Assembly: GCF_028737205.1 (NCBI RefSeq)
Contig: NZ_JAQZAL010000020.1
Span: 62,001-126,000 of the forward strand
DNA length: 64,000 bases
Direction: 5' to 3'
Source: Actinomycetospora lutea
Lineage (GTDB): Bacteria; Actinomycetota; Actinomycetes; Mycobacteriales; Pseudonocardiaceae
A program made the position numbers and the translations under genes. A model generated the notes under the pieces. It saw only the letters and a program-made list of their open reading frames with translations. It was not told where the DNA came from and ran no database searches. The stretch's first letter is position 1. Each line of letters opens with the position of its first letter. Of the stretch, positions 1 through 64,000 are shown in pieces.

Positions 1-119
1 TCGTCATCCCCGGCGAGCTCATCACCCGCCCGGAGCTGACCGTCAGCGTCGGCCCGCGCCAGCCGTATCTCCAGCCCTACCCGGACTACCGGTCCTTCTC
101 CTACTGGGCCAGCCAGTAG
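1..119 (+). CDS. C-terminal fragment of an unidentified protein
   Basis: An open frame enters from the left edge and ends at a TAG at 117-119, leaving about 38 C-terminal residues. The tail is rich in Pro and Tyr and ends in SYWASQ. No domain can be recognised from so short a piece and the start lies outside the window. It is kept as a partial gene because the frame is open to the edge and the next gene on this strand begins only 80 bases later. Confidence 0.45.
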   Translation, partial: VIPGELITRPELTVSVGPRQPYLQPYPDYRSFSYWASQ

Positions 120-201
120 CTCACCTGGCCGGTCTGTCCGATCGATCGGTGTCGCCGTACCGCATGTTTCTCCGTTGCCAAGTCTGTGCAACAGTGCGCC
201 C

Positions 202-766
202 ATGACCCTCGCCGTCCCGCCGCCCCTCGTCCGAGCCGCGCGACGTGAGGACCTCCCGGACGTCGCGCGGCACATGCGCGGGGATGCTCGAGCGCGAGCT
301 CGGCGGCCACGACCCGCGGCTGCACGACGACGTCGACGACCTCGCCGGGATCTACCTCGGCGCCGCGGGGACGCGCCTGTTCGTGTGCCTGGTCGAGGGC
401 CCTGACGGCCCTGACGGCCCTGACCTCGCCGGCACCGCGTCGGTGCGCGCGGGCGGGCCGAAGCCGCAGTTCGTGCCGTCGTGGCTCACGCGCCGGTACG
501 AGGGGCGCCGCGTGGGGCAGATCTGCCGGGTGTGGGTCGACCCCGGCCACCGGCGCCTCGGTGTCGGCCGGATGCTCGCCGTCGAGGCGGCGCGCTGGGC
601 CCTCGGCGAGGGCTACGACCCCGTCTGCCTGCACACCAATGCCTCGGTGCCCGGCGCGCTCGCGTTCTGGACCAGCTTCCCCGGCGCGACGCTGATCCAC
701 GACGCGCGCCCGGACCCCTGGTCGACCGTGCACTTCGAGATCGACCCCGCCGTCCTCGGGGCCTGA
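202..766 (+). pseudogene. GNAT-family N-acetyltransferase with an apparent frameshift
   Basis: The protein looks like a GCN5-related acetyltransferase, which moves an acetyl group from acetyl-CoA to an amine. The first 27 or so codons from ATG 202 read as a typical GNAT start (VRAARREDLPDVARHM). The rest of the domain lies in the next frame, including the acetyl-CoA binding stretch RRLGVGRML and a late AFWTSFPGA segment. Removing one G from the GGGG run at 280-283 joins both parts into one protein of about 188 residues. Either the gene is broken or the run carries a sequencing error. If the gene is intact in the organism it is an ordinary GNAT of unknown substrate. A threefold CCTGACGGC-type repeat near 400-425 gives a GPDGPDGPD stretch. 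Confidence 0.7.
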
Positions 767-796
767 CCGGTCCTGCTGGGCCGGGGTGATCTCAGC

Positions 797-838
797 CTGG
801 CGGAGCATGCTGACGCTGGACGTCAGTCTCTCCGCCAG
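797..838. repeat. Dyad element, copy 1
   Basis: Two nested inverted repeats form one hairpin. The outer arms CTGGCGGAG (797-805) and CTCCGCCAG (830-838) match perfectly over 9 bp. The inner arms CTGACG (810-815) and CGTCAG (821-826) enclose a 5-base loop. A related copy lies at 867-897 in the opposite orientation. There is no T-run, so it need not be a terminator. It could be a protein-binding site or a dispersed palindromic repeat. Confidence 0.55.
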
Positions 839-866
839 CCCGATCCGCCGTGCCGGCCAACATCGT

Positions 867-897
867 GGCGGCTCTCCTGACACGGGACGTCAGCATG
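867..897. repeat. Dyad element, copy 2 (inverted orientation)
   Basis: Read on the minus strand this begins CATGCTGACG, continues through GTCAG and ends in GCCGCC. It aligns with the CATGCTGACG...GTCAG...CCGCC core of the element at 797-838. The two copies face each other across about 30 bases between the acetyltransferase and mscL. Confidence 0.45.
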
Positions 898-976
898 GAA
901 CGCCTCGGCGCGCATGCGACGACGGCTCGCGGCGTGTCGCGCGAGCGAGAATGTGGCGATCCTGGCGTCACATGCC

Positions 977-1008
977 AGCGATGCCGCATCGCTCGCACCC
1001 TGGGGTGC
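977..1008 (-). terminator. Possible terminator structures downstream of mscL
   Basis: Two adjacent dyads lie just past the mscL stop. One is AGCGATG-CCG-CATCGCT (977-993), a perfect 7-bp stem. The other is GCACC-CTGG-GGTGC (995-1008, 5 to 6 bp). There is no U-tract, which is common for high-GC actinobacterial terminators. The role is inferred from position. Confidence 0.4.
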
Positions 1009-1021
1009 GGTGCCGGCGGCG

Positions 1022-1471
1022 TCAGCGGTCCTGCTGGGGGATGCGGCCGTCGGGGCCGCCGTCGCGGCCGGTGCCGGTGGCGGCGCGGATGGACTGCTCG
1101 CGCAGGAGGTCGCGGATCTCGGTGAGGAGCTCGACGTCGGTCGGGTCGGCCGGGCCGGCCTCCTCGCCGCGGCGGCGGCGCTCCTCGACGTATTTCAGCG
1201 GCAGGACGACGAGGAAGTAGATGACCGCGGCCGTGATGAGGAACGTGATGATCGCGTTGATGAAATTCGCGTAGTCGAAGACGACGCCGTTCACGACGAA
1301 CGAGCCGGCGAATTCGCCGCCACCGGAGAACACCTGGATCAGCGGCTTGAGGAAGGCGCCGGTGAAGGCCGTGACGACGGCGGTGAAGGCCGCGCCGATG
1401 GCGACGGCGACGGCGAGGTCGACGACGTTCCCGCGCAGCAGGAAGTCCTTGAATCCTTTGAGCACGTTCAT
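1022..1471 (-). CDS. mscL: Large-conductance mechanosensitive channel MscL
   Basis: This is a 149-residue pentameric channel that opens under membrane tension and releases solutes during hypo-osmotic shock. The N-terminus MNVLKGFKDFLLRGNVVDLA is the family signature. It leads into TM1 (about 17-45), a periplasmic loop, TM2 (about 72-95) and a charged cytoplasmic helix (KYVEERRRRGEE) with a polar tail. ATG 1471 is chosen because the family starts at MNVLKGF and a strong GGAGGA ribosome site lies just upstream. The frame stays open 19 codons further but that stretch does not look like MscL. The gene stands alone, with hairpins past its stop. Confidence 0.97.
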   Translation of the reverse strand: MNVLKGFKDFLLRGNVVDLAVAVAIGAAFTAVVTAFTGAFLKPLIQVFSGGGEFAGSFVVNGVVFDYANFINAIITFLITAAVIYFLVVLPLKYVEERRRRGEEAGPADPTDVELLTEIRDLLREQSIRAATGTGRDGGPDGRIPQQDR

Positions 1472-1531
1472 TTCCTCCGGTCCGCGAACCGATCGCCACG
1501 GGAGGATATGACCACCCACCGAGCGCACGTG

Positions 1532-1566
1532 CGGGCCCCGGCCCCCTCGGGGAGGACCGGGGCCCG
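1532..1566 (-). terminator. Strong GC hairpin after the first chaplin-like gene
   Basis: CGGGCCCCGG (1532-1541) pairs perfectly with CCGGGGCCCG (1557-1566) around a 15-base loop. It lies 16 bases past the stop of the minus-strand chaplin-like gene and upstream of mscL, so it probably ends the chaplin-like transcript. Confidence 0.65.
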
Positions 1567-1581
1567 CGTGCCGACGTCGGC

Positions 1582-1911
1582 TCAGTTGCCGGCGTCGACC
1601 CCGGTGCCGCAGGACTGCGACTCGGGCTGGGCAGCCGCGCCGTCGCTGTCGTCCTCGTGGCCGAGCAGGCCCAGGTCGAGGGCGCCCGACACGTCCTCGA
1701 CGGGGACCTGCACGCCCAGCGCGTTCACCGGGACGTCGTTGTTGCAGGCGTTCAGCGGCGCGATGGTCTGCACATCGTTCACGTTGACGAGACCGCTCTG
1801 GGTGGTGTCGCCGCCGTTGTCGGCCTCGGCGGCGAACGCCGAGCCGGCCGTCGACGCCAGGGCGGTGCCCGCCAGGGCGCCGGCCACCGCGGCGCGTCGC
1901 AGGAAGCTCAT
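1582..1911 (-). CDS. Chaplin-like small secreted protein 1
   Basis: This 109-residue protein has a Sec signal peptide with Arg-Arg at positions 5-6, a hydrophobic core and an AFA cleavage site near residue 27. The mature part of about 80 residues has a conserved core, NVNDVQTIAPLNACNNDVPVN followed by LGVQVPVEDVSGA, and an acidic Ala-rich tail ending in QSCG. Two cysteines could form one disulfide. The Asn/Val-rich hydrophobic pattern resembles chaplins and related small surface proteins of actinomycetes, but no strict chaplin motif is visible, so a surface amyloid or hydrophobic coat role is only a guess. A paralogue lies 97 bases upstream. ATG 1911 is preferred because it precedes the signal peptide. 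Confidence 0.75.
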   Translation of the reverse strand: MSFLRRAAVAGALAGTALASTAGSAFAAEADNGGDTTQSGLVNVNDVQTIAPLNACNNDVPVNALGVQVPVEDVSGALDLGLLGHEDDSDGAAAQPESQSCGTGVDAGN

Positions 1912-2008
1912 GGGTGTCTCTTCTCGGGGTGAGGTGTACAGGGGGAGCCCGCCACTCCGCCGGATCGAGACAACCGACAGGACGGCGGTGGAGAGCAGCG
2001 CTCCGACG

Positions 2009-2326
2009 TCAGTTGTCGGCGTGGACCTTGTTGCCGCACGACTGCGACTCGGGCTGGGCCGCGGCACCGTCGGCGTCCGACAGGATCGGCACGGCGCCGG
2101 AGACGTCCTCGACCGGGACCTGGACGCCGAGCACGTTCACCGGCACGTCGTTGTTGCAGACGTTGGTCGGGACGATGGTCTGGACCTCGTTGACGTTGCC
2201 CATGCCGTCCTGCGTGACGCTCTCCTGCGCGAAGGCGGCACCGGTCGTGCTGGTCAGTCCGGCACCGATCAGCGCGGCCGCCATGACGGACTTACGGAGA
2301 ATTCCCACAGTGTTGTCCTTTCGCAT
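2009..2326 (-). CDS. Chaplin-like small secreted protein 2
   Basis: This 105-residue paralogue of the downstream gene has a signal peptide ending AAFA (about residue 33). Its mature core NVNEVQTIVPTNVCNNDVPV is nearly identical to that of the first copy, and it shares LGVQVPVEDVSGA and the AAAQPESQSCG tail. ATG 2326 has an excellent GGGAGG site 4 bases upstream. A TACTGT hexamer at 2393-2398 on the minus strand could be its -10 box, which would give an untranslated leader of roughly 60 bases. The tandem arrangement and near-identical core point to a local duplication. The function is unknown beyond secretion and probable surface location. Confidence 0.78.
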   Translation of the reverse strand: MRKDNTVGILRKSVMAAALIGAGLTSTTGAAFAQESVTQDGMGNVNEVQTIVPTNVCNNDVPVNVLGVQVPVEDVSGAVPILSDADGAAAQPESQSCGNKVHADN

Positions 2327-2742
2327 GGTCCTCCCCGTGCCGGGACGGCGACGGGGAGCCTTCACCGGCGACACCGGAATGCCGCGCGGCGGACAGTAGC
2401 GATCATCGGCACACGGATCGTCCGCCCGGAAAGGCCCGCGGAGCCCTCGCCGTCACCCGGTCGGGAACGCGCCCCGACACCTGGGGAGGTGATCATCAGT
2501 CAGGCTCGTGATCATGTCCGGGACGGTCGGTGAAACAGACCGATCAGTCGCCCACGACCGAGTGGCGGAGGACCGCCGTCGTCGTCACCGAGCGAGGGAG
2601 CCTGCGTCCATCTGGGCGAACGCTGAGCGGCACACCGGGCGCGCTCGGTGGCAGCGGAGCGCCTTCCCATCACACGCCGGGACCGCCCACCCGCCCGTCC
2701 GGGGGCGCGCGCCGGACCCGCCGGTGTCGCTACCGTTCGCGC
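2327..2742. other. Gene-free divergent intergenic region
   Basis: This 416-bp stretch separates the chaplin-like gene (minus) from the MFS gene (plus). It holds the leader and probable -10 (TACTGT, minus strand, 2393-2398) of the former and the TACCGT box of the latter at its right end. Open frames here have no recognisable protein content and no good starts. No RNA gene was recognised. Confidence 0.5.
2731..2736 (+). promoter_or_regulatory. Probable -10 box of a leaderless gene (MFS transporter)
   Basis: TACCGT lies 6 bases before GTG 2743, and there is no ribosome site between them. The same hexamer at the same distance precedes glfT2, glf, the 50-residue membrane protein and the PASTA gene in this window. 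Confidence 0.6.
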
Positions 2743-4074
2743 GTGTCGTCCTCGACTGCGCCGTCCGCACCGACGGCCCGCATCGGGCGCCCGCTCACGG
2801 CCTGGGCCGCGTGGGACTGGGGCTCCGCCGCGTTCAACCACATCGTCACGACGTTCGTCTTCACCGTGTACCTGACGGGCTCGGTGGCCGCCGACGAGGC
2901 GAGCGGGTCGGCGGCGCTGGCCACGGCGATCAGCGTGTCCGGGGTCCTGGTCGCCCTCGTCGCGCCGGTCTACGGCCAGCGCAGCGACGCCGCCGGCGCC
3001 GAGACGGGACGCCAGCGGCGGCTCGGCTGGCTCACCGCGGTGATCATCCTCTGCACGGCGCTGATGGCGCTCGTCGCACCCGAGCCGTCGTATCTGTGGT
3101 GGGGCCTGCTGCTGCTCGGCGTCGGGACCTTCGCCTACGAGCTGGCCCAGGTCGAGTACAACGCGATGATCTACCGGCTCGCCCCGCCCGGGCGGACCGG
3201 GCGCGTGTCCGGGATCGGCTGGGCGGCCGGCTACGTCGGCGGCATCGTCCTGTTGCTGATCTGCTTCGTGCTCTTCCTCGCCGACTCGCCGGTGATCCCG
3301 TTCGAGGGCGAGGGCACGGCCGTGCGGGTCGTCGTGCTCGTCGCCGCCGTGTGGTTCGCGGTGTCGACCGTCCCGGTGCTGCGGATGAGCTTCCCGTTCC
3401 CGCCGCCGCCCGGTGACACCGAGGCCGCCGTCGGGTGGGCCGCGTCGTACACGCTGCTGTTCCGGCGGCTCGCGCGGCTCTACCGCGACGACCGGCACCT
3501 GCTCGGGTTCCTCGTCTCCAGCGCGATCTACCGGGACGGGCTGACCGCGGTGTTCACGTTCGGCGGTGTGCTCGCGGCCGGCACCTTCGGGCTGAGCCCC
3601 GGCGACGTCATCATCTTCGCGATCGTCGCCAACGTCGTCTCCGCGCTCGGCGCGGTAGTCGGCGGCCTGCTCGACGACCGGATCGGGCCGAAGATCGTGA
3701 TCGTCGTCTGCCTGGCGGCCCTGGTCGTCACCGCCGCGGGCATGCTCGTCGCGTCGGGCCCCACCGCGTTCTGGATCGGCGGCACGTTCCTGTCGCTGTT
3801 CGTCGGCCCGGCGCAGGCCTGCTCGCGCAGCTACCTCGCCCGGATCGTCCCGCCGGGGCGCGAGGGCGAGCTGTTCGGCCTCTACGCCACCACCGGCCGT
3901 GCCGTGAGCTTCCTGGCGCCGGCGATGTTCGCGCTGTTCATCGCCCTGTTCGGCGCGCAGCGCTGGGGGATCCTGGGCATCGGGCTCGTGCTGCTGCTCG
4001 GGCTCGCCACGCTGATCCCGGTGCGGGCCGTCGCCGGCAGCGCCGCGGCCGGGCAGGCCGCGGTCCGCACCTGA
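2743..4074 (+). CDS. MFS transporter, UMF1/Atg22-like
   Basis: This is a polytopic membrane protein of 443 residues with about 12 hydrophobic segments, a typical MFS layout. The N-terminus AWAAWDWGSAAFNHIVTTF resembles the UMF1 group related to Atg22 vacuolar effluxers. A loop with YGQRSDAAGAETGRQRR follows the second or third helix, where MFS proteins have their conserved basic loop. A second LLDDRIGPK loop starts the C-terminal half. The substrate is unknown. GTG 2743 is chosen because a TACCGT -10 box lies 6 bases upstream and the longer frame encodes an arginine/proline-rich leader with no membrane character. The gene stands alone, convergent with the next gene. Confidence 0.85.
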   Translation: MSSSTAPSAPTARIGRPLTAWAAWDWGSAAFNHIVTTFVFTVYLTGSVAADEASGSAALATAISVSGVLVALVAPVYGQRSDAAGAETGRQRRLGWLTAVIILCTALMALVAPEPSYLWWGLLLLGVGTFAYELAQVEYNAMIYRLAPPGRTGRVSGIGWAAGYVGGIVLLLICFVLFLADSPVIPFEGEGTAVRVVVLVAAVWFAVSTVPVLRMSFPFPPPPGDTEAAVGWAASYTLLFRRLARLYRDDRHLLGFLVSSAIYRDGLTAVFTFGGVLAAGTFGLSPGDVIIFAIVANVVSALGAVVGGLLDDRIGPKIVIVVCLAALVVTAAGMLVASGPTAFWIGGTFLSLFVGPAQACSRSYLARIVPPGREGELFGLYATTGRAVSFLAPAMFALFIALFGAQRWGILGIGLVLLLGLATLIPVRAVAGSAAAGQAAVRT

Positions 4075-4080
4075 GCCCGG

Positions 4081-4788
4081 TCAGGAGAACCGGGCACCCA
4101 GCCAGCGCACCAGACGCGAGCCGAACTCCGCGACGAGCACCCAGAACACGGCCGCGAGGCCGTAGTTGACGACGACGGCGAACACCGGGTCGGCGACGAG
4201 GAACAGGTCGCGGAACGCGAGCACGGTCGAGTCGGCGACGCCGCCGACGACCTGCGCGATCGCGTTCTGCGGGTTCACCCCGACGAGCGTCAGCAGCACG
4301 TAGGCCACCAGCACCACGGCGATGACGTAGGCGACGATCCGGATCACCGACGCCAGGACCGTGGCGACCTTCCAGACGAGCTCGCCGACGTTCAGCGGCG
4401 AGCGCTCGTCGCGCCCGCGGGGCCCGGATCCGCCCGACACGTCGGGCGTGCGCTGCTGCGTCGTCGGTGCCTCGTCGGGCGGCGGGTCGTCCGCGGGGCG
4501 GTCCTTCGTCGCGGTCGCGGTCGTGGCGGACGCCGAGGAGCCCTCCGAACCCGCGCCCGACCCACCCGCGCCCGACCCCGACGCGGCCGCCCCCGACGCG
4601 GCCGCCCCCGACGACGTGCTCGTGCTCGAGTCAGCGGCGGCCGACGCGTCGGCCCCCTGCTCGCCGGAGGACGCCGCCCCGGACGTGTCCGCGCCCGCGG
4701 CGCCGGGGGACGTCGCGTCCGTCGACCCGCTGCTGTCGCTGCCGCCCTCGCTGCGCTGCGCGCCCGCCTGCTCCGTCACGCCCGGCAT
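4081..4788 (-). CDS. Membrane protein with a long Ala/Ser/Gly-rich N-terminal region
   Basis: The 235-residue protein starts with about 125 low-complexity residues (Ser, Gly, Ala, acidic, then Pro/Asp) that look disordered. After a GPRGRDERSPLNVGE linker come hydrophobic stretches near residues 145-175 and 205-225, with a basic end SRLVRWLGARFS. The C-terminal membrane part looks like a small conserved actinobacterial membrane protein, but I do not recognise the family. The start could also be the GTG three codons further in. The stop lies 6 bases from that of the MFS gene, so the two converge. Confidence 0.7.
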   Translation of the reverse strand: MPGVTEQAGAQRSEGGSDSSGSTDATSPGAAGADTSGAASSGEQGADASAAADSSTSTSSGAAASGAAASGSGAGGSGAGSEGSSASATTATATKDRPADDPPPDEAPTTQQRTPDVSGGSGPRGRDERSPLNVGELVWKVATVLASVIRIVAYVIAVVLVAYVLLTLVGVNPQNAIAQVVGGVADSTVLAFRDLFLVADPVFAVVVNYGLAAVFWVLVAEFGSRLVRWLGARFS

Positions 4789-4828
4789 CCTGGCACCGGC
4801 GCCGTGACGGAGCAGATCGGGTGCCCGC

Positions 4829-5398
4829 TCACATCGAGGTGGCGCCGTCGATGTGCTCGCGCAGCATGTCGGCGTGGCCCGCGTGCTGGGTCGTCTCGGC
4901 GATGATGTGGATCAGCACCCGGCGCACCGACCACGTCGTCCCGGGCTCGTGCCACGGCGCCTTCGGCAGCGCGTGGCGCACGTCGAGGTCGGGCAGCGAC
5001 GCCAGCGTCGCCTCGGTGCGCGCCGCGGTCTCGTGGTACTTCGCGATCACCCCGGCGAGCGTCTCGCCGGGCAGCAGCTTGAACTCGTTCTCGCGCTCGA
5101 CCAGCCAGTCCGGCTTCTCGTCGAGGCTCGCGATCCAGCCCTCGAAGTCGTCGAGGGTCATGCCCTCGGGGAGTTCGAAGTCCTCCTCGGGGCTGGCGCC
5201 CGAGACCGCGAAGCGCATCCAGCCCTCCTCGACCTTGGTGACGTGCTTGATCAGCCCGCCGAGCGTGAGCTGGGAGGCCGTGGGACGCGAGCCGGCCTGC
5301 TCGTCGGTGAGGTCGCGGGTGGGGAAGACGAGCCAGTGGCGGGCCTGGGTCAGTTCCGCGAGGAGGTCGGTGCGCTCGCCGGTGTCGGTGCTGGTCAT
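4829..5398 (-). CDS. DinB-like (DUF664) protein
   Basis: This four-helix protein of 189 residues belongs to the DinB/YfiT superfamily, whose actinobacterial members often bind a metal ion and are related to mycothiol-dependent enzymes. The expected histidines are present: one in IKHVTKVEEGW, one in AKYHETAAR, and a C-terminal pair in TQHAGHADMLREH. These spacings suit a metal site. ATG 5398 has an AGGAGA site 5 bases upstream. An alternative ATG ten codons earlier (5428) has a more distant site. The specific reaction cannot be assigned. There is no operon partner. Confidence 0.88.
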   Translation of the reverse strand: MTSTDTGERTDLLAELTQARHWLVFPTRDLTDEQAGSRPTASQLTLGGLIKHVTKVEEGWMRFAVSGASPEEDFELPEGMTLDDFEGWIASLDEKPDWLVERENEFKLLPGETLAGVIAKYHETAARTEATLASLPDLDVRHALPKAPWHEPGTTWSVRRVLIHIIAETTQHAGHADMLREHIDGATSM

Positions 5399-5531
5399 GG
5401 CGGTCTCCTGGGTGGCGGTCGTCGTCATCGGGGCCCACTTTCCTCGTCGTCCCTGATGACACGAAAGCTACGGAGGGAGGCGGACAGCTTCGGTCCTTCT
5501 TCCCGCCTCACCAGCGAGAACCGTGGCGAAT

Positions 5532-7568
5532 TCAGCGGAAGCGGTCGAAGACCTGCTCGCGCCAGGCGGTGCGGCTCACGAGCTCGCCCATCGCGTCCCG
5601 GTAGCGGCGGCGCAGGGCCGGCCAGGCCTTGCCGACCTCGGCGTGCAGGCGCACCGACTCGCGCAGCATCGCCCAGAACATCTCGCGGTCGCGCTTGCGG
5701 AACGTGACCCCGGAGCCGTCCGACGTCGTCACCGCGGCGCCGTCGAGCATCGAGAGCAGGAACCACTGGCTGTGCTCGGCGGGCACGTCGCGCTGCGGGC
5801 GCTCATGGGCGGCCGGGTCGACGGGACGCATCTGGTGCACGAGGCCCCGGGCCAGCGCGGCCACCTGCGCGATCCGGCCGACCGGCGGCCTGGGCCACAG
5901 CTGGGCCTCGCGGGCGCCGAGCGCCGGGCGCGGGAGGTCGTCGGCGCCGCGGTGCACGGTGCCGTCGGGGAACTCCGCGCGCGTGGCCCGGACGGCGCCG
6001 AGCGCGGTCGGCAGGGCCCCGAACAGCGCCTTCGGCCCGGACAGGAAGTCGCGCATCGCCATGTGGTGCAGCGCGATCGTCGAGTACTCGAGCAGGAAGA
6101 GGTGGCGCAGGGTGCGCTTGAGCGAATCGGCGAGCATCGCGCGCGGGTTGTCCGGCCCGTGCAGCGCGGCGACCACCAGGCGGTTGCGGACGTGGAAGTA
6201 CGCCTGCCAGTCGGAGGTGTCGTCCTTCTCGACGAACGACATGTGCCAGATCGCGACCCCCGGCACCGTGGCGGTCGGGATGCCGTGACTCCCGGCGCGC
6301 AGGCCGTACTCGCAGTCGTCCCACTTGATGAACAGCGGCAGCGGCAGCCCGATGCGCTCGGCCACCGTGCGCGGGATCAGGCACATCCACCAGGCGTTGT
6401 AGTCGACGTCGGTGCGCCGGTGCATCCACAGCGTCTCGCGCAGCGAGTCGACCGCGAAGTCGTGGTCGTCCTCGGTGTGCGGGGCGATCTGCCAGAAGAA
6501 GTGGCCGCGGTCGACGACCTCGCCCATCGCGTGCAGGTGCGAGCGCGCCTGGAGCGAGAGCATCTGCCCGCCCACCAGCATGTCCTCGCGGGCGAACCGC
6601 GAGAACGCGAGCGCGCGCAGCACCGAGTCCGGCTCGAGGACGACGTCGTCGTCCATGAACAGGATCTGCTCGCAGTCGGTGGTCTCCAGCGCCTCGTGCA
6701 TGATCCGCGCGTAGCCGCCGGAGCCGCCGAGGTTGGGCTGGTCGATGATCCGCAGGCGGTCGCCCAGGGCCGCGGCGGCCTCCGCGTAGCCGGGCTGGTC
6801 GCGCACCTTCGAGGAGCCCTGGTCGGGGATGATGACCGCGGTCAGGGTCTCGCTGACCAGCGGATCCTCGCCGAGCGCCGTCAGGGTGGCCACGCAGTCC
6901 GACGGGCGGTTGAACGTCGGCATCCCGACGGCGATCGCGGCGCGGCCCGGGGCCTCGCGGTCGGCGTACCAGCCGCCGGAGACGAGCTCGAGGGCGTCGT
7001 TGTCGCTGGAGAGGTCGAACCACACCCAGCCGCCGTCCGCGAACGGCGTCAGCGACACCGGTACGACGACCTCGGTGTCGTCCTCGGTGGCGACGGTCTG
7101 CCCGGCCAGGTGCACCGGCACGCCCTTGGCGGTCGAGCGGTAGACGTCGACGCGGCCCCGCCCGCGCAGCCGCAGGCGCAGGGACACCGCGTCGAGCACC
7201 GACCAGCGGCGCCAGTAGGCGGCCGGGAAGGCGTTGAAGTAGGCGGCGAACGAGACCTCGCTGCGCTCCGGGAGGCGCACCCCGGTGCGGGACACGACCT
7301 CGGCCACCCGGCCGCCGGAGCGCCGCACGTGCACGACGTACTCCTCGACGGAGTCGTCGAACGTGCCCGGGCGGTAGGCCGTCGGCGCCGTGGTCTCCAT
7401 CGACGTCGCGGTGCCCTCGTCGAGGTAGAGCGCGCGCACCGACGTCGGGTCCGCCGGCCGGGGCAGGATGACGCGCTGGAGCAGCGCGGCACCCTCGGCA
7501 CCGTCGGCACCCGGGCGACCCGCCGGTCGTGCCGTCATCTCCACCGTCCCGCCGACCGTGCTCGTCAC
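5532..7568 (-). CDS. glfT2: Galactofuranosyltransferase, GlfT2-type (copy 1)
   Basis: The enzyme uses UDP-galactofuranose to extend the galactan of arabinogalactan at the cytoplasmic membrane face. The 678-residue length fits the family (Mycobacterium GlfT2 is about 637). An N-terminal beta-rich domain (about 30-205) is followed by a GT-A domain starting AIAVGMPTFNRP. The metal-binding triplet is DDD at 306-308 (FMDDDV). The NAWWMCLIP segment, WDDCE (Asp417, Asp418, Glu420) and His442 match the known acceptor-site and metal residues of GlfT2. A helical C-terminal domain follows. The GTG start has a TACCGT -10 box 7 bases upstream, so the mRNA is probably leaderless. An alternative ATG lies ten codons in. 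glf is two genes upstream on the same strand. Confidence 0.93.
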   Translation of the reverse strand: MTSTVGGTVEMTARPAGRPGADGAEGAALLQRVILPRPADPTSVRALYLDEGTATSMETTAPTAYRPGTFDDSVEEYVVHVRRSGGRVAEVVSRTGVRLPERSEVSFAAYFNAFPAAYWRRWSVLDAVSLRLRLRGRGRVDVYRSTAKGVPVHLAGQTVATEDDTEVVVPVSLTPFADGGWVWFDLSSDNDALELVSGGWYADREAPGRAAIAVGMPTFNRPSDCVATLTALGEDPLVSETLTAVIIPDQGSSKVRDQPGYAEAAAALGDRLRIIDQPNLGGSGGYARIMHEALETTDCEQILFMDDDVVLEPDSVLRALAFSRFAREDMLVGGQMLSLQARSHLHAMGEVVDRGHFFWQIAPHTEDDHDFAVDSLRETLWMHRRTDVDYNAWWMCLIPRTVAERIGLPLPLFIKWDDCEYGLRAGSHGIPTATVPGVAIWHMSFVEKDDTSDWQAYFHVRNRLVVAALHGPDNPRAMLADSLKRTLRHLFLLEYSTIALHHMAMRDFLSGPKALFGALPTALGAVRATRAEFPDGTVHRGADDLPRPALGAREAQLWPRPPVGRIAQVAALARGLVHQMRPVDPAAHERPQRDVPAEHSQWFLLSMLDGAAVTTSDGSGVTFRKRDREMFWAMLRESVRLHAEVGKAWPALRRRYRDAMGELVSRTAWREQVFDRFR

Positions 7569-7575
7569 ACCGACG

Positions 7576-7581
7576 ACGGTA
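7576..7581 (-). promoter_or_regulatory. Probable -10 box of leaderless glfT2
   Basis: TACCGT on the minus strand is 7 bases before the GTG start of glfT2, with no ribosome site in between. Confidence 0.6.
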
Positions 7582-7612
7582 ACCGCGCGCGGGTCGCCGG
7601 CCCGGGAGCCCC

Positions 7613-7632
7613 CCGGCGGGTCGCCCCGCCGG
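7613..7632 (-). terminator. Perfect hairpin between the lipoprotein gene and glfT2
   Basis: CCGGCGGG (7613-7620), loop TCGC, CCCGCCGG (7625-7632) form a perfect 8-bp stem. It lies 30 bases past the lipoprotein stop and upstream of the glfT2 promoter, so it probably separates the two transcripts. Confidence 0.6.
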
Positions 7633-7662
7633 CCACTCCGTCGAGGCGCGGCACGACCCCGG

Positions 7663-7947
7663 TCAGGGGGTCGGCGTCGAGCAGACCAGACCGGTCGGGC
7701 AGTTGGCCGGGTTGTACTCCGAGGGCCGGGTGCTCGGCGCCGTCGTGTGGTGGGTCGACGAGGGGTGCGGGGTCCCGCTGTGGTGCCCGCCCCCGTGGTT
7801 CGCGGGCGCCGAGCCGCCGCCGGACCCGCCGCCCGCCGACTCGCTGCTCGTGTCGCAGGCCGACAGGCTGAGCACCGCGGCGCACGAGAGCATCGCCAGG
7901 AGGCCGGCGGCGGAGCGCCGCCGGGCGGGGGACAGGGGAGCGGACAC
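7663..7947 (-). CDS. Small secreted lipoprotein
   Basis: This 94-residue protein has a basic N-terminus (ARRRS), a hydrophobic stretch and the lipobox LSAC with the acylated Cys at residue 31. The mature part is a Gly/Ser/His/Pro-rich linker with several His pairs, ending in NCPTGLVCSTPTP, so two further cysteines could pair. No domain is recognised. GTG 7947 follows a GGAGG site by 6 bases. The His-rich segment could bind metal, but that is speculation. Confidence 0.72.
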   Translation of the reverse strand: MSAPLSPARRRSAAGLLAMLSCAAVLSLSACDTSSESAGGGSGGGSAPANHGGGHHSGTPHPSSTHHTTAPSTRPSEYNPANCPTGLVCSTPTP

Positions 7948-8032
7948 GGGGGCCTCCGGCCGAAGATCGACGAGGAAGCCGTGACGCTACGCGATCAAGG
8001 GCGGGCCCGAAGCGTCCGAACGAGTGACTGGA

Positions 8033-9331
<1,299 letters not shown>

Positions 9332-10759
9332 CTAGGACGTCGGCGGGCGGTGCCCGCTCCAGGGCATCGCCCGCTCGAGGTCGGCGGCCAGCCCGATGAG
9401 CGTCGACTCGTCGCCGTAGGGCGCGACGACCTGCACCCCGACCGGCCAGCCCTCCTCGGTGCGCCCGAGCGGCAGCGAGATCGCCGGGTTGCCGGTGACG
9501 TTCGACAGCGCGGTGAAGCCCGCAGTCGAGAAGATGTGGTCGTACCAGCCGCGCGCGTCGCGCGACGGGTCGTCCTGGTCGAGGTACCCGAGCGGGGTGT
9601 TCGGCACGTTCATCGTCGGCGTGAGGATGACGTCGTACTGCTGGTGGAACGCGGCGACGGTGCGGCGGGTGGCGTTGAAGACCCGGTCGGCGGCGTACAG
9701 GTCGCCCGCGGTGAGGGTGCGGCCGTGCGCGGCGCACGCGAGCGTCGCGGCCTCGAGGTGCTCGGAGCCGGGCTCGACGCCGAGTGCGGCGCCGAGCACG
9801 TCGACGCCGTCGGCGAGGAAGCTCGTCCAGGCCACGAGGTTGGCGTCGTCGAACGCCGCCGCGTCCAGCTCCGGACCGGCGACCTCCACCGCGTGACCGA
9901 GGCCCTCCAGCGTGCGCGCAGTCGCCTCGGTCGCCGCGGTGCAGCGGGGGTCGACCGTGCCGTTCCCGGAGAACGGGGTGGTCCACAGCGCCACCCGCAG
10001 CCGCCGGCTGCCCGCGGCCACCTCGTCGGCGTAGGGGCGCGGCGGGTCGGGCAGCAGGTACCGGTCGCCGGGCTCGTACCCGTGCACCGCGTCGAGGAGG
10101 CCCGCGGTGTCGCGCACGGTGCGCGTCACGGCGAACTCGACGCCCATGCCGAGCAGCGGGTCGGCGTAGTCGGGACCCGGCGAGGTGCGCCCCTGGCTGG
10201 GCTTGAGGCCGACCAGCCCGCAGGCCGCCGCCGGGATGCGGATCGAGCCGCCGCCGTCGTTGGCGTGCGCCACCGGCAGCGCCCGCGCCGCGACGAGCGC
10301 CGCGGACCCGCCCGACGAGCCGCCGGGGCTGCGGGTGGTGTCCCACGGGTTGTGGACGGCGCCGGTCGCCACCGACTCGGTGGTCGCGTTGAACCCCAGC
10401 TCCGGGGTGGCGGTGAGCGCGAGGGTCGCGAGCCCCGCGCGGCGGAAGCGGGTCATGAGGTGGGTGTCGGCGGGCATCGGCACGCCCGCGCCGAGCAGCC
10501 GCGTGCCGGCCCGCTGCGGGACGCCCTCGGCGTGGACGATCAGGTCCTTGATGGCGAACGGGACCCCGGCGAACGGTCCGTCGGCGGCGTGCTCGAGCGG
10601 GGTGTCGAAACGCTCGCCGACCACGGCGTTGAGGCGCGGGTTCACGGTGTCGATCGCGGCGACGGCGGCGTCGCGCGCCTCGTCGCTGCTCACCTCGCCC
10701 TTGCTCAGCAGCGCGGCCAGGCCGGTGGCGTCCAGCTCGGCGTACTCCTCGGGTGTCAT
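9332..10759 (-). CDS. Amidase (amidase signature family)
   Basis: The 475-residue enzyme belongs to the Ser-cisSer-Lys amidases that hydrolyse amide bonds. Lys71 in AIKDLIV, the glycine/serine loop SPGGSSGGSAA with the cis-Ser near residue 148, and the nucleophile in DGGGSIRIPA (Ser172) form the catalytic triad. The C-terminal half has the expected ILTPTMNVP and TGNPAISLPLG segments. The annotated metabolic role of such enzymes (indoleacetamide, nicotinamide, amino acid amides) cannot be told from sequence. ATG 10759 is the natural start because protein similarity ends there. It is divergent from the LuxR-type gene, about 100 bases apart. Confidence 0.93.
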   Translation of the reverse strand: MTPEEYAELDATGLAALLSKGEVSSDEARDAAVAAIDTVNPRLNAVVGERFDTPLEHAADGPFAGVPFAIKDLIVHAEGVPQRAGTRLLGAGVPMPADTHLMTRFRRAGLATLALTATPELGFNATTESVATGAVHNPWDTTRSPGGSSGGSAALVAARALPVAHANDGGGSIRIPAAACGLVGLKPSQGRTSPGPDYADPLLGMGVEFAVTRTVRDTAGLLDAVHGYEPGDRYLLPDPPRPYADEVAAGSRRLRVALWTTPFSGNGTVDPRCTAATEATARTLEGLGHAVEVAGPELDAAAFDDANLVAWTSFLADGVDVLGAALGVEPGSEHLEAATLACAAHGRTLTAGDLYAADRVFNATRRTVAAFHQQYDVILTPTMNVPNTPLGYLDQDDPSRDARGWYDHIFSTAGFTALSNVTGNPAISLPLGRTEEGWPVGVQVVAPYGDESTLIGLAADLERAMPWSGHRPPTS

Positions 10760-10849
10760 GCGCCGATGCTGGGCCGGACGGCTCCTCGTGACATCGGTCG
10801 GATGACGGATGTGCCGGCCGGACCCTGGTCGGGCGGTGCCGGCCCCGCG

Positions 10850-10855
10850 TAGCTT
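10850..10855 (+). promoter_or_regulatory. Probable -10 box of the LuxR-type gene
   Basis: TAGCTT lies 7 bases before ATG 10863, fitting leaderless transcription. Confidence 0.5.
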
Positions 10856-10862
10856 CCGGAGC

Positions 10863-11822
10863 ATGTCCGCGGTCGCGGCCGCCCGCGAGCTGCGGTCGTT
10901 CCTCCGGCGCCACGGGAGCCGTTCCCCGGGCGCCGCCCGGGCCGTGCTCGCCGGCCTCGGCGAGGTCGTGCCCGCCGACTGCGTCTCGCTCGCCGTGCGG
11001 GACCCGCCGAGCGGCGGGCACCGCACGCTCGCGTCGTCCTACCCCGCCGCGGTCGACCTGCTCATCGACACCCGGATGCACACCGACCGGCTGTTCACCG
11101 TGGTCCGCGAGGGCGGCCGGGCGGTGCGGGTGCGCGACCTCGAGCCGTCCCGGCGCCGGGGCGAGATCTTCGAGAGCATCATCGTCCCGCAGGGCTTCCG
11201 CGACGGCGTCACGCTCTGCCTGTTCGCCGCCGACGACCGCTACGTCGGCATGCTCAACGCCAGCGTGCTCGACGGGCGGCACCCCGACGACGACACGATC
11301 GCGCTGCTCGAGCTGCTGGCCCCCGACCTCGCCGCCGCACTCGACCCCGTCCCGGCGCCCGCGGCGCGCACCGGGACGCTCGGCGCCGACGGCACCCACG
11401 GGCTGCTCGTCGGCCGCGGCGGCCACGTCGAGCTGCTCTCGGCCGAGGCGCGGCCCGGCCTGGTCCGCGCGCCGTCCCCGCTGGCCGGGATCGTCGACGA
11501 CGTGCTCGCGGGCGCGGCGCCGCCGGGCCCGCTGCTGCTCGTCACGGGTGCGGGCGACGTCGTCGGGGTCGAGCTGCACCCCACCGCGCGCGGGGTCCTC
11601 GTGCTGCACCGCGAGACCGCCCCGCCGGCCGGGCTGACCGTGCGGGAGCTGGAGGTGCTCGACGGGGTCGGCCACGGGCTGAGCAACCCGGAGATCGGCG
11701 CGCGGCTCGGGATCCGGCCGCGGACGGTGGCCACCCACGTCGAGCACGTGCTGGCCAAGACCGGCGCCCGCAACCGGGCCGCGGCCGCCCGCAGCGCCGC
11801 CCGGTGGGGTCTGCTGGCCTGA
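10863..11822 (+). CDS. LuxR-family transcriptional regulator with a GAF-like sensor region
   Basis: The 319-residue protein ends in a LuxR-type helix-turn-helix: LTVRELEVLDGVGHGLSNPEIGARLGI leads into RPRTVATHVEHVLAKTGARNR (about residues 260-310), the standard four-helix DNA-binding module. The N-terminal 170 residues resemble a GAF/PAS-like sensing region (VPADCVSLAVRD, DDRYVGMLNASV) typical of actinobacterial orphan regulators. The ligand is unknown. It may control the divergent amidase gene, since the two share a short intergenic region, but that is inferred only from position. It converges with the esterase gene of the lysX operon. Confidence 0.88.
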   Translation: MSAVAAARELRSFLRRHGSRSPGAARAVLAGLGEVVPADCVSLAVRDPPSGGHRTLASSYPAAVDLLIDTRMHTDRLFTVVREGGRAVRVRDLEPSRRRGEIFESIIVPQGFRDGVTLCLFAADDRYVGMLNASVLDGRHPDDDTIALLELLAPDLAAALDPVPAPAARTGTLGADGTHGLLVGRGGHVELLSAEARPGLVRAPSPLAGIVDDVLAGAAPPGPLLLVTGAGDVVGVELHPTARGVLVLHRETAPPAGLTVRELEVLDGVGHGLSNPEIGARLGIRPRTVATHVEHVLAKTGARNRAAAARSAARWGLLA

Positions 11823-11835
11823 CGCCGTCGGTGTC

Positions 11836-12957
11836 TCAGGGGCAGCTGGGCACCAGGGGCCCCGCGCCGAGGCGTCCCGCGATCCACGGCAGGGAGTCCG
11901 AGAACGCCTGGGAGAAGAGCGCGAACGTGTGCCCGCCGCCGGGGACGACGACCTCGCACGTCGCGATTCCCGCGCGCCGGGCGGCGGGCACGAGCGTCTC
12001 GGCCGCGGCGTACGGCTCGGTGTCCGCGTCGCCGACCTCGAACCAGCCGCCGAGCTCGGCGTACCGGCGCTCGGCCAGCAGCGCCGCCGGCTCGTGGGCC
12101 CGGAACGCCGCCTGGGAGCCGCCGAAGAGCCCGGTGACCGCCGAGTCCGTGTCGGCGTTGGTGTCGCCGGCGCGCGGCCCGGCGAGGCCCGCGTAGTCGC
12201 CGAACGTCGCGAAGAGGTCGGGGTGGCGCAGCGCGAGCATCAGCGAGCACGACCCGCCCTCGGACAGCCCCGCCACCGCCCAGGTCCGCCCGGGCGCCGC
12301 CGCGTGGAAGACGTCCTGGACGAAGCGCGGCACGTCGGCGGTCAGGTAGGTCTCGACGCGGCCGCCGGGGCCGTCGACGCACTCGCTGTCGCCGTCGATG
12401 GTGCCGTTGACGTCGGGCATGACCAGGATCGGCGCGACCCCGCCGTGCGCCGCCGCGTACGCGTCGGCGGTCGCCCCGGCCTGGCCGCCGTCGAGCCAGT
12501 CCTGCGGCATGCCGGGGGTGCCGTGCAGCAGCATCACCACCGGCAGCTCGGGACGCGGGCGGGCGAACCAGGCCGGCGGCACCCACACCATCGCCGGCCG
12601 CCCGGCGAAGCCCGACTCCTTGCCGGGGATCTCCATCGACGTGACGATCCCGCGGTCGGGGCGCTCGGTCCGCGCCAGCAGCGCCGCGAGCTCCACCTCG
12701 TCCGACGGCGGCAGCCCGAGCACGTCGCCGAGGGTGCGGAAGTAGTCGAAGTGCGCGTTCACGGTCGCTCCGGACCCGACGAGCACCAGCACCGTCGTCA
12801 GCGAGATCAGCGCGATGCGGCCGGCCCGCGTGATCCGGCCCAGCCGGTTGCGCAGGAGCAGCGCGAGGGCCACGACCACGAGCAGCGCGAGGATCGCGCC
12901 GGCGCCGAGGAACGAGTCGGTCGTGATGTCGATCTCGCCGATGCTGTCGACGGTCAC
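11836..12957 (-). CDS. Membrane-anchored alpha/beta-hydrolase esterase
   Basis: The 373-residue protein starts with two membrane helices (about 13-35 and 45-65), followed by an extracytoplasmic esterase domain of the esterase D/antigen 85 type. Visible features are the oxyanion segment VVMLLHGTPGMP, the nucleophile elbow GLSEGGS, a late acidic region and the catalytic His in GGGHTFALF. In mycobacteria antigen 85 proteins transfer mycolates, but similarity here does not prove that activity. It is the last gene of the lysX operon. Its GTG start overlaps the permease stop by four bases (GTGA), so translation is probably coupled. Confidence 0.85.
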   Translation of the reverse strand: MTVDSIGEIDITTDSFLGAGAILALLVVVALALLLRNRLGRITRAGRIALISLTTVLVLVGSGATVNAHFDYFRTLGDVLGLPPSDEVELAALLARTERPDRGIVTSMEIPGKESGFAGRPAMVWVPPAWFARPRPELPVVMLLHGTPGMPQDWLDGGQAGATADAYAAAHGGVAPILVMPDVNGTIDGDSECVDGPGGRVETYLTADVPRFVQDVFHAAAPGRTWAVAGLSEGGSCSLMLALRHPDLFATFGDYAGLAGPRAGDTNADTDSAVTGLFGGSQAAFRAHEPAALLAERRYAELGGWFEVGDADTEPYAAAETLVPAARRAGIATCEVVVPGGGHTFALFSQAFSDSLPWIAGRLGAGPLVPSCP

Positions 12958-14384
12958 GCCGGCACCGGGAGCTCGTCGTCGGAGTCCGCGTCCCGCCGCG
13001 CCCGCCGCCGGGCGAGGGCGGCGAACACGAACGGCGGCGCGGAGAGCACGGCGACCGCGACGGCGAGCAGGGTCACGTAGGTGATGGTGCTGCCCGTGGC
13101 GAGCTGGCCGGGCGGCACGAACCCGAGCACGAACGCCGCCAGGCACCCGAGCAGCCCGATCCCGCCGACCGCGTAGACCCCGGGCAGCCCGCCCGGGATG
13201 CGGTAGGGCCGCTCGGTGTCGGGCTGGGTGTGCCGCAGCCGTACCACGGCCGCGAACATCAGCGAATACATGATGATCACGATCTGGGCGGTGACCGCCG
13301 AGAGCATCCAGTACGACGTGCTCACGCTGGGCACCAGCAGGAACAGCAGCGTGAAGACGGTCCCGGCCGCGCCCTGGATGAGCAGCAGGGCCACCGGCAC
13401 GCCGTGCGCGTTGAGCCGTCCGAGCCGCGCCGGCACCGAGCCCTGCGCCGCCACCGCCGCGACACCGTTGGCCGGGCCGAGGATCCAGGGCGCGAGGTGG
13501 GCGATGCCGCCGAACGCGACGACCAGCGCGAGCGGGGCCACGGCCCACCCGAGGCCGAGGCGGTCGAGCACGCGGCTGAACAGCTCCATCGTCCCGGAGA
13601 CCAGGCTGATCTCGCTCGCGGGCACGACCATCGCGAGGAAGAGCGAGCCCAGCACCGAGAAGACGACGACGACCCCGACGCACAGGGCGATCGCCCGCGG
13701 CACGGTGCGCCCCGGGTCCCGGGTGTCGCGGGCGTGGAAGCCCGCCATCTCCATGCCCGTGAACAGCAGGATGATCCCGCCGAGGAAGGCCAGGTTGTTC
13801 AGCTCGACGTCGGGCACGAGCGCGCCGGCCGAGAACGGGATCTGGCTCGGGTTGCCCTGGGCCAGGTAGGCGGCGGCGAGGACGACGACGCCGATCGCCG
13901 GGACGATCGAGCCGGCCACCGTGCCCACCGAGCCGATCCAGGACGACGTGCCGACCCCGCGCAGGCTCACGATCGTCGTGGCCCAGAAGAAGGCGAGCAT
14001 GACCACGACGAGGAAGACCTTGTCGGTGGCCAGCGACGGATCCAGCGCGTAGGCGAGGCTCGCGGCCATGAACGACAGGACCGTCGGGAACCACGCGACG
14101 TTCTCGGCGTAGTCGCACCACACCGCGAGGAAGCCGGCGCGCTCCCCGAAGGCCTCCTTGACCCAGGCGTAGACCCCGCCGTCGCGCGGCCACCCGGTGC
14201 CGAGCTCGGCGGCGACCATCGCGATCGGCACGAGGAACACGACGATCGAGAGCGCGAACAGCGCCAGCATCGACCAGCCGTACTCGGCCATCACCGGCAG
14301 GTTGCGCACGCTGACGATCGCCGCGATGTTGATCATTGCCAGGGCGAGCACCCCGAGGCCGACCACACGGGGCTTGACGTTCAC
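12954..14384 (-). CDS. APC-family amino acid permease
   Basis: The 476-residue protein has about 12 hydrophobic segments and typical APC features: an N-terminal VVGLGVLALAMINIAAIVS helix, GTGWPRDGGVYAWVKEAFG after helix 2, and FTGMEMAGFHARDTRDPGRTVPRA around helix 6. It resembles glutamate/GABA or arginine/ornithine antiporters, but the substrate cannot be fixed. Its link to a LysX-type gene makes a cationic amino acid plausible. GTG 14384 overlaps the stop of the preceding small gene by four bases, and its own stop overlaps the esterase start. Confidence 0.87.
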   Translation of the reverse strand: MNVKPRVVGLGVLALAMINIAAIVSVRNLPVMAEYGWSMLALFALSIVVFLVPIAMVAAELGTGWPRDGGVYAWVKEAFGERAGFLAVWCDYAENVAWFPTVLSFMAASLAYALDPSLATDKVFLVVVMLAFFWATTIVSLRGVGTSSWIGSVGTVAGSIVPAIGVVVLAAAYLAQGNPSQIPFSAGALVPDVELNNLAFLGGIILLFTGMEMAGFHARDTRDPGRTVPRAIALCVGVVVVFSVLGSLFLAMVVPASEISLVSGTMELFSRVLDRLGLGWAVAPLALVVAFGGIAHLAPWILGPANGVAAVAAQGSVPARLGRLNAHGVPVALLLIQGAAGTVFTLLFLLVPSVSTSYWMLSAVTAQIVIIMYSLMFAAVVRLRHTQPDTERPYRIPGGLPGVYAVGGIGLLGCLAAFVLGFVPPGQLATGSTITYVTLLAVAVAVLSAPPFVFAALARRRARRDADSDDELPVPA

Positions 14385-14884
14385 GCGGCACCCTTCGCGA
14401 GCAGCACCGCGTCGATCCGGTCGGCCACCACGTCCTCCGCACCACCCTGGACCACCACGACGAGGTCGCCGTAGGTGCGCACCGTCGACGACGCCCGCGG
14501 GCGCCCGACGCCGGAGATGCTGCGCGCCGCCGCGTCGCGGTCGGTGTCGTCGGCGAAGGCGTCCGCCTGGACCGTCGCCGTCTCGCCGTCGCGACACCGC
14601 ACGGCGACGACGAGCGTGCGGGCGGCGACGGCGTCGGTGGCCAGCGGGTCGGGCAGGTCGGTGCGCGAGCAGACGACCAGCCCGGCCGCGGTGATGTCGG
14701 CCTGCAGCGCGTCGAGCGCCCCGGCGCCGCGCGGGCCCTGCGGCGTCTTCTTCCCGCTCGCGTCGGCGAGCACGACGATCGCCACGACCACGGCCAGCGC
14801 CATCCCGACGAGCACCACGACCAGCACGACGTCACCGAACCCGTTGCCGCGCGTGCGCCGCGGGTGGCGCTCGATGACGCTCAC
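14381..14884 (-). CDS. Small single-pass membrane protein of the lysX operon
   Basis: This 167-residue protein begins with a basic stretch (ERHPRRTRGNG) and one strong membrane helix (DVVLVVVLVGMALAVVVAIVV, about 17-38). An extracytoplasmic domain with two cysteines follows (VVCSRTD, AVRCRDG), and near its end a TYGDLVVVVQGGAEDVV segment. I do not recognise the family. GTG 14884 is used because a stop codon on the upstream side overlaps it in the same GTGA pattern seen elsewhere in the operon. A longer frame would overlap lysX by more than 50 bases. Confidence 0.65.
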   Translation of the reverse strand: MSVIERHPRRTRGNGFGDVVLVVVLVGMALAVVVAIVVLADASGKKTPQGPRGAGALDALQADITAAGLVVCSRTDLPDPLATDAVAARTLVVAVRCRDGETATVQADAFADDTDRDAAARSISGVGRPRASSTVRTYGDLVVVVQGGAEDVVADRIDAVLLAKGAA

Positions 14885-14937
14885 GCCGCGGCCCGCTCGG
14901 CAGCCGTTCCGCCGGGGCTCACGCCGCTGGGGGTCAT
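14881..14937 (-). CDS. Possible 18-codon linker minigene after lysX
   Basis: A tiny frame, MTPSGVSPGGTAAERAAA, starts at an ATG that overlaps the lysX stop by four bases (ATGA, 14934-14937) and ends at a TGA that overlaps the next GTG start by four bases (GTGA, 14881-14884). It would let ribosomes pass from lysX to the downstream genes by termination-reinitiation at both ends. The peptide has no recognisable function and the frame may be chance. Confidence 0.25.
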   Translation of the reverse strand: MTPSGVSPGGTAAERAAA

Positions 14938-17900
14938 GCCGCTGCGGCGGTCGTCGGCGACGGCTCGCCCGACGGTGAGGGCGCACCCCCGACCGCGGCC
15001 GGCACGAACATCGGGCCCAGCCCCGGGACGGCCAGGAAGCCCTCGGCGCCCGCGTAGAGCAGCCCGACGCGGGGCAGGTCGGCGGGACTGCGGTAGGCGA
15101 GCACCCGGGGCAGCCACTGCGGCCCGAACTTCGCGTTGAAGTCGTGCAGCGAGCGGACCTGGAAGAACGGGTTGAGCACGCCGACCGCGCGCCGCGCGAG
15201 CTTCTGCGTGGCGGTGAACGGCACGTCCTCGGCGAACAGGCGCCCCCACATCGCGAAGTTCATCGACAGCCGCGTCACGCCCCGCTCGGCCAGCGCCAGC
15301 GCGCTCTTCGCGATGAGGAACTCGGTCATGCCGTTGGGCGCGCCGGGGTCGTGGCGCATGAGGTCGAGCGTGTAGCCGAACGTCGTCCCGGTGGCCGGGC
15401 CGCCGTAGGCCGGCACGAGGCGCAGGAACCCGCCGGGCACCCCGTCGGCGTCCAGCGCGACGCAGAGCAGGAAGTCGCTGTTGGCCGCCGAGCCGGTGAT
15501 GTCCTGCGAGAGCGACATCGTGAACCCGCGCTCGGGGTTCTTGCCCCGCCACTTCTCCGAGATCGCGTTCAGCGCCGCCACGAGGGTCGGCGACGCGGCC
15601 GACTCCGCGATCAGCTGGAAGCGGTGGGTGCGCTCGACCCGGCGGACCGCGGCCCGCACGCTCTTGCGCTCGCGGCCCTCGAGCGTGAACGACGGGCAGT
15701 CGATGATCGCCTCGTCGCCCAGGTAGAACGACCGGAAGCCCCGCGAGGCGAGCAGTCCGCCCTCGCGGGTGTCCTCCTCGCGGGCCGCGAGGAACGCCGG
15801 GGTCCACGCGCGCTGGGCGCACATGGCGAGGAACTCGTCGACGACGGCGGGCAGCGAGGCCTCGTCGCCGATCGGGTCCCCCGCCGCGAGCGCGTAGCCG
15901 CCGAGGTAGGTGTAGGCGATCATCGCGCGGCCGTCGGAGCCGAAGAAGAAGCTCTTGTCGTCGCGCAGGGCGAAGGCCGCCAGGGTGTCCCAGCCGTAGG
16001 TGTGCACCAGCGTCTGCGCGCGACTCCAGTCGTCGCGCGTGTGCGGGTCGCGGGCGGTCAGCGGCCGGAACACCAGCACCAGGAACACGACGAGCCCGAC
16101 GACCCCGAGCGCGAGCAGCGCGGCCGGGAAGGTCTCGGCGAACACCCGTCGGTCGAACGTGTACGGGCCGTCGAGCCCGACCAGCCCGCCGAAGATCGTC
16201 TCCAGCCCGCCGGCGACGGTCAGCTCGGGCGTCATCCGCCCGCTCTGCAGGCCCAGCGAGACGAAGCCGAAGGCCAGCACGCAGGCGAGGTAGATCGGCA
16301 CGAAGCGCACCAGCCGCAGCAGCGACGGGGGGTCGGCGGGCGCGCGGAACCGCCCGCGCGCGACGACGAGCAGCACGAGCAGCGCGACGCTGATCGCCAG
16401 CCCGACCTGGTGCGGGCCCTTGAGCACGTGGGCGACCACCGCCAGCGCGCTGAGCACGACCGCCACCCGCCACGCCGCCTGCTTGCGCTTGGCGAGCTGG
16501 TCGGCCAGCAGGATCAGCAGCAGCCCGATCGCGGCCGAGAGCACGTGCCCGGTGACCGCGAACCAGGGCGGGACCAGGTCGAGCTCGACCCGGTCGCCGA
16601 GGCGCTGGTGCACGATCGGCATGTGCACCAGCAGGTGCAGCAGGCCGGCGAGCGCGGTCAGCCCGGCGATCAGGGTGACCGTCCACGGGCGCGTCGGTGG
16701 GCCCTCGTCCGGTGCCGCGGCCGCCCGGGCGACGGCCACCGGGGTCCGGGGCGCGGCCGCGGTGAGCGCCGCGGCCGGCATCGGCGTCGGCGGGAGCACC
16801 GGGCGGTGGGCCCCGCCCGGTCCGCCGCCGGGCGGCGGCGCGAACTCGGGGCGCAGGGTCGGGAAGAGGATGACCTCGCGGATCGAGTCGACGCTGGCCA
16901 GGAGCATCACCAGCCGGTCGATGCCGATACCGAGCCCGCCGGTGGGCGGCATGCCGTACTCGAGTGCGCGGACGTAGTCGAGGTCGATGTCGCCGGCCTC
17001 GGGGTCGCCGTTGCGCTTGGCCTGGGCCTCCTCCTCGAAGGCGGCCATCTGTTCGACGGGGTCGTTCTGCTCGGAGTAGGCGTTGCACAGCTCGAAGCCG
17101 GCGACGATCAGCTCGAAGCGCTCGCTGTAGGCGGGGTCCTCGCGGTGCGCGCGGGCGAGCGGGGAGACCTCGCGCGGGTAGTCGATGCAGAAGACGGGGC
17201 CGACGACGTCGTGCTGGACGCGCTCGTCGTACACCTCCTTCATCAGCCGGCCGGCGCCCCAGCCCTGCTCCCACGCGATGCCGAGGCGGTCGAGGATCCG
17301 GCGCGCCTCGTCGATCGGCATCTCGGGGTGCATCTGGGCGCCGGTCTTCTCGGCGATCATGTCGGCGAACCGCTCCCGCGGCCACGGCGGGCGGACGTCG
17401 ATCTCCTGGCCCTGGTACCGGACGGTGAGGTCGTCCCCGAGGGCGGCGTGCGCGGCGGCCACCACCATGCCCTCGGTCAGGTCCATCATGTCGTGGTAGT
17501 CGGCGAAGGCCTGGTATGCCTCGAGCATCGTGAACTCGGGGTTGTGCCGGGTGTCGACGCCCTCGTTGCGGAACACCCGCCCGAGCTCGAAGACCCGCTC
17601 CATGCCGCCGACGATGAGGCGCTTGAGGTGCAGCTCGAGCGCGATGCGCAGGTACATGTCGAGGTCGAGCGCGTTGTGGTGCGTGACGAACGGGCGCGCC
17701 GACGCCCCGCCCTGGATGCTCTGCAGGACCGGGCCCTCGACCTCGGTGAAGCCCTGCTCGGCGAGGTGGGTGCGGATCGCGTGCACGGCGGCGTGGCGGA
17801 CGCGGAAGATCTCGCGGGTGCGCTCGTTGACCTGCAGGTCGGCGTAGCGCTGGCGGTAGCGCGTCTCGACGTCGGCGAGCCCGTGGTGCCCGCCGGCCGG

Positions 17901-18410
17901 AGGGCGCAGGGCCTTCGCCAGCAGCGCGCACTCGTCGACGCGGATCGAGAGCTCGCCGCGGCGGGTGGTCATGACCCGGCCGCGGACGCCGACCCAGTCG
18001 CCGCGGTCGAGGTCGTCGATCGCCTCGTGGGCCTCGTGCCCGACGACCGCGGTGTCGACGAAGAGCTGGAGGGCGCCGGTGCGGTCGCGCAGCGTGCCGA
18101 AGCTCAGGCCGCCCTGGCGGCGCAGGCCGGTGAGCCGCCCGGCGACGCAGACCTCCTCGTCGGTGACGGTGTCGGGAGCGAGGTCGGCGTGGGCGGCGCG
18201 GATGGCGGCGAGGGTGTGGTCGACCGGCCAGCGGTAGGGCTCGGTCTCCCCGGCCGCGCGGCGCGCCGCGAGCTTGGCGGCGCGGATGTCCTGCTGGCCG
18301 AGGTGAACGCCGTGGTCGGCGTGGTCGGCGTGGTCGGCGTGGTCGGCGTGCTCGTCGGGGGCCGGCGCGGTGGCCCCGTGGCCGTCCTGGGCGTCCGTGG
18401 GGGCGTCCAT
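14934..18410 (-). CDS. lysX: LysX-type fusion: lysyl-tRNA synthetase plus membrane phosphatidylglycerol lysyltransferase
   Basis: The 1158-residue protein would charge tRNA with lysine and transfer the lysine to phosphatidylglycerol, lowering surface negative charge and aiding resistance to cationic peptides. Residues about 35-525 are a class II lysyl-tRNA synthetase: anticodon OB fold (86-165), motif 2 GRVFRNEGVDTRHNPEF (277-293) and motif 3 GLGIGIDRLVML (492-503). A Pro/Ala linker follows. Hydrophobic helices span about 577-785, and a DUF2156/MprF-type GNAT domain runs from about 790 to 1140. In Mycobacterium LysX the membrane/MprF part comes first and the synthetase last, so the order here is reversed. 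The N-terminus carries four HAD tripeptides. The start lies one base after the stop of the preceding membrane protein gene. Confidence 0.92.
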   Translation of the reverse strand: MDAPTDAQDGHGATAPAPDEHADHADHADHADHGVHLGQQDIRAAKLAARRAAGETEPYRWPVDHTLAAIRAAHADLAPDTVTDEEVCVAGRLTGLRRQGGLSFGTLRDRTGALQLFVDTAVVGHEAHEAIDDLDRGDWVGVRGRVMTTRRGELSIRVDECALLAKALRPPAGGHHGLADVETRYRQRYADLQVNERTREIFRVRHAAVHAIRTHLAEQGFTEVEGPVLQSIQGGASARPFVTHHNALDLDMYLRIALELHLKRLIVGGMERVFELGRVFRNEGVDTRHNPEFTMLEAYQAFADYHDMMDLTEGMVVAAAHAALGDDLTVRYQGQEIDVRPPWPRERFADMIAEKTGAQMHPEMPIDEARRILDRLGIAWEQGWGAGRLMKEVYDERVQHDVVGPVFCIDYPREVSPLARAHREDPAYSERFELIVAGFELCNAYSEQNDPVEQMAAFEEEAQAKRNGDPEAGDIDLDYVRALEYGMPPTGGLGIGIDRLVMLLASVDSIREVILFPTLRPEFAPPPGGGPGGAHRPVLPPTPMPAAALTAAAPRTPVAVARAAAAPDEGPPTRPWTVTLIAGLTALAGLLHLLVHMPIVHQRLGDRVELDLVPPWFAVTGHVLSAAIGLLLILLADQLAKRKQAAWRVAVVLSALAVVAHVLKGPHQVGLAISVALLVLLVVARGRFRAPADPPSLLRLVRFVPIYLACVLAFGFVSLGLQSGRMTPELTVAGGLETIFGGLVGLDGPYTFDRRVFAETFPAALLALGVVGLVVFLVLVFRPLTARDPHTRDDWSRAQTLVHTYGWDTLAAFALRDDKSFFFGSDGRAMIAYTYLGGYALAAGDPIGDEASLPAVVDEFLAMCAQRAWTPAFLAAREEDTREGGLLASRGFRSFYLGDEAIIDCPSFTLEGRERKSVRAAVRRVERTHRFQLIAESAASPTLVAALNAISEKWRGKNPERGFTMSLSQDITGSAANSDFLLCVALDADGVPGGFLRLVPAYGGPATGTTFGYTLDLMRHDPGAPNGMTEFLIAKSALALAERGVTRLSMNFAMWGRLFAEDVPFTATQKLARRAVGVLNPFFQVRSLHDFNAKFGPQWLPRVLAYRSPADLPRVGLLYAGAEGFLAVPGLGPMFVPAAVGGAPSPSGEPSPTTAAAA
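18312..18347. repeat. Tandem 9-bp repeat in the lysX N-terminus
   Basis: GTGGTCGGC occurs four times in a row and encodes an HAD tripeptide repeat near residues 21-32 of the LysX fusion. In-frame units of 9 bp could vary in number by slippage. Confidence 0.85.
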
Positions 18411-18411
18411 G

Positions 18412-19188
18412 TCAGCGTGCTCCCTCCTGCTCTCGCGGCGCGACGTCGTGGTCGGGGGTCTCGAGCGCCGGGGTGGGCTCGTCCTGGTTGGGCCGGCCCG
18501 CGATCGCCTCCACGACCGCGTCCCACCGCCGCCGCTCCCGCTCGGGGAACCGGCGCCGGCTGCGGGCGGCCTTCTTCGAGCCCTCGGGGTAGCGCCAGCG
18601 CGCCCAGGGCGAGGTCGGGCGGGCCAGGCGCACGGCGCCGAACAGGGCCACCAGGGGCACGAGCAACCCGAGCAGGCCGAGCAGCGGCCGGCCCTTGAAC
18701 AGGGCGATGACGGCGATCAGGCCGTTGACGACGATGGTCGCGACCAGCGCCACGACACCGTCGTTGGCGGTGGAGTCGAACGGGTTGGCCCCGACCACGA
18801 GCAGGGCCATCAGCGCCCCCACGACCATGACGGCGTCGACCGAGACGCGGCCCTCGCGCTCCCAGTACACGTCGGAGAGGTGCAGCCAGAGCGCGAACTC
18901 GTCGAGGGTGAGCGCCGCGCCCGCCCCGAACGCGGCGGCCAGCACGTAGAGCCAGGGCGGGTCGGGCTGGTAGGTGAACTCGCCGACGCCCGCGAGCAGC
19001 ATGAGGAAGATGCCGTGCACCAGGTGGTGCAGGTGGACCCCGCCCACGGCCTGGTTGCGGAACGGCCCCTTCCCGGCGCGGATCATCCGGACGATCACCC
19101 GCGTCGCGAGGAAGACGACGACGAACGAGCCCAGCATCCACGCGGCGCCGGCCCGGGCCTCGATGTCGAGCGACAGGTCAACGGTCAC
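18412..19188 (-). CDS. Integral membrane protein upstream of lysX
   Basis: This 258-residue protein has about six hydrophobic segments and a basic/acidic cytoplasmic tail (about 190-258). Conserved-looking polar motifs inside the membrane region are VHLHHLVHGIF (four His) and LDEFALWLHLSDVYW. These could bind metal or form a catalytic site, but the family is not recognised. GTG 19188 overlaps the stop of the DMT-like gene by four bases. One base separates its stop from the lysX start. The tight coupling suggests a role together with LysX. Confidence 0.8.
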   Translation of the reverse strand: MTVDLSLDIEARAGAAWMLGSFVVVFLATRVIVRMIRAGKGPFRNQAVGGVHLHHLVHGIFLMLLAGVGEFTYQPDPPWLYVLAAAFGAGAALTLDEFALWLHLSDVYWEREGRVSVDAVMVVGALMALLVVGANPFDSTANDGVVALVATIVVNGLIAVIALFKGRPLLGLLGLLVPLVALFGAVRLARPTSPWARWRYPEGSKKAARSRRRFPERERRRWDAVVEAIAGRPNQDEPTPALETPDHDVAPREQEGAR

Positions 19189-20072
19189 GGGGTCGACACC
19201 TCACGATCGGCGGAGTCCGACGTCGGCGCGGACGCGGCCGACGAACGGGAGAGGGCCGCGGTGGCCGCGACCATGAGCACCACGAGCAGGGCGATGAGGA
19301 CCCACTCGGCCCCGTCGGCGCGGACCTGCTCGACGAGCACGACCACGCCGAGCACGGCGGCGACGATCGGCTCGCCCACCGTCACCGCGGGCAGCGACGC
19401 CGCGAGCGGGCCGGCGCCGAACGCCGCCTGCTGCAGCAGCGTGCCGCCGAGCACGGCGACGACCAGCGCCCAGGTCTCCCAGGAGGTCAGGAGCTCGACG
19501 GGGCCGTCGCCCAGCGCGTCGACGACCGACTTGGTCAGCGCGGCGACCAGGCCGTAGGCGAGGCCGGTGGCCACGGCGAGCAACGCCGCGCGGCGCGGAC
19601 CCCGCTTGCGCCCGGCCAGCAGCACGCAGCCGGCGAGCAGGATGAGCAGGACCACCAGCGCGGGCAGCCAGTGGCGCAGCGGGGCACGGTCCTCGCCCGC
19701 GGTGGGCTCGCCGATGACGACGAACAGGGCCAGGGCCGCGACGAGCACCAGGGCCCACCGCACCTCGCTGCGGCCGATGCGCCGGCCGGTGAGTCGCGCC
19801 TCGAGCGGGAGCGCGAACAGCACGGTGGTGACGAGCAGCGGCTGGACGAGCAGCAGCGAGCCCACCCCGAGCGCCGCGGCCTGGACGACGAAGCCGCCGG
19901 TGTCGCCCACCGTGCCCGCCCACCAGCGCGGGGAGCGGACCAGGCGCAGGATCAGGCGGCCGCCGCGCGCCTCGTCGTCGGGGACGTCCGCGGCGGCGCC
20001 GCGCTGGGCGACGGAGGCGATCGCGAAGAGCAGGGCAGCCAGGACCGCGAGCGCGCCCGCGAGGAGCGTCAC
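19185..20072 (-). CDS. DMT-superfamily (EamA/NIPA-like) membrane transporter
   Basis: The 295-residue protein has about nine to ten hydrophobic segments with two repeat-like halves, as in the drug/metabolite transporter superfamily. Features include LFAIASVAQRGAA after helix 1, GVGSLLLVQPLLVTTVLFALPLEARLTGRR, and the second-half TVGEPIVAAVLGVVVLVEQV, which is typical of EamA-like proteins. The substrate is unknown. It is the first gene of the six-gene lysX operon reading toward lower coordinates, coupled by a GTGA overlap to the next gene. The GTG at 20072 has no strong ribosome site. Confidence 0.8.
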   Translation of the reverse strand: MTLLAGALAVLAALLFAIASVAQRGAAADVPDDEARGGRLILRLVRSPRWWAGTVGDTGGFVVQAAALGVGSLLLVQPLLVTTVLFALPLEARLTGRRIGRSEVRWALVLVAALALFVVIGEPTAGEDRAPLRHWLPALVVLLILLAGCVLLAGRKRGPRRAALLAVATGLAYGLVAALTKSVVDALGDGPVELLTSWETWALVVAVLGGTLLQQAAFGAGPLAASLPAVTVGEPIVAAVLGVVVLVEQVRADGAEWVLIALLVVLMVAATAALSRSSAASAPTSDSADREVSTP

Positions 20073-20258
20073 CTCGGCGCCCGGTCGACCGCTGTCACCC
20101 GGTCAGTGCAGCACTTGCCGACCACGGAACGCGACAAGATCTCGACGAGGCCACCCGATCGGGCGAGGAGTGGTCGAATTGCCGGTCTCGATGGTGACAG
20201 GGAGTGGAGATCACGCGCCGCACACGCGCACCATGCTCCGTTTGCCAGGATCCCGCGG

Positions 20259-20909
20259 ATGCGCTCGACCACGGCCGTCCTGGCCACCGCCCTGCCGGCC
20301 CTGGCCCTCGCCGTCCTTGGCAGCTCCCACCCCGCGGTGCTCAGCCCGGAGTCAGCGTCCTGGTGGCGCGACCTGCACGTCATCGGGCTCGTGCTCTTCC
20401 CGCTCCTCGCCCTCGGGCCCTGGGCGGTGGTGCGGGTGTCGAAGCCCGCCGGCCCGGTGGGATGGGTGCTCGAGGGGCTCGCCGTCGTGCTCGGGCTCGT
20501 CTACGCCGCCTTCTACGGCGCGCTCGACGCCCTCGCCGGCATCGGCGGCGGCCACGAGACGATGCGCGTCGGCCCCGGTCCGTGGGTCGCGGCGCTGTTC
20601 GAGATCGCCGACGCGCTCGGCGTCCGCGGCGCCTACGCCTACCTCGCCGCGACCGTGCTCGCCGCGGTGCTCGCGCTGGTCGCGGCGCCGGGCGTGTGGC
20701 GGGTGCTCGCGGCGACCGGGGCCCTGTTCGCGGTCGTCGGCGCCTGGTCGTTCCTCACCAGCCACATCTACTGGCCCGTCGGCGTCGCCACCATGGTCAT
20801 GCTCGGGATCGGGCACACGGCCATGGCGCTCGCGGCGACCCGGCGCCGGGCGGCCGGGCGGCACGGTCGGGCGGCCGCGCCGGCGGAGCACCGGGTGTCG
20901 CGTCCCTAG
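20259..20909 (+). CDS. Polytopic membrane protein of unknown function
   Basis: This 216-residue protein has about six hydrophobic helices and a basic Arg/Ala tail. Helix boundaries carry WWRDLHVIGLVLFPLLALGPWAVVR, GALDALAGIGGGHETMR and SFLTSHIYWPVGVATMVMLG. No family is recognised. ATG 20259 follows an AGGA site by 8 bases. It is the first gene of the plus-strand wall-polymer block, but nothing in its sequence links it to glycan work. Confidence 0.72.
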   Translation: MRSTTAVLATALPALALAVLGSSHPAVLSPESASWWRDLHVIGLVLFPLLALGPWAVVRVSKPAGPVGWVLEGLAVVLGLVYAAFYGALDALAGIGGGHETMRVGPGPWVAALFEIADALGVRGAYAYLAATVLAAVLALVAAPGVWRVLAATGALFAVVGAWSFLTSHIYWPVGVATMVMLGIGHTAMALAATRRRAAGRHGRAAAPAEHRVSRP

Positions 20910-20987
20910 CGTCCCGTCCGGCTCCACGCACCGACCGGCGCCCGCGACGGCGTCGACCCCGTCGGCCCTCTCCGCTTGCATGGTCCG

Positions 20988-22079
20988 GTGACGCTGACGC
21001 TGACGCTGCCGGGCCGGGTCCCGGCGACCCCGGAGCCGGACCCGGCGTCGGACGTCGCCGTCCCCCGCCCGCGGCGACCCCGGGGCCGCCTGGTGCTGCT
21101 GCTCGGCGTCCTCGCCGTGCTCCTCGCCGCGTCGGTGGGCCCCCCGCGCAGCGGGCCGTTCACGACCGTTCCGGGCCGTGACGCCGCGGCCGAGGTCCGC
21201 CTCGAGCGCCTGCCCGTCCCCGACCCCGGCCACCCCGGAGCGCTCGCCCACCGTGGCGGCCCGCGGGTCCCAGTGCGCCCCGCCGCGATCGCGCCCGCGC
21301 TCGAGCACCCCGAGGACTGGGTGCCGTTCCCGGCCCCGCAGGAGTGCCGGGTCGCCGACCCCGGACCCCCGCTGCTCGTGTGCGGCGAGGAGACGCCCTG
21401 GCCCCCGGTCCGGCGCATCGTCGTCGTCGGCGACTCCCACGCCCAGCAGTACTCCGGCGCCCTGGACGCGCTCGCCGCCGAGCGCCACTGGCAGGTCGTC
21501 CGGATGCTGCGCGGCGCCTGCCCCTTCTCGACCGCCTCGGAGACCGCACCCGGGTCGCCGGGCTGCATCGCCTGGAACGCCGCGGCGCGGGCCCAGATCC
21601 TCGCCCTGCGCCCCGACCTGGTGGTGACCACCGCGACGCGCGACGTCCGGATCGGGCCCACGGAGACCACGCCCCCCGGGTTCGTGCGCGCCTGGCGGGA
21701 GCTCGACGCCGCGGGCATCCGGGTCCTGGCCATCCGCGACAACCCGCGCTACGACCGCTCCCCCGTCGACTGCGTGCGGCACGAGGGCGCCGGGGCGGCG
21801 GGGTGCGCGGTGCCCCGCGACCTGCTCCTGAGCCCCGTGGCGCCCTACCGGCGCCTGCCCGACGTCCCCCCGAACGTGACCTTCTTCGACCCCTCGGACC
21901 ACCTCTGCACGCCGACCACGTGCCCCCCGGTCGTCGGCAACGTCCTCGTCAACTTCGACGCGAACCACCTCAGCGCGACCTTCACCCGGACCCTCGGTCC
22001 CGTCCTCTCGGAGCAGCTCGAGCCGCTCCTCGCCGCACCGGCAGCGCGTCCGGACGCACCCCGTGGCATCGGTCGGTGA
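20988..22079 (+). CDS. Free-standing SGNH-domain protein, membrane anchored
   Basis: This 363-residue protein has one N-terminal membrane helix (about 36-53) and an extracytoplasmic SGNH hydrolase/transferase domain. Block I is VVVGDSHAQQY with the nucleophile Ser150. The C-terminal D324-x2-H327 in FDANHLSATF completes the catalytic dyad. The domain is clearly related to the C-terminal half of the next gene (shared CPFSTxSET, TPPGFVxAWR and IRDNPR/VRDNPR motifs), where it is fused to an AT3 acyltransferase. A plausible role is O-acyl transfer to wall polysaccharide together with that partner. GTG 20988 is preferred. A TTG four codons earlier is possible. Confidence 0.8.
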   Translation: MTLTLTLPGRVPATPEPDPASDVAVPRPRRPRGRLVLLLGVLAVLLAASVGPPRSGPFTTVPGRDAAAEVRLERLPVPDPGHPGALAHRGGPRVPVRPAAIAPALEHPEDWVPFPAPQECRVADPGPPLLVCGEETPWPPVRRIVVVGDSHAQQYSGALDALAAERHWQVVRMLRGACPFSTASETAPGSPGCIAWNAAARAQILALRPDLVVTTATRDVRIGPTETTPPGFVRAWRELDAAGIRVLAIRDNPRYDRSPVDCVRHEGAGAAGCAVPRDLLLSPVAPYRRLPDVPPNVTFFDPSDHLCTPTTCPPVVGNVLVNFDANHLSATFTRTLGPVLSEQLEPLLAAPAARPDAPRGIGR

Positions 22080-22133
22080 TCGAGCAGGCACCATCGGTAT
22101 CGACGGACGGCACGCGACGAGGGGAGTGGCGCC

Positions 22134-24212
22134 GTGACCTCGACGGCCGACCGGGACGCCGCGCGCGCCCCGCGAGCCGCCGCCGCGGGCCTCCCCACCA
22201 CCCCGTCACCGGCGCCGCCGACCGCCCCCACCCGGGTCCGGTTCCGCCCCGAGATCGAGGGGCTGCGGGCCCTGGCGTCGCTCCTCGTGGTGATCTACCA
22301 CGTCTGGGTCGGCCGCGTCTCGGGCGGCGTGGACGTCTTCTTCGTGCTCACCGGCTTCCTCGCGGTCGGACAGCTGCTGCGGGCCTCCGAGCGCGGGCAC
22401 ATCGACCTGGTCGCGCAGTGGGGCCGCACCCTGCGCCGCCTCGTCCCCCCGGCCGTCGTGGTCCTGGCCGGCACGGTCGTCGCCTCGCTGCTCTTCCTGC
22501 CCGAGTCCCGGTGGGCGCAGACCCTGCGCGAGGTCGTGGCGTCCGCGACCTTCACCGAGAACTGGAAGCTCGCCGCCGACTCGGTCGACTACTACGCCGC
22601 GCACCACACGGCGAGCGTCGTCCAGCACTTCTGGTCGCTGTCCATCCAGGGGCAGTTCGCGCTCGTGTTCCCCGTGCTCGTCGTGGGCGGTGTGCTCCTG
22701 GCCCGCCACCGGGGCGCCGGCCTGCGGGGCACGGTCACGGCGGTCCTCGCGGCGGCGACGGCCCTGTCGTTCGGCTACTCGGTGTGGCTCACGGCGCTCG
22801 ACCAGCAGCTGGCGTACTTCCACTCCCTGACCCGTGTCTGGGAGTTCACCCTCGGCGCGCTGCTCGCCCTGGTCATCGACCGCCTCGACCTCCCCGTCGT
22901 CCTGCGCGTCGTCCTCGGGTGGGCGGGGGTCGTCGGTCTGGTCTCGTGCGGGGTGGCGCTCGACGTCGAGGGCGGGTTCCCCGGCTACCTCGCGGCCTGG
23001 CCGGTGCTCTGCACGGTCGCGGTGCTCGTCGCGGGGAGCACGGGGCACGCCCTGTCCGCCGACCGGCACCTGACCTCGCGGCCGCTGCAGTACCTCGGCA
23101 GCATCAGCTTCCCGCTGTACCTGTGGCACTGGCCGGTGCTGCTGCTCGCCCTCCAGGTGACCCACAAGGACGCGCCGGGCTGGGCGCTCGGCTCCGCGGT
23201 GATCGTCACGTCGATCGCGCTGGCCGCGGGCACCCGCGCGCTGGTCGAGCGCCCGCTCGCCACCTCGCGCGTGGGGCGGGGCTCGCGGTGGGGCAACCAC
23301 CGGCTGGCCGCGGTCGCGCTCGTCCCCCTGGTCGTCATCGTGCTCGTGTGGCACGGGCTGACCACCGTGCGGGCCCAGCCCGACGGCACCCCGGGCGACG
23401 CCGACCACCCCGGCGCGATCAGCCGGCAGGCGGGGTTCGTCCACCAGGGCTCCCCCGACGCGCCCCTGCTCCCGCCGGCCGTGTCGTCCTCCGACGACTG
23501 GGTCTACTACAAGGACGGCGGCGACTGCCGCTGGCTGCCCTACCCGGTGCTCGAGGAGTGCACGTTCGTCGGGGCGCCGGACCCGAACGCCCCCACGATC
23601 GTCGTCGTCGGCGACTCGCACATGCAGCAGTTCCTGCCGGCCGTCGCGCCGATCGCGCGCGAGCGCGGGTGGCGGGTCACCACCCTGATCCGGGGCAACT
23701 GCCCGTTCTCCACGGGCTCGGAGACCGTCGCCGACCGGAGGTGCGCCGACACCAACCAGGCCGCGATCGCCCACGTCGCCCGCACCCGCCCGGCCCTCGT
23801 GGTCGCCGACGCAAGCCGCAACGTCCGCCTCGGGCTCACCGAGTCGACCCCGCCGGGGTTCGTCGAGGCCTGGCGCCGGCTGGGTGACGCCGGGGTCCCC
23901 GTGCTCGCCGTCCGGGACAACCCCCGCTTCGACACCGCGCCCCCGAGCTGCATCGACACCTACGGGCGGGGCGCGCCCGAGTGCCTCGTCCCCCGGTCGG
24001 CCATCTACCGGCCGCAGCTGTCGATCGCGGGCGGGCCGCCCCCGAACACCACGGTGCTCGACCTCAGCGACAGCATCTGCGACGCGCACTGGTGCCCGCC
24101 CGAGATCGGGAACATCCTGGTGTACCTCGACAGCAACCACCTGACGGCCAGCTTCTCGGCCACGCTCGCCCCGGTCGTCGGCCGGCAGATCGCCGCCGTG
24201 ATCGATCGATGA
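22134..24212 (+). CDS. AT3-SGNH O-acyltransferase (OafA/SucT-like)
   Basis: The 692-residue protein combines an acyltransferase-3 membrane domain (about 35-420, ten or so helices) with a C-terminal SGNH domain. FRPEIEGLRALA and the active-site His56 in VIYHVW mark the AT3 part. VVVGDSHMQQ (Ser495) and D666-x2-H669 in LDSNHLTASF mark the SGNH part. Such proteins acetylate or succinylate extracytoplasmic glycans. In mycobacteria an AT3-SGNH protein (SucT) succinylates arabinan, which makes arabinogalactan a reasonable target here. GTG 22134 follows a GGGGAG site. The gene lies between a free SGNH gene and a GlfT2-like gene. Confidence 0.9.
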   Translation: MTSTADRDAARAPRAAAAGLPTTPSPAPPTAPTRVRFRPEIEGLRALASLLVVIYHVWVGRVSGGVDVFFVLTGFLAVGQLLRASERGHIDLVAQWGRTLRRLVPPAVVVLAGTVVASLLFLPESRWAQTLREVVASATFTENWKLAADSVDYYAAHHTASVVQHFWSLSIQGQFALVFPVLVVGGVLLARHRGAGLRGTVTAVLAAATALSFGYSVWLTALDQQLAYFHSLTRVWEFTLGALLALVIDRLDLPVVLRVVLGWAGVVGLVSCGVALDVEGGFPGYLAAWPVLCTVAVLVAGSTGHALSADRHLTSRPLQYLGSISFPLYLWHWPVLLLALQVTHKDAPGWALGSAVIVTSIALAAGTRALVERPLATSRVGRGSRWGNHRLAAVALVPLVVIVLVWHGLTTVRAQPDGTPGDADHPGAISRQAGFVHQGSPDAPLLPPAVSSSDDWVYYKDGGDCRWLPYPVLEECTFVGAPDPNAPTIVVVGDSHMQQFLPAVAPIARERGWRVTTLIRGNCPFSTGSETVADRRCADTNQAAIAHVARTRPALVVADASRNVRLGLTESTPPGFVEAWRRLGDAGVPVLAVRDNPRFDTAPPSCIDTYGRGAPECLVPRSAIYRPQLSIAGGPPPNTTVLDLSDSICDAHWCPPEIGNILVYLDSNHLTASFSATLAPVVGRQIAAVIDR

Positions 24213-24249
24213 CCCGCCAGCCCCCTCGTCCCCGGAGGATCCCGCGCGC

Positions 24250-26142
24250 ATGACCAACGTCGCCGAACGATCGGCCCCGCGCCCGACGCCGGAGCCGGGC
24301 GACGCCGAGCGCCTCGTCGTCGCGCGCGGGCTGTTCGCCGGCCCGTCGCCCGAGCTCCCGGAGGATCTCTACCTCGAGGTCGAGACCGGGCGGGCCGAGC
24401 GTGCGCGGCGCGCCGTGCGGGTGGGCGCGTGGAGCCGGGTGAGCGCCAACACCTACTTCGGCCGCTTCCCCGCGAGCTACTGGCAGCGCTGGACGACCGC
24501 GCGCGAGGTCCGGTACGAGGCCCGGGTCCGCGGGGTCGGCCGCATCGCGCTGCGGGCGTCGGACACCAACGGCGTGCCGCGCACCGTGGCCGTCCGGGCC
24601 GCCCGCGACGAGGACGTCCGGCTCGCCGCGCCGCTGGACCGCTTCCTCGACGGGGGCGGTCTGTGGATCGAGGTCACCACCGCCGACGACGAGCTCGTGC
24701 TGGACGAGGCGCGCTGGACGGTGCCGGCGCCGACGACCCGCCGCGCCACCTCGGTCGTCATCTGCACCCACAACCGCGCCGACGACTGCGTCGCCACCCT
24801 GCAGGCCCTCACCGGCGAGCAGGACGCGGTGGACGTGCTGCACCAGGTCCTCGTCGTCGACCAGGGCACCGACCGCGTGGAGACGCGGCCCGGGCACGCC
24901 GAGGTCGCCGCCCGGCTCGGGAGCCGGTTCCGCTACCTGACCCAGCCCAACCTCGGCGGGTCCGGCGGGTTCACCCGCGGGCTCCACGAGATCGTCGAGG
25001 CCGGCGGCCCGCGGGGGGACGACGCCCACGACGTGATCTTCATGGACGACGACATCCGGTGCGAGCCCGAGGTCATCGTCCGCCTCGCCGCCTTCGCGCA
25101 CTACACCGCGCACCCGACCGTGGTCGGCGCGCAGATGCTCAACCTGCTCCACCCGACGCAGGTCCTCGCCGGCGCTGAGTACGCGGTGCCCGAGGAGCTG
25201 TCCAACGGGTTCGTCAGCCCCGGCGCGGTCGGCGAGTCCGACGTCACGACCTTCTTCCCGGACGGGACGAAGAACGTGCAGGACCGCCGCGTCGACGCGG
25301 GCTACACCGGCTGGTGGTCGTGCCTGATCCCGGCGGAGCTGGTGCGCCGGGCCGGCTACCCGCTGCCGCTGTTCTTCCAGTGGGACGACGTCGAGTACTG
25401 CTACCGCGCCCGGGCGCACGGGGTCCCGACGGTGACGCTGCCGGGGGCGGGGGTGTGGCACGCCGACTTCCCGTGGAAGGACTGGGACGACTGGCACCGC
25501 TACTTCAACCTGCGCAACGCCATGATCACCGCCGCGCTGCACACCGACTTCCCGACGTCGCGCATCGTGCGGACCCTGGGCGACCTGCTCGCCCGCTACC
25601 TGCTGGCCATGAACTACGGCCTGGCGGCGACGCTGGTCAAGGCCGTCGAGGACTTCCTGCGCGGGCCCGAGGTGACCGAGGACGGCGGCGCGTCCGCGAC
25701 GCAGGCGGTGCGCGGCCTGCGCTCCGGTCACGGCGAGACCGTCGCCCACCGCGTCGACGAGGCCCCCGACCTCGGGCCCACCCAGATGCCGATCGTGCGC
25801 AGCGGCCCGGAGCCCACCCGGACGCGCCTGGTCATGGCGAAGCGGGCGCTGCAGCAGGCGCTGGGCCGCACCCCCCACCACGAGGGGCTCGTCGGCGCCG
25901 GCGAGGCCGACTGGTGGCACATCGCGCTGTTCGACCGGGTCGCGGTGACGGACGCGGGCCAGGGCGGCGTGCGCATCCGCCGCCGCGACCCCGAGGCCCT
26001 GCGCACCATCGGCCGGGACGGCGCCCGGGTGCTGTGGCGGCTGACGCGCGAGGGCTCCGCCGCGGCGCAGCGCTGGCGGGCCGCCGCCCCGGTGCTGGGC
26101 TCGTCGGACAACTGGCGCCGGCTGTTCCGCGGCGGCTCCTGA
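24250..26142 (+). CDS. Galactofuranosyltransferase-like enzyme (GlfT2 paralogue, copy 2)
   Basis: The 630-residue enzyme has the same architecture as the GlfT2 at 5.5-7.6 kb. An N-terminal beta domain with NTYFGRFPASYWQRW (compare FNAFPAAYWRRW in copy 1) is followed by the GT-A core SVVICTHNRADDC. Catalytic elements are DDD at 266-268, GWWSCLIP, WDDVEYCYR (Asp379, Asp380, Glu382) and His404 in VWHADFPWKDW. All metal and acceptor residues are retained, so it should be active. It may add a second galactofuranose pattern or act on another acceptor. It may equally be the true galactan polymerase while copy 1 does something else. ATG 24250 has a GGAGGA site about 10 bases upstream and follows the AT3-SGNH gene by 37 bases. 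Confidence 0.9.
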   Translation: MTNVAERSAPRPTPEPGDAERLVVARGLFAGPSPELPEDLYLEVETGRAERARRAVRVGAWSRVSANTYFGRFPASYWQRWTTAREVRYEARVRGVGRIALRASDTNGVPRTVAVRAARDEDVRLAAPLDRFLDGGGLWIEVTTADDELVLDEARWTVPAPTTRRATSVVICTHNRADDCVATLQALTGEQDAVDVLHQVLVVDQGTDRVETRPGHAEVAARLGSRFRYLTQPNLGGSGGFTRGLHEIVEAGGPRGDDAHDVIFMDDDIRCEPEVIVRLAAFAHYTAHPTVVGAQMLNLLHPTQVLAGAEYAVPEELSNGFVSPGAVGESDVTTFFPDGTKNVQDRRVDAGYTGWWSCLIPAELVRRAGYPLPLFFQWDDVEYCYRARAHGVPTVTLPGAGVWHADFPWKDWDDWHRYFNLRNAMITAALHTDFPTSRIVRTLGDLLARYLLAMNYGLAATLVKAVEDFLRGPEVTEDGGASATQAVRGLRSGHGETVAHRVDEAPDLGPTQMPIVRSGPEPTRTRLVMAKRALQQALGRTPHHEGLVGAGEADWWHIALFDRVAVTDAGQGGVRIRRRDPEALRTIGRDGARVLWRLTREGSAAAQRWRAAAPVLGSSDNWRRLFRGGS

Positions 26143-26163
26143 CCGCGCCGCTCGGTCCCCGCG

Positions 26164-27645
26164 TCAGCCGCAGGCGGTGCCGTCCAGCGGCGGGCAGTCC
26201 TCCGAGACCCGGTAGTAGGCGACGACGTCGTCCGGGGTCAGTGCGGGGGCCCGGCCGGCGCGCTCGTCGAGCATGAAGATCATGGCGAGGGTGCGGGTCC
26301 CGCCCCACCCGTCCCCGACCGCGCGCGGGTCGAGGCGCCCGGCGCGCAGCTCGTCGGCGAGGCGGGCGAGGGTGCTGGCCTGGTCGCCGCGCGGGTCGAC
26401 CGGGAAGGGCCAGTCGATCGGGAGCGCGCGCTCCCCCGACGCGAGCTCGGCGCGCCAGCTCACCGTCGCCGACACGGTCGGCACGGCCACCGCGATCAGC
26501 AGCACCACGGGGAGCGCGAGGGCCACGCGCGGCCCGCGGTCGGCCACCCACCGCGCCACGACGTCGACGCCCACCGCGGCCGCCAGCCCGAGCACCGCCA
26601 CCGCGAGGACCACGCGCCGGGTGCCGGGCACGCCGCTGGAGACCGCGTAGAGACCGACCGCGGACACCCCCGCCACCGCCCAGGGCCAGAGCAGGGCACC
26701 GCGGGCCGCCAGCGCGATCCCGGCGGCGAGCAGGAGCGCCACGGCGATCGCGGGCCCGCCGAGGGCCGGCAGGTCGGAGAAGTAGTAGTACGACGATCCC
26801 GAGGCCAGCGTGTAGCGCACGAGCTCGTCCAGGTGCGTGCCGACCTGGGAGAGGTCGGCGCCGCTGCGGCCGCCGCCGGTGACGACGATGCCGCCGTTGC
26901 GCCACCACGCCAGCGGGGCCAGCACGAGGAGCAGGCCCCCGAGCGCCCCGGCGAGGGCGGGCACGACCGCGCGCACGTCGCGGACCCGTGTCACCGCGAC
27001 GGCGACGACGGCCACCGCGGTCGCGAGGCCCGCGGTGTAGAGCGACACCGCGAGGCCGGCCAGCACCGGGCCGAGCCACCACCACCGGCGTCGCGAGGTG
27101 ACGACGAGCAGGGCCGCGAGACCGACCACGACGTCGAGCGGGGTCTCGATCGCGACCCACGCCATCACCGCGACCCCGGGCAGCAGCACGCCCAGCCCGC
27201 CGGCGAGCACGCCGCCCGCCCGCCCGGTGCCCAGGCGGCGCCGGGCCATCAGGTAGAGCAGCGGCGCCAGCAGGGCGGTGGCGACGGCCTTCCACTTGCG
27301 CGCGGAGAGCAGGCCGTAGTCGGGGTCGAGGTGCCCCGCGACCCAGTAGAAGAGCTGCCCGCCGGCGTTCGTGCTCCACATCGAGGGCTGCCAGCCCATC
27401 GCGAGCGCCATCGTGTCGCGATGGGTGATCGAGGCCTCCTCACCGGTGATCACCCCCTGCGCCGACGCCCCGCGGGTCAGCCAGAGGAACCACGCGGCGG
27501 CGAGGACGAACAGGGCGAGCGCCAGGAGCAGGTCGGCGCGGCTCCACGCCGGCGGGCCCGGACGGTCGGCGAGCGGCGAGCGGCGCGCGCCGGCGCTCGC
27601 GAGGGGGACCGTCGGGGGCGGCGCCTGCCCGAGCTGCTCGGTCAC
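26164..27645 (-). CDS. Polytopic membrane protein, possibly a GT-C-type glycosyltransferase
   Basis: The 493-residue protein has about ten to twelve hydrophobic helices and a C-terminal soluble tail of about 90 residues with three cysteines (EDCPPLDGTACG at the end). The first loop, between helix 1 and 2, contains ITGEEASITHRDTMAL and the WSTNAGGQLFYW segment, which is where GT-C enzymes keep acidic catalytic residues. No family match is certain. It follows a methyltransferase gene by 9 bases, and a GT4 gene lies further upstream, so a three-gene minus-strand operon is likely. Location suggests wall or surface glycan work. Confidence 0.65.
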   Translation of the reverse strand: MTEQLGQAPPPTVPLASAGARRSPLADRPGPPAWSRADLLLALALFVLAAAWFLWLTRGASAQGVITGEEASITHRDTMALAMGWQPSMWSTNAGGQLFYWVAGHLDPDYGLLSARKWKAVATALLAPLLYLMARRRLGTGRAGGVLAGGLGVLLPGVAVMAWVAIETPLDVVVGLAALLVVTSRRRWWWLGPVLAGLAVSLYTAGLATAVAVVAVAVTRVRDVRAVVPALAGALGGLLLVLAPLAWWRNGGIVVTGGGRSGADLSQVGTHLDELVRYTLASGSSYYYFSDLPALGGPAIAVALLLAAGIALAARGALLWPWAVAGVSAVGLYAVSSGVPGTRRVVLAVAVLGLAAAVGVDVVARWVADRGPRVALALPVVLLIAVAVPTVSATVSWRAELASGERALPIDWPFPVDPRGDQASTLARLADELRAGRLDPRAVGDGWGGTRTLAMIFMLDERAGRAPALTPDDVVAYYRVSEDCPPLDGTACG

Positions 27646-27654
27646 GGCACGAGG

Positions 27655-28371
27655 TCAGGCGGCGGCGCGGGTGACGTAGAGCCGCGAGTCCCAGCGCGGT
27701 CCGGCGCTGGTGTCGTGGTCGGCGGCCAGCACCGTCGCGCCGCAGGACGCGACGAGCTCGTGGACCCGGTCCTCCGGGGTGCCGTGCATCTCCATCCCGC
27801 GGCGCAGGCGCCGGGCGAGGGGGGCGGGCAGGGCGCGCAGCGCGAACCCGGCCGGCGTCGCGGCCGGGGTGGTCGGCAGCTGGAACACGACGAGCCCGCC
27901 GGGCTTCGCGACCCGGTAGAACTCGCGGACGTAGCGGTGCGCGAGCTCGGGGGGCATGTGCTGGAGCACCCGGCAGGTGTAGACGAGGTCGGCGCTCGCC
28001 GACTCGACGACCTCGAGCTCCGGCCCCTCGGCGAGGCGGAAGTCCGCCGCCGGCGCGGTCACGATCTCGCGGGCCTTCTCGAGCATGGTGGGCGAGATGT
28101 CGAGACCGACCACCTCGGCGAAGCCCGCCAGCGCGAGGCCGTGGGTGAGGCGGCCCGCCCCGCAGCCGAAGTCGACCGCGCGGCCCCGCGCCGGCGCGGC
28201 CCCGAGGGCGTCCAGCCGGCCGAGGAGCGTCTCGATCTCCCGCGCGCCCGTGGCCAGGAAGTCGTCGGTGGTCCAGCCCCCGCCCGCCTTCTCGCGGTCG
28301 GTGAGGACCGCCCACATCGGGTCCTCCGCGCCCAGTCGGGTCCAGGTCCGGGAGACCTCGTCGATTCCCAC
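27655..28371 (-). CDS. SAM-dependent methyltransferase (class I)
   Basis: This 238-residue Rossmann-fold methyltransferase has the SAM motif I VDFGCGAGRLTHGLA, an acidic residue after strand 2 (GLDISPTM), motif IV SADLVYTCRVLQHMPP and post-motif PGGLVVFQLPTT. The type resembles methyltransferases of glycan and lipid loci. GTG 28371 has a strong AGGAGGA site. It lies between the GT4 and the putative GT-C gene on the same strand, with gaps of 41 and 9 bases, so its substrate may be the sugar product of that operon. Confidence 0.88.
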   Translation of the reverse strand: MGIDEVSRTWTRLGAEDPMWAVLTDREKAGGGWTTDDFLATGAREIETLLGRLDALGAAPARGRAVDFGCGAGRLTHGLALAGFAEVVGLDISPTMLEKAREIVTAPAADFRLAEGPELEVVESASADLVYTCRVLQHMPPELAHRYVREFYRVAKPGGLVVFQLPTTPAATPAGFALRALPAPLARRLRRGMEMHGTPEDRVHELVASCGATVLAADHDTSAGPRWDSRLYVTRAAA

Positions 28372-28412
28372 GGTTCCTCCTCGGGGCTGTGGACGGGGTG
28401 GGGGGTGCGGGC

Positions 28413-29558
28413 TCATCGACCCGCGGCCTTGGTGAACACGGCCTCGTAGGCGTCGAGCACGGACTCGACGCTGTAGAGCGCCGCGGCCGAGGCGCTCCCG
28501 GTCGTGGCGTCGGGCGGGTCGTCGCGCAGGCGCGCCAGCGCGGCGGTCAGGCCGGCGACGTCGCGCGGGGCGACGACGGCGCCGAACCCGGTGTTCTCGA
28601 CGACGGTCCGGACGCCCGGGAGGTCGCTGACCACGGCCGGCACCCCGGCCATCATGGCCACGACCTGCACGATGCCGAACGCCTCGAACGCGTTCACCGA
28701 GGGCAGGGCGAAGGCGTCGAGCGAGGCGTAGAAGTCGTCGACGTCGGACTCCGGCAGGAAGCCCAGCATCGAGATGCGCGGGTCGTCGCCGATGTGGCGC
28801 CGCACCGTCTCGACGACGCTGCCCCCGGCCACGCCCTCGAAGTCGCCTCCGATGAGCAGCCGGGCGTCCGGGTCGTCGAGCGCGAGGAAGGCGTCGACGA
28901 GGTGCTCGACGCCCTTCTCCTCGACGATGCGCCCCAGGAAGCCCACGTGGAAGCCCGGGCCGCGCCGGAAGGTCGGGCGCCCACCGGTCCGCGGCGGGCA
29001 CGGCGGCGGCACGGCGACCATGGTGCCGTCGATCGACGGCCACATCCGGCTGTGCCGCGCGTAGTCCTCGCTGCTGACCACCGACGCCGCCGACCGGCGC
29101 AGCGCGACGCGGCTCGACAGGTCGATGGCCCCGTGCTGCAGGCCGTTGATCGCGCGCACCAGCAACGGACCGTCACCGGTGGGCAGCGACACGTCGCAGT
29201 GGTAGGTCGACACGACCGGGCGCGGCGACAGGCGCGCGAGGAGACCGGCCTCCACGAGCGGGAGGTGCAGGTTCACCACCGTCGAGCGGCGCATCTCGCG
29301 CAGCGCCAGGCGGGTGAGGTTCAGGCCGACGGTGCCCTTGCCGACCCGCGCGAGCACCGGCGCCCGGACGACCCGCACACCGTTCACGACCTCGTGGGTC
29401 GGCAGCTCGGGGTCGTGCTTCGAGGCGACGACACAGACCCGCCACCCGCGCGCCGCGAGCCCCTCGGCGAGGTCCCGCGCCACGTTCGTCAGACCCGAGA
29501 CGTACGGGGCGTAGTAGGTCAGCACGATCACGAGGTCGTTGCGCTGGTCGTCGTCCAT
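28413..29558 (-). CDS. Glycosyltransferase family 4 enzyme
   Basis: The 381-residue GT-B enzyme shows the N-terminal acceptor domain (TYYAPYVSGLTNVARDLAEG), VSTYHCDV and the donor domain with FLGRIVEEKGVEHLVDAF and VAPRDV. The region that normally holds the EX7E pair reads FEAFGIVQVVAMMAGVP. The first Glu is present but the second is Val, which is unusual and may change donor binding. ATG 29558 has a GGGAGG site. It heads an operon with a methyltransferase and a membrane protein and is divergent from the first Emb gene, sharing about 130 bases of control region. Confidence 0.88.
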   Translation of the reverse strand: MDDDQRNDLVIVLTYYAPYVSGLTNVARDLAEGLAARGWRVCVVASKHDPELPTHEVVNGVRVVRAPVLARVGKGTVGLNLTRLALREMRRSTVVNLHLPLVEAGLLARLSPRPVVSTYHCDVSLPTGDGPLLVRAINGLQHGAIDLSSRVALRRSAASVVSSEDYARHSRMWPSIDGTMVAVPPPCPPRTGGRPTFRRGPGFHVGFLGRIVEEKGVEHLVDAFLALDDPDARLLIGGDFEGVAGGSVVETVRRHIGDDPRISMLGFLPESDVDDFYASLDAFALPSVNAFEAFGIVQVVAMMAGVPAVVSDLPGVRTVVENTGFGAVVAPRDVAGLTAALARLRDDPPDATTGSASAAALYSVESVLDAYEAVFTKAAGR

Positions 29559-29648
29559 CGCCCTCCCTCGGTGTCCGCGCGGCCCGCCCGATCCGCCCGG
29601 CCACTGTAAAGGGGTCGACCGCGGCGACCTCTCACGGGCAGTAGTTGC

Positions 29649-29654
29649 TAGCGT
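29649..29654 (+). promoter_or_regulatory. Probable -10 box of the first emb gene
   Basis: TAGCGT lies exactly 34 bases before GTG 29689. A TG one base upstream of it would make an extended -10. The same hexamer stands at the same distance before the second emb gene. Confidence 0.5.
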
Positions 29655-29688
29655 TCGGTATCCGCAGACCGACACGAGAGCGCGACCG

Positions 29689-32600
29689 GTGACGGCGACC
29701 CCCCGGACCTCGCCGGACACCGCCGGGTCCCGTGACGACGAGGCCACGAGGCCCGGCGCCGGTGTCGCTCCGCCGACGTGGCCGCTCCCGGTGGCGCTCG
29801 CCGCCGCGGCGGTGGCGCTGGTCTGTGCGGTCCTCCTGCCGCTCCTGCCGGTCACGGTCGACCAGCCGGTGGTGTCGTGGCCCGAGGACCCCTCGGCGCC
29901 GGCCTCGACGGCCCTCCACCTGACGACCCAGCGCCCGCTCGCCCTCGACGTGCGGGCGGACTGCACGGCGGCACGGGCGGCGGGCGACGGCCTGGTGCTG
30001 GCGACGATGCCGCCGCCGTCGACCGGGACGCCGGCCTCGGCGCTGCTGGTGACCGCCCGCGACGACCGGCTCGCGGTCGTCTCCCGCGGGGTCCCGCTGT
30101 TCGACGGCCCACTGCCCCCCGGCGCCTGCAGCCTCGCCGTGACCGGCGACGTCGACGGGGGGCTGACCGTCGCGCTCGACGGGCGCGTCGTGGGACGTGG
30201 CGCCCCCGATCTGCTCCCCGACGTCGACGCCCTCGTGACGTCGGTACCGGCCGCGGCGCCGGGGACCCCGGCCGGGCTCGCCGTGCGGCTCACCCTCGAC
30301 GACCAGTTCGCCACCAGCCCGACCCCGGTCAAGACCGCGGTGACCGTGCTGCTCGTCCTCGCCGTGCTCGTCGGGCTCGGCGCCCTGGTCGTGCGCGACC
30401 GCCACGCGTCGCCGGCCCACGGCGGCGGCCGCCGGCGCGTGCCCCGCCCGCGCGTGGTCGACGCCGTCGTGCCCGCGGTGCTCGTGCTGTGGACCTTCCT
30501 CGCGCCGATGACCGACGACGACGGCTACTACAGCGCGATGGCGGCGAACGTGCCGTTCACCGGCTACGTCGCGAACTACTACCAGCTCTACAACCAGAGC
30601 TTCACGCCCTTCACGTGGATCTACTACGTCCTCTCGGTGTGGCAGACCGAGATCGGCCTGAGTCCCGTGCTGCTCCGGGTGCCCTCGCTCGTCCTGGCCC
30701 TCGTCACGTGGGTCCTCCTGCGCGCGTACGTGTCGCGGGCCCTGCCCGCCGGCACGGGCCGCGGCCGGGCCGTCGCCCTGCACGCCGCCCTGGCCATCGC
30801 GTTCCTGGCCTGGTGGCTGCCCTACGACATGGGCGTGCGGGCCGAGGCCGTCGTCGCGACCAGCGTCGTCGCCAGCCTGCTCGCGCTCGCCGTCGGTCTC
30901 GAGCGCGACCGGTGGAGCCTCCTGGGGCTCTCCGTGGGCGTCGCCGCGTTCGGGGCGACCGCGGCCCCGACCGGCTTCGTCGCCCTCGCGCCGCTGCTCG
31001 CGTGCCTGCCCGCGGTGTGGCGGCGGCTGCGGGGCGACGGCACGCGCCGCCGGGCGTTCGGGCGCCTGGTCGCGGTGTCCGGTCCCGGCGCGCTGGTCGG
31101 CGTCCTGGCGTTCGCCGACGGGTCCCTGCGCGACTTCCTGCGCGCCCAGCAGATCTTCCTCGGCATGCAGTCGCAGGAGAGCTGGTACACCGAGATCGTC
31201 CGGTGGGGCTACCTGCTCGACGACACCGCCCCGATGGGGGCCTACGCCAAGCGGGCGCCCGTCCTCGTCGGGCTCGTGGCGCTGGCCGTCCTCGGCCTGC
31301 TCGCGACCTACCTGCGGGGCCGGGGGCGCCCCCTGCCGACGCGCACCGCCCTCGCGGGGACCACCCTGCTGCTCGGCTTCGCGCTGCTCTTGCTGACCCC
31401 GAGCAAGTGGACCCACCACTTCGGCACGCTCGCGGGGGTCGGCGCCGCGGTCCTCGCCCTCGTGGTCGTCGGCGCCCCGGTGCTGCTGCGCGACCTCGCC
31501 GGCGGCGACACGACGCGCCCGGTGCTGCGCCCGCCGGTCGTGGTCGGCGCGGGCCTGGTGGTGGCGGTCGTCGCGGGGCTCGCCGGGCACGGAGCGAACG
31601 CCTGGCCCTACTCGTGGCTGCTCGGGCTGCCGGACGCCGGCGAGGCGCCGACGGTCGCGTTCGTGGCCCTCGGGCAGCCGGCCTGGTGGCTCCTCGGCGG
31701 GCTCGTCGTCGCGGGCGCGCTGCTCGTGCTGGTCCGGCGGCGGGCACCGGAGTGGCGCCCGGTGCTGGGCGTGCTCACCGTAGCGGTCACCGCGTCGGCG
31801 GTGCTGCTCGTGAGCACCGTCTACCTGGTCGGGAGCTTCGCCCTGGCCACCGCGCGCACGGCGGACACCTGGTCGCCCTGGGCCGACGCGGTGCGCGACC
31901 CCCTCGGGCGCGACTGCGTCGCCGCGTCGCAGATGCAGGTCCTGGATCCGGCCGGCGCGCGGCCGATGAGCCCCGTGCCCGGGCTGCCCTCCCCCGTGCC
32001 GGGCGGGCCCTCGGGGTTCGTCCCGGGCGGCTGGTTCCCCGCGAGCCCGCCCCCGGACGTCGCGGGCGCGACGACCTGGGGCAGCTTCACCCCACCGCCC
32101 GCCGGACCCGCGGCGGCGATCGGCGACGACGCGACGGTCGGCTCGTTCGCCACGCCGTGGTACGCGATCCCCGACCGGCCCGACGCCGCCATGACCACGT
32201 CGGTCTCGGGCCGGACCGGGGGCGGCAACGTCCTGCGCGTCGAGTACGCCCGGCCGGAGGGCGACCGCCTGGTCCCCGTCGGGGAGGCGGAGCTGGGCGT
32301 CGACCCGGACGGCGGAGCCGTCGACTCCCCGACCTGGCGCGGCCTCCTGCTCGAGGCGGGCAACGGCCCGCCGCCCGGGGCCTCCGTGATGCGTCTCGTC
32401 GCCGAGGACACCTCCACCGCCCGCGGCGGGTGGCTCGCGTTCACCGCCCCGACGGTCCAGCGCTGGACGTCGCTGCAGGACTACGCCGTGCCCGGCGAGG
32501 CCTCGGCCGTCAGCTGGCAGTACGCGTTCCTGTTCCCGTGCCAGCGCAAGCCCGTCCAGGCCGCCGGCATCAACGAGCCCTCGACCCTCGGCGTCGTGTG

Positions 32601-32886
32601 GGGCGACCAGGAGCTGGCCTACGACCTCGACGGGATCTGGCAGATCCCCCGGGGCGGGATGTTCGCCCAGAGCGCGCGGGACTCGTCGATGGTCGGGCTG
32701 GTCACCCGCCTGCGCGACGCCCCCGACGCCGAGGCGGGGACGGTCTACCGGCTCCGGCCGTACGTCCCGGACACCGGCGCCTACCGCCTCGAGAAGGACA
32801 GCGTCACCGTCGCCGGGTGGACGCCTGCGCCCAACACGACGATGTCCACCCCGGTCGACGAGATCCGCATCCGGCCGGACTCGTAG
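29689..32886 (+). CDS. Arabinosyltransferase, Emb family (paralogue 1)
   Basis: This GT-C enzyme of 1065 residues uses decaprenyl-phospho-arabinose to build arabinan outside the membrane. An N-terminal membrane helix and a periplasmic jelly-roll-like region (about 60-200) precede the multi-helix core. The core carries the catalytic acidic motif TDDDGYYSAM (Asp276-278) and the downstream FTGYVANYYQLYNQSFTPF loop. The C-terminal carbohydrate-binding region ends with the family FLFPCQRKP stretch. It is the most divergent of the three Emb paralogues in this window. Which of EmbA, EmbB or EmbC it matches cannot be told by eye. GTG 29689 is chosen because the N-terminal helix follows it and a conserved promoter geometry precedes it. 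Confidence 0.93.
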   Translation: MTATPRTSPDTAGSRDDEATRPGAGVAPPTWPLPVALAAAAVALVCAVLLPLLPVTVDQPVVSWPEDPSAPASTALHLTTQRPLALDVRADCTAARAAGDGLVLATMPPPSTGTPASALLVTARDDRLAVVSRGVPLFDGPLPPGACSLAVTGDVDGGLTVALDGRVVGRGAPDLLPDVDALVTSVPAAAPGTPAGLAVRLTLDDQFATSPTPVKTAVTVLLVLAVLVGLGALVVRDRHASPAHGGGRRRVPRPRVVDAVVPAVLVLWTFLAPMTDDDGYYSAMAANVPFTGYVANYYQLYNQSFTPFTWIYYVLSVWQTEIGLSPVLLRVPSLVLALVTWVLLRAYVSRALPAGTGRGRAVALHAALAIAFLAWWLPYDMGVRAEAVVATSVVASLLALAVGLERDRWSLLGLSVGVAAFGATAAPTGFVALAPLLACLPAVWRRLRGDGTRRRAFGRLVAVSGPGALVGVLAFADGSLRDFLRAQQIFLGMQSQESWYTEIVRWGYLLDDTAPMGAYAKRAPVLVGLVALAVLGLLATYLRGRGRPLPTRTALAGTTLLLGFALLLLTPSKWTHHFGTLAGVGAAVLALVVVGAPVLLRDLAGGDTTRPVLRPPVVVGAGLVVAVVAGLAGHGANAWPYSWLLGLPDAGEAPTVAFVALGQPAWWLLGGLVVAGALLVLVRRRAPEWRPVLGVLTVAVTASAVLLVSTVYLVGSFALATARTADTWSPWADAVRDPLGRDCVAASQMQVLDPAGARPMSPVPGLPSPVPGGPSGFVPGGWFPASPPPDVAGATTWGSFTPPPAGPAAAIGDDATVGSFATPWYAIPDRPDAAMTTSVSGRTGGGNVLRVEYARPEGDRLVPVGEAELGVDPDGGAVDSPTWRGLLLEAGNGPPPGASVMRLVAEDTSTARGGWLAFTAPTVQRWTSLQDYAVPGEASAVSWQYAFLFPCQRKPVQAAGINEPSTLGVVWGDQELAYDLDGIWQIPRGGMFAQSARDSSMVGLVTRLRDAPDAEAGTVYRLRPYVPDTGAYRLEKDSVTVAGWTPAPNTTMSTPVDEIRIRPDS

Positions 32887-32904
32887 GGACCCGACACGGC
32901 GGGC

Positions 32905-34377
32905 TCAGTTCGCGACCTGCGGGTCCGGCTCCGGCAGGAGGCGCGCCCACTCGTGCCGATCGGGCGACCGCGAGACGGGCCAGCGGCCGGGTCCGGGTTC
33001 GGTGAGGCCGAGCTCGAGGCGATACCTGACCGGCGTACGCGGGGGCACCTCGTAGTGGAGGTAGTTGAGCTCCCAGCTCGGGTGGGCGGCGCGCCACCGG
33101 GCGACCAGGTGGTCGACGCGGCCGGGGTCGGACAGCACCGGATCCACCACGGTGCAGCCCCGGTCCTGGCAGTAGAAGGCGAGCGCGCCGATCTCCCCGC
33201 CCATGACGACCCCGTCGGTGGGCAGGTCGCGGGCGATCGCCGCGTACTGGGCGTCGGTCGCCCAGTTCTGCCGCATCGGGGCGAGCCCCTCGACCCAGAG
33301 CGACCCGTGCGCGATCGAGCCGGCCACGCACCCGGCCACCACCAGGCCGGGCACCACCGCCGCCCAGGGCCGCGACCGGGCGGCGACCAGCACCAGCGCC
33401 AGCCCGAGCCCGGTGACGGCGGGCGCCAGGTAGTACTCGATGGGCGGGGTCTCGGTGCAGGCGAGGGCGCCGATGTGGGCGGCTCCGGCGGCACCGATCG
33501 CGACAGCTGACCACTGCTGTCGCCACAGGGCGATCCCCAGGGCCGCCAGCCCGGCCGCCAACGTCACGGCGACGGCGACCGTGGCCCACCCGTACGTCGG
33601 CCACCAGAAGGCGGGCGTGAACAGCGTCGAGCCACCCCAGGACCCGTTCGCCCACTTCACCGCGACCGAGTTCGCCCACGCTGACCCGAAGTGCAGCCAG
33701 GAGAACAGCACCCACGGCAACGCGACCGCGGCGCCGAGCGGCAGGGCCAGGACCAGTCGCCGGGACACGGTGACCGCCAGGACCACGACGGCCGCAACGG
33801 CGGCGATCGTGAGGTCCGGGCGGGCGAGGAACGCGGCACCCGTCAGGAGCCCCGTCGCACCCCATCGAGCGTCGCTGCCGTAGCGGACCACACCGATGAT
33901 CACGGCGGAGCACAGGAACGGTTCGAGGCCGATCGCCGAGGTCAGGACGGGCGAGGTCGCCAGCAGCGCCGGTCCGACCACGGCGGCGACGGGGCCGCCG
34001 AGGTGGTGGAGCCACCAGGCGGCCACCGCGAGACAGGCGCACAACAGGAGGCCCGCGGCCAGGAAGGCCTGGTACCCGGTCAGGATGTGCAACCCGGCGA
34101 GCAGCCAGACGTTCAAGGGGGACGTCGCGGTGTTCGACTCGATCCCCGTCGTCAACGCCCACTGCCCGTGCTCGGCCAGGTTGCGCGCGAACGACAGCGA
34201 GATCAGTCCGTCGTCGGGCATCGCGTCGTGCGCGACCGCGAAGAGCACGACGCCGAGCAGAGCGCCCCAGGCGACCGGCCACTCCTGCACGAGCCGGCGG
34301 ATCCCCGACGGGGAATGCTCCCCCACATCAGGAGCCGCGGACGGCTCGCGATCGGTCGTCAACCCCCCGGTCGCCAT
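32905..34377 (-). CDS. GT-C-type membrane glycosyltransferase (AftB-like)
   Basis: The 490-residue protein has about ten to eleven helices. A GT-C signature follows helix 1: AMPDDGLISLSFARNLAEHG, with Asp55-Asp56, as in AftB and other polyprenyl-phosphate-sugar dependent enzymes. A periplasmic tail of about 120 residues contains GGEIGALAFYC and WELNYLHYEVPP. In mycobacteria AftB adds the terminal beta-1,2-arabinofuranose, and the nearby emb genes make an arabinosyltransferase role plausible. The exact linkage is unknown. ATG 34377 is preferred to an in-frame GTG eight codons earlier. The gene converges with the first emb gene. Confidence 0.78.
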   Translation of the reverse strand: MATGGLTTDREPSAAPDVGEHSPSGIRRLVQEWPVAWGALLGVVLFAVAHDAMPDDGLISLSFARNLAEHGQWALTTGIESNTATSPLNVWLLAGLHILTGYQAFLAAGLLLCACLAVAAWWLHHLGGPVAAVVGPALLATSPVLTSAIGLEPFLCSAVIIGVVRYGSDARWGATGLLTGAAFLARPDLTIAAVAAVVVLAVTVSRRLVLALPLGAAVALPWVLFSWLHFGSAWANSVAVKWANGSWGGSTLFTPAFWWPTYGWATVAVAVTLAAGLAALGIALWRQQWSAVAIGAAGAAHIGALACTETPPIEYYLAPAVTGLGLALVLVAARSRPWAAVVPGLVVAGCVAGSIAHGSLWVEGLAPMRQNWATDAQYAAIARDLPTDGVVMGGEIGALAFYCQDRGCTVVDPVLSDPGRVDHLVARWRAAHPSWELNYLHYEVPPRTPVRYRLELGLTEPGPGRWPVSRSPDRHEWARLLPEPDPQVAN

Positions 34378-34442
34378 CGGACCAGCGTGCCGCAGGGGCA
34401 CCCCCGGTTCGCGTCCGGGTCAGCGTGGGCGGACGGTCGGTC

Positions 34443-35129
34443 TCAGGGCCGGCGCAGCACGAAGATCGAGGACTCGCCGCTGCCGGGCCGCAGGACCAGG
34501 CGCCCGGACAGGAACTGCAGGAACGCCGGCACGGCGTGCAGGCCCGCGTCGAGCAGCTTCGGCAGCCGGCCGTAGGGCACGTCCCAGAGCCCGTCGGTGC
34601 CCTCGCGCTCGACGACGAACCCGCGGGCGGTGATGAACTCCCGCCACTCCGCGTGCGACTTCAGGTTGATGTGCGTCGGGTCGGCGAAGCCCATCCAGGC
34701 CTCGCCGGCGAGCTTCCTCCCCCGTCCGGCGGGGTCGGGCATGACGACCAGCGCGTGCCCGCCCGGGCGCAGGATGCGCCGCCAGGTCGTCAGGGTCTGC
34801 GACGCCACCTCGTCCTCGAGGTGCTCGAGCACGTGGATCGCGGTGAGGGCGCCGAAGGAGGCGTCGGCGAGCTCGGCGGGGTCGGTGGTGACCTCGCACC
34901 CGGGGGCGTTCGCCCGGGCGGTGCGCGCCGAGTACTCCGAGATCTCGAAGCCCGCCGCCGGCCCGAGGGCGGAGAGCCGGCGGACGAGGTGGCCGGTGCC
35001 GCACCCGAAGTCGAGGTAGGGCCCGCCGGCCGCGTAGCGGCGGACGAGCCGGGTGTAGTACCGCAGCGCCGGCCGGTCGTCGGCCTGCCCGTTGAAGCGG
35101 TAGTACTCCTCGTCGTACTCCAGGCTCAC
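34443..35129 (-). CDS. SAM-dependent methyltransferase (class I) beside the flippase
   Basis: The 228-residue enzyme has motif I YLDFGCGTGHLVRRL, acidic strand 2 GFEISEYS, LTAIHVLEHLED and RPGGHALVVMPDP, typical of class I methyltransferases in O-antigen or teichoic acid loci. The C-terminal part (DPTHINLKSHAEWREF, GLWDVPYGRLPKLLD) is also common in glycan methyltransferases. GTG 35129 overlaps the flippase stop by four bases and has a GGGAGGA site inside the flippase gene, so the two are translated together. Confidence 0.88.
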   Translation of the reverse strand: MSLEYDEEYYRFNGQADDRPALRYYTRLVRRYAAGGPYLDFGCGTGHLVRRLSALGPAAGFEISEYSARTARANAPGCEVTTDPAELADASFGALTAIHVLEHLEDEVASQTLTTWRRILRPGGHALVVMPDPAGRGRKLAGEAWMGFADPTHINLKSHAEWREFITARGFVVEREGTDGLWDVPYGRLPKLLDAGLHAVPAFLQFLSGRLVLRPGSGESSIFVLRRP

Positions 35130-36418
35130 GACAGTTCCTCCCGGATGGCTCGGCGTCGCGACAACGCCAGGATCGAGCAGCTCACGACGGCGCCGATCAC
35201 CGACCCGACCAGGAAGGCGACCTCGCCGGACAGGATCACCCCGGGCACGAGCCAGAACGTCAGCCCGGCGGCGGCCAGGCCGGCCATCCAGCTCAGGGCG
35301 ACGTCGACGTGCCGGCCGCGGGCCACGTGGACCTGGGTGACGACGACGAGCCCGATGTGGGCGAGCACGCCGCAGATGATGAGCGCGAGGTCGAGCCCGC
35401 CGATGGCGTAGTCGTCGCCGAAGATGATCGAGACGATCGCGGGGCCGAGCCACCAGGCGAGCGGCACCGCGACGGCCGCGACCGCGACGAGCACCGCGAC
35501 GCCCTTGACGAGCAGGACGAGCACCTCGCGGCGCCGTCCGCGGGCGATCAGCCGGGTCAGCGTCGGGACGACGGCCGACTGCAGCGGCACCACCATCGAC
35601 AGCGGCGCCTTCGCCAGGGTGAACGCGGCGACGAAGACGCCGGCGGCCGCGATCTCCTGCCCGTCGGCGGCCTGCGCCACGACCAGCACCGGCAGCCCGT
35701 TGAGGAGGAGCTGGGCGCACACCGAGCCGACCAGCAGCGGGAGCGCGGCACGGGTCAGTCCCCGGGTGGTGACGGGGCCCATGGGCGTCCCGGCGGAGTA
35801 CCGGCCCCAGGCCACGGCCCGGCGCCAGGCCGCGGGGAGCTGGGGCAGGTGCGACAGCGCGATGGCGGCCACTAGCGCCCAGCAGAACGCGGCGGCGTCC
35901 GCGCCGCCCAGGATGAAGACCGCGCTGGCGAGCCCGAGGCGCACCACGGCGTCGAGGACCATGACCGCGGCGTGCCGGACGAGGCGGTCGGTGCCGATCA
36001 GCGTGCCGCGCACGAGGAACTGGCCGGCCGAGACGACGCACAGCGCGACGAGCGCGAGCAGGACCGAGAGGTTGTCCTCGAGCGCCCGCGACACGATCGG
36101 CAGCGCGACGACGAGGACGACGAGGGCGATGCCGGCGAGGACGGCGGCGGCTCCCGTCGCGGCCCGCAGGAGGGCGCGACGGTCCCCGGGCAGCGGGAGG
36201 CGCCGCGCGAGCTCCTGCTCGAGAGGGAGGAAGGCACCGAAGCCCAGCACGAGGGCGAGCGCCCAGAACGACCCGAAGGTCGCGTACTCGGCCGGCGGCA
36301 GGGCGCGGGCGACCACGGCGAGGTAGACGTTGACGATCAGCCCGGACACCAGCACGCCCAGGCCGGCCGCGCCGATCAGCCTGCGGGCTCCGACGTTGCC
36401 GGGGGCCTGGTCGCTCAC
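35126..36418 (-). CDS. MOP-superfamily polysaccharide flippase
   Basis: The 430-residue membrane protein has about 12 to 14 helices and the features of Wzx/MurJ-like flippases: an early NVYLAVVARALPPAEYATFGSFWAL, paired helices, and a mid-protein RAALPLLVGSVCAQLLLNGLPVLVVA. It probably moves a lipid-linked sugar chain across the membrane. GTG 36418 is chosen because a GAGGAG site lies about 10 bases upstream and a TACGCT box further up gives a leader of about 30 bases. Longer in-frame starts read through that control region. It is divergent from the second emb gene and coupled to a methyltransferase. Confidence 0.85.
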   Translation of the reverse strand: MSDQAPGNVGARRLIGAAGLGVLVSGLIVNVYLAVVARALPPAEYATFGSFWALALVLGFGAFLPLEQELARRLPLPGDRRALLRAATGAAAVLAGIALVVLVVALPIVSRALEDNLSVLLALVALCVVSAGQFLVRGTLIGTDRLVRHAAVMVLDAVVRLGLASAVFILGGADAAAFCWALVAAIALSHLPQLPAAWRRAVAWGRYSAGTPMGPVTTRGLTRAALPLLVGSVCAQLLLNGLPVLVVAQAADGQEIAAAGVFVAAFTLAKAPLSMVVPLQSAVVPTLTRLIARGRRREVLVLLVKGVAVLVAVAAVAVPLAWWLGPAIVSIIFGDDYAIGGLDLALIICGVLAHIGLVVVTQVHVARGRHVDVALSWMAGLAAAGLTFWLVPGVILSGEVAFLVGSVIGAVVSCSILALSRRRAIREELS

Positions 36419-36543
36419 GGCGAGCGACTCCTCACTCGGTGCTGCAATGCCCACAGCGTAGTCGTGCCCCCTCCCGTGACCGTGGAGGACCCGGCCGTCG
36501 ATCGTCGCGACCGCACCCTGCACGACCCGCACGGGGGCCGGGT

Positions 36544-36549
36544 TAGCGT
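36544..36549 (+). promoter_or_regulatory. Probable -10 box of the second emb gene
   Basis: TAGCGT lies exactly 34 bases before GTG 36584, matching the first emb gene in both sequence and distance. Confidence 0.5.
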
Positions 36550-36583
36550 GTCGACCTCAACGATCACGAGGGAGCGGCGGCTG

Positions 36584-39500
36584 GTGAGCACGGACGCCCC
36601 GCCGCCGATGTCGCCAGCCCGGGTCGTCGCGGTGATCTCGGGTCTGGTCGCGCTCGTGGGGGCGCTGCTGCTGCCCTTCGCGCCGGTGTCGATGAGCGTG
36701 CCCGAGGTCCGGTGGCCCGCGGACGTCCGCGACCCGGCGCCGACGATGCTGATGCTGACCGCCTACGACCCGCTCGACCTCGAGGCGCGCTTCAGCTGCC
36801 GCGTCGCCAGGGCCGCGGAGGCGACGCCGGAGGGCCTCGTCCTCTCGACGACGGGTCCGGCCGCCCGGGACGTCGACGCCGAGGCGCTCACCGTCCGGGC
36901 CCGCGACGGCGCCGTGACGATCCGCAGCGGCGGGGCGACCCTCTTCGCTGGCCCCGTGCCGCCGGGCGACTGCCGGTTCCTCGTCGCCGGCGACGACGAC
37001 GCGATGCGCGTGGTCCTCGACGGGAGCACGGTCTCCGTCGTCCCCAGCCGGACGCCTGCGCCCGACCCGGACGTCCTGCCCGAGTCCGAGCCGGTGCCCG
37101 CCACGATCTCCGCCCTGCCCGGGATCGACGCCCTGCGGACCTCGACGGCGGGCCGTCCGGACGCGAGCGCCGACGACCTGTCCGTGCGCCTCACGGTCGA
37201 CGACGCCTTCGCCCACGGGCCGGCGCCGCTCAAGGGCACGCTCATCGCCCTCGTCGTCGCCGCCCTGCTCGCCGGCGCGGTCGCCCTGGCCGTGGAGGGG
37301 ACGCGGCGCCGCGGGCTCCGCCTGCCGGGCCGGGGATGGATCCGGCGCGTCCGGCTGCGCGCGGTCGACGTCGTCGTCCCCGCGACCCTGCTCGCCTGGC
37401 TGGTCCTCGCGCCGATGACCGACGACGACGGCTACTACAGCGCCATGGCGGCCAACGTCCCGTTCTCCGGGTACGTGCCGAACTACTACCAGCTCGCCAA
37501 CCAGGGCTTCACGCCCTTCTCCTGGCCCTACTACGCCCTGTCCTGGTGGCAGACGACGGCCGGCGCCGCGCCGGTGGTGCTGCGCGTCCCGGCGCTGCTC
37601 CTCGGCCTCGGCACCTGGGCGCTGATCCGGGTGTTCGTGGCGCGGGCCGGGCTCCTGGGGGCGGTGCCAGGGGACGGGACGGGGGACGGGACGCGGCTGC
37701 GGCGCTGGGCGCACCCGTGGGCGCGGGTGGCCCTCGCGGCGGGGTTCCTCGCCTGGTGGCTGCCCTACGACATGGGGGTCCGGCCGGAGCCGGTGGTCGC
37801 CTTCTTCTCGGCGGCGGCGCTGGTCGCCGTGGCCGAGGGGCTCGAGCGCCACCGGACGTGGCTGCTCGGCCTCGCGGTCGGCCTCGCCTCCGCCGGCCTC
37901 ATGGCGGCGCCGACCGGCTTCACCGCCCTGGCGCCCCTGCTCGTCGCCGCGCCCGCGGTGTGGCGGCGGTTCCGGCGGGAGGCGACCTCGTGGTGGGCGG
38001 TGGCCGGTCGCTGGGTCGTGGTCCTCGCACCGGTCGCCGTGGGGAGCCTGCTGGGCTTCGCCGACGGCGCCTACCGGGACTTCGTCCGGTCCCAGGAGAT
38101 CTTCGCGCCGATCCAGCGGGCGCAGACCTGGTACGAGGAGGTGATCCGCTACGGCTGGCTGCTCGGCGACGACTCGCACTTCGGCTCCTACGCCCGCCGG
38201 GCGGCCGTCCTGGTGTGCCTGCTGGCCCTCGTCGGGTTCCTCGTCCTGCTCGTCGCCGCCCGCGTGCGCGACGTGGTCGTGCCGTCGCGGCTCCCCCTCG
38301 CCGGCTGGACCACCGTGCTCGCGTTCGTGCTGCTCCTGCCCACGCCGAGCGCGCCGACCCACCACTTCGGCGCCCTCGCCGGGGTCGGGGCGGCGTTCCT
38401 GGCGCTGTTCCTCGCCGACGGCCCCCACCTGCTCGCGGCGGTCGACCGGGGCCGCGCCGTCCCCCGACCCGCCCTGCTCGCGGCCGGGGCCGCGGCGGTC
38501 CTCGTGTTCGCCCTGGCCGGGCACGGACGCAACCTGTGGCCGTTCAGCTGGGGGCTCGGCGTGCCGGACTACGGCGGCTACCCCGCGCTCGGCGGGCTCG
38601 CCCTCGACCAGCCGCTGTGGTGGGCGCTCGGGCTCGTCGCGGTCACGGTCGCCGTGTGGGTGCTCGCCGCCCGGTACGCCCCGACGTGGCGCCGGCTCGC
38701 CCCCGCCCTGGCGATCCCGCCGATGGTCGGCGTCTTCCTCCTGACCTCCACCGGCTGGATGCTCGGCGACCTCACCCGCGCGACGGTCACGACCACGTCC
38801 ACGTGGTCGCCCCAGGCGGACGCCTGGAACGATCCCGGGGCGACCCGCTGCGGCGCCGCCGGGCAGATGGACGTCCTCGCGCCGGGCGGTGGGCGGGCGC
38901 TGCCGCGCGCCGCCCCGTCGGCGCCGCTGCCCCCGGCCGACGCCGCCGGCGCCGTCGAGGTCGTGGCCGCCGAGCCCGCGACGGACGCCGTCCCGCTCGC
39001 GCCCGACCTGCCCGCCGGCATCCCGGTCTTCGGCAACGACGTCGTCCCCGCGACCGGGACGACCCCCGACGCGCGCCCCGGCACCGTCGCCACCGACTGG
39101 TACCGGCTGCCCGCACCACCGACGGACGGCGCCGTGGTCGTCGGCGTGTCCGGTGGCCTCGACGGCGAGGACGCGCCCCGGGTCGAGTACGGGCGCGAGA
39201 CGGCCGGGGGGTTCGAGCCCGTCGGCAGCGGTCGCCCGCTCGCCGACGCGGAGAGCTCGCCGGCCTGGCGGACGGTGCCCCTCCTCGACGACCTCGCCCC
39301 GCCCCCCGGGGCGGACGTCGTCCGCCTGCTCGGCGCCGCCGGGAGCAGCGACCCCGAGGCACGGCCGGCCTTCACGGCCCCGTTCGAGCGGCCGTGGGTG
39401 GCGCTCGACCAGGTCCTGCCGGCCGACGCCCCCGTCGGGGTCGCGTGGCAGGTCAAGTTCCTCTTCCCCTGCCAGCGGCAACCGCGTCAGCAGGCCGGCG

Positions 39501-39757
39501 TCACCGAGCCCGCGGCGGGCGCGATCGGGATGGGCCACACGCGGGAGGCCGCGCTGGCCGACTGGATGTTCGACCCCGACCGGGGCGGGCTCCTGGGGCA
39601 CGCCCACCGCGAGGCGGACGTCACGCGACTGACCGCCCGCTTCCGCGACGTCGACGGCGAGGTCGACGACCTCTGGGTCCTCCGGTACCGCCAGCCCTTC
39701 CCCGCGCAGCGCTACGAGCTGGTCCGCGAGCACCGGACGGTGTCGGGTCTGCCCTGA
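36584..39757 (+). CDS. Arabinosyltransferase, Emb family (paralogue 2)
   Basis: The 1057-residue Emb-type GT-C arabinosyltransferase has an N-terminal helix GLVALVGALLLPFAPVS, a periplasmic beta region, the catalytic TDDDGYYSAM (Asp280-282), SGYVPNYYQLANQGFTPFSWP, LAWWLPYDMGVRPEPV and a C-terminal domain with FLFPCQRQPRQQAG. It is closer to paralogue 3 than to paralogue 1, since long stretches such as DGAYRDFVRSQEIFAPIQR are identical. GTG 36584 follows a GAGGGAG site by about 9 bases. A GTG twelve codons earlier is a weaker alternative. The stop lies 10 bases from the aconitase stop, so these genes converge. Confidence 0.94.
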   Translation: MSTDAPPPMSPARVVAVISGLVALVGALLLPFAPVSMSVPEVRWPADVRDPAPTMLMLTAYDPLDLEARFSCRVARAAEATPEGLVLSTTGPAARDVDAEALTVRARDGAVTIRSGGATLFAGPVPPGDCRFLVAGDDDAMRVVLDGSTVSVVPSRTPAPDPDVLPESEPVPATISALPGIDALRTSTAGRPDASADDLSVRLTVDDAFAHGPAPLKGTLIALVVAALLAGAVALAVEGTRRRGLRLPGRGWIRRVRLRAVDVVVPATLLAWLVLAPMTDDDGYYSAMAANVPFSGYVPNYYQLANQGFTPFSWPYYALSWWQTTAGAAPVVLRVPALLLGLGTWALIRVFVARAGLLGAVPGDGTGDGTRLRRWAHPWARVALAAGFLAWWLPYDMGVRPEPVVAFFSAAALVAVAEGLERHRTWLLGLAVGLASAGLMAAPTGFTALAPLLVAAPAVWRRFRREATSWWAVAGRWVVVLAPVAVGSLLGFADGAYRDFVRSQEIFAPIQRAQTWYEEVIRYGWLLGDDSHFGSYARRAAVLVCLLALVGFLVLLVAARVRDVVVPSRLPLAGWTTVLAFVLLLPTPSAPTHHFGALAGVGAAFLALFLADGPHLLAAVDRGRAVPRPALLAAGAAAVLVFALAGHGRNLWPFSWGLGVPDYGGYPALGGLALDQPLWWALGLVAVTVAVWVLAARYAPTWRRLAPALAIPPMVGVFLLTSTGWMLGDLTRATVTTTSTWSPQADAWNDPGATRCGAAGQMDVLAPGGGRALPRAAPSAPLPPADAAGAVEVVAAEPATDAVPLAPDLPAGIPVFGNDVVPATGTTPDARPGTVATDWYRLPAPPTDGAVVVGVSGGLDGEDAPRVEYGRETAGGFEPVGSGRPLADAESSPAWRTVPLLDDLAPPPGADVVRLLGAAGSSDPEARPAFTAPFERPWVALDQVLPADAPVGVAWQVKFLFPCQRQPRQQAGVTEPAAGAIGMGHTREAALADWMFDPDRGGLLGHAHREADVTRLTARFRDVDGEVDDLWVLRYRQPFPAQRYELVREHRTVSGLP

Positions 39758-39767
39758 CCGGCGCGGC

Positions 39768-41717
39768 TCAGGTCTGCTCGGCGAGCTGCCGGATCAGTCC
39801 GCCGTCGAGGACCATGCGGACCTGCCGCTCGGAGAGCCGGTGGCGGAAGGTGAACTCGGTCCCGTCGACCGTGCCGACGACCTCGTCGCCGCCCCGGAGC
39901 TGGTCGTGGAGGTCGGAGAACGCCAGCGTGGCGCCCTGCGCCACGGACTCGCGGTCCTTCTCGCCCGTGAACTCGAGGGCGAGGATCCCGAAGTTCGCGA
40001 GGTTCTGCCAGTGGATGCGGGCGAACGACTCGGCGACGACGACACGCAGCCCGAGGTAGCGCGGGCAGATCGCGGCGTGCTCGCGGGACGAGCCCTGGCC
40101 GTAGTTCTCGCCGCCGACGATCGCGTGGCCGGTCGAGTCCTTGATCTCCTCGGCTCCTGCCGGGTAGTCGGGGTCGATCCGGGTGAACGCGAAGCGCGCC
40201 AGGGCCGGGATGTTCGAGCGGTAGGGCAGCGCCTCCGCCCCCGCCGGCGAGATGTCGTCGGTGGAGATGTCGTCGCCCACCGCGAGGAGGACCGGCACCT
40301 CGAAGGAGTCCGGGAACGGCTCGAACTCCGGCAGACCGGAGATGTTCGGCCCCTTGACCAGCTCCACCTGTGCGGCCTCGTCGGGCGGGGGCGGCTCCTC
40401 GAGCATCCCGGGGATCACCGTGGGCTCCGGTAGGTCGAGGTCGCCCCACTCGAGGCCGAGCTCGTCGGCGAGCGCTCGGGGGTCGGTGATCTCGCCGCGC
40501 AGCGCGCTGGCCGCGGCGGTCTCCGGCGAGCAGAGCCAGACCCGGTCGTCCGGTCCCCCGCCGGAGCGCCCGGGGAAGTTGCGGGGGAAGGTCCGCAGCG
40601 AGTTGGTGCCGGGTGCCGGGGCCTGCCCCATGCCGATGCAGCCCATGCACCCGGACTGGTGGAGGCGGGCGCCCGCGGCGATGAGCGAGGTCGTCCCGCC
40701 CCACCGGGTCAGGTCGGCGAGGATCGGGCGCGAGGTCGGGTTGATGTCGAAGCTGACGCCGGTGTGCGTCTGCCGACCGTCGACGATGCGGGCGGCGATC
40801 GCGAAGTCCCGCAGGCCCGGGTTGGCCGACGACCCGATGACGACCTGCCCGACCGGGGTGCCGACGACCTCGCGCACCGGGACAACGTTGGCCGGCGAGG
40901 ACGGCTGGGCGATGAGCGGCTCGAGCTCGGAGAGCTCGATGTGCTCGGTGACGTCGTACTCCGTGCCCTCCTCCGCGAGGAGCTCGGTGAAGTCGTCCTC
41001 GCGGTCCTCGCCCGCGAGGAAGCGGCGGACCTCCTCGTCCGCGGGGAAGACGCTCGTCGTCGCGCCGAGCTCGGCGCCCATGTTGGTGATGACGTGCCGG
41101 TCCATCGCGGTCAGACCCGCGAGCCCGGAGCCGTGGTACTCGATGATCCGGTTGGTGCCGCCCTTGGTGCCGTGCCGGCGCAGCATCTCGAGGATGACGT
41201 CCTTGGCCGAGCACCACGGCGGCAGCTCGCCGGTCAGCTCGACACCCCAGATCTCGGGCATCCGGATGCTCAGGGGCTGGCCGGTGATCGCCATGGCGAC
41301 CTCGAGCCCGCCGACCCCGATCGCCAGCATGCCCAGCGACCCGCAGGCCGGGGTGTGCGAGTCCGAGCCGATCATCGTCTTGCCGGGCTTGCCGAACCGC
41401 TGCATGTGCGTCGGGTGCGAGACGCCGTTGCCCGGCTGCGAGTACCAGAGCCCGAAACGGCGCGCCGCCGAGCGCAGGTAGGCGTGGTCCTCGGCGTTCT
41501 TCTCGTCGGCCTGCAGCAGGTTGTGGTCGACGTACTGCACCGACACCTCGGTCTGCACGCGGTCGAGCCCGAGCGCCTCGAGCTCCTGCATGACGAGCGT
41601 GCCCGTGGCGTCCTGTGTGAGCGTCTGGTCGATGCGCAGGGCGATCTCCTCGCCCGGCGTCATCTCGCCGTCGACCAGGTGGGACGCGATGAGCTGGTGT
41701 GCGACGCCGTGCGGCAT
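39768..41717 (-). CDS. Aconitate hydratase, short type
   Basis: The 649-residue enzyme converts citrate and isocitrate through a [4Fe-4S] cluster. The cluster cysteines are in GSDSHTPACGS (Cys125) and HQSGCMGCIGMGQAPA (Cys357, Cys360). The swivel-domain serine lies in GQGSSREHAA. The length and the split into aconitase core plus C-terminal domain match the shorter prokaryotic aconitase group (about 650 residues) and not the 900-residue AcnA, so it may be an additional or alternative aconitase. A homoaconitase-like substrate cannot be ruled out. ATG 41717 has a GGGAGGA site. It stands between two emb genes and has no obvious tie to them. Confidence 0.92.
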   Translation of the reverse strand: MPHGVAHQLIASHLVDGEMTPGEEIALRIDQTLTQDATGTLVMQELEALGLDRVQTEVSVQYVDHNLLQADEKNAEDHAYLRSAARRFGLWYSQPGNGVSHPTHMQRFGKPGKTMIGSDSHTPACGSLGMLAIGVGGLEVAMAITGQPLSIRMPEIWGVELTGELPPWCSAKDVILEMLRRHGTKGGTNRIIEYHGSGLAGLTAMDRHVITNMGAELGATTSVFPADEEVRRFLAGEDREDDFTELLAEEGTEYDVTEHIELSELEPLIAQPSSPANVVPVREVVGTPVGQVVIGSSANPGLRDFAIAARIVDGRQTHTGVSFDINPTSRPILADLTRWGGTTSLIAAGARLHQSGCMGCIGMGQAPAPGTNSLRTFPRNFPGRSGGGPDDRVWLCSPETAAASALRGEITDPRALADELGLEWGDLDLPEPTVIPGMLEEPPPPDEAAQVELVKGPNISGLPEFEPFPDSFEVPVLLAVGDDISTDDISPAGAEALPYRSNIPALARFAFTRIDPDYPAGAEEIKDSTGHAIVGGENYGQGSSREHAAICPRYLGLRVVVAESFARIHWQNLANFGILALEFTGEKDRESVAQGATLAFSDLHDQLRGGDEVVGTVDGTEFTFRHRLSERQVRMVLDGGLIRQLAEQT

Positions 41718-41810
41718 GGTTCCTCCCGGGGTTCCGAAGGACGGTTACCCCGATCGGCGCGCAACGCAGTCCCCCGGCCAGGCGTCCACGGCTGGGGAGG
41801 GACCGGTGAC

Positions 41811-41816
41811 TACTGT
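41811..41816 (+). promoter_or_regulatory. Probable -10 box of the third emb gene
   Basis: TACTGT lies 39 bases before GTG 41856, in the 138-bp region divergent from the aconitase gene. The geometry is close to, but not identical with, the other two emb promoters. Confidence 0.42.
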
Positions 41817-41855
41817 CGCGGTCGCAGGGCACCGATCGAGGGGGCGTTCGGAAGG

Positions 41856-44800
41856 GTGAGCACGGACGCCCGGACCCGGGACACGCAGCACCCGGGTGAC
41901 GTGCCCCCGCACCGCGGCCGCCCGGCCCGCTCGATCGCCGCGCTGACCGCGACCGTGGCCGGCCTGGTCGCCCTCGTCGGCGCGCTGCTGCTGCCGTTCG
42001 CGCCGGTCAGCGTGAGCACCCCGCAGGTCGGCTGGCCGCCCGACCCCCGCGACCCGGCACCGACCATGCTGATGCTCACGGCCTACGAGCCCGCGAGCCT
42101 CGAGGCGCGGTTCAGCTGCCGCACCGCGCGGGCGGCGGCCGGGAGCCCCGACGGCGTCGTCCTCGCGACGATGGGGCCGGAGTCGCCGGACATCGAGCAG
42201 GAGGCGCTGACGGTCGTCGTCCGGGACGGCGGCGTGCGCGTCCGCAGCGGCGGCGCCGACCTGTTCGCCGGGCCGCTCCCGCCGGGCGACTGCGGATTCG
42301 TCGTGACCGGGGACGGCACGACGATGCGCGTCGCACTCGACGGCGCCGTGCTGACCACGACCGGACCCCGGCCGGCCGTGGTCGATCCCGACGAGCTCCC
42401 CGACTCCCAGCCGGTCCGCGAGCCGATCAGCCCGATGCCCGAGGTCGACGTGCTGCGGACCTCGGCGCCCGCCGTGCCGGGGGCGACCCCCGACGACCTC
42501 GCGGTGCGGCTCGACCTCGACGACGCGTTCGCCCACACCCCGGCGCCGCTGAAGTCCGCGCTCATCGGGGTCACGATCGCGGCGCTCGTGGTCGGCGCCG
42601 CGGCGATGGTCGTCCTCGCCGCCCTCGCGAGGCGGGCGGACGGCTCCCGCACCGCGGGCCCGGTCGGGTCCCGCACGCTGGCGAGGATCCGCCGCCGCCT
42701 GGGCCGGCGGGCGGGCGCGGCGCCGTACGGGCTGCGCCCCCGCGGGGTGGACGTCGTGGTGCCCGCCGTGCTCGTCGCGTGGCTGTTCCTCGCCCCCCTG
42801 ACCGACGACGACGGCTACTACAGCGCCATGTCGGCCAACGTGCCCTTCTCGGGGTACGTGTCGAACTACTTCCAGCTCTTCAACCAGGGGTACACGCCGT
42901 TCTCGTGGCCGTACTACGTCCTGTCCTGGTGGGAGGGCGTCGTCGGGTTCGGCCCGGTGATGCTGCGGCTGCCGGCCCTGGCGCTGGGCATCGGGACCTG
43001 GTTCCTGGCCCGCGCCTACGTGTCGTCCACGCCCCTGCTCGGGCCCCGCGGGCTGTCGGCGTGGTGGGCCCCGGCCCTGGCCCGGCTCGCCCTCGCCGCG
43101 GCGTTCCTGGCGTGGTGGCTTCCCTACGACATGGGGGTCCGCCCGGAGCCGGTCGTCGCGTTCTTCACGGTGGCGACACTCGTCGCGGTGGCCGAGGGCC
43201 TCGAGCGCCGGCGGCTCGCGCTGCTCGGGCTCGCGGTCGGGCTCGCCATGGCCGGGCTGATGGCCGCGCCGACCGGTTTCATCACGCTCGCCCCGCTGGT
43301 CGCCGCGGCGCCGGCGACGTGGCGGCACATCCGCGAGCGCTCGGCGACGCCCTGGGCGGCGGCCGGCCGCTGGGTCGTGGTGCTCGCCCCGCTCGCCGTG
43401 GGGAGCCTGCTGGGCTTCGCCGACGGGGCGTACCGCGACTTCGTCCGCTCGCAGGAGATCTTCGCGCCGATCCAGCGGCCGCAGGTCTGGTACGAGGAGG
43501 TGCTGCGGTACGAGGCGCTCCTCGACACCATGTCCCACCACGGGTCCTACGCCCGCCGCACCGCGCTCCTGGTCTGCTTCCTCGCGCTCGTCTGGTTCCT
43601 GGTGCTGCTGGTCGCGGCCCGCGCGCGGGACCTCGTCGTCCCGGCGCGCCTCCCGCTGGCCGGCTGGTCGACGCTGCTGGCCTTCGCCCTGCTGCTGCCC
43701 ACCCCGAGCAAGCCGACCCACCACTTCGGGGCCTTCGCCGGCCTCGGGGCGGTGCTCATCGCCCTCGTGCTGGTCGAGGCCCCGCGCCTGCTCGCCGGGA
43801 TCGACCGGCATCGGCGCGTGCCCCAGGTCGCGCTGGTGGCGTCCGGCGTGGCCGCCGTGCTGGTCTTCGCCCTCGCCGGACACGGCCGCGCCCTGTGGCC
43901 CTACGACTGGGGCCTGGGCCGGCCGGCCGCCGGCGACTTCCCCTCGGTGCGGGGCGTCGAGTTCGACCGGCCGCTGTGGTGGGCGCTCGGGCTCGTCGCC
44001 GTGACCGCGCTCGTGTGGCTCCTCGCGCGGTGGCGGGCTCCGCACCTGCGGCGCCTCGCGCTCGCGGTGTCCGTGCCGGTGACGGCATGTGTCCTGCTCG
44101 TCGCGGTCACGGTCTGGACGGTCGGTGACCTCGCCCGCGCGGCCGGGCGCACCGCGGAGGGCTGGTCCCCGCAGGTCGACGCCCTGCGCGACCCCGGCGG
44201 CACCCGCTGCGGGCTGGCGCAGCAGATCGACGTCCTCGATCCCCGCAGCTCGCGGGCCCTGCCGCCGGTGGTCCTGCCCGGCCCGGCGCCGGACGCGCCG
44301 GTGCCGGCCCTCGACGACCCGGAGGCCCCGCTCCCCGAGGAGCGCACCGAGCCGTTCATCCCCGGCGCGTTCTTCCCCCGCAGCCCGCTGCCACCGGACG
44401 TGCCGCCCGGGACGTCGGCCTGGGGCAGCTTCCTGGTGCCCGCGCCGGACGCGACCGCCGACGCCCGCCAGGGCCTGTTCGCCACCGACTGGTTCCGGCT
44501 CCCGGACCCCGAGCGGGGCGGCGTCGTCGTCTCCGTGTCCGGGCGGACCGGCGACGACGTGTCCCTGCGCGCCGAGTACGGGCGGCGGGGGCCGGCGGGC
44601 TTCGTCCCGTTGGGCGGCACGCCGGTGGCGACGGAGGACGAGTCCACCGCCTGGCGCGCGGTGGCGCTGACCGAGCACGCGGACCCAACGCCCGGCGATG
44701 GGACGCAGACCGGCGAGGTCGACCCCGGCACCGGCATCCCGGTCGCCACCGAGGCCGAGGCCGAGGACTCCGGCGAGGACTCCGCAGCGAATGCGGCCCC

Positions 44801-45266
44801 GCCGCCGGGGGCCGAGATGGTCCGCCTCGTCGCCGACGACCGCAGCGCCTCGACGGGCGGCTGGCTGGCGTTCACGGCGCCGATGGAGCGTCCGTGGGTG
44901 CCGCTGCAGCAGTTCCTGCCGGCGGACGCCCCCGTCGGGCTGCCGTGGCAGATCGGCTTCCTCTTCCCGTGCCAGCGCCAGCCGCGCCAGCAGGACGGGA
45001 TCACCGAGCCGGCGGTGGCCGCCATCGCCTTCGGTGAGACCCCCGACGCGGCGCTCGGCGACTGGACGTACAACCCGGTCCGCGGCGGCCTCCTGGGCCA
45101 CGCCAGGCGAGAGGTGCCACGCGGCGAGCCGACCCAGCTCACCACGCGCGTGCGCGGGGTCGGCGACGAGATCGACGACATCCACGTCGTCGACCTGCGC
45201 CCGCCCTACCCGGCGACCGCCTACGACCTCACCCGCGGCCGGCAGACCCTCCCGGGGTGGCCGTGA
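41856..45266 (+). CDS. Arabinosyltransferase, Emb family (paralogue 3)
   Basis: At 1136 residues this is the longest of the three Emb paralogues. It has an N-terminal helix (GLVALVGALLLPFAPVS), a periplasmic beta region, the catalytic TDDDGYYSAM (Asp317-319), SGYVSNYFQLFNQGYTPFSWP, LAWWLPYDMGVRPEPV and the C-terminal FLFPCQRQPRQQDG. Extra length comes from a cytoplasmic Arg-rich loop near 265-295 and from an acidic insertion near residue 970 (EAEAEDSGEDSAAN) in the C-terminal carbohydrate-binding part. GTG 41856 is chosen by alignment of the N-termini with paralogue 2. It converges with a small gene three bases from its stop. Confidence 0.94.
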   Translation: MSTDARTRDTQHPGDVPPHRGRPARSIAALTATVAGLVALVGALLLPFAPVSVSTPQVGWPPDPRDPAPTMLMLTAYEPASLEARFSCRTARAAAGSPDGVVLATMGPESPDIEQEALTVVVRDGGVRVRSGGADLFAGPLPPGDCGFVVTGDGTTMRVALDGAVLTTTGPRPAVVDPDELPDSQPVREPISPMPEVDVLRTSAPAVPGATPDDLAVRLDLDDAFAHTPAPLKSALIGVTIAALVVGAAAMVVLAALARRADGSRTAGPVGSRTLARIRRRLGRRAGAAPYGLRPRGVDVVVPAVLVAWLFLAPLTDDDGYYSAMSANVPFSGYVSNYFQLFNQGYTPFSWPYYVLSWWEGVVGFGPVMLRLPALALGIGTWFLARAYVSSTPLLGPRGLSAWWAPALARLALAAAFLAWWLPYDMGVRPEPVVAFFTVATLVAVAEGLERRRLALLGLAVGLAMAGLMAAPTGFITLAPLVAAAPATWRHIRERSATPWAAAGRWVVVLAPLAVGSLLGFADGAYRDFVRSQEIFAPIQRPQVWYEEVLRYEALLDTMSHHGSYARRTALLVCFLALVWFLVLLVAARARDLVVPARLPLAGWSTLLAFALLLPTPSKPTHHFGAFAGLGAVLIALVLVEAPRLLAGIDRHRRVPQVALVASGVAAVLVFALAGHGRALWPYDWGLGRPAAGDFPSVRGVEFDRPLWWALGLVAVTALVWLLARWRAPHLRRLALAVSVPVTACVLLVAVTVWTVGDLARAAGRTAEGWSPQVDALRDPGGTRCGLAQQIDVLDPRSSRALPPVVLPGPAPDAPVPALDDPEAPLPEERTEPFIPGAFFPRSPLPPDVPPGTSAWGSFLVPAPDATADARQGLFATDWFRLPDPERGGVVVSVSGRTGDDVSLRAEYGRRGPAGFVPLGGTPVATEDESTAWRAVALTEHADPTPGDGTQTGEVDPGTGIPVATEAEAEDSGEDSAANAAPPPGAEMVRLVADDRSASTGGWLAFTAPMERPWVPLQQFLPADAPVGLPWQIGFLFPCQRQPRQQDGITEPAVAAIAFGETPDAALGDWTYNPVRGGLLGHARREVPRGEPTQLTTRVRGVGDEIDDIHVVDLRPPYPATAYDLTRGRQTLPGWP

Positions 45267-45269
45267 GGG

Positions 45270-45530
45270 TCAGCCCGGCTTCGCGGCCGCCTGCGTCACG
45301 TAGGTCTCGACGACCTGGCGCGCCTCGTAGATCGTGCGCGCGCTGCCCCAGGCGTTCGGGTCGAGGCGGTTGTGGGTCCAGCCGCCCGGCAGCAGCCGGG
45401 TGCCGAGGCTGAGGTGGCCGACCTCGCGGTGCCAGAGGATCTCGGACTGGAAGCCGCGCGGATCGTCCCAGTGCCAGGAATAGCCGTAGTCCTCCGTCTG
45501 CTCGAAGACCTCGACGCCGTCGATCTCCAT
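45270..45530 (-). CDS. Small conserved-looking protein of unknown function
   Basis: This 86-residue soluble protein is rich in aromatic residues. It starts MEIDGVEVFEQTEDYGYSW and has HWDDPRGFQSEILWHREVGHL and a helical end ARQVVETYVTQAAAKPG. No family is recognised. ATG 45530 has a GGGAGG site 6 bases upstream, which decides it over longer frames. It is divergent from the next small gene and the two share a 125-bp control region. Confidence 0.65.
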   Translation of the reverse strand: MEIDGVEVFEQTEDYGYSWHWDDPRGFQSEILWHREVGHLSLGTRLLPGGWTHNRLDPNAWGSARTIYEARQVVETYVTQAAAKPG

Positions 45531-45655
45531 GGCCCGCCTCCCGTCGCGACCCCCCTCCGGGCGTCCCGATCTAGGATCGGTAGTCGCCGTCATCCCGACG
45601 CGCGGCACTCGGAGCAACTTCTGCTGCGTCCGGCCGAATGTCGTGGAGGACACCC

Positions 45656-45901
45656 GTGACGGTCTACGTATCTCTCCCGCAGATCCCGCTGACGCTCAAG
45701 TTCGAGGAGGACCTCGGCGCGGTGGTGGACCGCTTCCACCAGCTGATCAGCGACGGCGAGGTCCACCGGTACGCGCTCACCGAGAACCAGGCGGTGCTCG
45801 TGAACTACGGCGTGATCGCCTCCGCGACGTTCGCGGAGGGCCCGCGCACCCTCGAGGTGTCGGAGCTGAACCGCGGACTGTCCGCCCGCCTCGACGACTG
45901 A
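45656..45901 (+). CDS. Small protein of unknown function
   Basis: This 81-residue protein has a predicted alpha/beta pattern: VTVYVSLPQIPLTLKF, DLGAVVDRFHQLISDGEVHRYALTENQAVLVNYGVIAS, then an acidic end. I recognise no family. GTG 45656 is selected because a GGAGGA site lies 5 bases upstream. An ATG six codons earlier would put that site inside the coding region. A TAGGAT hexamer at 45572-45577 may be its -10 box. Confidence 0.65.
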   Translation: MTVYVSLPQIPLTLKFEEDLGAVVDRFHQLISDGEVHRYALTENQAVLVNYGVIASATFAEGPRTLEVSELNRGLSARLDD

Positions 45902-46003
45902 CCCCGCGGGGGCGTGGGACGTCCGGAGCATCGGTTTCGTCCGCCGCGGACCCGAAAGTCACCCGCTCGGCGACCTCAGCGTGACGGACACGACCTCGGC
46001 GGT

Positions 46004-46009
46004 TACCGT
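46004..46009 (+). promoter_or_regulatory. Probable -10 box of the 50-residue membrane protein gene
   Basis: TACCGT lies 7 bases before ATG 46017 with no ribosome site, which is the leaderless pattern seen at several genes here. Confidence 0.6.
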
Positions 46010-46016
46010 ACGGAAC

Positions 46017-46169
46017 ATGCAACGGGTGGTAGGGCTCCTCGCTCTGGCCCTTGTGCTGTTCTGGATCATCGACTCGCCGGCCACCGCCGCGGCGACGGTG
46101 ACCAACATCCTCGCGATCCTCGTGTCGTTCGCCGAGTCGTTGGTGCTGTTCGTCCAGAGCCTCTTCTGA
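46017..46169 (+). CDS. 50-residue membrane protein
   Basis: The peptide has two hydrophobic stretches, VVGLLALALVLFWII (4-18) and TVTNILAILVSFAESLVLFVQSLF (26-49), joined by a short DSPATAA turn. The length, the strict use of a TACCGT box and its position before a DUF2267 gene support a real gene. Its function is unknown. Proteins of this pattern seem common in actinobacteria, but I cannot verify this. Confidence 0.7.
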   Translation: MQRVVGLLALALVLFWIIDSPATAAATVTNILAILVSFAESLVLFVQSLF

Positions 46170-46260
46170 TCGCTCCTCCGCGCGACGTGTGCGCCCCGTG
46201 CACCGCCGGGCACCCGCGCACGTCCCGATCCCACGGGGTCACGAGCGCGAGAGGAGAACG

Positions 46261-46656
46261 ATGCAGCAGCAGGAGTTCGTCAGTGCGGTCAAGGAGAGCC
46301 TCGACCTGCCCGACAACCGGAGCGCCGAGCGGGCCGTGCGCGCCACGCTGACCGTCCTCGGACAGCGTCTCGAGGGCGGCGAGGCCAAGGACCTGGCCTC
46401 CCAGCTCCCCGGCGGCCTGGCCGACGCGCTGCCCGCCCAGGGAGCCGGCGAGCGGTTCGACGTCGACACCTTCTACCAGCGCATCGCCGAGCAGGAGGGC
46501 GAGGGCGTCACGGTCGCGCAGGCCCGCCAGCACGCCCGGGCGATCGCCAAGGGGCTGGAGACCGCGCTGTCCGACGGCGAGTGGCAGAACTTCACCAGCC
46601 AGCTCCCGAAGGACTTCCAGGACTTCCTCGGCACCGAGCCCGTCGAGAAGCACTAG
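46261..46656 (+). CDS. DUF2267 protein
   Basis: The 131-residue helical protein matches the DUF2267 pattern: EFVSAVKESLDLPDNRSAERAVRATLTVLGQRLEGGEAKDLASQLPGGLADALP, followed by a second helical half with GEWQNFTSQLPKDFQDFLG. The role of the family is unknown. ATG 46261 has a GAGGAGA site. The stop TAG shares its bases with the rmlA stop on the other strand. Confidence 0.88.
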   Translation: MQQQEFVSAVKESLDLPDNRSAERAVRATLTVLGQRLEGGEAKDLASQLPGGLADALPAQGAGERFDVDTFYQRIAEQEGEGVTVAQARQHARAIAKGLETALSDGEWQNFTSQLPKDFQDFLGTEPVEKH

Positions 46657-47549
46657 GAGGTCGTGGCCGCTCCGGCGCGGCGGGCGATGTCCATGACGTA
46701 GTCGCCGTAGCCGGAGCTGGCCTGGCGTTCGCCGAGCAGGTAGGCCTGGTCGGCGGTGATCCATCCCTTGGCCAGGGCGATCTCCTCGAGGCAGGCGAAG
46801 CGCACGCCCTGGCGGTGCTCGAGGACCTGGACGTACTGGCTGGCCTCGATCAGGGATTCGTGGGTGCCGGTGTCGAGCCAGGCGAAGCCGCGCCCGAGGT
46901 CGATCAGGCGGGCGTCGCCGCGGTCGAGGTAGGCGCGGTTGACGTCGGTGATCTCGAGTTCGCCGCGCGCGGAGGGGCTCAGGGTGGCGGCGATGTCGAG
47001 CACGTCGTTGTCGTAGAAGTAGAGCCCGGTGATGGCCCGGTTGGAGCGCGGGCGGGCGGGTTTCTCCTCGATGGAGAGCAGCCGCCCGCTCGGGTCGGCC
47101 TCGCCGACGCCGTAGCGGCCGGGGTCGCGCACGGGGTAGCCGAACAGCACGCAGCCCTTCTCCGCCTCGAGCCGGGCCGCTTCCCGCTCGAGCAGGGTGG
47201 AGAAGCCCTGGCCGTGGAAGATGTTGTCGCCCAGCACCAGCGCGGCGGTGTCGTCACCGACGTGCTCGGCGCCGATGAGGAACGCCTCGGCCAGCCCGTT
47301 CGGGGCGGCCTGCTCGGCGTAGGAGAACGACACCCCCAGCTCGGCGCCGTCGCCGAGCAGACGCTCGAAGGCGGGCAGGTCGACCGGGGTGGAGATCACC
47401 AGGATCTCGCGGATCCCGGCCAGCATCAGCACCGAGATCGGGTAGTAGATCATCGGCTTGTCGTAGACCGGCAGCAGCTGCTTGGACACCGCGCGGGTCA
47501 CCGGGTGCAGCCGCGAGCCACTGCCCCCGGCCAGCACGATCCCCTTCAC
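46653..47549 (-). CDS. rmlA: Glucose-1-phosphate thymidylyltransferase
   Basis: The enzyme makes dTDP-glucose from dTTP and glucose 1-phosphate, the first step to dTDP-rhamnose, which supplies the rhamnose of the arabinogalactan linker. The 298-residue protein has the nucleotide-binding GGSGSRLHPVTRAVSKQLLP, YDKPMIYYPISVLMLAGI, VLGDNIFHGQG and DVNRAYLDRG, a near-textbook RmlA. GTG 47549 overlaps the rmlB stop by four bases, so rmlB and rmlA are translated as a pair. Confidence 0.97.
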   Translation of the reverse strand: MKGIVLAGGSGSRLHPVTRAVSKQLLPVYDKPMIYYPISVLMLAGIREILVISTPVDLPAFERLLGDGAELGVSFSYAEQAAPNGLAEAFLIGAEHVGDDTAALVLGDNIFHGQGFSTLLEREAARLEAEKGCVLFGYPVRDPGRYGVGEADPSGRLLSIEEKPARPRSNRAITGLYFYDNDVLDIAATLSPSARGELEITDVNRAYLDRGDARLIDLGRGFAWLDTGTHESLIEASQYVQVLEHRQGVRFACLEEIALAKGWITADQAYLLGERQASSGYGDYVMDIARRAGAATTS

Positions 47550-48559
47550 GTCGTGCCCCAGTCCGTGTCGGCCCCCTCGACGACCGGGCTGCGTCCGATC
47601 AGCGGGCGCCACCACGCCTCGTTCTGCCGGTACCAGTCCACCGTCGCCGCGATCCCCTCGTCCCACCCAATCCGCGGGGCCCAGCCGAGCTCGGTGCGCA
47701 GCTTGGAGCTGTCGAGCAGGTAGCGCCGGTCGTGGGACGGCCGGTCCGGGACGATCGTCTTCAGCTCCGGTCCCAGGCCCAGCGCCCCGAGCACGCTGTC
47801 GGCGATGCCCTCGATGTCGACCTCGTGCCCGGAACCGACGTTGTAGGTCTCCCCGATCCGCCCGTGCGCGAGGACCGCGTCGATCGCGGCGGCGTGGTCG
47901 TCGACGTGCAGCCACTCGCGGCGGTTCTTCGTCGAGGCGTAGAGCGGCAGCGCCTCCCCCGCGAGCGCGCGGGTGGTGAACAGCGGGATGACCTTCTCCG
48001 GGAACTGGAAGGGTCCGTAGTTGTTGCTGCAGTTGGTGATCGTCGCCGGCAGGTCGTAGGTCAGTCCGTAGGACCTGACCACGTGATCACCGCCGGCCTT
48101 CGCCGCGTTGTAGGGCGTGCGCGGGAGGTAGGGGGACTCCTCGGTGAAGGCGTCGTCCGCATCGAGGGGCAGGTCGCCGTAGACCTCGCAGGTCGAGATG
48201 TGGTGCAGCCGCGCGACCCCCACCCGGCGCACCGCCTCGCACAACCCCTGGGTGCCCATCACGTTGGTGGCGAAGAAGTCGCCGGGGCGCAGGATCGCCA
48301 GCGAGTTGTGCGACTCCGCGGCGAAGTTCACCACCACGTCCACCCCGTGAGCCCGCAACAGGTGCTCCACCAGCTCGGTGTTCGCGATCGAGCCGTGCAC
48401 GAACTCCACACCGGGCAGACCCTCGACGTTCTCCCGCACCCCGGCGTAGGTCAGCGCGTCGAGCCCCACCACCCGGTCCCCCGGGTGCTCACGCCGCCAG
48501 TACCGCACGAAGTTCGACCCGATGAACCCCGCGGCACCGGTCACCAGAACCGTACTCAT
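47546..48559 (-). CDS. rmlB: dTDP-glucose 4,6-dehydratase
   Basis: This is the second enzyme of dTDP-rhamnose synthesis, an extended SDR of 337 residues. It has the NAD-binding GAAGFIGSNF (8-17), the ISTCEVYGDLP strand, the catalytic Tyr-Lys in RTPYNAAKAGGDH, and a NCSNNYGPFQFPEKVIPLF segment that is diagnostic for RmlB. ATG 48559 has a GGGAG site. It is the first gene of the rmlBA pair and is divergent from rmlC across 60 bases. Confidence 0.97.
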   Translation of the reverse strand: MSTVLVTGAAGFIGSNFVRYWRREHPGDRVVGLDALTYAGVRENVEGLPGVEFVHGSIANTELVEHLLRAHGVDVVVNFAAESHNSLAILRPGDFFATNVMGTQGLCEAVRRVGVARLHHISTCEVYGDLPLDADDAFTEESPYLPRTPYNAAKAGGDHVVRSYGLTYDLPATITNCSNNYGPFQFPEKVIPLFTTRALAGEALPLYASTKNRREWLHVDDHAAAIDAVLAHGRIGETYNVGSGHEVDIEGIADSVLGALGLGPELKTIVPDRPSHDRRYLLDSSKLRTELGWAPRIGWDEGIAATVDWYRQNEAWWRPLIGRSPVVEGADTDWGTT

Positions 48560-48605
48560 CGTCTCCCTCGGCCGGGCGTGACGGCGATCCTCCCACGCAC
48601 GTCCC

Positions 48606-48611
48606 TAGGCT
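48606..48611 (+). promoter_or_regulatory. Probable -10 box of rmlC
   Basis: TAGGCT lies 8 bases before GTG 48620 in the short region between rmlB and rmlC. Confidence 0.5.
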
Positions 48612-48619
48612 CCACCGAC

Positions 48620-49228
48620 GTGGAGAGCGAGGAGATGGCCGTCCCCGGCGCCTGGAGGTTCACGCCGCCGGTGTTCCCGGACGCCCGCGGCATGTTCGCC
48701 GCGCCGTTCCAGGGCCGGCACCTCCGCGCCGCCGTCGGCCACGACCTCGCGGTGGCGCAGGCGAACACGAGCGTGTCCCGCCGCGGTGTGCTGCGCGGGG
48801 TGCACTACGCCGACGTCCCGCCCGGGCAGGCGAAGTACGTGCACTGCGTGGCCGGCGCGGTCCTCGACGTCGTCGTCGACCTCCGCGTCGGGTCGGCCAC
48901 CTTCGGCCGGTGGGACGCGGTGCGCCTCGACCCCGTGTCGATGTCCGCGGTCTACCTCGCCGAGGGCCTCGGGCACGCCTTCCTGGCGCTCGAGGACGGC
49001 ACCGTGACCAGCTACCTCTGCTCGACGCCGTACGACCCGGCGGCCGAGCACGGCGTCGATCCCCTCGACCCCGCACTCGGCCTCCCGTGGGAGCAGCACA
49101 TCGGCCGCGACGACCTGGTCCTGTCGGACAAGGACCGGGCGGCGCCGACGCTGGCGCAGGCCCGCGCGGCGGGCACGCTCCCGACGGTCGAGGCGTGCCG
49201 CGCGCGGGCCGACGAGCTGCGGGGGTAG
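48620..49228 (+). CDS. rmlC: dTDP-4-dehydrorhamnose 3,5-epimerase (RmlC) or a close relative
   Basis: The 202-residue cupin epimerase has the RmlC pattern: PPVFPDARGMFAAPFQ, the active-site His62 in GVLRGVHY, AKYVHCVAGAVLDVVVDLR, the YLAEGLGHAFLAL strand, Tyr132 in TSYLCSTPYDP and GLPW near the C-terminal end. It would give dTDP-L-lyxo-4-hexulose for RmlD, which is not in the window. Related sugar epimerases of antibiotic pathways look similar. GTG 48620 is favoured because of the TAGGCT box. An ATG five codons on has its GAGGAG site too close. Confidence 0.9.
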   Translation: MESEEMAVPGAWRFTPPVFPDARGMFAAPFQGRHLRAAVGHDLAVAQANTSVSRRGVLRGVHYADVPPGQAKYVHCVAGAVLDVVVDLRVGSATFGRWDAVRLDPVSMSAVYLAEGLGHAFLALEDGTVTSYLCSTPYDPAAEHGVDPLDPALGLPWEQHIGRDDLVLSDKDRAAPTLAQARAAGTLPTVEACRARADELRG

Positions 49229-49229
49229 C

Positions 49230-49715
49230 TCAGAGCGTGGCGGCCGGCGGCGCGACCGGGTCGGCGTCGGCGTCCACGTCCGCCCCGGGGAGGTGCACGT
49301 CGGTGATGACGATGTTGAGCTCGACGACGGTGACGCCGGCGATCTCCTCGACGGCCTTGGGCACGTGCCGGCGCAGCGCGCGGACCAGCTCGCGGGCCCC
49401 CACGCCGTACTCGATCTCGACGTCGAGGCCGACGTGGGCCTGCTGCTCGGCGAGCTCCACCCGCACGCCGGCGGTGTTCTCGGTGTTGCCGGTCAGGGTC
49501 TGGCGCACGGCGCCGACGGCCCGCGACGTGCTCCCGCCGAGCGCGACGACGCCGGGGATCTCGCGCGCGGCGAAGGCGGTCACCTTCTGGACCACCGACG
49601 GGAGCACCTCGGTGGTGCCCTCGACGGTCGTCGGGTCGCCCGCGGCGCCGGGGACGGAGGTGGCGGTCGGGGTGGGGCTGGACGGGGTGCTGCCCGGACG
49701 CTGAGCGCTGGTCAT
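49230..49715 (-). CDS. Asp23/Gls24-family protein
   Basis: The 161-residue protein has the Asp23 core: VVQKVTAFAAREIPGVVALGG, then VRVELAEQQAHVGLDVEIEYGVG, then LVRALRRHVPKAVEEIAGVTVVELNIVITDVHLP. Flanking tails are Pro/Ser/Thr-rich and Asp/Pro-rich. Family members are envelope stress or membrane-associated proteins of unclear mechanism. It lies just past the end of the gas vesicle operon on the same strand, with a gap of 55 bases after gvpK, so it may be co-transcribed with it. Confidence 0.88.
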   Translation of the reverse strand: MTSAQRPGSTPSSPTPTATSVPGAAGDPTTVEGTTEVLPSVVQKVTAFAAREIPGVVALGGSTSRAVGAVRQTLTGNTENTAGVRVELAEQQAHVGLDVEIEYGVGARELVRALRRHVPKAVEEIAGVTVVELNIVITDVHLPGADVDADADPVAPPAATL

Positions 49716-49770
49716 GGGCCCCGAGTACCCCGCCGTGACGGAGCGGAGTCCGCCCGTTCGGCGGCTCCTG

Positions 49771-50082
49771 TCACCGGTCGCGGGGCAGCAGCGGACCGAG
49801 CGGTCCGAGATCGAGGTTGAGGTCGTCCGCGGTGAGCCCGAACTGCTCGGTGAGCTCGTCCATCGCGTCGGCGAGGTGCATCAGCGACGTGCCGAGGTCC
49901 TCCTCCTCCTGCTCGGTGAGGTCGCCCTGCTCGACCCGCCGGATCGCCTGGCGCTCCATCAGCTGCCGGAGCAGCTCGACGATCGTGAGCACGAGCTTCA
50001 TGAGGTCGCGGCGCACCGCGTCCTTGTCGATCTCGATGCGGTTGGCGCGGGTGCGGCCCGGCTCCTCGGTGTCGTCAGCCAT
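49771..50082 (-). CDS. gvpK: Gas vesicle protein GvpK
   Basis: The 103-residue protein matches GvpK: RIEIDKDAVRRDLMKLVLTIVELLRQLMERQAIRRVEQGDL, EEEDLGTSLMHLADAMDELTEQFGL and the family end DLNLDLGPLGPLL. GvpK is a minor protein needed for assembly or growth of the gas vesicle. ATG 50082 lies inside the gvpS end (8-base overlap). It is the last canonical gas vesicle gene of the operon. Confidence 0.96.
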   Translation of the reverse strand: MADDTEEPGRTRANRIEIDKDAVRRDLMKLVLTIVELLRQLMERQAIRRVEQGDLTEQEEEDLGTSLMHLADAMDELTEQFGLTADDLNLDLGPLGPLLPRDR

Positions 50083-50341
50083 GACCGGACTCCAGCTCGC
50101 GATCGGCTCTCTCGGCGCGGGCGGCGAGGGTCCCCGGTCGCTCCACCGGCGCGATCGACGTGATGAGGGCGCGCAGCGAGATGCGCACGAGGTCGACGCC
50201 GGCCAGCGAGATCGTCAGGTCGCCGGCGAGCACGACGCCGCCGGCCAGGAGGCGGTCGAGCAGGTCGACGAGCGCGACCTCCTCGTCCCCGAACAGCGAC
50301 GTCGCCCGGGGTTCGAGCTCTCCCGAACCCGGCCCGGTCAC
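50075..50341 (-). CDS. gvpS: Gas vesicle protein GvpS (GvpA/GvpJ-fold)
   Basis: This 88-residue member of the GvpA/J family has the core VALVDLLDRLLAGGVVLAGDLTISLAGVDLVRISLRALITSI, in which the second half departs from GvpA. GTG 50341 overlaps the gvpL stop by four bases. In streptomycetes the small GvpA-like gene between gvpL and gvpK is called gvpS, and the order here is the same. It is likely a minor structural or nucleation protein. GvpJ would be the alternative name. Confidence 0.85.
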   Translation of the reverse strand: MTGPGSGELEPRATSLFGDEEVALVDLLDRLLAGGVVLAGDLTISLAGVDLVRISLRALITSIAPVERPGTLAARAERADRELESGHG

Positions 50342-51105
50342 GGAGCGCCCTGCGCCGCCTGCGCGAAGGAGTAGGGCACCCACGGGCCGGTGACCTCCAC
50401 GCGGATCCGCGGGTGGTCGCCGAGGGACGCGACGAGGGCGCGGAGCTCGTCGGCGCGCTCGACCGGCAGGAGGTAGGCGTGGTTGAGCACCATCGGGTCC
50501 GACTGCCCGGACAGCTGCGCGTCCTGGAGACGGTGGCTGCGGGTCGCGGCCGCGAGCGCGCTGACCTCGGCGTCCACCTCGGCGGCGGCGGCGCGCGCGT
50601 CGTCGAGCGAGGTCTCGCTCTCGCGCAGCGCCTTGCGCCGCTGCCGCAGGTAGTCGGCGCCGGACGTCGGCTTCGCCGCCTCTGCGCCGGCGGCGGCCCC
50701 GCCGCCCTTGCGCGCGTAGATCTTCAGTCCCCACTCGGCACGGCCGGCGAGGCGGTCGAGTGCGGCCGCGAACGTGTCCCGGCCCTCGGCCAGCACGGCC
50801 CGCACGCGCTCGTCGTCGAAATAGACGGTCGCGAGCGCGAGCGGGGCGACGAGGTGGTCGTGCCCGAGGGTGTCGACGACGTGGTGGTGGGCCCGCGCGG
50901 TCGCCGCCAGCCACTCGAGGTCCTCCAGGCGCTCCTCGAGCGCCCGCTCCTCGAACTCGCCGCGGTCGACGTCGCTCACCACCGCCGTCACCCCGTCCCC
51001 GGTGAGCAGACGGACGGGCCCGCCCCCGACGCCGGTGAGGCCGCCGACCGCCGCCGGCTCGACGTCGCGGGCGAGCGCGTACACGTAGGTCAGCGTGTCG
51101 CTCAC
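50338..51105 (-). CDS. gvpL: Gas vesicle protein GvpL (GvpL/GvpF family)
   Basis: The 255-residue protein belongs to the GvpL/GvpF family: TYVYALARDVEPAAVGGLTG at the start, DLEWLAATARAHHHVVDTL, VAPLALATVYFDDERVRAVL and the late NHAYLLPVERADELRALVASL followed by VEVTGPWVPYSFA. The family accounts for accessory proteins at the gas vesicle nucleation complex. GTG 51105 overlaps the gvpJ stop (GTGA). It is a paralogue of the gvpF product in the same operon. Confidence 0.95.
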   Translation of the reverse strand: MSDTLTYVYALARDVEPAAVGGLTGVGGGPVRLLTGDGVTAVVSDVDRGEFEERALEERLEDLEWLAATARAHHHVVDTLGHDHLVAPLALATVYFDDERVRAVLAEGRDTFAAALDRLAGRAEWGLKIYARKGGGAAAGAEAAKPTSGADYLRQRRKALRESETSLDDARAAAAEVDAEVSALAAATRSHRLQDAQLSGQSDPMVLNHAYLLPVERADELRALVASLGDHPRIRVEVTGPWVPYSFAQAAQGAP

Positions 51106-51674
51106 CCGTCGGCCCGCCGCCGCCGCTGGCCCTGCTGCTGGCCCTGCTTGTCGCCCTGACCGGTTGAGCGCTTGCGGCGCGCCGGCTGCGGTGCGGGCTC
51201 GGGCTCCGGCTCGTCGTCCACGATCTCGGCGTCCTCGACGTCCTCTGCGTCCTCGAGGTCGTCGGCGTCGTCGGTCTCGTCGAGCTCCTCCTCGTCGTCG
51301 CCGCCCTCGAGGGCCGGAGCGTGCCCGTTGCGGCCCTCCAGCGCCTCCAGCCGCTCGCGCAGGCGCCGGTTCTCCTCCTCGAGCTGCTGGTGCCCGGAGG
51401 AGAGGGTGGGATCGCGCTCCCACCAGTCGATCCCCATCTCCTTGGCGCGGTCGACCGACGCGACGATCAGCCGCAGCTTGATCGTCAGCAGCTCGATGTC
51501 GAGCAGGTTGATCTGGACGTCGCCCGCGATGACGATGCCCTTGTCCAGGACCCTTTCGAGGATGTCGGCGAGGTTCGTCCCGTCGCCACCGCCGCCCTGC
51601 CGTGCCGGGGACCCGCCTGCCGCCTGGTTCGGGGTCGACGGCATCTGCCCGGTCCAACGCACCGGGTCGTTCAT
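51102..51674 (-). CDS. gvpJ: Gas vesicle protein GvpJ with a long charged tail
   Basis: The GvpA-like core (about 34-80) reads NLADILERVLDKGIVIAGDVQINLLDIELLTIKLRLIVAS. The rest is unusual: a coiled-coil stretch (QQLEEENRRLRERLEALEG, about 95-113), an acidic segment of about 45 residues (DDEEELDETDDADDLEDAED), Glu-Pro repeats and a basic Arg/Gln end (QQGQRRRRADG). Many GvpJ proteins end soon after the core, so the tail nearly doubles the length. It resembles the charged regions of GvpO and the GvpZ-like protein. Confidence 0.9.
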   Translation of the reverse strand: MNDPVRWTGQMPSTPNQAAGGSPARQGGGGDGTNLADILERVLDKGIVIAGDVQINLLDIELLTIKLRLIVASVDRAKEMGIDWWERDPTLSSGHQQLEEENRRLRERLEALEGRNGHAPALEGGDDEEELDETDDADDLEDAEDVEDAEIVDDEPEPEPAPQPARRKRSTGQGDKQGQQQGQRRRRADG

Positions 51675-51711
51675 GGGTTGCTTCCTCTCGTGTCCCCCGC
51701 GTCCCCCACCG

Positions 51712-52974
51712 TCACTCGTCGTCGCCGCGACCCCGCGTGTAGCGCTTGACTCGGTGGTAGCTGATGAGCTCGCCGTCGGCGTCCATCTCGGCCTCGTACG
51801 TCGCGAGGATGTCCGCAGTCTCGGGGATCTTGCGGCTCTCGACCACCTCGAGCCCCACGACGAAGCCGTCGTCCGTGCGGCGCACCGACGTGATCGTCTC
51901 GGTCTCCTTGCCGCTCATCTCCTGCACCTGCTCGGCGGCCCACCGAGCGATCTTGCGGGCGGGGATCTTCTTCGGCTCGGGCTCCGGTTCGGGCTCGGGC
52001 TCCGGTTCGGGCTCGGGCTCCGGTTCGGGTTCGGCCTCGTCGGCGAGGTCCTCGTCGTCCTCGATCTCGTCCTCGTCCTCGATCTCGTCGTCGGTCTCGT
52101 CGACGTCCTCCGCCTCGTCGAGGTCGTCCTCCTCGTCGTCGAGGTCGTCGGCGTCGTCGGCGTCCTCCGCCTCGTCGAGGTCGTCGGCGTCGTCGGTCTC
52201 GTCGAGGTCGTCCCCGTCGAGGTCGTCCTCGTCGAGGTCCTCCGGCTCGTCGAGGTCCTCGTCGAGGTCCTCGTCCACGTCCTCGGGCTGCTGCTCGGGC
52301 TCCGGGTCGGCCGGCTCCTCGCGGCGACGGCGGCGGCGCGGGCGTTCCTGCTCCGCCGCCGCGTCGTCCTCGGACCGTCGACGGCGCCGCGGGCGCTCCT
52401 CGTCCGGGGCGTCCTCCCCCGCAGGGCGGCGCCGGCGTCGGGGCCGCTCCCCGTCCGCCGGCTCGTCAGCGGCGGCCGCGCGACGTCGGCGCGGACGTCC
52501 CTGTTCCTCGCCGTCGCCCGGGGTGTCCTCGGGCGTCCGCCGACGCCGCGGCTTCTCCGGCGCGTCACCCTCGGAGTCCTCGCCCGCCGGTCGGCGCCGA
52601 CGCCGCGGCTTCTCCGGCGCGTCACCGTCGGAGTCCTCGCCCGCCGGTCGGCGCCGGCGGCGCGGCTTCTCCTCCGTCGCAGACCCCGACCCGTTCTCGG
52701 CCGGCCGACGGCGGCGGCGCGGCTCGTCCTCCGCGCCGCCGTCCGCCGGCTTGCGCCGGCGGCGCGGTTTTTCCTCGGTCGCGGTCCCGTCCTGCTCGCC
52801 GTCCGCCGGCCTGCGGCGGCGACGCGGCCGTTCCTCGCCCCCGGCCTCCGGCGCCGCGCCGTTGCCGTTGGCGCGGCGACGGCGAGGCCGTTCCTGGTCG
52901 GTGAGCGGGGGGTCGGCCCGGTCGTCGTCCGTCGAGTCGTCGGCCGCCACCTCGCGGTCGGCGGAGCGCGTCAC
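51712..52974 (-). CDS. gvpO: GvpO with a giant charged N-terminal extension
   Basis: Only the last 85 or so residues are the GvpO domain: KKIPARKIARWAAEQVQEMS, then SVRRTDDGFVVGLEVVESRKIPETADILATYEAEMDADGEL and SYHRVKRYTRGRGDDE. The preceding 330 residues are extreme in composition. Residues about 29-218 hold eleven blocks of the type RPRRRRR or KPRRRRR, spaced by acidic Pro/Ala/Gly linkers. About 230-315 is almost pure Asp/Glu/Leu. About 315-332 is a run of EP. Usual GvpO proteins are about 100-140 residues. The repeats are visible in the DNA (57-bp and 18-bp units). GTG 52974 overlaps the gvpG stop. The extension is probably disordered and could bind nucleic acid, the gas vesicle surface or other charged tails. 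Confidence 0.9.
   Translation of the reverse strand: MTRSADREVAADDSTDDDRADPPLTDQERPRRRRANGNGAAPEAGGEERPRRRRRPADGEQDGTATEEKPRRRRKPADGGAEDEPRRRRRPAENGSGSATEEKPRRRRRPAGEDSDGDAPEKPRRRRRPAGEDSEGDAPEKPRRRRTPEDTPGDGEEQGRPRRRRAAAADEPADGERPRRRRRPAGEDAPDEERPRRRRRSEDDAAAEQERPRRRRRREEPADPEPEQQPEDVDEDLDEDLDEPEDLDEDDLDGDDLDETDDADDLDEAEDADDADDLDDEEDDLDEAEDVDETDDEIEDEDEIEDDEDLADEAEPEPEPEPEPEPEPEPEPEPKKIPARKIARWAAEQVQEMSGKETETITSVRRTDDGFVVGLEVVESRKIPETADILATYEAEMDADGELISYHRVKRYTRGRGDDE
51974..52027. repeat. Tandem 18-bp repeat (Glu-Pro run of GvpO)
   Basis: Three copies of an 18-base unit built on GGCTCGGGCTCCGGTTCG encode alternating Glu and Pro on the minus strand. Imperfect continuation is seen on the right. 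Exact in-frame units suggest expansion by slippage. Confidence 0.8.
52561..52674. repeat. Tandem 57-bp repeat in GvpO
   Basis: Two adjacent 57-base units differ at only a few positions and encode the same 19-residue unit on the minus strand, a five-Arg block followed by PAGEDSDGDAPEKP. A partial third unit precedes them. The near-identity indicates recent duplication within an already repetitive gene. Confidence 0.85.
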
Positions 52975-53204
52975 GCGCCACCCCCGCCCACGAGGCGCTG
53001 CAGGAGGACCTCCTGCTGCTCGTCACGATCGGCCTCGGTGATCTCGCCGCGCTCGAAGGCCGCGTCGAGCTCGTCGATCTGGGCACGGATGACCGCGGGG
53101 TCGTTCATCTGGTGGTCGACCTGGTCGGCGATCTTCTCGCCCACCCAGGCCACCCCGCGGACCGGCGCCAGGGGCAGGAGCAGCAGCTCGGTGAAGAAAC
53201 CCAC
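52971..53204 (-). CDS. gvpG: Gas vesicle protein GvpG
   Basis: The 77-residue protein begins FFTELLLLPLAPVRGVAWVGEKIADQ and continues with a helical region INDPAVIRAQIDELDAAFERGEITEAD-like in pattern (here MNDPAVIRAQIDELDAAFE), the GvpG signature of about 80 residues. GTG 53204 is chosen because the family starts with this hydrophobic segment and a GGAGA site lies just before. It follows gvpF by 10 bases and overlaps the gvpO start by four. Its partner proteins in the assembly complex are GvpF/L and GvpJ. Confidence 0.94.
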   Translation of the reverse strand: MGFFTELLLLPLAPVRGVAWVGEKIADQVDHQMNDPAVIRAQIDELDAAFERGEITEADRDEQQEVLLQRLVGGGGA

Positions 53205-53214
53205 GTCTCCGCCC

Positions 53215-54024
53215 TCAGGCCTGAGCCTCGTCGGGGACCTCGAACTCCGGGAGGAAGTCGAATGCCGCGGTGGGACCGATGAGGCGCAGCTCCACCCGCC
53301 CGGACCACGCATCGCCGAGCTCGTCGACCGCCCGCTCGAAGTCGCTGCGGTGGTCGGTACGGACGAGGAAGGCGAGGTGCACGGCGCCGTTCTCGCCGCC
53401 CGCCTCCTTGACCTCCGTCGCGACCGCGAACTTCGACAGCGCGTCGACGCACGCCTGCGCGTCGTCGGCGCGGAGCTGGTCCATGGCCTTCGAGATCGCC
53501 TCGCCGAGCCGGATCCGGTCGTAGTAGCTGGCGTCCTCGTCGACCCCGGCGATCTTCTCGCGCATCCCCTGGATGCTCGGATCGGCCTCCAGGATGCGTG
53601 TGAGCACCGCGTCCTGGTCGTAGTCGCCGCGCAGGCGGAACTCGAGGTGGCCCTTGAGCTGCTCGAGCGCCCGGATGAAGTAGTCCTGGTGCGGGGCGAG
53701 CAGCTCCTCGGCGACGGCGTCGTCGTCGGTGACGACGGCCCCGAACCGCATCGGGAGCACGGGGGTCTCCTGGGCGATCGCGTTGAGCACCGCCTCGTGG
53801 GCCATGAGGTCCTTGCGCGTGCCCAGCGCGCGATCGGCCGCGACGTCGCTCACGACCGCGGCCAGCCTGCCCTCGGTGACGAGACCGAGCTGGTTGCCGT
53901 CCTCGCCGTAGGGGATCGGGTCGAGGCCGTCGGGGATGCGCACCCCGGCCGGCACGATGCCGTAGATGTAGGACGCCCGGGCGCTGCTCTGCGAGCCCTT
54001 CGTGGAGTCCTCGGTGGTGGTCAC
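53215..54024 (-). CDS. gvpF: Gas vesicle protein GvpF (GvpL/GvpF family)
   Basis: The 269-residue protein has the GvpF hallmarks: ASYIYGIVPAGVRIPDG, AAVVSDVAADRALGTRKDLMAHEAVLNAIAQETPVLPMRFGAVV, HQDYFIRALEQLKGHLEFRLRGDYDQDAVLTRIL and the final GPTAAFDFLPEFEVP. GvpF contacts GvpA and is required for gas vesicle formation. GTG 54024 has an AAGGAGG site 5 bases upstream, which decides it over longer frames. It lies 11 bases after gvpA. Confidence 0.96.
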   Translation of the reverse strand: MTTTEDSTKGSQSSARASYIYGIVPAGVRIPDGLDPIPYGEDGNQLGLVTEGRLAAVVSDVAADRALGTRKDLMAHEAVLNAIAQETPVLPMRFGAVVTDDDAVAEELLAPHQDYFIRALEQLKGHLEFRLRGDYDQDAVLTRILEADPSIQGMREKIAGVDEDASYYDRIRLGEAISKAMDQLRADDAQACVDALSKFAVATEVKEAGGENGAVHLAFLVRTDHRSDFERAVDELGDAWSGRVELRLIGPTAAFDFLPEFEVPDEAQA

Positions 54025-54035
54025 GCCGGCCTCCT

Positions 54036-54416
54036 TCACGCCTGCTCGCGACGGCTCTGGCGCTCGCCGCGCACTTCGTCCCACTTCTCCTTGCCGGCGT
54101 CGAGCACGCCCTTGGTCTTGCCCTTCGCACCGCCCTGGGTGGCGCCCTCGGTCATGCCGCCGACGACCTGGCCCAGATCCTTGCCGCCCTTGGCGTGCAG
54201 GTCCAGGCGGTTGGTCGCCTCGGCGAACCGCAGGTAGGTGTCGACGCTGGCCACCACGATGCGGGCGTCGATGGTGAGGATCTCGATCCCGACCAGCGAC
54301 ACCTTGACGAACGCATCGATGACCAGACCCTTGTCCAGGATCAGGTCGAGGACCTCGGCGAGCCCACCCTGCGGCTCCTTCTGCACGCCTCCGCCTTGCC
54401 GTTGGCTGACGGTCAC
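54036..54416 (-). CDS. gvpA: Gas vesicle major shell protein GvpA
   Basis: The core (about 19-70) reads [55 protein letters not shown], a near-perfect GvpA that builds the ribbed gas vesicle wall. The protein runs on for about 55 residues with Gly/Lys-rich and amphipathic helical content ([44 protein letters not shown]). Cyanobacterial GvpA stops near residue 70. Streptomycete GvpA proteins also have such tails. It is the fourth gene from the shore of the operon, if ParA and the winged-helix gene are not counted it is the third. Confidence 0.96.
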
Positions 54417-54521
54417 CGTGCCCCCTCTCTACGACGACGGGGCCGGCGCCGGCGGGTGCCGGCGCCGGATTGCGGGTCGTGTGACGGTCGGCCCGGCTGT
54501 GTCCTCAACCGGGGGCCCGGA

Positions 54522-55832
54522 TCAGGCCGGGGTGCGCTGGCGGCGGGAGCGGCGACGGGGACGCTCGTCCTCGTCGGCGGCGTCGGCCTCGTCGGCCTCG
54601 TCGGCCGGCTCGTCCTCGAGCTCGTCCTCCGCCTCGTCGAGGTCGTCCTCGGCCTCGAGGTCCTCGTCGAGCTCGCCCTCGGCGTCCTCGTCGACCAGCT
54701 CGTCGTCGTACTCGTCCTCGAGCTCGTCCTCGTCGACGTCCTCGTCCTCGGCCACGAGCTCGCCGTCCTCGAGCTCGTCCTCGTCGACGTCCTCGTCCTC
54801 GGCCACGAGCTCGCCGTCCTCGTCCTCGAGGTCCTCGTCGGCGGCCTCGTTCTCGTAGGAGTCCTCGTACTCGTCGCCCTCCTCCTCGGCGGCGCGCTGC
54901 TCCTCCTCGAGGGCCTCCTCGTGGGTCTTGACGACCTCGCTGTCACGGATCTCCCCGCGCCAGCCCTCGAGCTCCTCGCGGTTGATCAGCGTGTCCATCA
55001 TGACGTGGCGGCAGAAGTGCTTGAACTCGAGACGCGCCCGGCGCCCGACCGCCCGCCACAGGTTCCCGGTCTTCTCGAAGAAGCCCTGCGGGTAGTACTC
55101 CATGATCAGGACGATGCGCGTCAGGTTCGGCGCGAGCTCACTGAACGTGACGATGCCGTCCGCGGAGCCCTTGGCGCCGGACGAGACCCACAGGATGTGG
55201 CTGTCGGGCACCTGCTCACGGATCGTGGTCTCCCACGAGCGACGCGACCAGAAGACCTTCGCGGTCCAGACGACCTTCTCGTCGGACTCCTGGTTGACCG
55301 TCTCGACCTTCTTCATGAAGCTCGGGAAATCGGCCATCTGGGTCCACTGGTCGTAGGCGACGCGCAGCGGCACCCCGACGTCCTGGACCTCGTAGATGTT
55401 CATGAACTTGAACTTGCCGCGACCGCTGGAGTTGCCACCCCCGCTGCCGCTGCCGCCCTCGTCGCTGTCGCTGTCGCTGTCGTCGCCGCCCATGCCGAGC
55501 GCTCCCATGGCCTTGTCCTTGACGGCCGAGAACCCGCCCTTGAGCGCGCCGGTCACGCCGCTGCCGCCCTGCAGCATCGACGAGCCCGCACCCAGCGCGG
55601 ACTGCAGGCCCACGCTCGGGTTCTCGGCGACATCGGTGAGCTTGCTGGTGAGGCCCTCGACCTGGTCGAGGGCGGCACCGACGGCCCGGTCACCGGCCGC
55701 CTTGAGCAGGGCCGTCGCGGCCTGCTTGAGTCGATCCACCGGCAGCATGTCGGTGAGCGAACCGGAGGACGCGTCCGCGTCGGGCCGGTGCCCGTTCGTC
55801 GCGGCGCTCGAATCCGTGGCGGCCTCAGTCAT
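54522..55832 (-). CDS. SRPBCC-domain gas vesicle accessory protein (GvpZ-like) with an acidic tail
   Basis: The 436-residue protein has a helical, Gly/Ala-rich N-terminal half (SLTDMLPVDRLKQAATALLKAAGDRAVG, GGFSAVKDKAMGALGMGG). An SRPBCC domain follows (about 140-300), starting FMNIYEVQDVGVPLRVAYDQWTQMADFPSFM and including HILWVSSGAKGSADGIVTFSELAPN. From about residue 320 it becomes a long Asp/Glu tail with an exact 51-bp DNA repeat, ending in the basic DERPRRRSRRQRTPA. In streptomycetes a gene of this kind in the gvp operon is named gvpZ, and I apply that only as a probable match. It overlaps the preceding gene by 8 bases and is followed by gvpA 105 bases on. Confidence 0.85.
   Translation of the reverse strand: MTEAATDSSAATNGHRPDADASSGSLTDMLPVDRLKQAATALLKAAGDRAVGAALDQVEGLTSKLTDVAENPSVGLQSALGAGSSMLQGGSGVTGALKGGFSAVKDKAMGALGMGGDDSDSDSDEGGSGSGGGNSSGRGKFKFMNIYEVQDVGVPLRVAYDQWTQMADFPSFMKKVETVNQESDEKVVWTAKVFWSRRSWETTIREQVPDSHILWVSSGAKGSADGIVTFSELAPNLTRIVLIMEYYPQGFFEKTGNLWRAVGRRARLEFKHFCRHVMMDTLINREELEGWRGEIRDSEVVKTHEEALEEEQRAAEEEGDEYEDSYENEAADEDLEDEDGELVAEDEDVDEDELEDGELVAEDEDVDEDELEDEYDDELVDEDAEGELDEDLEAEDDLDEAEDELEDEPADEADEADAADEDERPRRRSRRQRTPA
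54721..54822. repeat. Exact 51-bp tandem repeat in the GvpZ-like gene
   Basis: Two identical adjacent 51-base units (54721-54771 and 54772-54822) encode twice the 17-residue acidic unit DGELVAEDEDVDEDELE on the minus strand. Complete identity implies a very recent duplication or active slippage. Confidence 0.9.
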
Positions 55833-56760
55833 CGCGCTTCGCCGTCCGTCGCGAGCCGGAGCCCGAGCCCGCCGTGGCGCGGCTGCGCGAGCTGCCGCCC
55901 TCGGAGGAGGACGAGGACGACCGGGACCGGCTCCCCGAGCTCTTGCGCGTCGAGCCGTTGCCCGAGCGCGGGGAGGACGACTCGCCGCCCTCCTCCGACG
56001 AGGTGCTGCGCCGGCGGCGCTCGCCGCCCGACGAGCTGCCCGAGGAACCGGACGACTTCGTCGAGCGCCGGCGGCCCGAGGAGCCCGAGCCCGAGGAGCT
56101 GGCGGCGCTCGCCGTCGCCGGCTCGCGCTCGGTGTCGTCGGTCTCGGCGGTGTCCTCGGCCTCGTCGACGTCCTCGACGTCCTCGACGTCCTCGTCCGCG
56201 GTCTCCTCCGCGACGTCGACGCCCTCGTCGCCCGACTCCTCCTCGGCGGCCTTGCGCCGCTTGCGGCCGGAGAGACCACGCGTCGTCTTGCCCACCGCAC
56301 TGCCGGCACCGCCCACGGCACCGCCGACGGCGCCGCCCGCGGTCGAGGCCACGTCACCGACAGCGCCACCGGCCTGGCCCACGGCGTCGCCGGCCGCACC
56401 GGCCGTCTCGCCGACGGCCTGCCCGGCCGCACCCGCCGCCTCGGTGGCGGGCTTGCCGAGGTTCTCGACGCGGTTGACGAGGTTGTCGGTCAGCGCCTCC
56501 ATGCGCGAGCTGGCGACCGCCAGCGCCGCGTCCTTGCCGGCCTCGAGCAGACGGCCGCGCACCGCGCTGTCGAGCTTCTGGAGCTCCGGCGAGGCCTGGA
56601 CGAGCTTGGACACCATGCCGAGCAGCGCCGCCGGATCCGTGGAGATTTTCTTGCCCGCGAGCGCACCACCCAGCATGATGGCGAGCTTCATTTTCTTCGT
56701 ACGGCCCAACAGATAGCCGCCGATGACCGCGAGGGCCAATTTCAGGCCGGTTCCGGGCAC
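55825..56760 (-). CDS. First gene of the gas vesicle operon (GvpY-like)
   Basis: The 311-residue protein begins with a short hydrophobic segment LKLALAVIGGYLLGRTKKMKLAIMLGGALAGKK (4-36), which resembles the opening of an actinobacterial gvp-operon protein often called GvpY. A helical region (about 45-100) and a Gly/Ala-rich, amphipathic repeat zone (100-160, AGAAGDAVGQAGGAVGD) follow. After KTTRGLSGRKRRK comes an acidic stretch (EEESGDEGVDVAEETADEDVEDVEDVDE) and a Ser/Arg/Gly-rich end of about 100 residues. GTG 56760 has a GGAGGT site 7 bases upstream. It overlaps the SRPBCC gene by 8 bases. The function is unknown. Confidence 0.8.
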   Translation of the reverse strand: MPGTGLKLALAVIGGYLLGRTKKMKLAIMLGGALAGKKISTDPAALLGMVSKLVQASPELQKLDSAVRGRLLEAGKDAALAVASSRMEALTDNLVNRVENLGKPATEAAGAAGQAVGETAGAAGDAVGQAGGAVGDVASTAGGAVGGAVGGAGSAVGKTTRGLSGRKRRKAAEEESGDEGVDVAEETADEDVEDVEDVDEAEDTAETDDTEREPATASAASSSGSGSSGRRRSTKSSGSSGSSSGGERRRRSTSSEEGGESSSPRSGNGSTRKSSGSRSRSSSSSSEGGSSRSRATAGSGSGSRRTAKRDD

Positions 56761-57195
56761 CGTGCACCTCCGAACGGATTTGGTCTCACCTGTTGCGGTG
56801 GACCACAGCCCGCCGCCATCGAGCCGGACATTACATCGCGCCGTTCTCGAAAGCGCTAGACCGGGAAGATCAAATTTCTGGTGGGCCGTTCGCCCCAGTT
56901 GTCGATCACCGGAGCACGAAGGGCGGTCACGCATTCGGCGGTCACACCGACGGCCAAAACCTCCCGGCCGTTCTTCGGCACGAAGTTCGACCCAACGCCA
57001 GAACGTCCTGGGCTGAACGCGTGATGTCCGTACACCCCGCAGTCGCACGACGACGGAGCGAGATGCCTGACGCGACACCACGGACCCGTGCCCCGCTCCG
57101 TCGCACGGTGCTCTCGACCCCGCCGGCGGAGGGCACCAGACATCGCCGGACCGGCGCAACCGGCCGACCGGCTGATGCCGGACAGTGCTCAGGTC
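56761..57195. other. AT-richer gap with the probable gas vesicle operon promoter
   Basis: This 435-bp stretch between the winged-helix gene and gvpY has no credible gene on either strand. It contains AT-rich patches (around 56820-56880) that stand out from the window. A TAATGT on the minus strand (56828-56833) lies 67 bases before the gvpY start and might be a -10 box. A clear -35 is not visible, and GC-rich dyads near 57140-57175 may end the upstream transcript. The assignment of a promoter is inferred from position and composition. Confidence 0.4.
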
Positions 57196-57921
57196 TCAGG
57201 CGTCCCCGGGCGTGTCGTCGGAGGCGACCACGACGGCGTCGACGGCGCGCCGCATCGCCCGCCAGGCGCGCACCCGGGCGCGGGCGATACGCGTGCCCAG
57301 AATGGTGAGCCGATAACGCCGACGGTCGGTGTCCACGCGCTCGACGAGCCCGTGCCGCGCGAGGTGGTGCAACGTGCGCTGCACCGTGGTCGGGGGTGGC
57401 GCCAGACCGCCCGCGCTGTCGTCACGCAGCCGTGCCGCGAGCTCGCGCCCGTCGGCCGGACCGCGGCGCAGGGACGCGAGGACGACCAGCTCGACGTGCT
57501 CCCGCGACGCCATCCGCACCGAGCCCCACCGCCGGTTGGCGACGCCCGTGGCCGGCGTCGCCCGGGAGCCGCCGGCGTCGCGGCGCCGGGTCCGCGGGGC
57601 GGGCCCGGGGCCCGGGGCATCCGCGGGCTCGGCCGTCTCGGCCGTCTCGGCCGTCTCGGGGGTCTCCGGGGCGTCCGTCGCCGACGACGCCGGGTCCTCG
57701 GCGGGGGCCTCGGCCGGGATCTCGGCGGGGCCCTCGTCCCGGGCCTCCTCGACCGCGTCGTCGGCCTCGCCCGCGACCTCCTCCTCGGCGACCTGCTCGG
57801 TGCCGCGCCGGGCGCGCGGCGGCAGGATCCCGCGCAGGCTCGACGTCGCGGGACGCCCGAACGCGCTGCTGAGGTCGTCGCGGTCGGAGTGGTCGGCGGC
57901 GAAGCTGGGCTCGGCGGTCAC
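57196..57921 (-). CDS. Winged-helix protein with an acidic N-terminal region
   Basis: The C-terminal part (about 135-225) reads MASREHVELVVLASLRRGPADGRELAARLRDDS, then TVQRTLHHLARHGLVERVDTDRRRYRLTILGTR, a winged-helix DNA-binding domain of the PadR/MarR-like kind. About 90 residues before it are acidic and Glu/Ala/Pro-rich with ETPETAETAETAEPAD repeats, then basic. GTG 57921 overlaps the stop of the ParA-like gene by four bases, so the two are made together. It could regulate the gvp operon downstream or act as the DNA-binding partner of the ATPase. Confidence 0.75.
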   Translation of the reverse strand: MTAEPSFAADHSDRDDLSSAFGRPATSSLRGILPPRARRGTEQVAEEEVAGEADDAVEEARDEGPAEIPAEAPAEDPASSATDAPETPETAETAETAEPADAPGPGPAPRTRRRDAGGSRATPATGVANRRWGSVRMASREHVELVVLASLRRGPADGRELAARLRDDSAGGLAPPPTTVQRTLHHLARHGLVERVDTDRRRYRLTILGTRIARARVRAWRAMRRAVDAVVVASDDTPGDA

Positions 57922-58982
57922 GGGGTGGCCTCCTGCTCGGGGCGGGCGTCGAGGCGCGCGGACGGCGTCGTGGATTCCTCGGTGGCGCGCAGCAGCGTGA
58001 GCAGCTCGACGCCGAGGTCGCGGTAGTCACCCGCGACGCTCGCGGCGGTCGGTGACAGGCGCCGCGCGCTCCCGCCACCCTCACGCAGGGACGCCCACCA
58101 CGCCGGTTGGGCCGCCACCTCCTGCTCGAGCTCGTGCGCGAGCCTGCCCAGCCGGCGGGCGTCCTGGGCGGTGCGCTCCGCGTGCCGGATCGAGGTCGTG
58201 AACAGGGGCGAGTGCCCGCCGAAGGCCTCCTCGACGGCCTCGCGGACCTCGGCGTGCACGACCCGGGACCGCGAGCCGGTCGCGAAGAGCACGGCACCGA
58301 GCAGCCCGAGGTCGGGGTTGAGCTCGCGCGCCAGCGCGAAGCGCTCGCCGACCAGCCGCATCCCGACCAGCCCGCCGCCGTCCGACTTGGTGGGCATGAG
58401 CACCCAGCGGGCCGCGGCGAGCGCGAGGTCGGTGAGGATCGTCGTCTCGGGCGGGCAGTCGATGAAGACGAGGTCGTAGTCGCCGGCCACGGGGGCCAGG
58501 ACCTCGGCGAGGGCCAGGAACGCCTCCCGTCCCTGCTCCTGCACGCGCGAGACCATGAGCGGCACGAGGTCCACCAGCCGCGCCCCGCCCGCCACGATGT
58601 CGAGCCCGGGGCGGACGCCCTCGACCGGCCGCAACGGCGTGCCGGCGACCACCGACACGAGCAGGCCGGCGCCGCGGTCGTCGGCGGGCCCGTCCCGGAA
58701 CCCGAGGTCGTCGGCGAGGTTGGCCTGGCGGTTGAGGTCGACGAGCAGGCACCGGTACCCGGCGGCGGCGAACTGGCCGGCGAGGTTGGCGACGAGCGAC
58801 GTCTTCCCGACGCCGCCCTTGTCGTTGACCATCGCGATGGTCCGGGTGAGCGCCTCGCGGTCGATGCCCGCGGGAGGCTCCTCAGGAGCGAGGGGAGCCA
58901 CCGGCTCGACCGGACGGACGGCGCGCGGCGTCCGACGTCGGCCGGTGGCGCTGCGGGCGGCGCGGCCCGCCGGTCCGGTCAT
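57918..58982 (-). CDS. ParA/MinD-family ATPase next to the gas vesicle operon
   Basis: The 354-residue protein has the deviant Walker A KGGVGKT (55-61) with the signature Lys55, the switch I-like DLNRQANLADDLGF and the Walker B LVFIDCPPE. ParA proteins dimerise with ATP, bind DNA and position plasmids, chromosomes or organelles. The first 45 residues are basic and Pro-rich and may be disordered. There is no ParB gene here. The next gene encodes a winged-helix protein translated by overlap, and the gas vesicle operon follows on the same strand. A role in gas vesicle distribution is inferred from this context. ATG 58982 has no clear ribosome site. Confidence 0.85.
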   Translation of the reverse strand: MTGPAGRAARSATGRRRTPRAVRPVEPVAPLAPEEPPAGIDREALTRTIAMVNDKGGVGKTSLVANLAGQFAAAGYRCLLVDLNRQANLADDLGFRDGPADDRGAGLLVSVVAGTPLRPVEGVRPGLDIVAGGARLVDLVPLMVSRVQEQGREAFLALAEVLAPVAGDYDLVFIDCPPETTILTDLALAAARWVLMPTKSDGGGLVGMRLVGERFALARELNPDLGLLGAVLFATGSRSRVVHAEVREAVEEAFGGHSPLFTTSIRHAERTAQDARRLGRLAHELEQEVAAQPAWWASLREGGGSARRLSPTAASVAGDYRDLGVELLTLLRATEESTTPSARLDARPEQEATP

Positions 58983-59111
58983 GCGGCGAGGGTGCGTCCC
59001 GGTTCCCGCCCCGGCAAGGCCGACACCCGCCACGCCACCCGCTTGGCTCTGCACGGCGGCAAGGACCCGCCGCCATCGGCCCAGCGCGTTGCGATGGACG
59101 GCGCGCCGGCG

Positions 59112-60407
59112 TCACCGGCCGTCGTCGAGTTCCTCCTCCTCGTACACGTCGGGCACGTCGTCGTGGTCACGGTCGATGCGCTCGAGCTCGTGGATCCGCC
59201 GGTACGTCCGGTTGCGGTAGCGCAGCACCACGGTGGCGAGGAGGGCGGCGAGCAGCGACGCCGTCAGCACGCCGATCTTCACGTGGTCGTCGGCCGCGGA
59301 TCCGGTGCCGAACGCCAGCTCGCCGATGAGCAGGGAGACGGTGAAACCGATGCCCGCGAGGAGGGAGAGGCCGAAGACGTCGGACCAGGCCAGGTCCTCG
59401 GAGAGCTCCGCGCGGGTGATCCGCTGGACCAGCCAGGTCGCGCCCGTGATGCCGACGACCTTGCCGACGACGAGCCCGGCGACGATCCCGAGGGTGATCG
59501 GGTCCGCGAAGGCCGCGGACAGCCCGCCGCCGACGACGGTCACGCCGGAGGCGAAGAACGCGAAGACCGGCACGGCGACCCCGGCGGACAGGGGCCGCCA
59601 GCGGTGCTCGAAGTGCTCGGCGAGCCCCGGCCCGGGGCCTTCCCGGCGGCGGATGACGGGCACCGCGAAGCCCATCAGCACGCCCGCCACGGTGGCGTGC
59701 ACCCCCGACTCGTGCACGAGCGCCCACGTCAGGAACGCGAGCGGCAGCAGCAGCCACCAGGAGCGGACCCGTCGCTGCACGAGCAGCGTGAACGCCGCGA
59801 GCGGGAGCAGCGCGAGCAGCAGCGGCACGATCTCGAGCGAGTCGGTGTAGAAGAACGCGATGATCGTGATGGCGAGCAGGTCGTCGACCACGGCCAGCGT
59901 GAGCAGGAAGGTGCGCAGGGCGTCGGGCAGGCTCGAGCCGATCAGCGCGAGCACCGAGAGCGCGAACGCGATGTCCGTCGCCGTCGGGATCGCCCAGCCC
60001 GCGAGCCCCTCCCCGCCGAGGTTGATCGCGGCGTAGATGATCGCCGGCGCGATCATCCCGCCGACCGCGGCCGCGACCGGCAGGAGCGCCCGCGACGGGC
60101 TGCGCAGGTCGCCCGCCACGAACTCGCGCTTGAGCTCCAGGCCCGCGACGAAGAAGAAGATCGCCAGCAGGCCGTCGGCGGCCCACGTCGCGAGGCTGAG
60201 GTCGAGGTGCAGCGCGGCGGGACCGACACGCAGCTCGGCGAGCGCGGTGTAGGCGTCCCGCCAGGGCGAGTTGGCCCAGAGCAGGGCCACGCCGGCCCCG
60301 ACGAGCAGCAGCACCCCGCCGACCGTCTCGCGCCGCAGGATGTCGCCGATCCGGCGGGTCTCGGCCCACGAGCGGCGGGCGAAGAGGCGGGGCGTCGACC
60401 GGGTCAC
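59112..60407 (-). CDS. nhaA: Na+/H+ antiporter NhaA
   Basis: The 431-residue protein is a clear NhaA with about 12 helices. The unwound helix carries [15 protein letters not shown] (Asp145), and the ion-binding pair is VVDDLLAI (Asp175-Asp176). [19 protein letters not shown] is the conserved loop near the N-terminal side. It exports sodium in exchange for protons. An acidic tail ([19 protein letters not shown]) extends the C-terminus. The GTG start has a GGAGGA site 8 bases upstream. It is a single gene, unrelated in function to the ParA gene next to it. Confidence 0.95.
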
Positions 60408-60490
60408 CGAGGATCCTCCGGCGGGCAGGCGTCAAGGACTGCCGACCAGCCTTCCCGGCGCACCGGCGTCGACCCTACGGCACCTCGCGC

Positions 60491-62005
60491 TCAGCAGGTC
60501 GTGCTCGGCGGCGGGAGGGTCGTGTCGAGCAGGTACCGGTTCACGGCGTCGTCGACGCACGGGACGCCGTTGGTGTACACGGTGTGGCCGTCGCCCCGGT
60601 AGCTCAGGAGCACCGACCCCGGCAGGCGCCCGGCCAGCGCGACGCTGTTCTGGTACGGGGTGGCCGGGTCGTTCGTGGTGCCCAGGATGAGCATCGGCGG
60701 GCCGGTGTAGCCCTCGAGCGGCGTCAGCGGCTGCTGCGGGGCGGGCCAGTCGGCGCAGGTCAGGCCGCTGACGAGCACGTTGCCCGAGAAGTGCGGGGCG
60801 CGCAGCTCGGTGGCGCGGGCGGCCGCGAGCACCTGGGCGTCGTCGGTGGGCCAGGCGTTGTCCAGGCAGGTCACCGCGTTGTAGGTGTCGGAGTTGCTGC
60901 CCCGGAAGTAGGCGGTCGCGAGCGCGCGCATCGGCGTGCCGTCGCCCCGGTCCGCCGCGGCGAGGGCCGAGGCGAGCTGCGGCCAGCTCTGCTTGCTGTA
61001 GAGCGGGTAGACGACGCCGATCTCGAGCAGCCCGGCCGAGAGCGGGGTGGTGCCCGCGACCGGGAGCGGGGCCGCGGTGACCCGGGCGCGCACCCGGTCC
61101 AGGGTCCCGATCGGGTCGGCGCGCACCGGGCACCTCGCGTCGGCGCGGCAGGCGGCGTCGAACTGCCGCAACGAGTTCTCGAAGCTCTCGGCCTGCGCGG
61201 AGTCCAGGCCCGGCTTGCTCACGTCGACCACGCCGTCGAGCACGATCGCGCGCAGGCGGTCCGGGAAGAGCTGGGCGTAGGTCTGGCCGATCGACGTCCC
61301 GTAGGAGAACCCGAGGTAGTTGATGCGGTCCTCGCCCAGCGCCTCGCGGATGCGGTCCATGTCTCGGGCGACGTTGCGGGTGCCGAGGTGGGGCAGCAGG
61401 TCGCGGTAGCGCTGGCCGCACGCCGCGTCGTACCGGTCGACGGCGTCGTTCGTGGCCGCCTCGTCGGCCGGGTCGCCCGGGTCGGGGTCGCCGAAGTAGG
61501 GGGTGTCGGGCCCGAGCGGGCACTGCAGACCGGTGCTGTCGCCGACGCCGCGCGGGTCGAAGCCGATGACGTCGAAGCGGTCGGTGATCTCGGGGGGCAG
61601 CACGCCGGCCTGGACGGTCTCGATCCCCGACCCACCGGGTCCACCGGGGTTGAGGAGCAGCACGCCGACCCTGGCGGCCGGGTTCGTCGCCGGGCGCCGG
61701 GCGATGGCGATCGGCATCGTCGGCCCGGTGGGGTTCGCGTAGTCGAGCGGCACGGCCACCGACGCGCACTCCAGCCCTCCGTGGCACGGGGCGAACCGCG
61801 CCCCGCCGTCCGGGCCCGGGGGCGGCGGCGTCGCGGCGGCCGACGGGGTCGTCGACGACATCGGGATCGGCGGCACCCCCGGCTCGGGGCCGCGCGCGCA
61901 GCCGGCGAGGGCCAGCGCAGCGACGGCCACCACCAGCGCGCCCCGCGCCCGCCGGCGGAGGCGGCCGGGTACGGCCGCGCCGGACCGGGCGTGCGGTTGC
62001 GCCAT
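60491..62005 (-). CDS. Secreted alpha/beta-hydrolase lipoprotein, tripeptidyl aminopeptidase-like
   Basis: This 504-residue lipoprotein has a basic/hydrophobic signal peptide and the lipobox LAGC (Cys36). The alpha/beta-hydrolase fold shows LLLNPGGPGGSG, VIGFDPRGVGDS, the nucleophile elbow GFSYGTS (Ser234), and late TTNDPATPY (catalytic Asp) and GDGHTVY (catalytic His). Several Cys pairs fit the TAP/SlpD-like family of exported peptidases in actinobacteria, which remove tripeptides or short acyl groups. ATG 62005 follows an AGGAGT site by 6 bases. It is a single gene. Confidence 0.9.
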   Translation of the reverse strand: MAQPHARSGAAVPGRLRRRARGALVVAVAALALAGCARGPEPGVPPIPMSSTTPSAAATPPPPGPDGGARFAPCHGGLECASVAVPLDYANPTGPTMPIAIARRPATNPAARVGVLLLNPGGPGGSGIETVQAGVLPPEITDRFDVIGFDPRGVGDSTGLQCPLGPDTPYFGDPDPGDPADEAATNDAVDRYDAACGQRYRDLLPHLGTRNVARDMDRIREALGEDRINYLGFSYGTSIGQTYAQLFPDRLRAIVLDGVVDVSKPGLDSAQAESFENSLRQFDAACRADARCPVRADPIGTLDRVRARVTAAPLPVAGTTPLSAGLLEIGVVYPLYSKQSWPQLASALAAADRGDGTPMRALATAYFRGSNSDTYNAVTCLDNAWPTDDAQVLAAARATELRAPHFSGNVLVSGLTCADWPAPQQPLTPLEGYTGPPMLILGTTNDPATPYQNSVALAGRLPGSVLLSYRGDGHTVYTNGVPCVDDAVNRYLLDTTLPPPSTTC

Positions 62006-62186
62006 GTGCCACTCCTGCCGTCCCCGGGGCGCCCGGTTGCGCCGGGCGGCCCATCATGCCCGCCCGCCCGACCGAGCCGCGGGCGGCTCCGGAGGACGCG
62101 ATCTCACGCCCCGCTCACGCCGCGTGGGCGGCGGATCCCCCTCACGGCCGTGGTTAGACCGGGCGGCGCGCGTCGACCCTCGGGAC

Positions 62187-62675
62187 ATGACCGGCAGGGC
62201 GGGCACCGAGGCGCGCAGCGTGGTGCACGAGGTCGCGCACGACGTGGTGCGCGCCGCGGACCTGCGGGCGCTGCGGACCGGCCTCGTGGACTGGGTGCGC
62301 GCCATGGCGGAGGGCGCCGGGGCCACCACGCGGGAGCACGCTGAGGACACGGCGGCGCACGGGACGGCGCTGACCGAGCGCCTCGAGGACGTCGCGACAG
62401 CCTTCTACGAGGCGCTGACCAACGTCGTCGACCACGCCTACCCCGAGGGCGCCGGCCCCGTCCGGGTGACCGCCCGGCTCGCCGTCACGGGCGCGCCCGG
62501 GCAGCCGTGGCTGCAGATCGAGATCTCCGACCGCGGCGGCTGGCGTCCGCCCCCCGCCGACCCGGGGCACCGCGGACGCGGTCTGCTGCTGCTCTCCGGG
62601 CTCACCGACGGCCACGACCTGCAGCACGAGACCGAGGGCACCCGGGTGCGCCTGTGGTGGCACCGGCCACCGTGA
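62187..62675 (+). CDS. Anti-sigma-factor-type histidine kinase-like ATPase
   Basis: The 162-residue protein has an HATPase_c (RsbW/SpoIIAB-like) fold. The N box is YEALTNVVDHAYPEG, the G1 region ISDRGGW and the G2 region GHRGRGLLLLSGLTD, and LQHETEGTRVRLWW makes the final strands. Such proteins bind and phosphorylate or sequester sigma factors or anti-anti-sigma factors. The partner is not in the window. ATG 62187 is used because the next upstream starts extend into non-coding sequence. The PASTA gene follows by 18 bases with its own -10 box. Confidence 0.85.
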   Translation: MTGRAGTEARSVVHEVAHDVVRAADLRALRTGLVDWVRAMAEGAGATTREHAEDTAAHGTALTERLEDVATAFYEALTNVVDHAYPEGAGPVRVTARLAVTGAPGQPWLQIEISDRGGWRPPPADPGHRGRGLLLLSGLTDGHDLQHETEGTRVRLWWHRPP

Positions 62676-62681
62676 GCTGGC

Positions 62682-62687
62682 TACCGT
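62682..62687 (+). promoter_or_regulatory. Probable -10 box of the PASTA gene
   Basis: TACCGT lies 6 bases before ATG 62694, as in the leaderless genes elsewhere in the window. Confidence 0.6.
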
Positions 62688-62693
62688 CCCTAC

Positions 62694-62981
62694 ATGAGGA
62701 CACCCGAGCTGGTGCTCGTGCCCGCGCTGGTGGGGCTGCCTGCGGCGCAGGCCCACGAGGTCGCGATGACCGCGCGGGTGGTGGCCGTCGACCCGGACCC
62801 GGACACGCCGCCCACGGTCGAGGGCACGGTGACCGCGCAGCAGCCCGAGCCGGGCACGCGCGTGCCGGCCGGTGAGGCCGTGACGATCTGGGTGGAGCCC
62901 GACTCGGGCGGGGGCGGTGGTGGCGGCAACATGCCGCGCATCGAGCCCGACAAGCCGCTCGACGGCGCCGGGGCCAACTGA
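62694..62981 (+). CDS. Small PASTA-domain protein
   Basis: The 95-residue protein is essentially one PASTA domain: LVPALVGLPAAQAHEVAMTARVV, then TVTAQQPEPGTRVPAGEAVTIWV, followed by a Gly-rich tail. PASTA domains bind peptidoglycan precursors or beta-lactams in PknB and penicillin-binding proteins. There is no visible signal peptide or membrane helix, so it may be cytoplasmic. The leaderless start argues for a real gene. A strong hairpin follows 20 bases past the stop. Confidence 0.82.
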   Translation: MRTPELVLVPALVGLPAAQAHEVAMTARVVAVDPDPDTPPTVEGTVTAQQPEPGTRVPAGEAVTIWVEPDSGGGGGGGNMPRIEPDKPLDGAGAN

Positions 62982-63002
62982 GCGTCGCCACGACGGTGAA
63001 GG

Positions 63003-63041
63003 CCCGCGGGACGGCGGGTCGGGGGTCCGCCGCCCCGCGGG
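63003..63041 (+). terminator. Strong hairpin after the PASTA gene
   Basis: CCCGCGGGACGGCGG (63003-63017) pairs with CCGCCGCCCCGCGGG (63027-63041) with a single mismatch and a 9-base loop. It lies between the PASTA stop and the next gene and probably ends the upstream transcript. Confidence 0.7.
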
Positions 63042-63153
63042 GCCACCCGGACTGTCGTCGCCCGCGGCGGGTGCGTTACGCCGCTCCCGCGTGGGATCCG
63101 TCGACGATCGGGAACACCCGCCGGACCGTCGCCGCGACCCGGAGGTATCCGCT

Positions 63154-64000
63154 GTGAAGATCGGTTACAAGCTGATCGCCGAGGCCTACTCGCCCACCGA
63201 GATGGTGCGCCAGTGCGTGCGCGCCGAGGAGGCGGGCTTCGACTTCGTCGAGATCTCCGACCACTACCACCCGTGGGTCTCCGAGCAGCAGCACTCGGGG
63301 TTCGCGTGGTCGATGCTCGCCGCGATGGCGGCGAGGACCGAGCGCATCGAGCTGGCCACCGGCGTGACCTGCCCGTTCATCCGCTACCACCCGGCGATCA
63401 TCGCCCAGGCCGCCGCGACCACCCAGCTGCTCGCCGACGGCCGCTTCACGCTCGGCGTCGGCTCCGGGGAGCGCCTCAGCGAGCACGTGGTGGGGCGCGG
63501 CTGGCCGAGCGTCAGCGTGCGGCACCAGATGTTCCGCGAGTCGCTGGAGATCATCCGGCTGCTGTGGCAGGGCGGGTACCAGAGCTACGAGGGCAAGCAC
63601 CTCACGCTCGAGGACGCGCAGGTGTTCGACCTGCCCGAGACCCTGCCGAAGATCATCGTCGCCACCGGGGGGCCGCAGGCCTCGACGCTCGCCGCCGAGC
63701 TCGGCGACGGCATCTTCACCACCGAGCCCCGCTCCGACCTCGTGCAGCCCTTCACCGACGCCGGCGGCACCGGGCCGCGGTACACCGAGGTCCCGCTGGC
63801 CTTCGGCGCCACCGAGGACGAGGCCGCCGAGGAGGCCCGCCGGCTGTTCCGGTTCGGGCTCACCGGGTGGAAGGTCCAGGCCGAGCTGCCCAACCCCGTC
63901 AACTTCGACGCGGCGACGGCCACCATCACCGCCGACCACATGCGCGAGGCCTTCGCCTGCGGGCCGGACACCGACAAGCAGCTGTCGGTGGCCCAGCAGT
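63154..64000 (+). CDS. F420-dependent oxidoreductase (LLM class), partial at window end
   Basis: The frame from GTG 63154 runs off the right edge after 282 codons. The start KIGYKLIAEAYSPTEMVRQCVRAEEAGFDFVEISDHYHPW, the ATGVTCPFIRYHPAIIAQAAATTQLL stretch and LGVGSGERLSEHV match the G6PDH-like F420-dependent luciferase-fold family, which in actinobacteria includes Fgd. A GGAGGT site lies 8 bases upstream of the GTG. The C-terminal 40 or so residues are missing, so true glucose 6-phosphate specificity cannot be judged. Confidence 0.9.
   Translation, partial: MKIGYKLIAEAYSPTEMVRQCVRAEEAGFDFVEISDHYHPWVSEQQHSGFAWSMLAAMAARTERIELATGVTCPFIRYHPAIIAQAAATTQLLADGRFTLGVGSGERLSEHVVGRGWPSVSVRHQMFRESLEIIRLLWQGGYQSYEGKHLTLEDAQVFDLPETLPKIIVATGGPQASTLAAELGDGIFTTEPRSDLVQPFTDAGGTGPRYTEVPLAFGATEDEAAEEARRLFRFGLTGWKVQAELPNPVNFDAATATITADHMREAFACGPDTDKQLSVAQQ

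Follow-up and report, generated by a model that had tools for sequence, protein, structure and literature searches.

The window analysed here is a stretch of 64,000 nucleotides of Actinomycetospora lutea (contig NZ_JAQZAL010000020.1, forward-strand positions 62,001 to 126,000), and all coordinates given below are positions within it. On its minus strand, the window carries a gas vesicle operon that reads gvpY-like, gvpZ-like, gvpA, gvpF, gvpG, gvpO, gvpJ, gvpL, gvpS-like and gvpK, followed by an Asp23-family gene. The same Y-Z-A-F-G-O-J-L-S-K order was found at most of the loci compared, and gvpO stands in first place at some others. The names gvpY and gvpZ were adopted because the order O-A-F-G-Y-Z-J reported for Streptomyces coelicolor (PMC5839063) matches Streptomyces-type loci such as L116.

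Several products of this operon end in charged tails. The gvpZ-like gene (54522–55832, with the ATG start picked by eye) encodes an SRPBCC protein with a Polyketide_cyc domain, the tail of which (about 127 aa, 54525–54905) is acidic and carries the motif RPRRRSRRQR close to the C-terminus. In GvpJ (51102–51674), a member of the GvpA family, the tail (approximate limits 51105–51305) passes from an acidic segment through EPEPEP to RRKR and RRRR, and the product of the gvpY-like gene (55825–56775, start uncertain) has a C-terminal tail that is acidic and then Ser/Arg-rich. The latter protein matched no Pfam family at E 0.01, and its tail is very rich in Ser, with scattered Arg motifs after the acidic tract. 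The tail of the shell protein GvpA (54036–54416) is short and weakly patterned, no charged tail is present in GvpF (53215–54084), GvpG (52971–53312), GvpL (50338–51156) or the GvpS-like protein (50075–50500, GvpA family, start uncertain), and GvpK (49771–50082) has no tail. When the ten operon proteins were compared with Pfam, no match to the GvpN or GvpC families was detected. The Asp23-family gene (49230–49715, minus strand) lies directly downstream of gvpK, is present at 8 of 16 Actinomycetospora loci and is probably a lineage-specific addition. The operon is adjoined at 46653–49228 by what we take, from inspection by eye, to be nucleotide-sugar genes (dTDP-glucose 4,6-dehydratase-like, thymidylyltransferase-like and epimerase-like).

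The gvpO gene occupies exactly positions 51712–52974 on the minus strand; it starts with a GTG codon that overlaps the stop of gvpG by 4 bases and encodes a product of 420 aa. This strand was assigned on the basis of the operon order, the GvpO domain and a GC3 of 0.85–1.0 along the gene. An open antisense frame on the plus strand (51172–54237, 1021 aa), which extends across gvpO to gvpF, was ruled out as a gene, being most likely a product of the high GC content and not evidence for a gene. Residues 329–418 of the product matched the Pfam GvpO family PF05800 (E 9.4e-28, 96.5 bits against a cut-off of 25), the sole Pfam match, and NCBIfam added nothing but weak similarity between the Glu-Pro stretch and models for SslE and TonB, scored far under the cut-offs.

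Ahead of the matched core, a tail of 333 aa was found, thus confirming from the open reading frame and the Pfam match the long, three-part N-terminal extension described in the initial annotation. From the N-end, residues 29–218 (52321–52890) hold eleven Arg blocks, mostly of the R/K-P-R4-6 kind (ten (R/K)PRRR-type blocks and one EPRRRRR), separated by acidic spacers so as to form a near-neutral polyampholyte. These are followed by an Asp/Glu tract at approximately residues 222–312 (52039–52311; NCPR about -0.68, with 63 D/E counted in residues 222–314), by a Glu-Pro run at residues 313–338 (51961–52038) adjoining the fold, and by the C-terminal folded domain at residues 339–420 (51715–51960), with one helix and four strands. 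The ten (R/K)PRRR motifs compare with a mean of 0.054 and a maximum of 2 in 2000 shuffled tails. Within the Arg-block region, an in-frame tandem duplication of 57 bp (19 codons; 52538–52672, 2.4 copies, 96% matches) reveals one visible route of growth of the tail.

In an AlphaFold2 model built from an alignment of 34 sequences, residues 1–310 showed block-mean pLDDT values of 36–51 without helix or strand, whereas the helix and four strands of the domain (residues 339–413) were modelled with pLDDT mostly above 90. The low-complexity tail is thus predicted to be intrinsically disordered, in agreement with what had been supposed for it, ahead of a confidently predicted domain. With this domain, Foldseek returned zero matches at E ≤ 0.001, and VIA-align detected designed cystatin-type proteins (Z 9.1 over 71 residues with an rmsd of 2.5, and Z 8.9) as well as YpmB, UipA and similar proteins (Z 6.5–7.7), the latter being, as we assume, PepSY-like. 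A fold common to the GvpO domain and cystatin/PepSY-like proteins does not reveal a function. A sequence search of the PDB with GvpO returned no convincing relative, the best match being alpha-synuclein at E 0.71.

The charges of the tail are not distributed at random. In the window protein the Arg-holding part has a net charge of +12 over 218 aa (NCPR +0.06), almost neutral because the spacers are acidic, and the entire tail reaches -63. Compared with shuffled sequences, charge segregation was evident in this tail (SCD z -11.8, delta5 z +12.7) and in all 14 untruncated copies of the genus (SCD z -2.2 to -14.1; delta5 z +4.9 to +14.8). Most of the long GvpO tails from elsewhere were also patterned beyond their shuffles; the charge order of the L139 tail (100 aa, Saccharopolyspora) was no different from them and that of L094 was patterned by SCD but not by delta5. 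Across the Arg parts of the genus, the blocks averaged +4.97; the spacers averaged -4.19, and their net charge was negative in 109 of 118. In 13 of 14 copies the NCPR of this part remained between +0.01 and +0.14 whatever the number of blocks, the outlier being L087, with a net charge of -25. The net charge of the Arg part did not follow block number (slope -0.04 ± 0.79 per block for the 14 copies, -0.13 ± 0.22 without L087). Therefore, this region is a polyampholyte and not a polycation, although duplication of neutral 57-bp units could produce the same near-neutrality without selection on net charge. The supposition of an opposite-charge disordered region was thus locally right, in that the tail is of mixed charge and predicted to be disordered, but did not hold for the Arg region taken by itself. 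All 23 GvpO tails scored were net negative, with values from -5 to -63 in the 14 untruncated copies of the genus, and the clear net positive charge expected of Arg-rich tails that bind nucleic acids was not seen in the window protein, thus weakening the proposal that the tail binds DNA or RNA.

A GvpO match was detected in all 18 Actinomycetospora genomes. The 14 untruncated copies located in gvp clusters all carried a tail in frame with the domain, which ranged from 140 to 393 aa, kept 5–18 Arg blocks despite the changing repeat number and was rich in Glu-Pro directly ahead of the fold; in all 14, the start overlaps the end of gvpG by 4 bases. Two further cluster copies, cut by contig ends (L088 and L091, in genomes G010 and G015), showed Arg/acidic or acidic parts, and the incomplete genomes G011 and G014 yielded an orphan copy only. 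As the tail is present and in frame in every untruncated copy, including that of G005, which sits on a single 6.17-Mb contig, an assembly error, considered initially as a possible origin of the extension, is very unlikely. The exact repeat numbers may be off in draft assemblies. In a relative (L006, genome G002), N bases were found within the GvpO repeat region.

To place these tails in a wider context, GvpO was searched in the family (present in 71 of 200 genomes) and in the class (64 of 296), the tails being read at the retrieved loci and the names of relatives being drawn from the best 80 of 202 matches. A tree was built from four Gvp cores for 98 of 121 loci, after dropping 17 duplicates, five loci with incomplete or odd N-ends (L088, L091, L132, L158 and L189, also excluded from the contrasts described below) and one locus without a core gene. 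Tails of at least 120 aa were present at 24 of the 98 loci, and the branches starred on the tree require this label to have switched at least four times; when the label was two or more [RK]{3,} runs plus an acid20 of at least 11, it applied to 22 loci, with three switches. Gains and losses are indistinguishable in this tree. The long tails belong to the whole of one clade, made up of Actinomycetospora and Pseudonocardia (P. ammonioxydans, P. parietis, P. endophytica and three further loci), and also to P. dioxanivorans, to a pair inside the Saccharopolyspora group and to the Streptomyces-type L116, the mostly acidic tail of which (166 aa) has one basic run and hardly any Arg blocks. Many other actinobacterial GvpO copies of the set have tails of 0–70 aa. 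Many of the short proteins, for example in Micromonospora, have a miniature basic-then-acidic leader of around 20–35 aa, often with a Glu-Pro end. As a motif, (R/K)PRRR is a feature of Actinomycetospora; P. endophytica L160 has two, inside its shuffle maximum, and 16 [RK]{3,} runs.

The tails evolve faster than the domain. In six ortholog pairs of the genus, amino-acid identity was 0.57–0.88 in the tail versus 0.85–0.99 in the domain, and in one Pseudonocardia-type pair it was 0.42–0.43 versus 0.82. As this excess affects all codon positions, any selection acts on composition and pattern and not on the exact sequence. At third codon positions of the (R/K)PRRRR units, pooled over ten genes, the difference was 0.63 and nearly saturated; the first and second positions hardly differed but were not used, since the units had been picked by their amino acids and the comparison would be circular. 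Besides the cluster copies, nine orphan GvpO genes (L239–L247) were found in eight Actinomycetospora genomes (G001, G003, G004, G005, G008, G011, G014 and G015). No other gvp genes were detected in the 18–20 kb retrieved around each of them and the acidic tail was absent from all nine; the GvpO domain may have a role unrelated to gas vesicles.

The initial annotation had named other charged Gvp tails as possible partners for the extension, and such tails are indeed present in these operons. The C-terminus of GvpZ, GvpY and most GvpJ proteins carries an acidic tract and then an Arg-containing tip, so that the layout is mirrored about the fold, with the tail at the N-terminus in GvpO and at the C-terminus in the other three. 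This polarity was scored at 104 of 121 loci (17 duplicates dropped), with L189 omitted for GvpO because of a wrong start, L091 having too few charges, and a tail being scored if it had at least four charges of each sign (26 GvpO and 40 GvpJ outside the genus fell short). Within the genus, Arg/Lys was more distal to the fold than Asp/Glu in 15 of 15 GvpO, 14 of 14 GvpZ (SRPBCC), 14 of 14 GvpY and 11 of 16 GvpJ tails; outside it, the same order was found in 41 of 58, 78 of 80, 69 of 73 and 26 of 45, respectively. The five exceptions among the GvpJ tails of the genus (L080, L083, L086, L090 and L093) belong to one subclade and show a reversed charge order, with a short Arg patch beside the coiled coil in place of the acidic tract, which has been lost or was never present. 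The GvpO tails of these loci are among the shorter ones (140–198 aa), and the subclade speaks against all four tails being strictly required.

The combination of charges was also restricted to part of the operon. In 14 operons of the genus, an acid20 of at least 13 plus an [RK]{3,} run was found in 13 GvpO, 14 GvpZ, 9 GvpJ and 9 GvpY, and in none of the 14 copies of each of GvpA, GvpF, GvpG, GvpL, GvpS and GvpK. The background was 1 of 6534 open frames in a six-frame count over 800 kb of the 6.17 Mb of one sister genome, a count preferred because a home-made gene caller found just 530 genes in those 800 kb. These figures depend on the thresholds: with [RK]{4,}, GvpZ dropped to 2 of 14 and the background to 0, and with an acid20 of at least 10 plus [RK]{3,}, 4 of 14 GvpL and 54 of the 6534 background frames were included.

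Correlated change of the tails along the tree was then assayed by independent contrasts. Co-expansion of the GvpO and GvpJ tails was not supported (98 loci, r 0.01 to 0.03 in four tests), despite raw correlations of rho 0.29 to 0.42, which may stem from kinship, and no link was found between the charges of GvpO and GvpY (90 loci, r -0.08 and -0.16). The acidity of GvpO was weakly linked to that of the SRPBCC protein (95 loci, r 0.26, p 0.01), as one of twelve cross-protein tests, with r 0.14 between GvpO Arg/Lys and SRPBCC acidity.

The above results suggest that similar tails on neighbouring Gvp proteins might act as a charge-based "velcro" that gathers the machinery for building the vesicles. 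In the reading that we favour, though tentatively and at somewhat less than an even chance, the tails would form an electrostatic scaffold that concentrates assembly factors, vesicles or both. The GvpO extension would be a selected, disordered "blocky polyampholyte", with neutral repeats of Arg block and acidic spacer far from the fold, the polyanion nearer to it and the Glu-Pro run as a spacer at the fold, and it would work with the like-built tails of GvpZ and GvpY, and with that of GvpJ in most of the genus. While the GvpO domain would dock on GvpA and its partners, as the haloarchaeal protein does, the Arg blocks would make many weak contacts with the acidic tracts of neighbouring GvpO, GvpZ, GvpY and GvpJ chains, and these contacts would concentrate the assembly factors in a condensate-like hub and/or cross-link vesicles. 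In favour of this scaffold are the presence of the design in all 14 untruncated copies, its charge segregation and polarity, its restriction to part of the operon, the steady net charge of the Arg part, the predicted disorder and the repeated change of tail state, together with precedents in the binding properties of haloarchaeal GvpO, the phase separation of Arg mixed-charge peptides, the charge blocks of RNase E and the clustering driven by GvpU in Bacillota. The chief result against it is the missing correlated evolution of the GvpO tail with those of GvpJ and GvpY; the GvpJ subclade with reversed charge order, the simple route to near-neutrality through duplicated 57-bp units, the many actinobacterial GvpO with tails of 0–70 aa, the unpatterned L139 tail and the patterning of L094 by SCD only also count against it, as does the report that gvp disruption in S. 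coelicolor produced no change in buoyancy (PMC5839063). A bolder version, which we regard as doubtful, would be a "charge code" spread over GvpO, GvpZ, GvpY and often GvpJ, in which complementary tails that all run from the fold through acid to an Arg tip co-condense, forming a compartment without a membrane where gas vesicles are assembled; the GvpO tail would have been enlarged in lineages such as Actinomycetospora and some Pseudonocardia to tune it.

Other explanations have to be weighed against this scaffold. The fast divergence of the tails, their variable length (140–393 aa), the recent 57-bp duplication and the absence of correlation with GvpJ or GvpY would all be expected if the tail were a nitrogen or arginine store, or weakly constrained repeat drift in which tandem duplication grows low-complexity tails with little specific function, and a paper on ArgR proposes nitrogen storage for the S. 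coelicolor Gvp proteins, in which Arg, Glu and Pro are highly abundant (PMC5839063). Nevertheless, the Arg motif persists despite nearly saturated third codon positions, charge is patterned and of common polarity, the tail is absent from the orphan GvpO of the same genus and nearly absent from the background, and the reading frame is intact in 14 of 14 copies; we consider storage or drift unlikely. The prevailing negative charge of the tails would fit a solubility or chaperone bristle that keeps the hydrophobic GvpA and its binding partners in solution, with net negative charge outweighing the Arg-acid contacts; the mostly acidic tail of L116 would suit such a role, and in haloarchaea GvpO attaches to the GvpA monomer, which it may stabilise in the manner of a chaperone (PMC9372576). 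This role leaves the retained Arg blocks and the charge patterning unexplained and seems improbable.

The same Arg blocks could instead bind gvp mRNA or DNA, with GvpO acting as a regulator of expression. Haloarchaeal GvpO is reported to influence the expression of GvpA, GvpC and GvpN (quoted in PMC11445434), and RNA is likewise bound by mixed-charge peptides with blocks of Arg (PMC9324279), but the near-neutral Arg part and the negative charge of the whole tail argue against it and the predicted cystatin/PepSY-like fold offers it no support, making it quite improbable.

With respect to novelty, the initial annotation knew of no described GvpO with such a layout, and none was found in the open-access literature searched, mostly at the level of listings, although the Arg/Glu/Pro richness of the S. 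coelicolor Gvp proteins had been published before (PMC5839063). Nor was a description found there of charge-block tails on several Gvp proteins or of their common polarity. The GvpO family and charge-block tails are each known; what appears new, within this literature, is that the two are joined and that several Gvp proteins have such tails with a common polarity. It is an old puzzle why soil actinobacteria keep gas-vesicle operons, and co-encoded charged tails of conserved polarity on specific Gvp proteins offer a testable physical hypothesis for the gathering of the vesicle machinery. Charged Gvp tails could also serve as tunable tails to place engineered gas vesicles.

Among known systems, the closest by descent is haloarchaeal GvpO, which in Halobacterium interacts with GvpN and GvpC as well as with GvpA in monomeric and multimeric form (PMC9372576) and which haloarchaea require to form vesicles. 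It shares with the window protein the folded domain family PF05800 and the location within a gvp cluster, but it is a protein of 13.2 kDa (PMC9372576), whereas here 333 residues of charged tail precede the domain. The patterning of that tail recalls the C-terminal charge blocks of Caulobacter RNase E, which are proposed to act in the phase separation of BR-bodies (PMC10412687); in both cases a folded protein bears a disordered tail in which Arg-rich positive blocks occur alongside negative ones, the disorder of the GvpO tail being predicted, but in RNase E the process is stimulated by RNA. Blocky Arg/acidic patterning is also shared with the R-MCD of nuclear proteins, and peptides of this type undergo phase separation, with an affinity for RNA and polyGlu, something not seen when the charges alternate (PMC9324279); unlike these eukaryotic domains, the Arg-block part of GvpO continues into a distinct polyanion and then an EP spacer. 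In function, the proposed analogue is GvpU, which clusters gas vesicles through a phase transition in Bacillus/Priestia megaterium (Li et al. 2024, cited in PMC11445434 and PMC10903477). GvpU and GvpT are reported to be exclusive to Bacillota (PMC10903477), whereas the window GvpO matches PF05800 only in Pfam. The likeness would lie in the gathering of gas vesicles: the putative hub would match GvpU-driven clustering by function and not by ancestry, and actinobacteria may have solved independently the problem for which Bacillota use GvpU.
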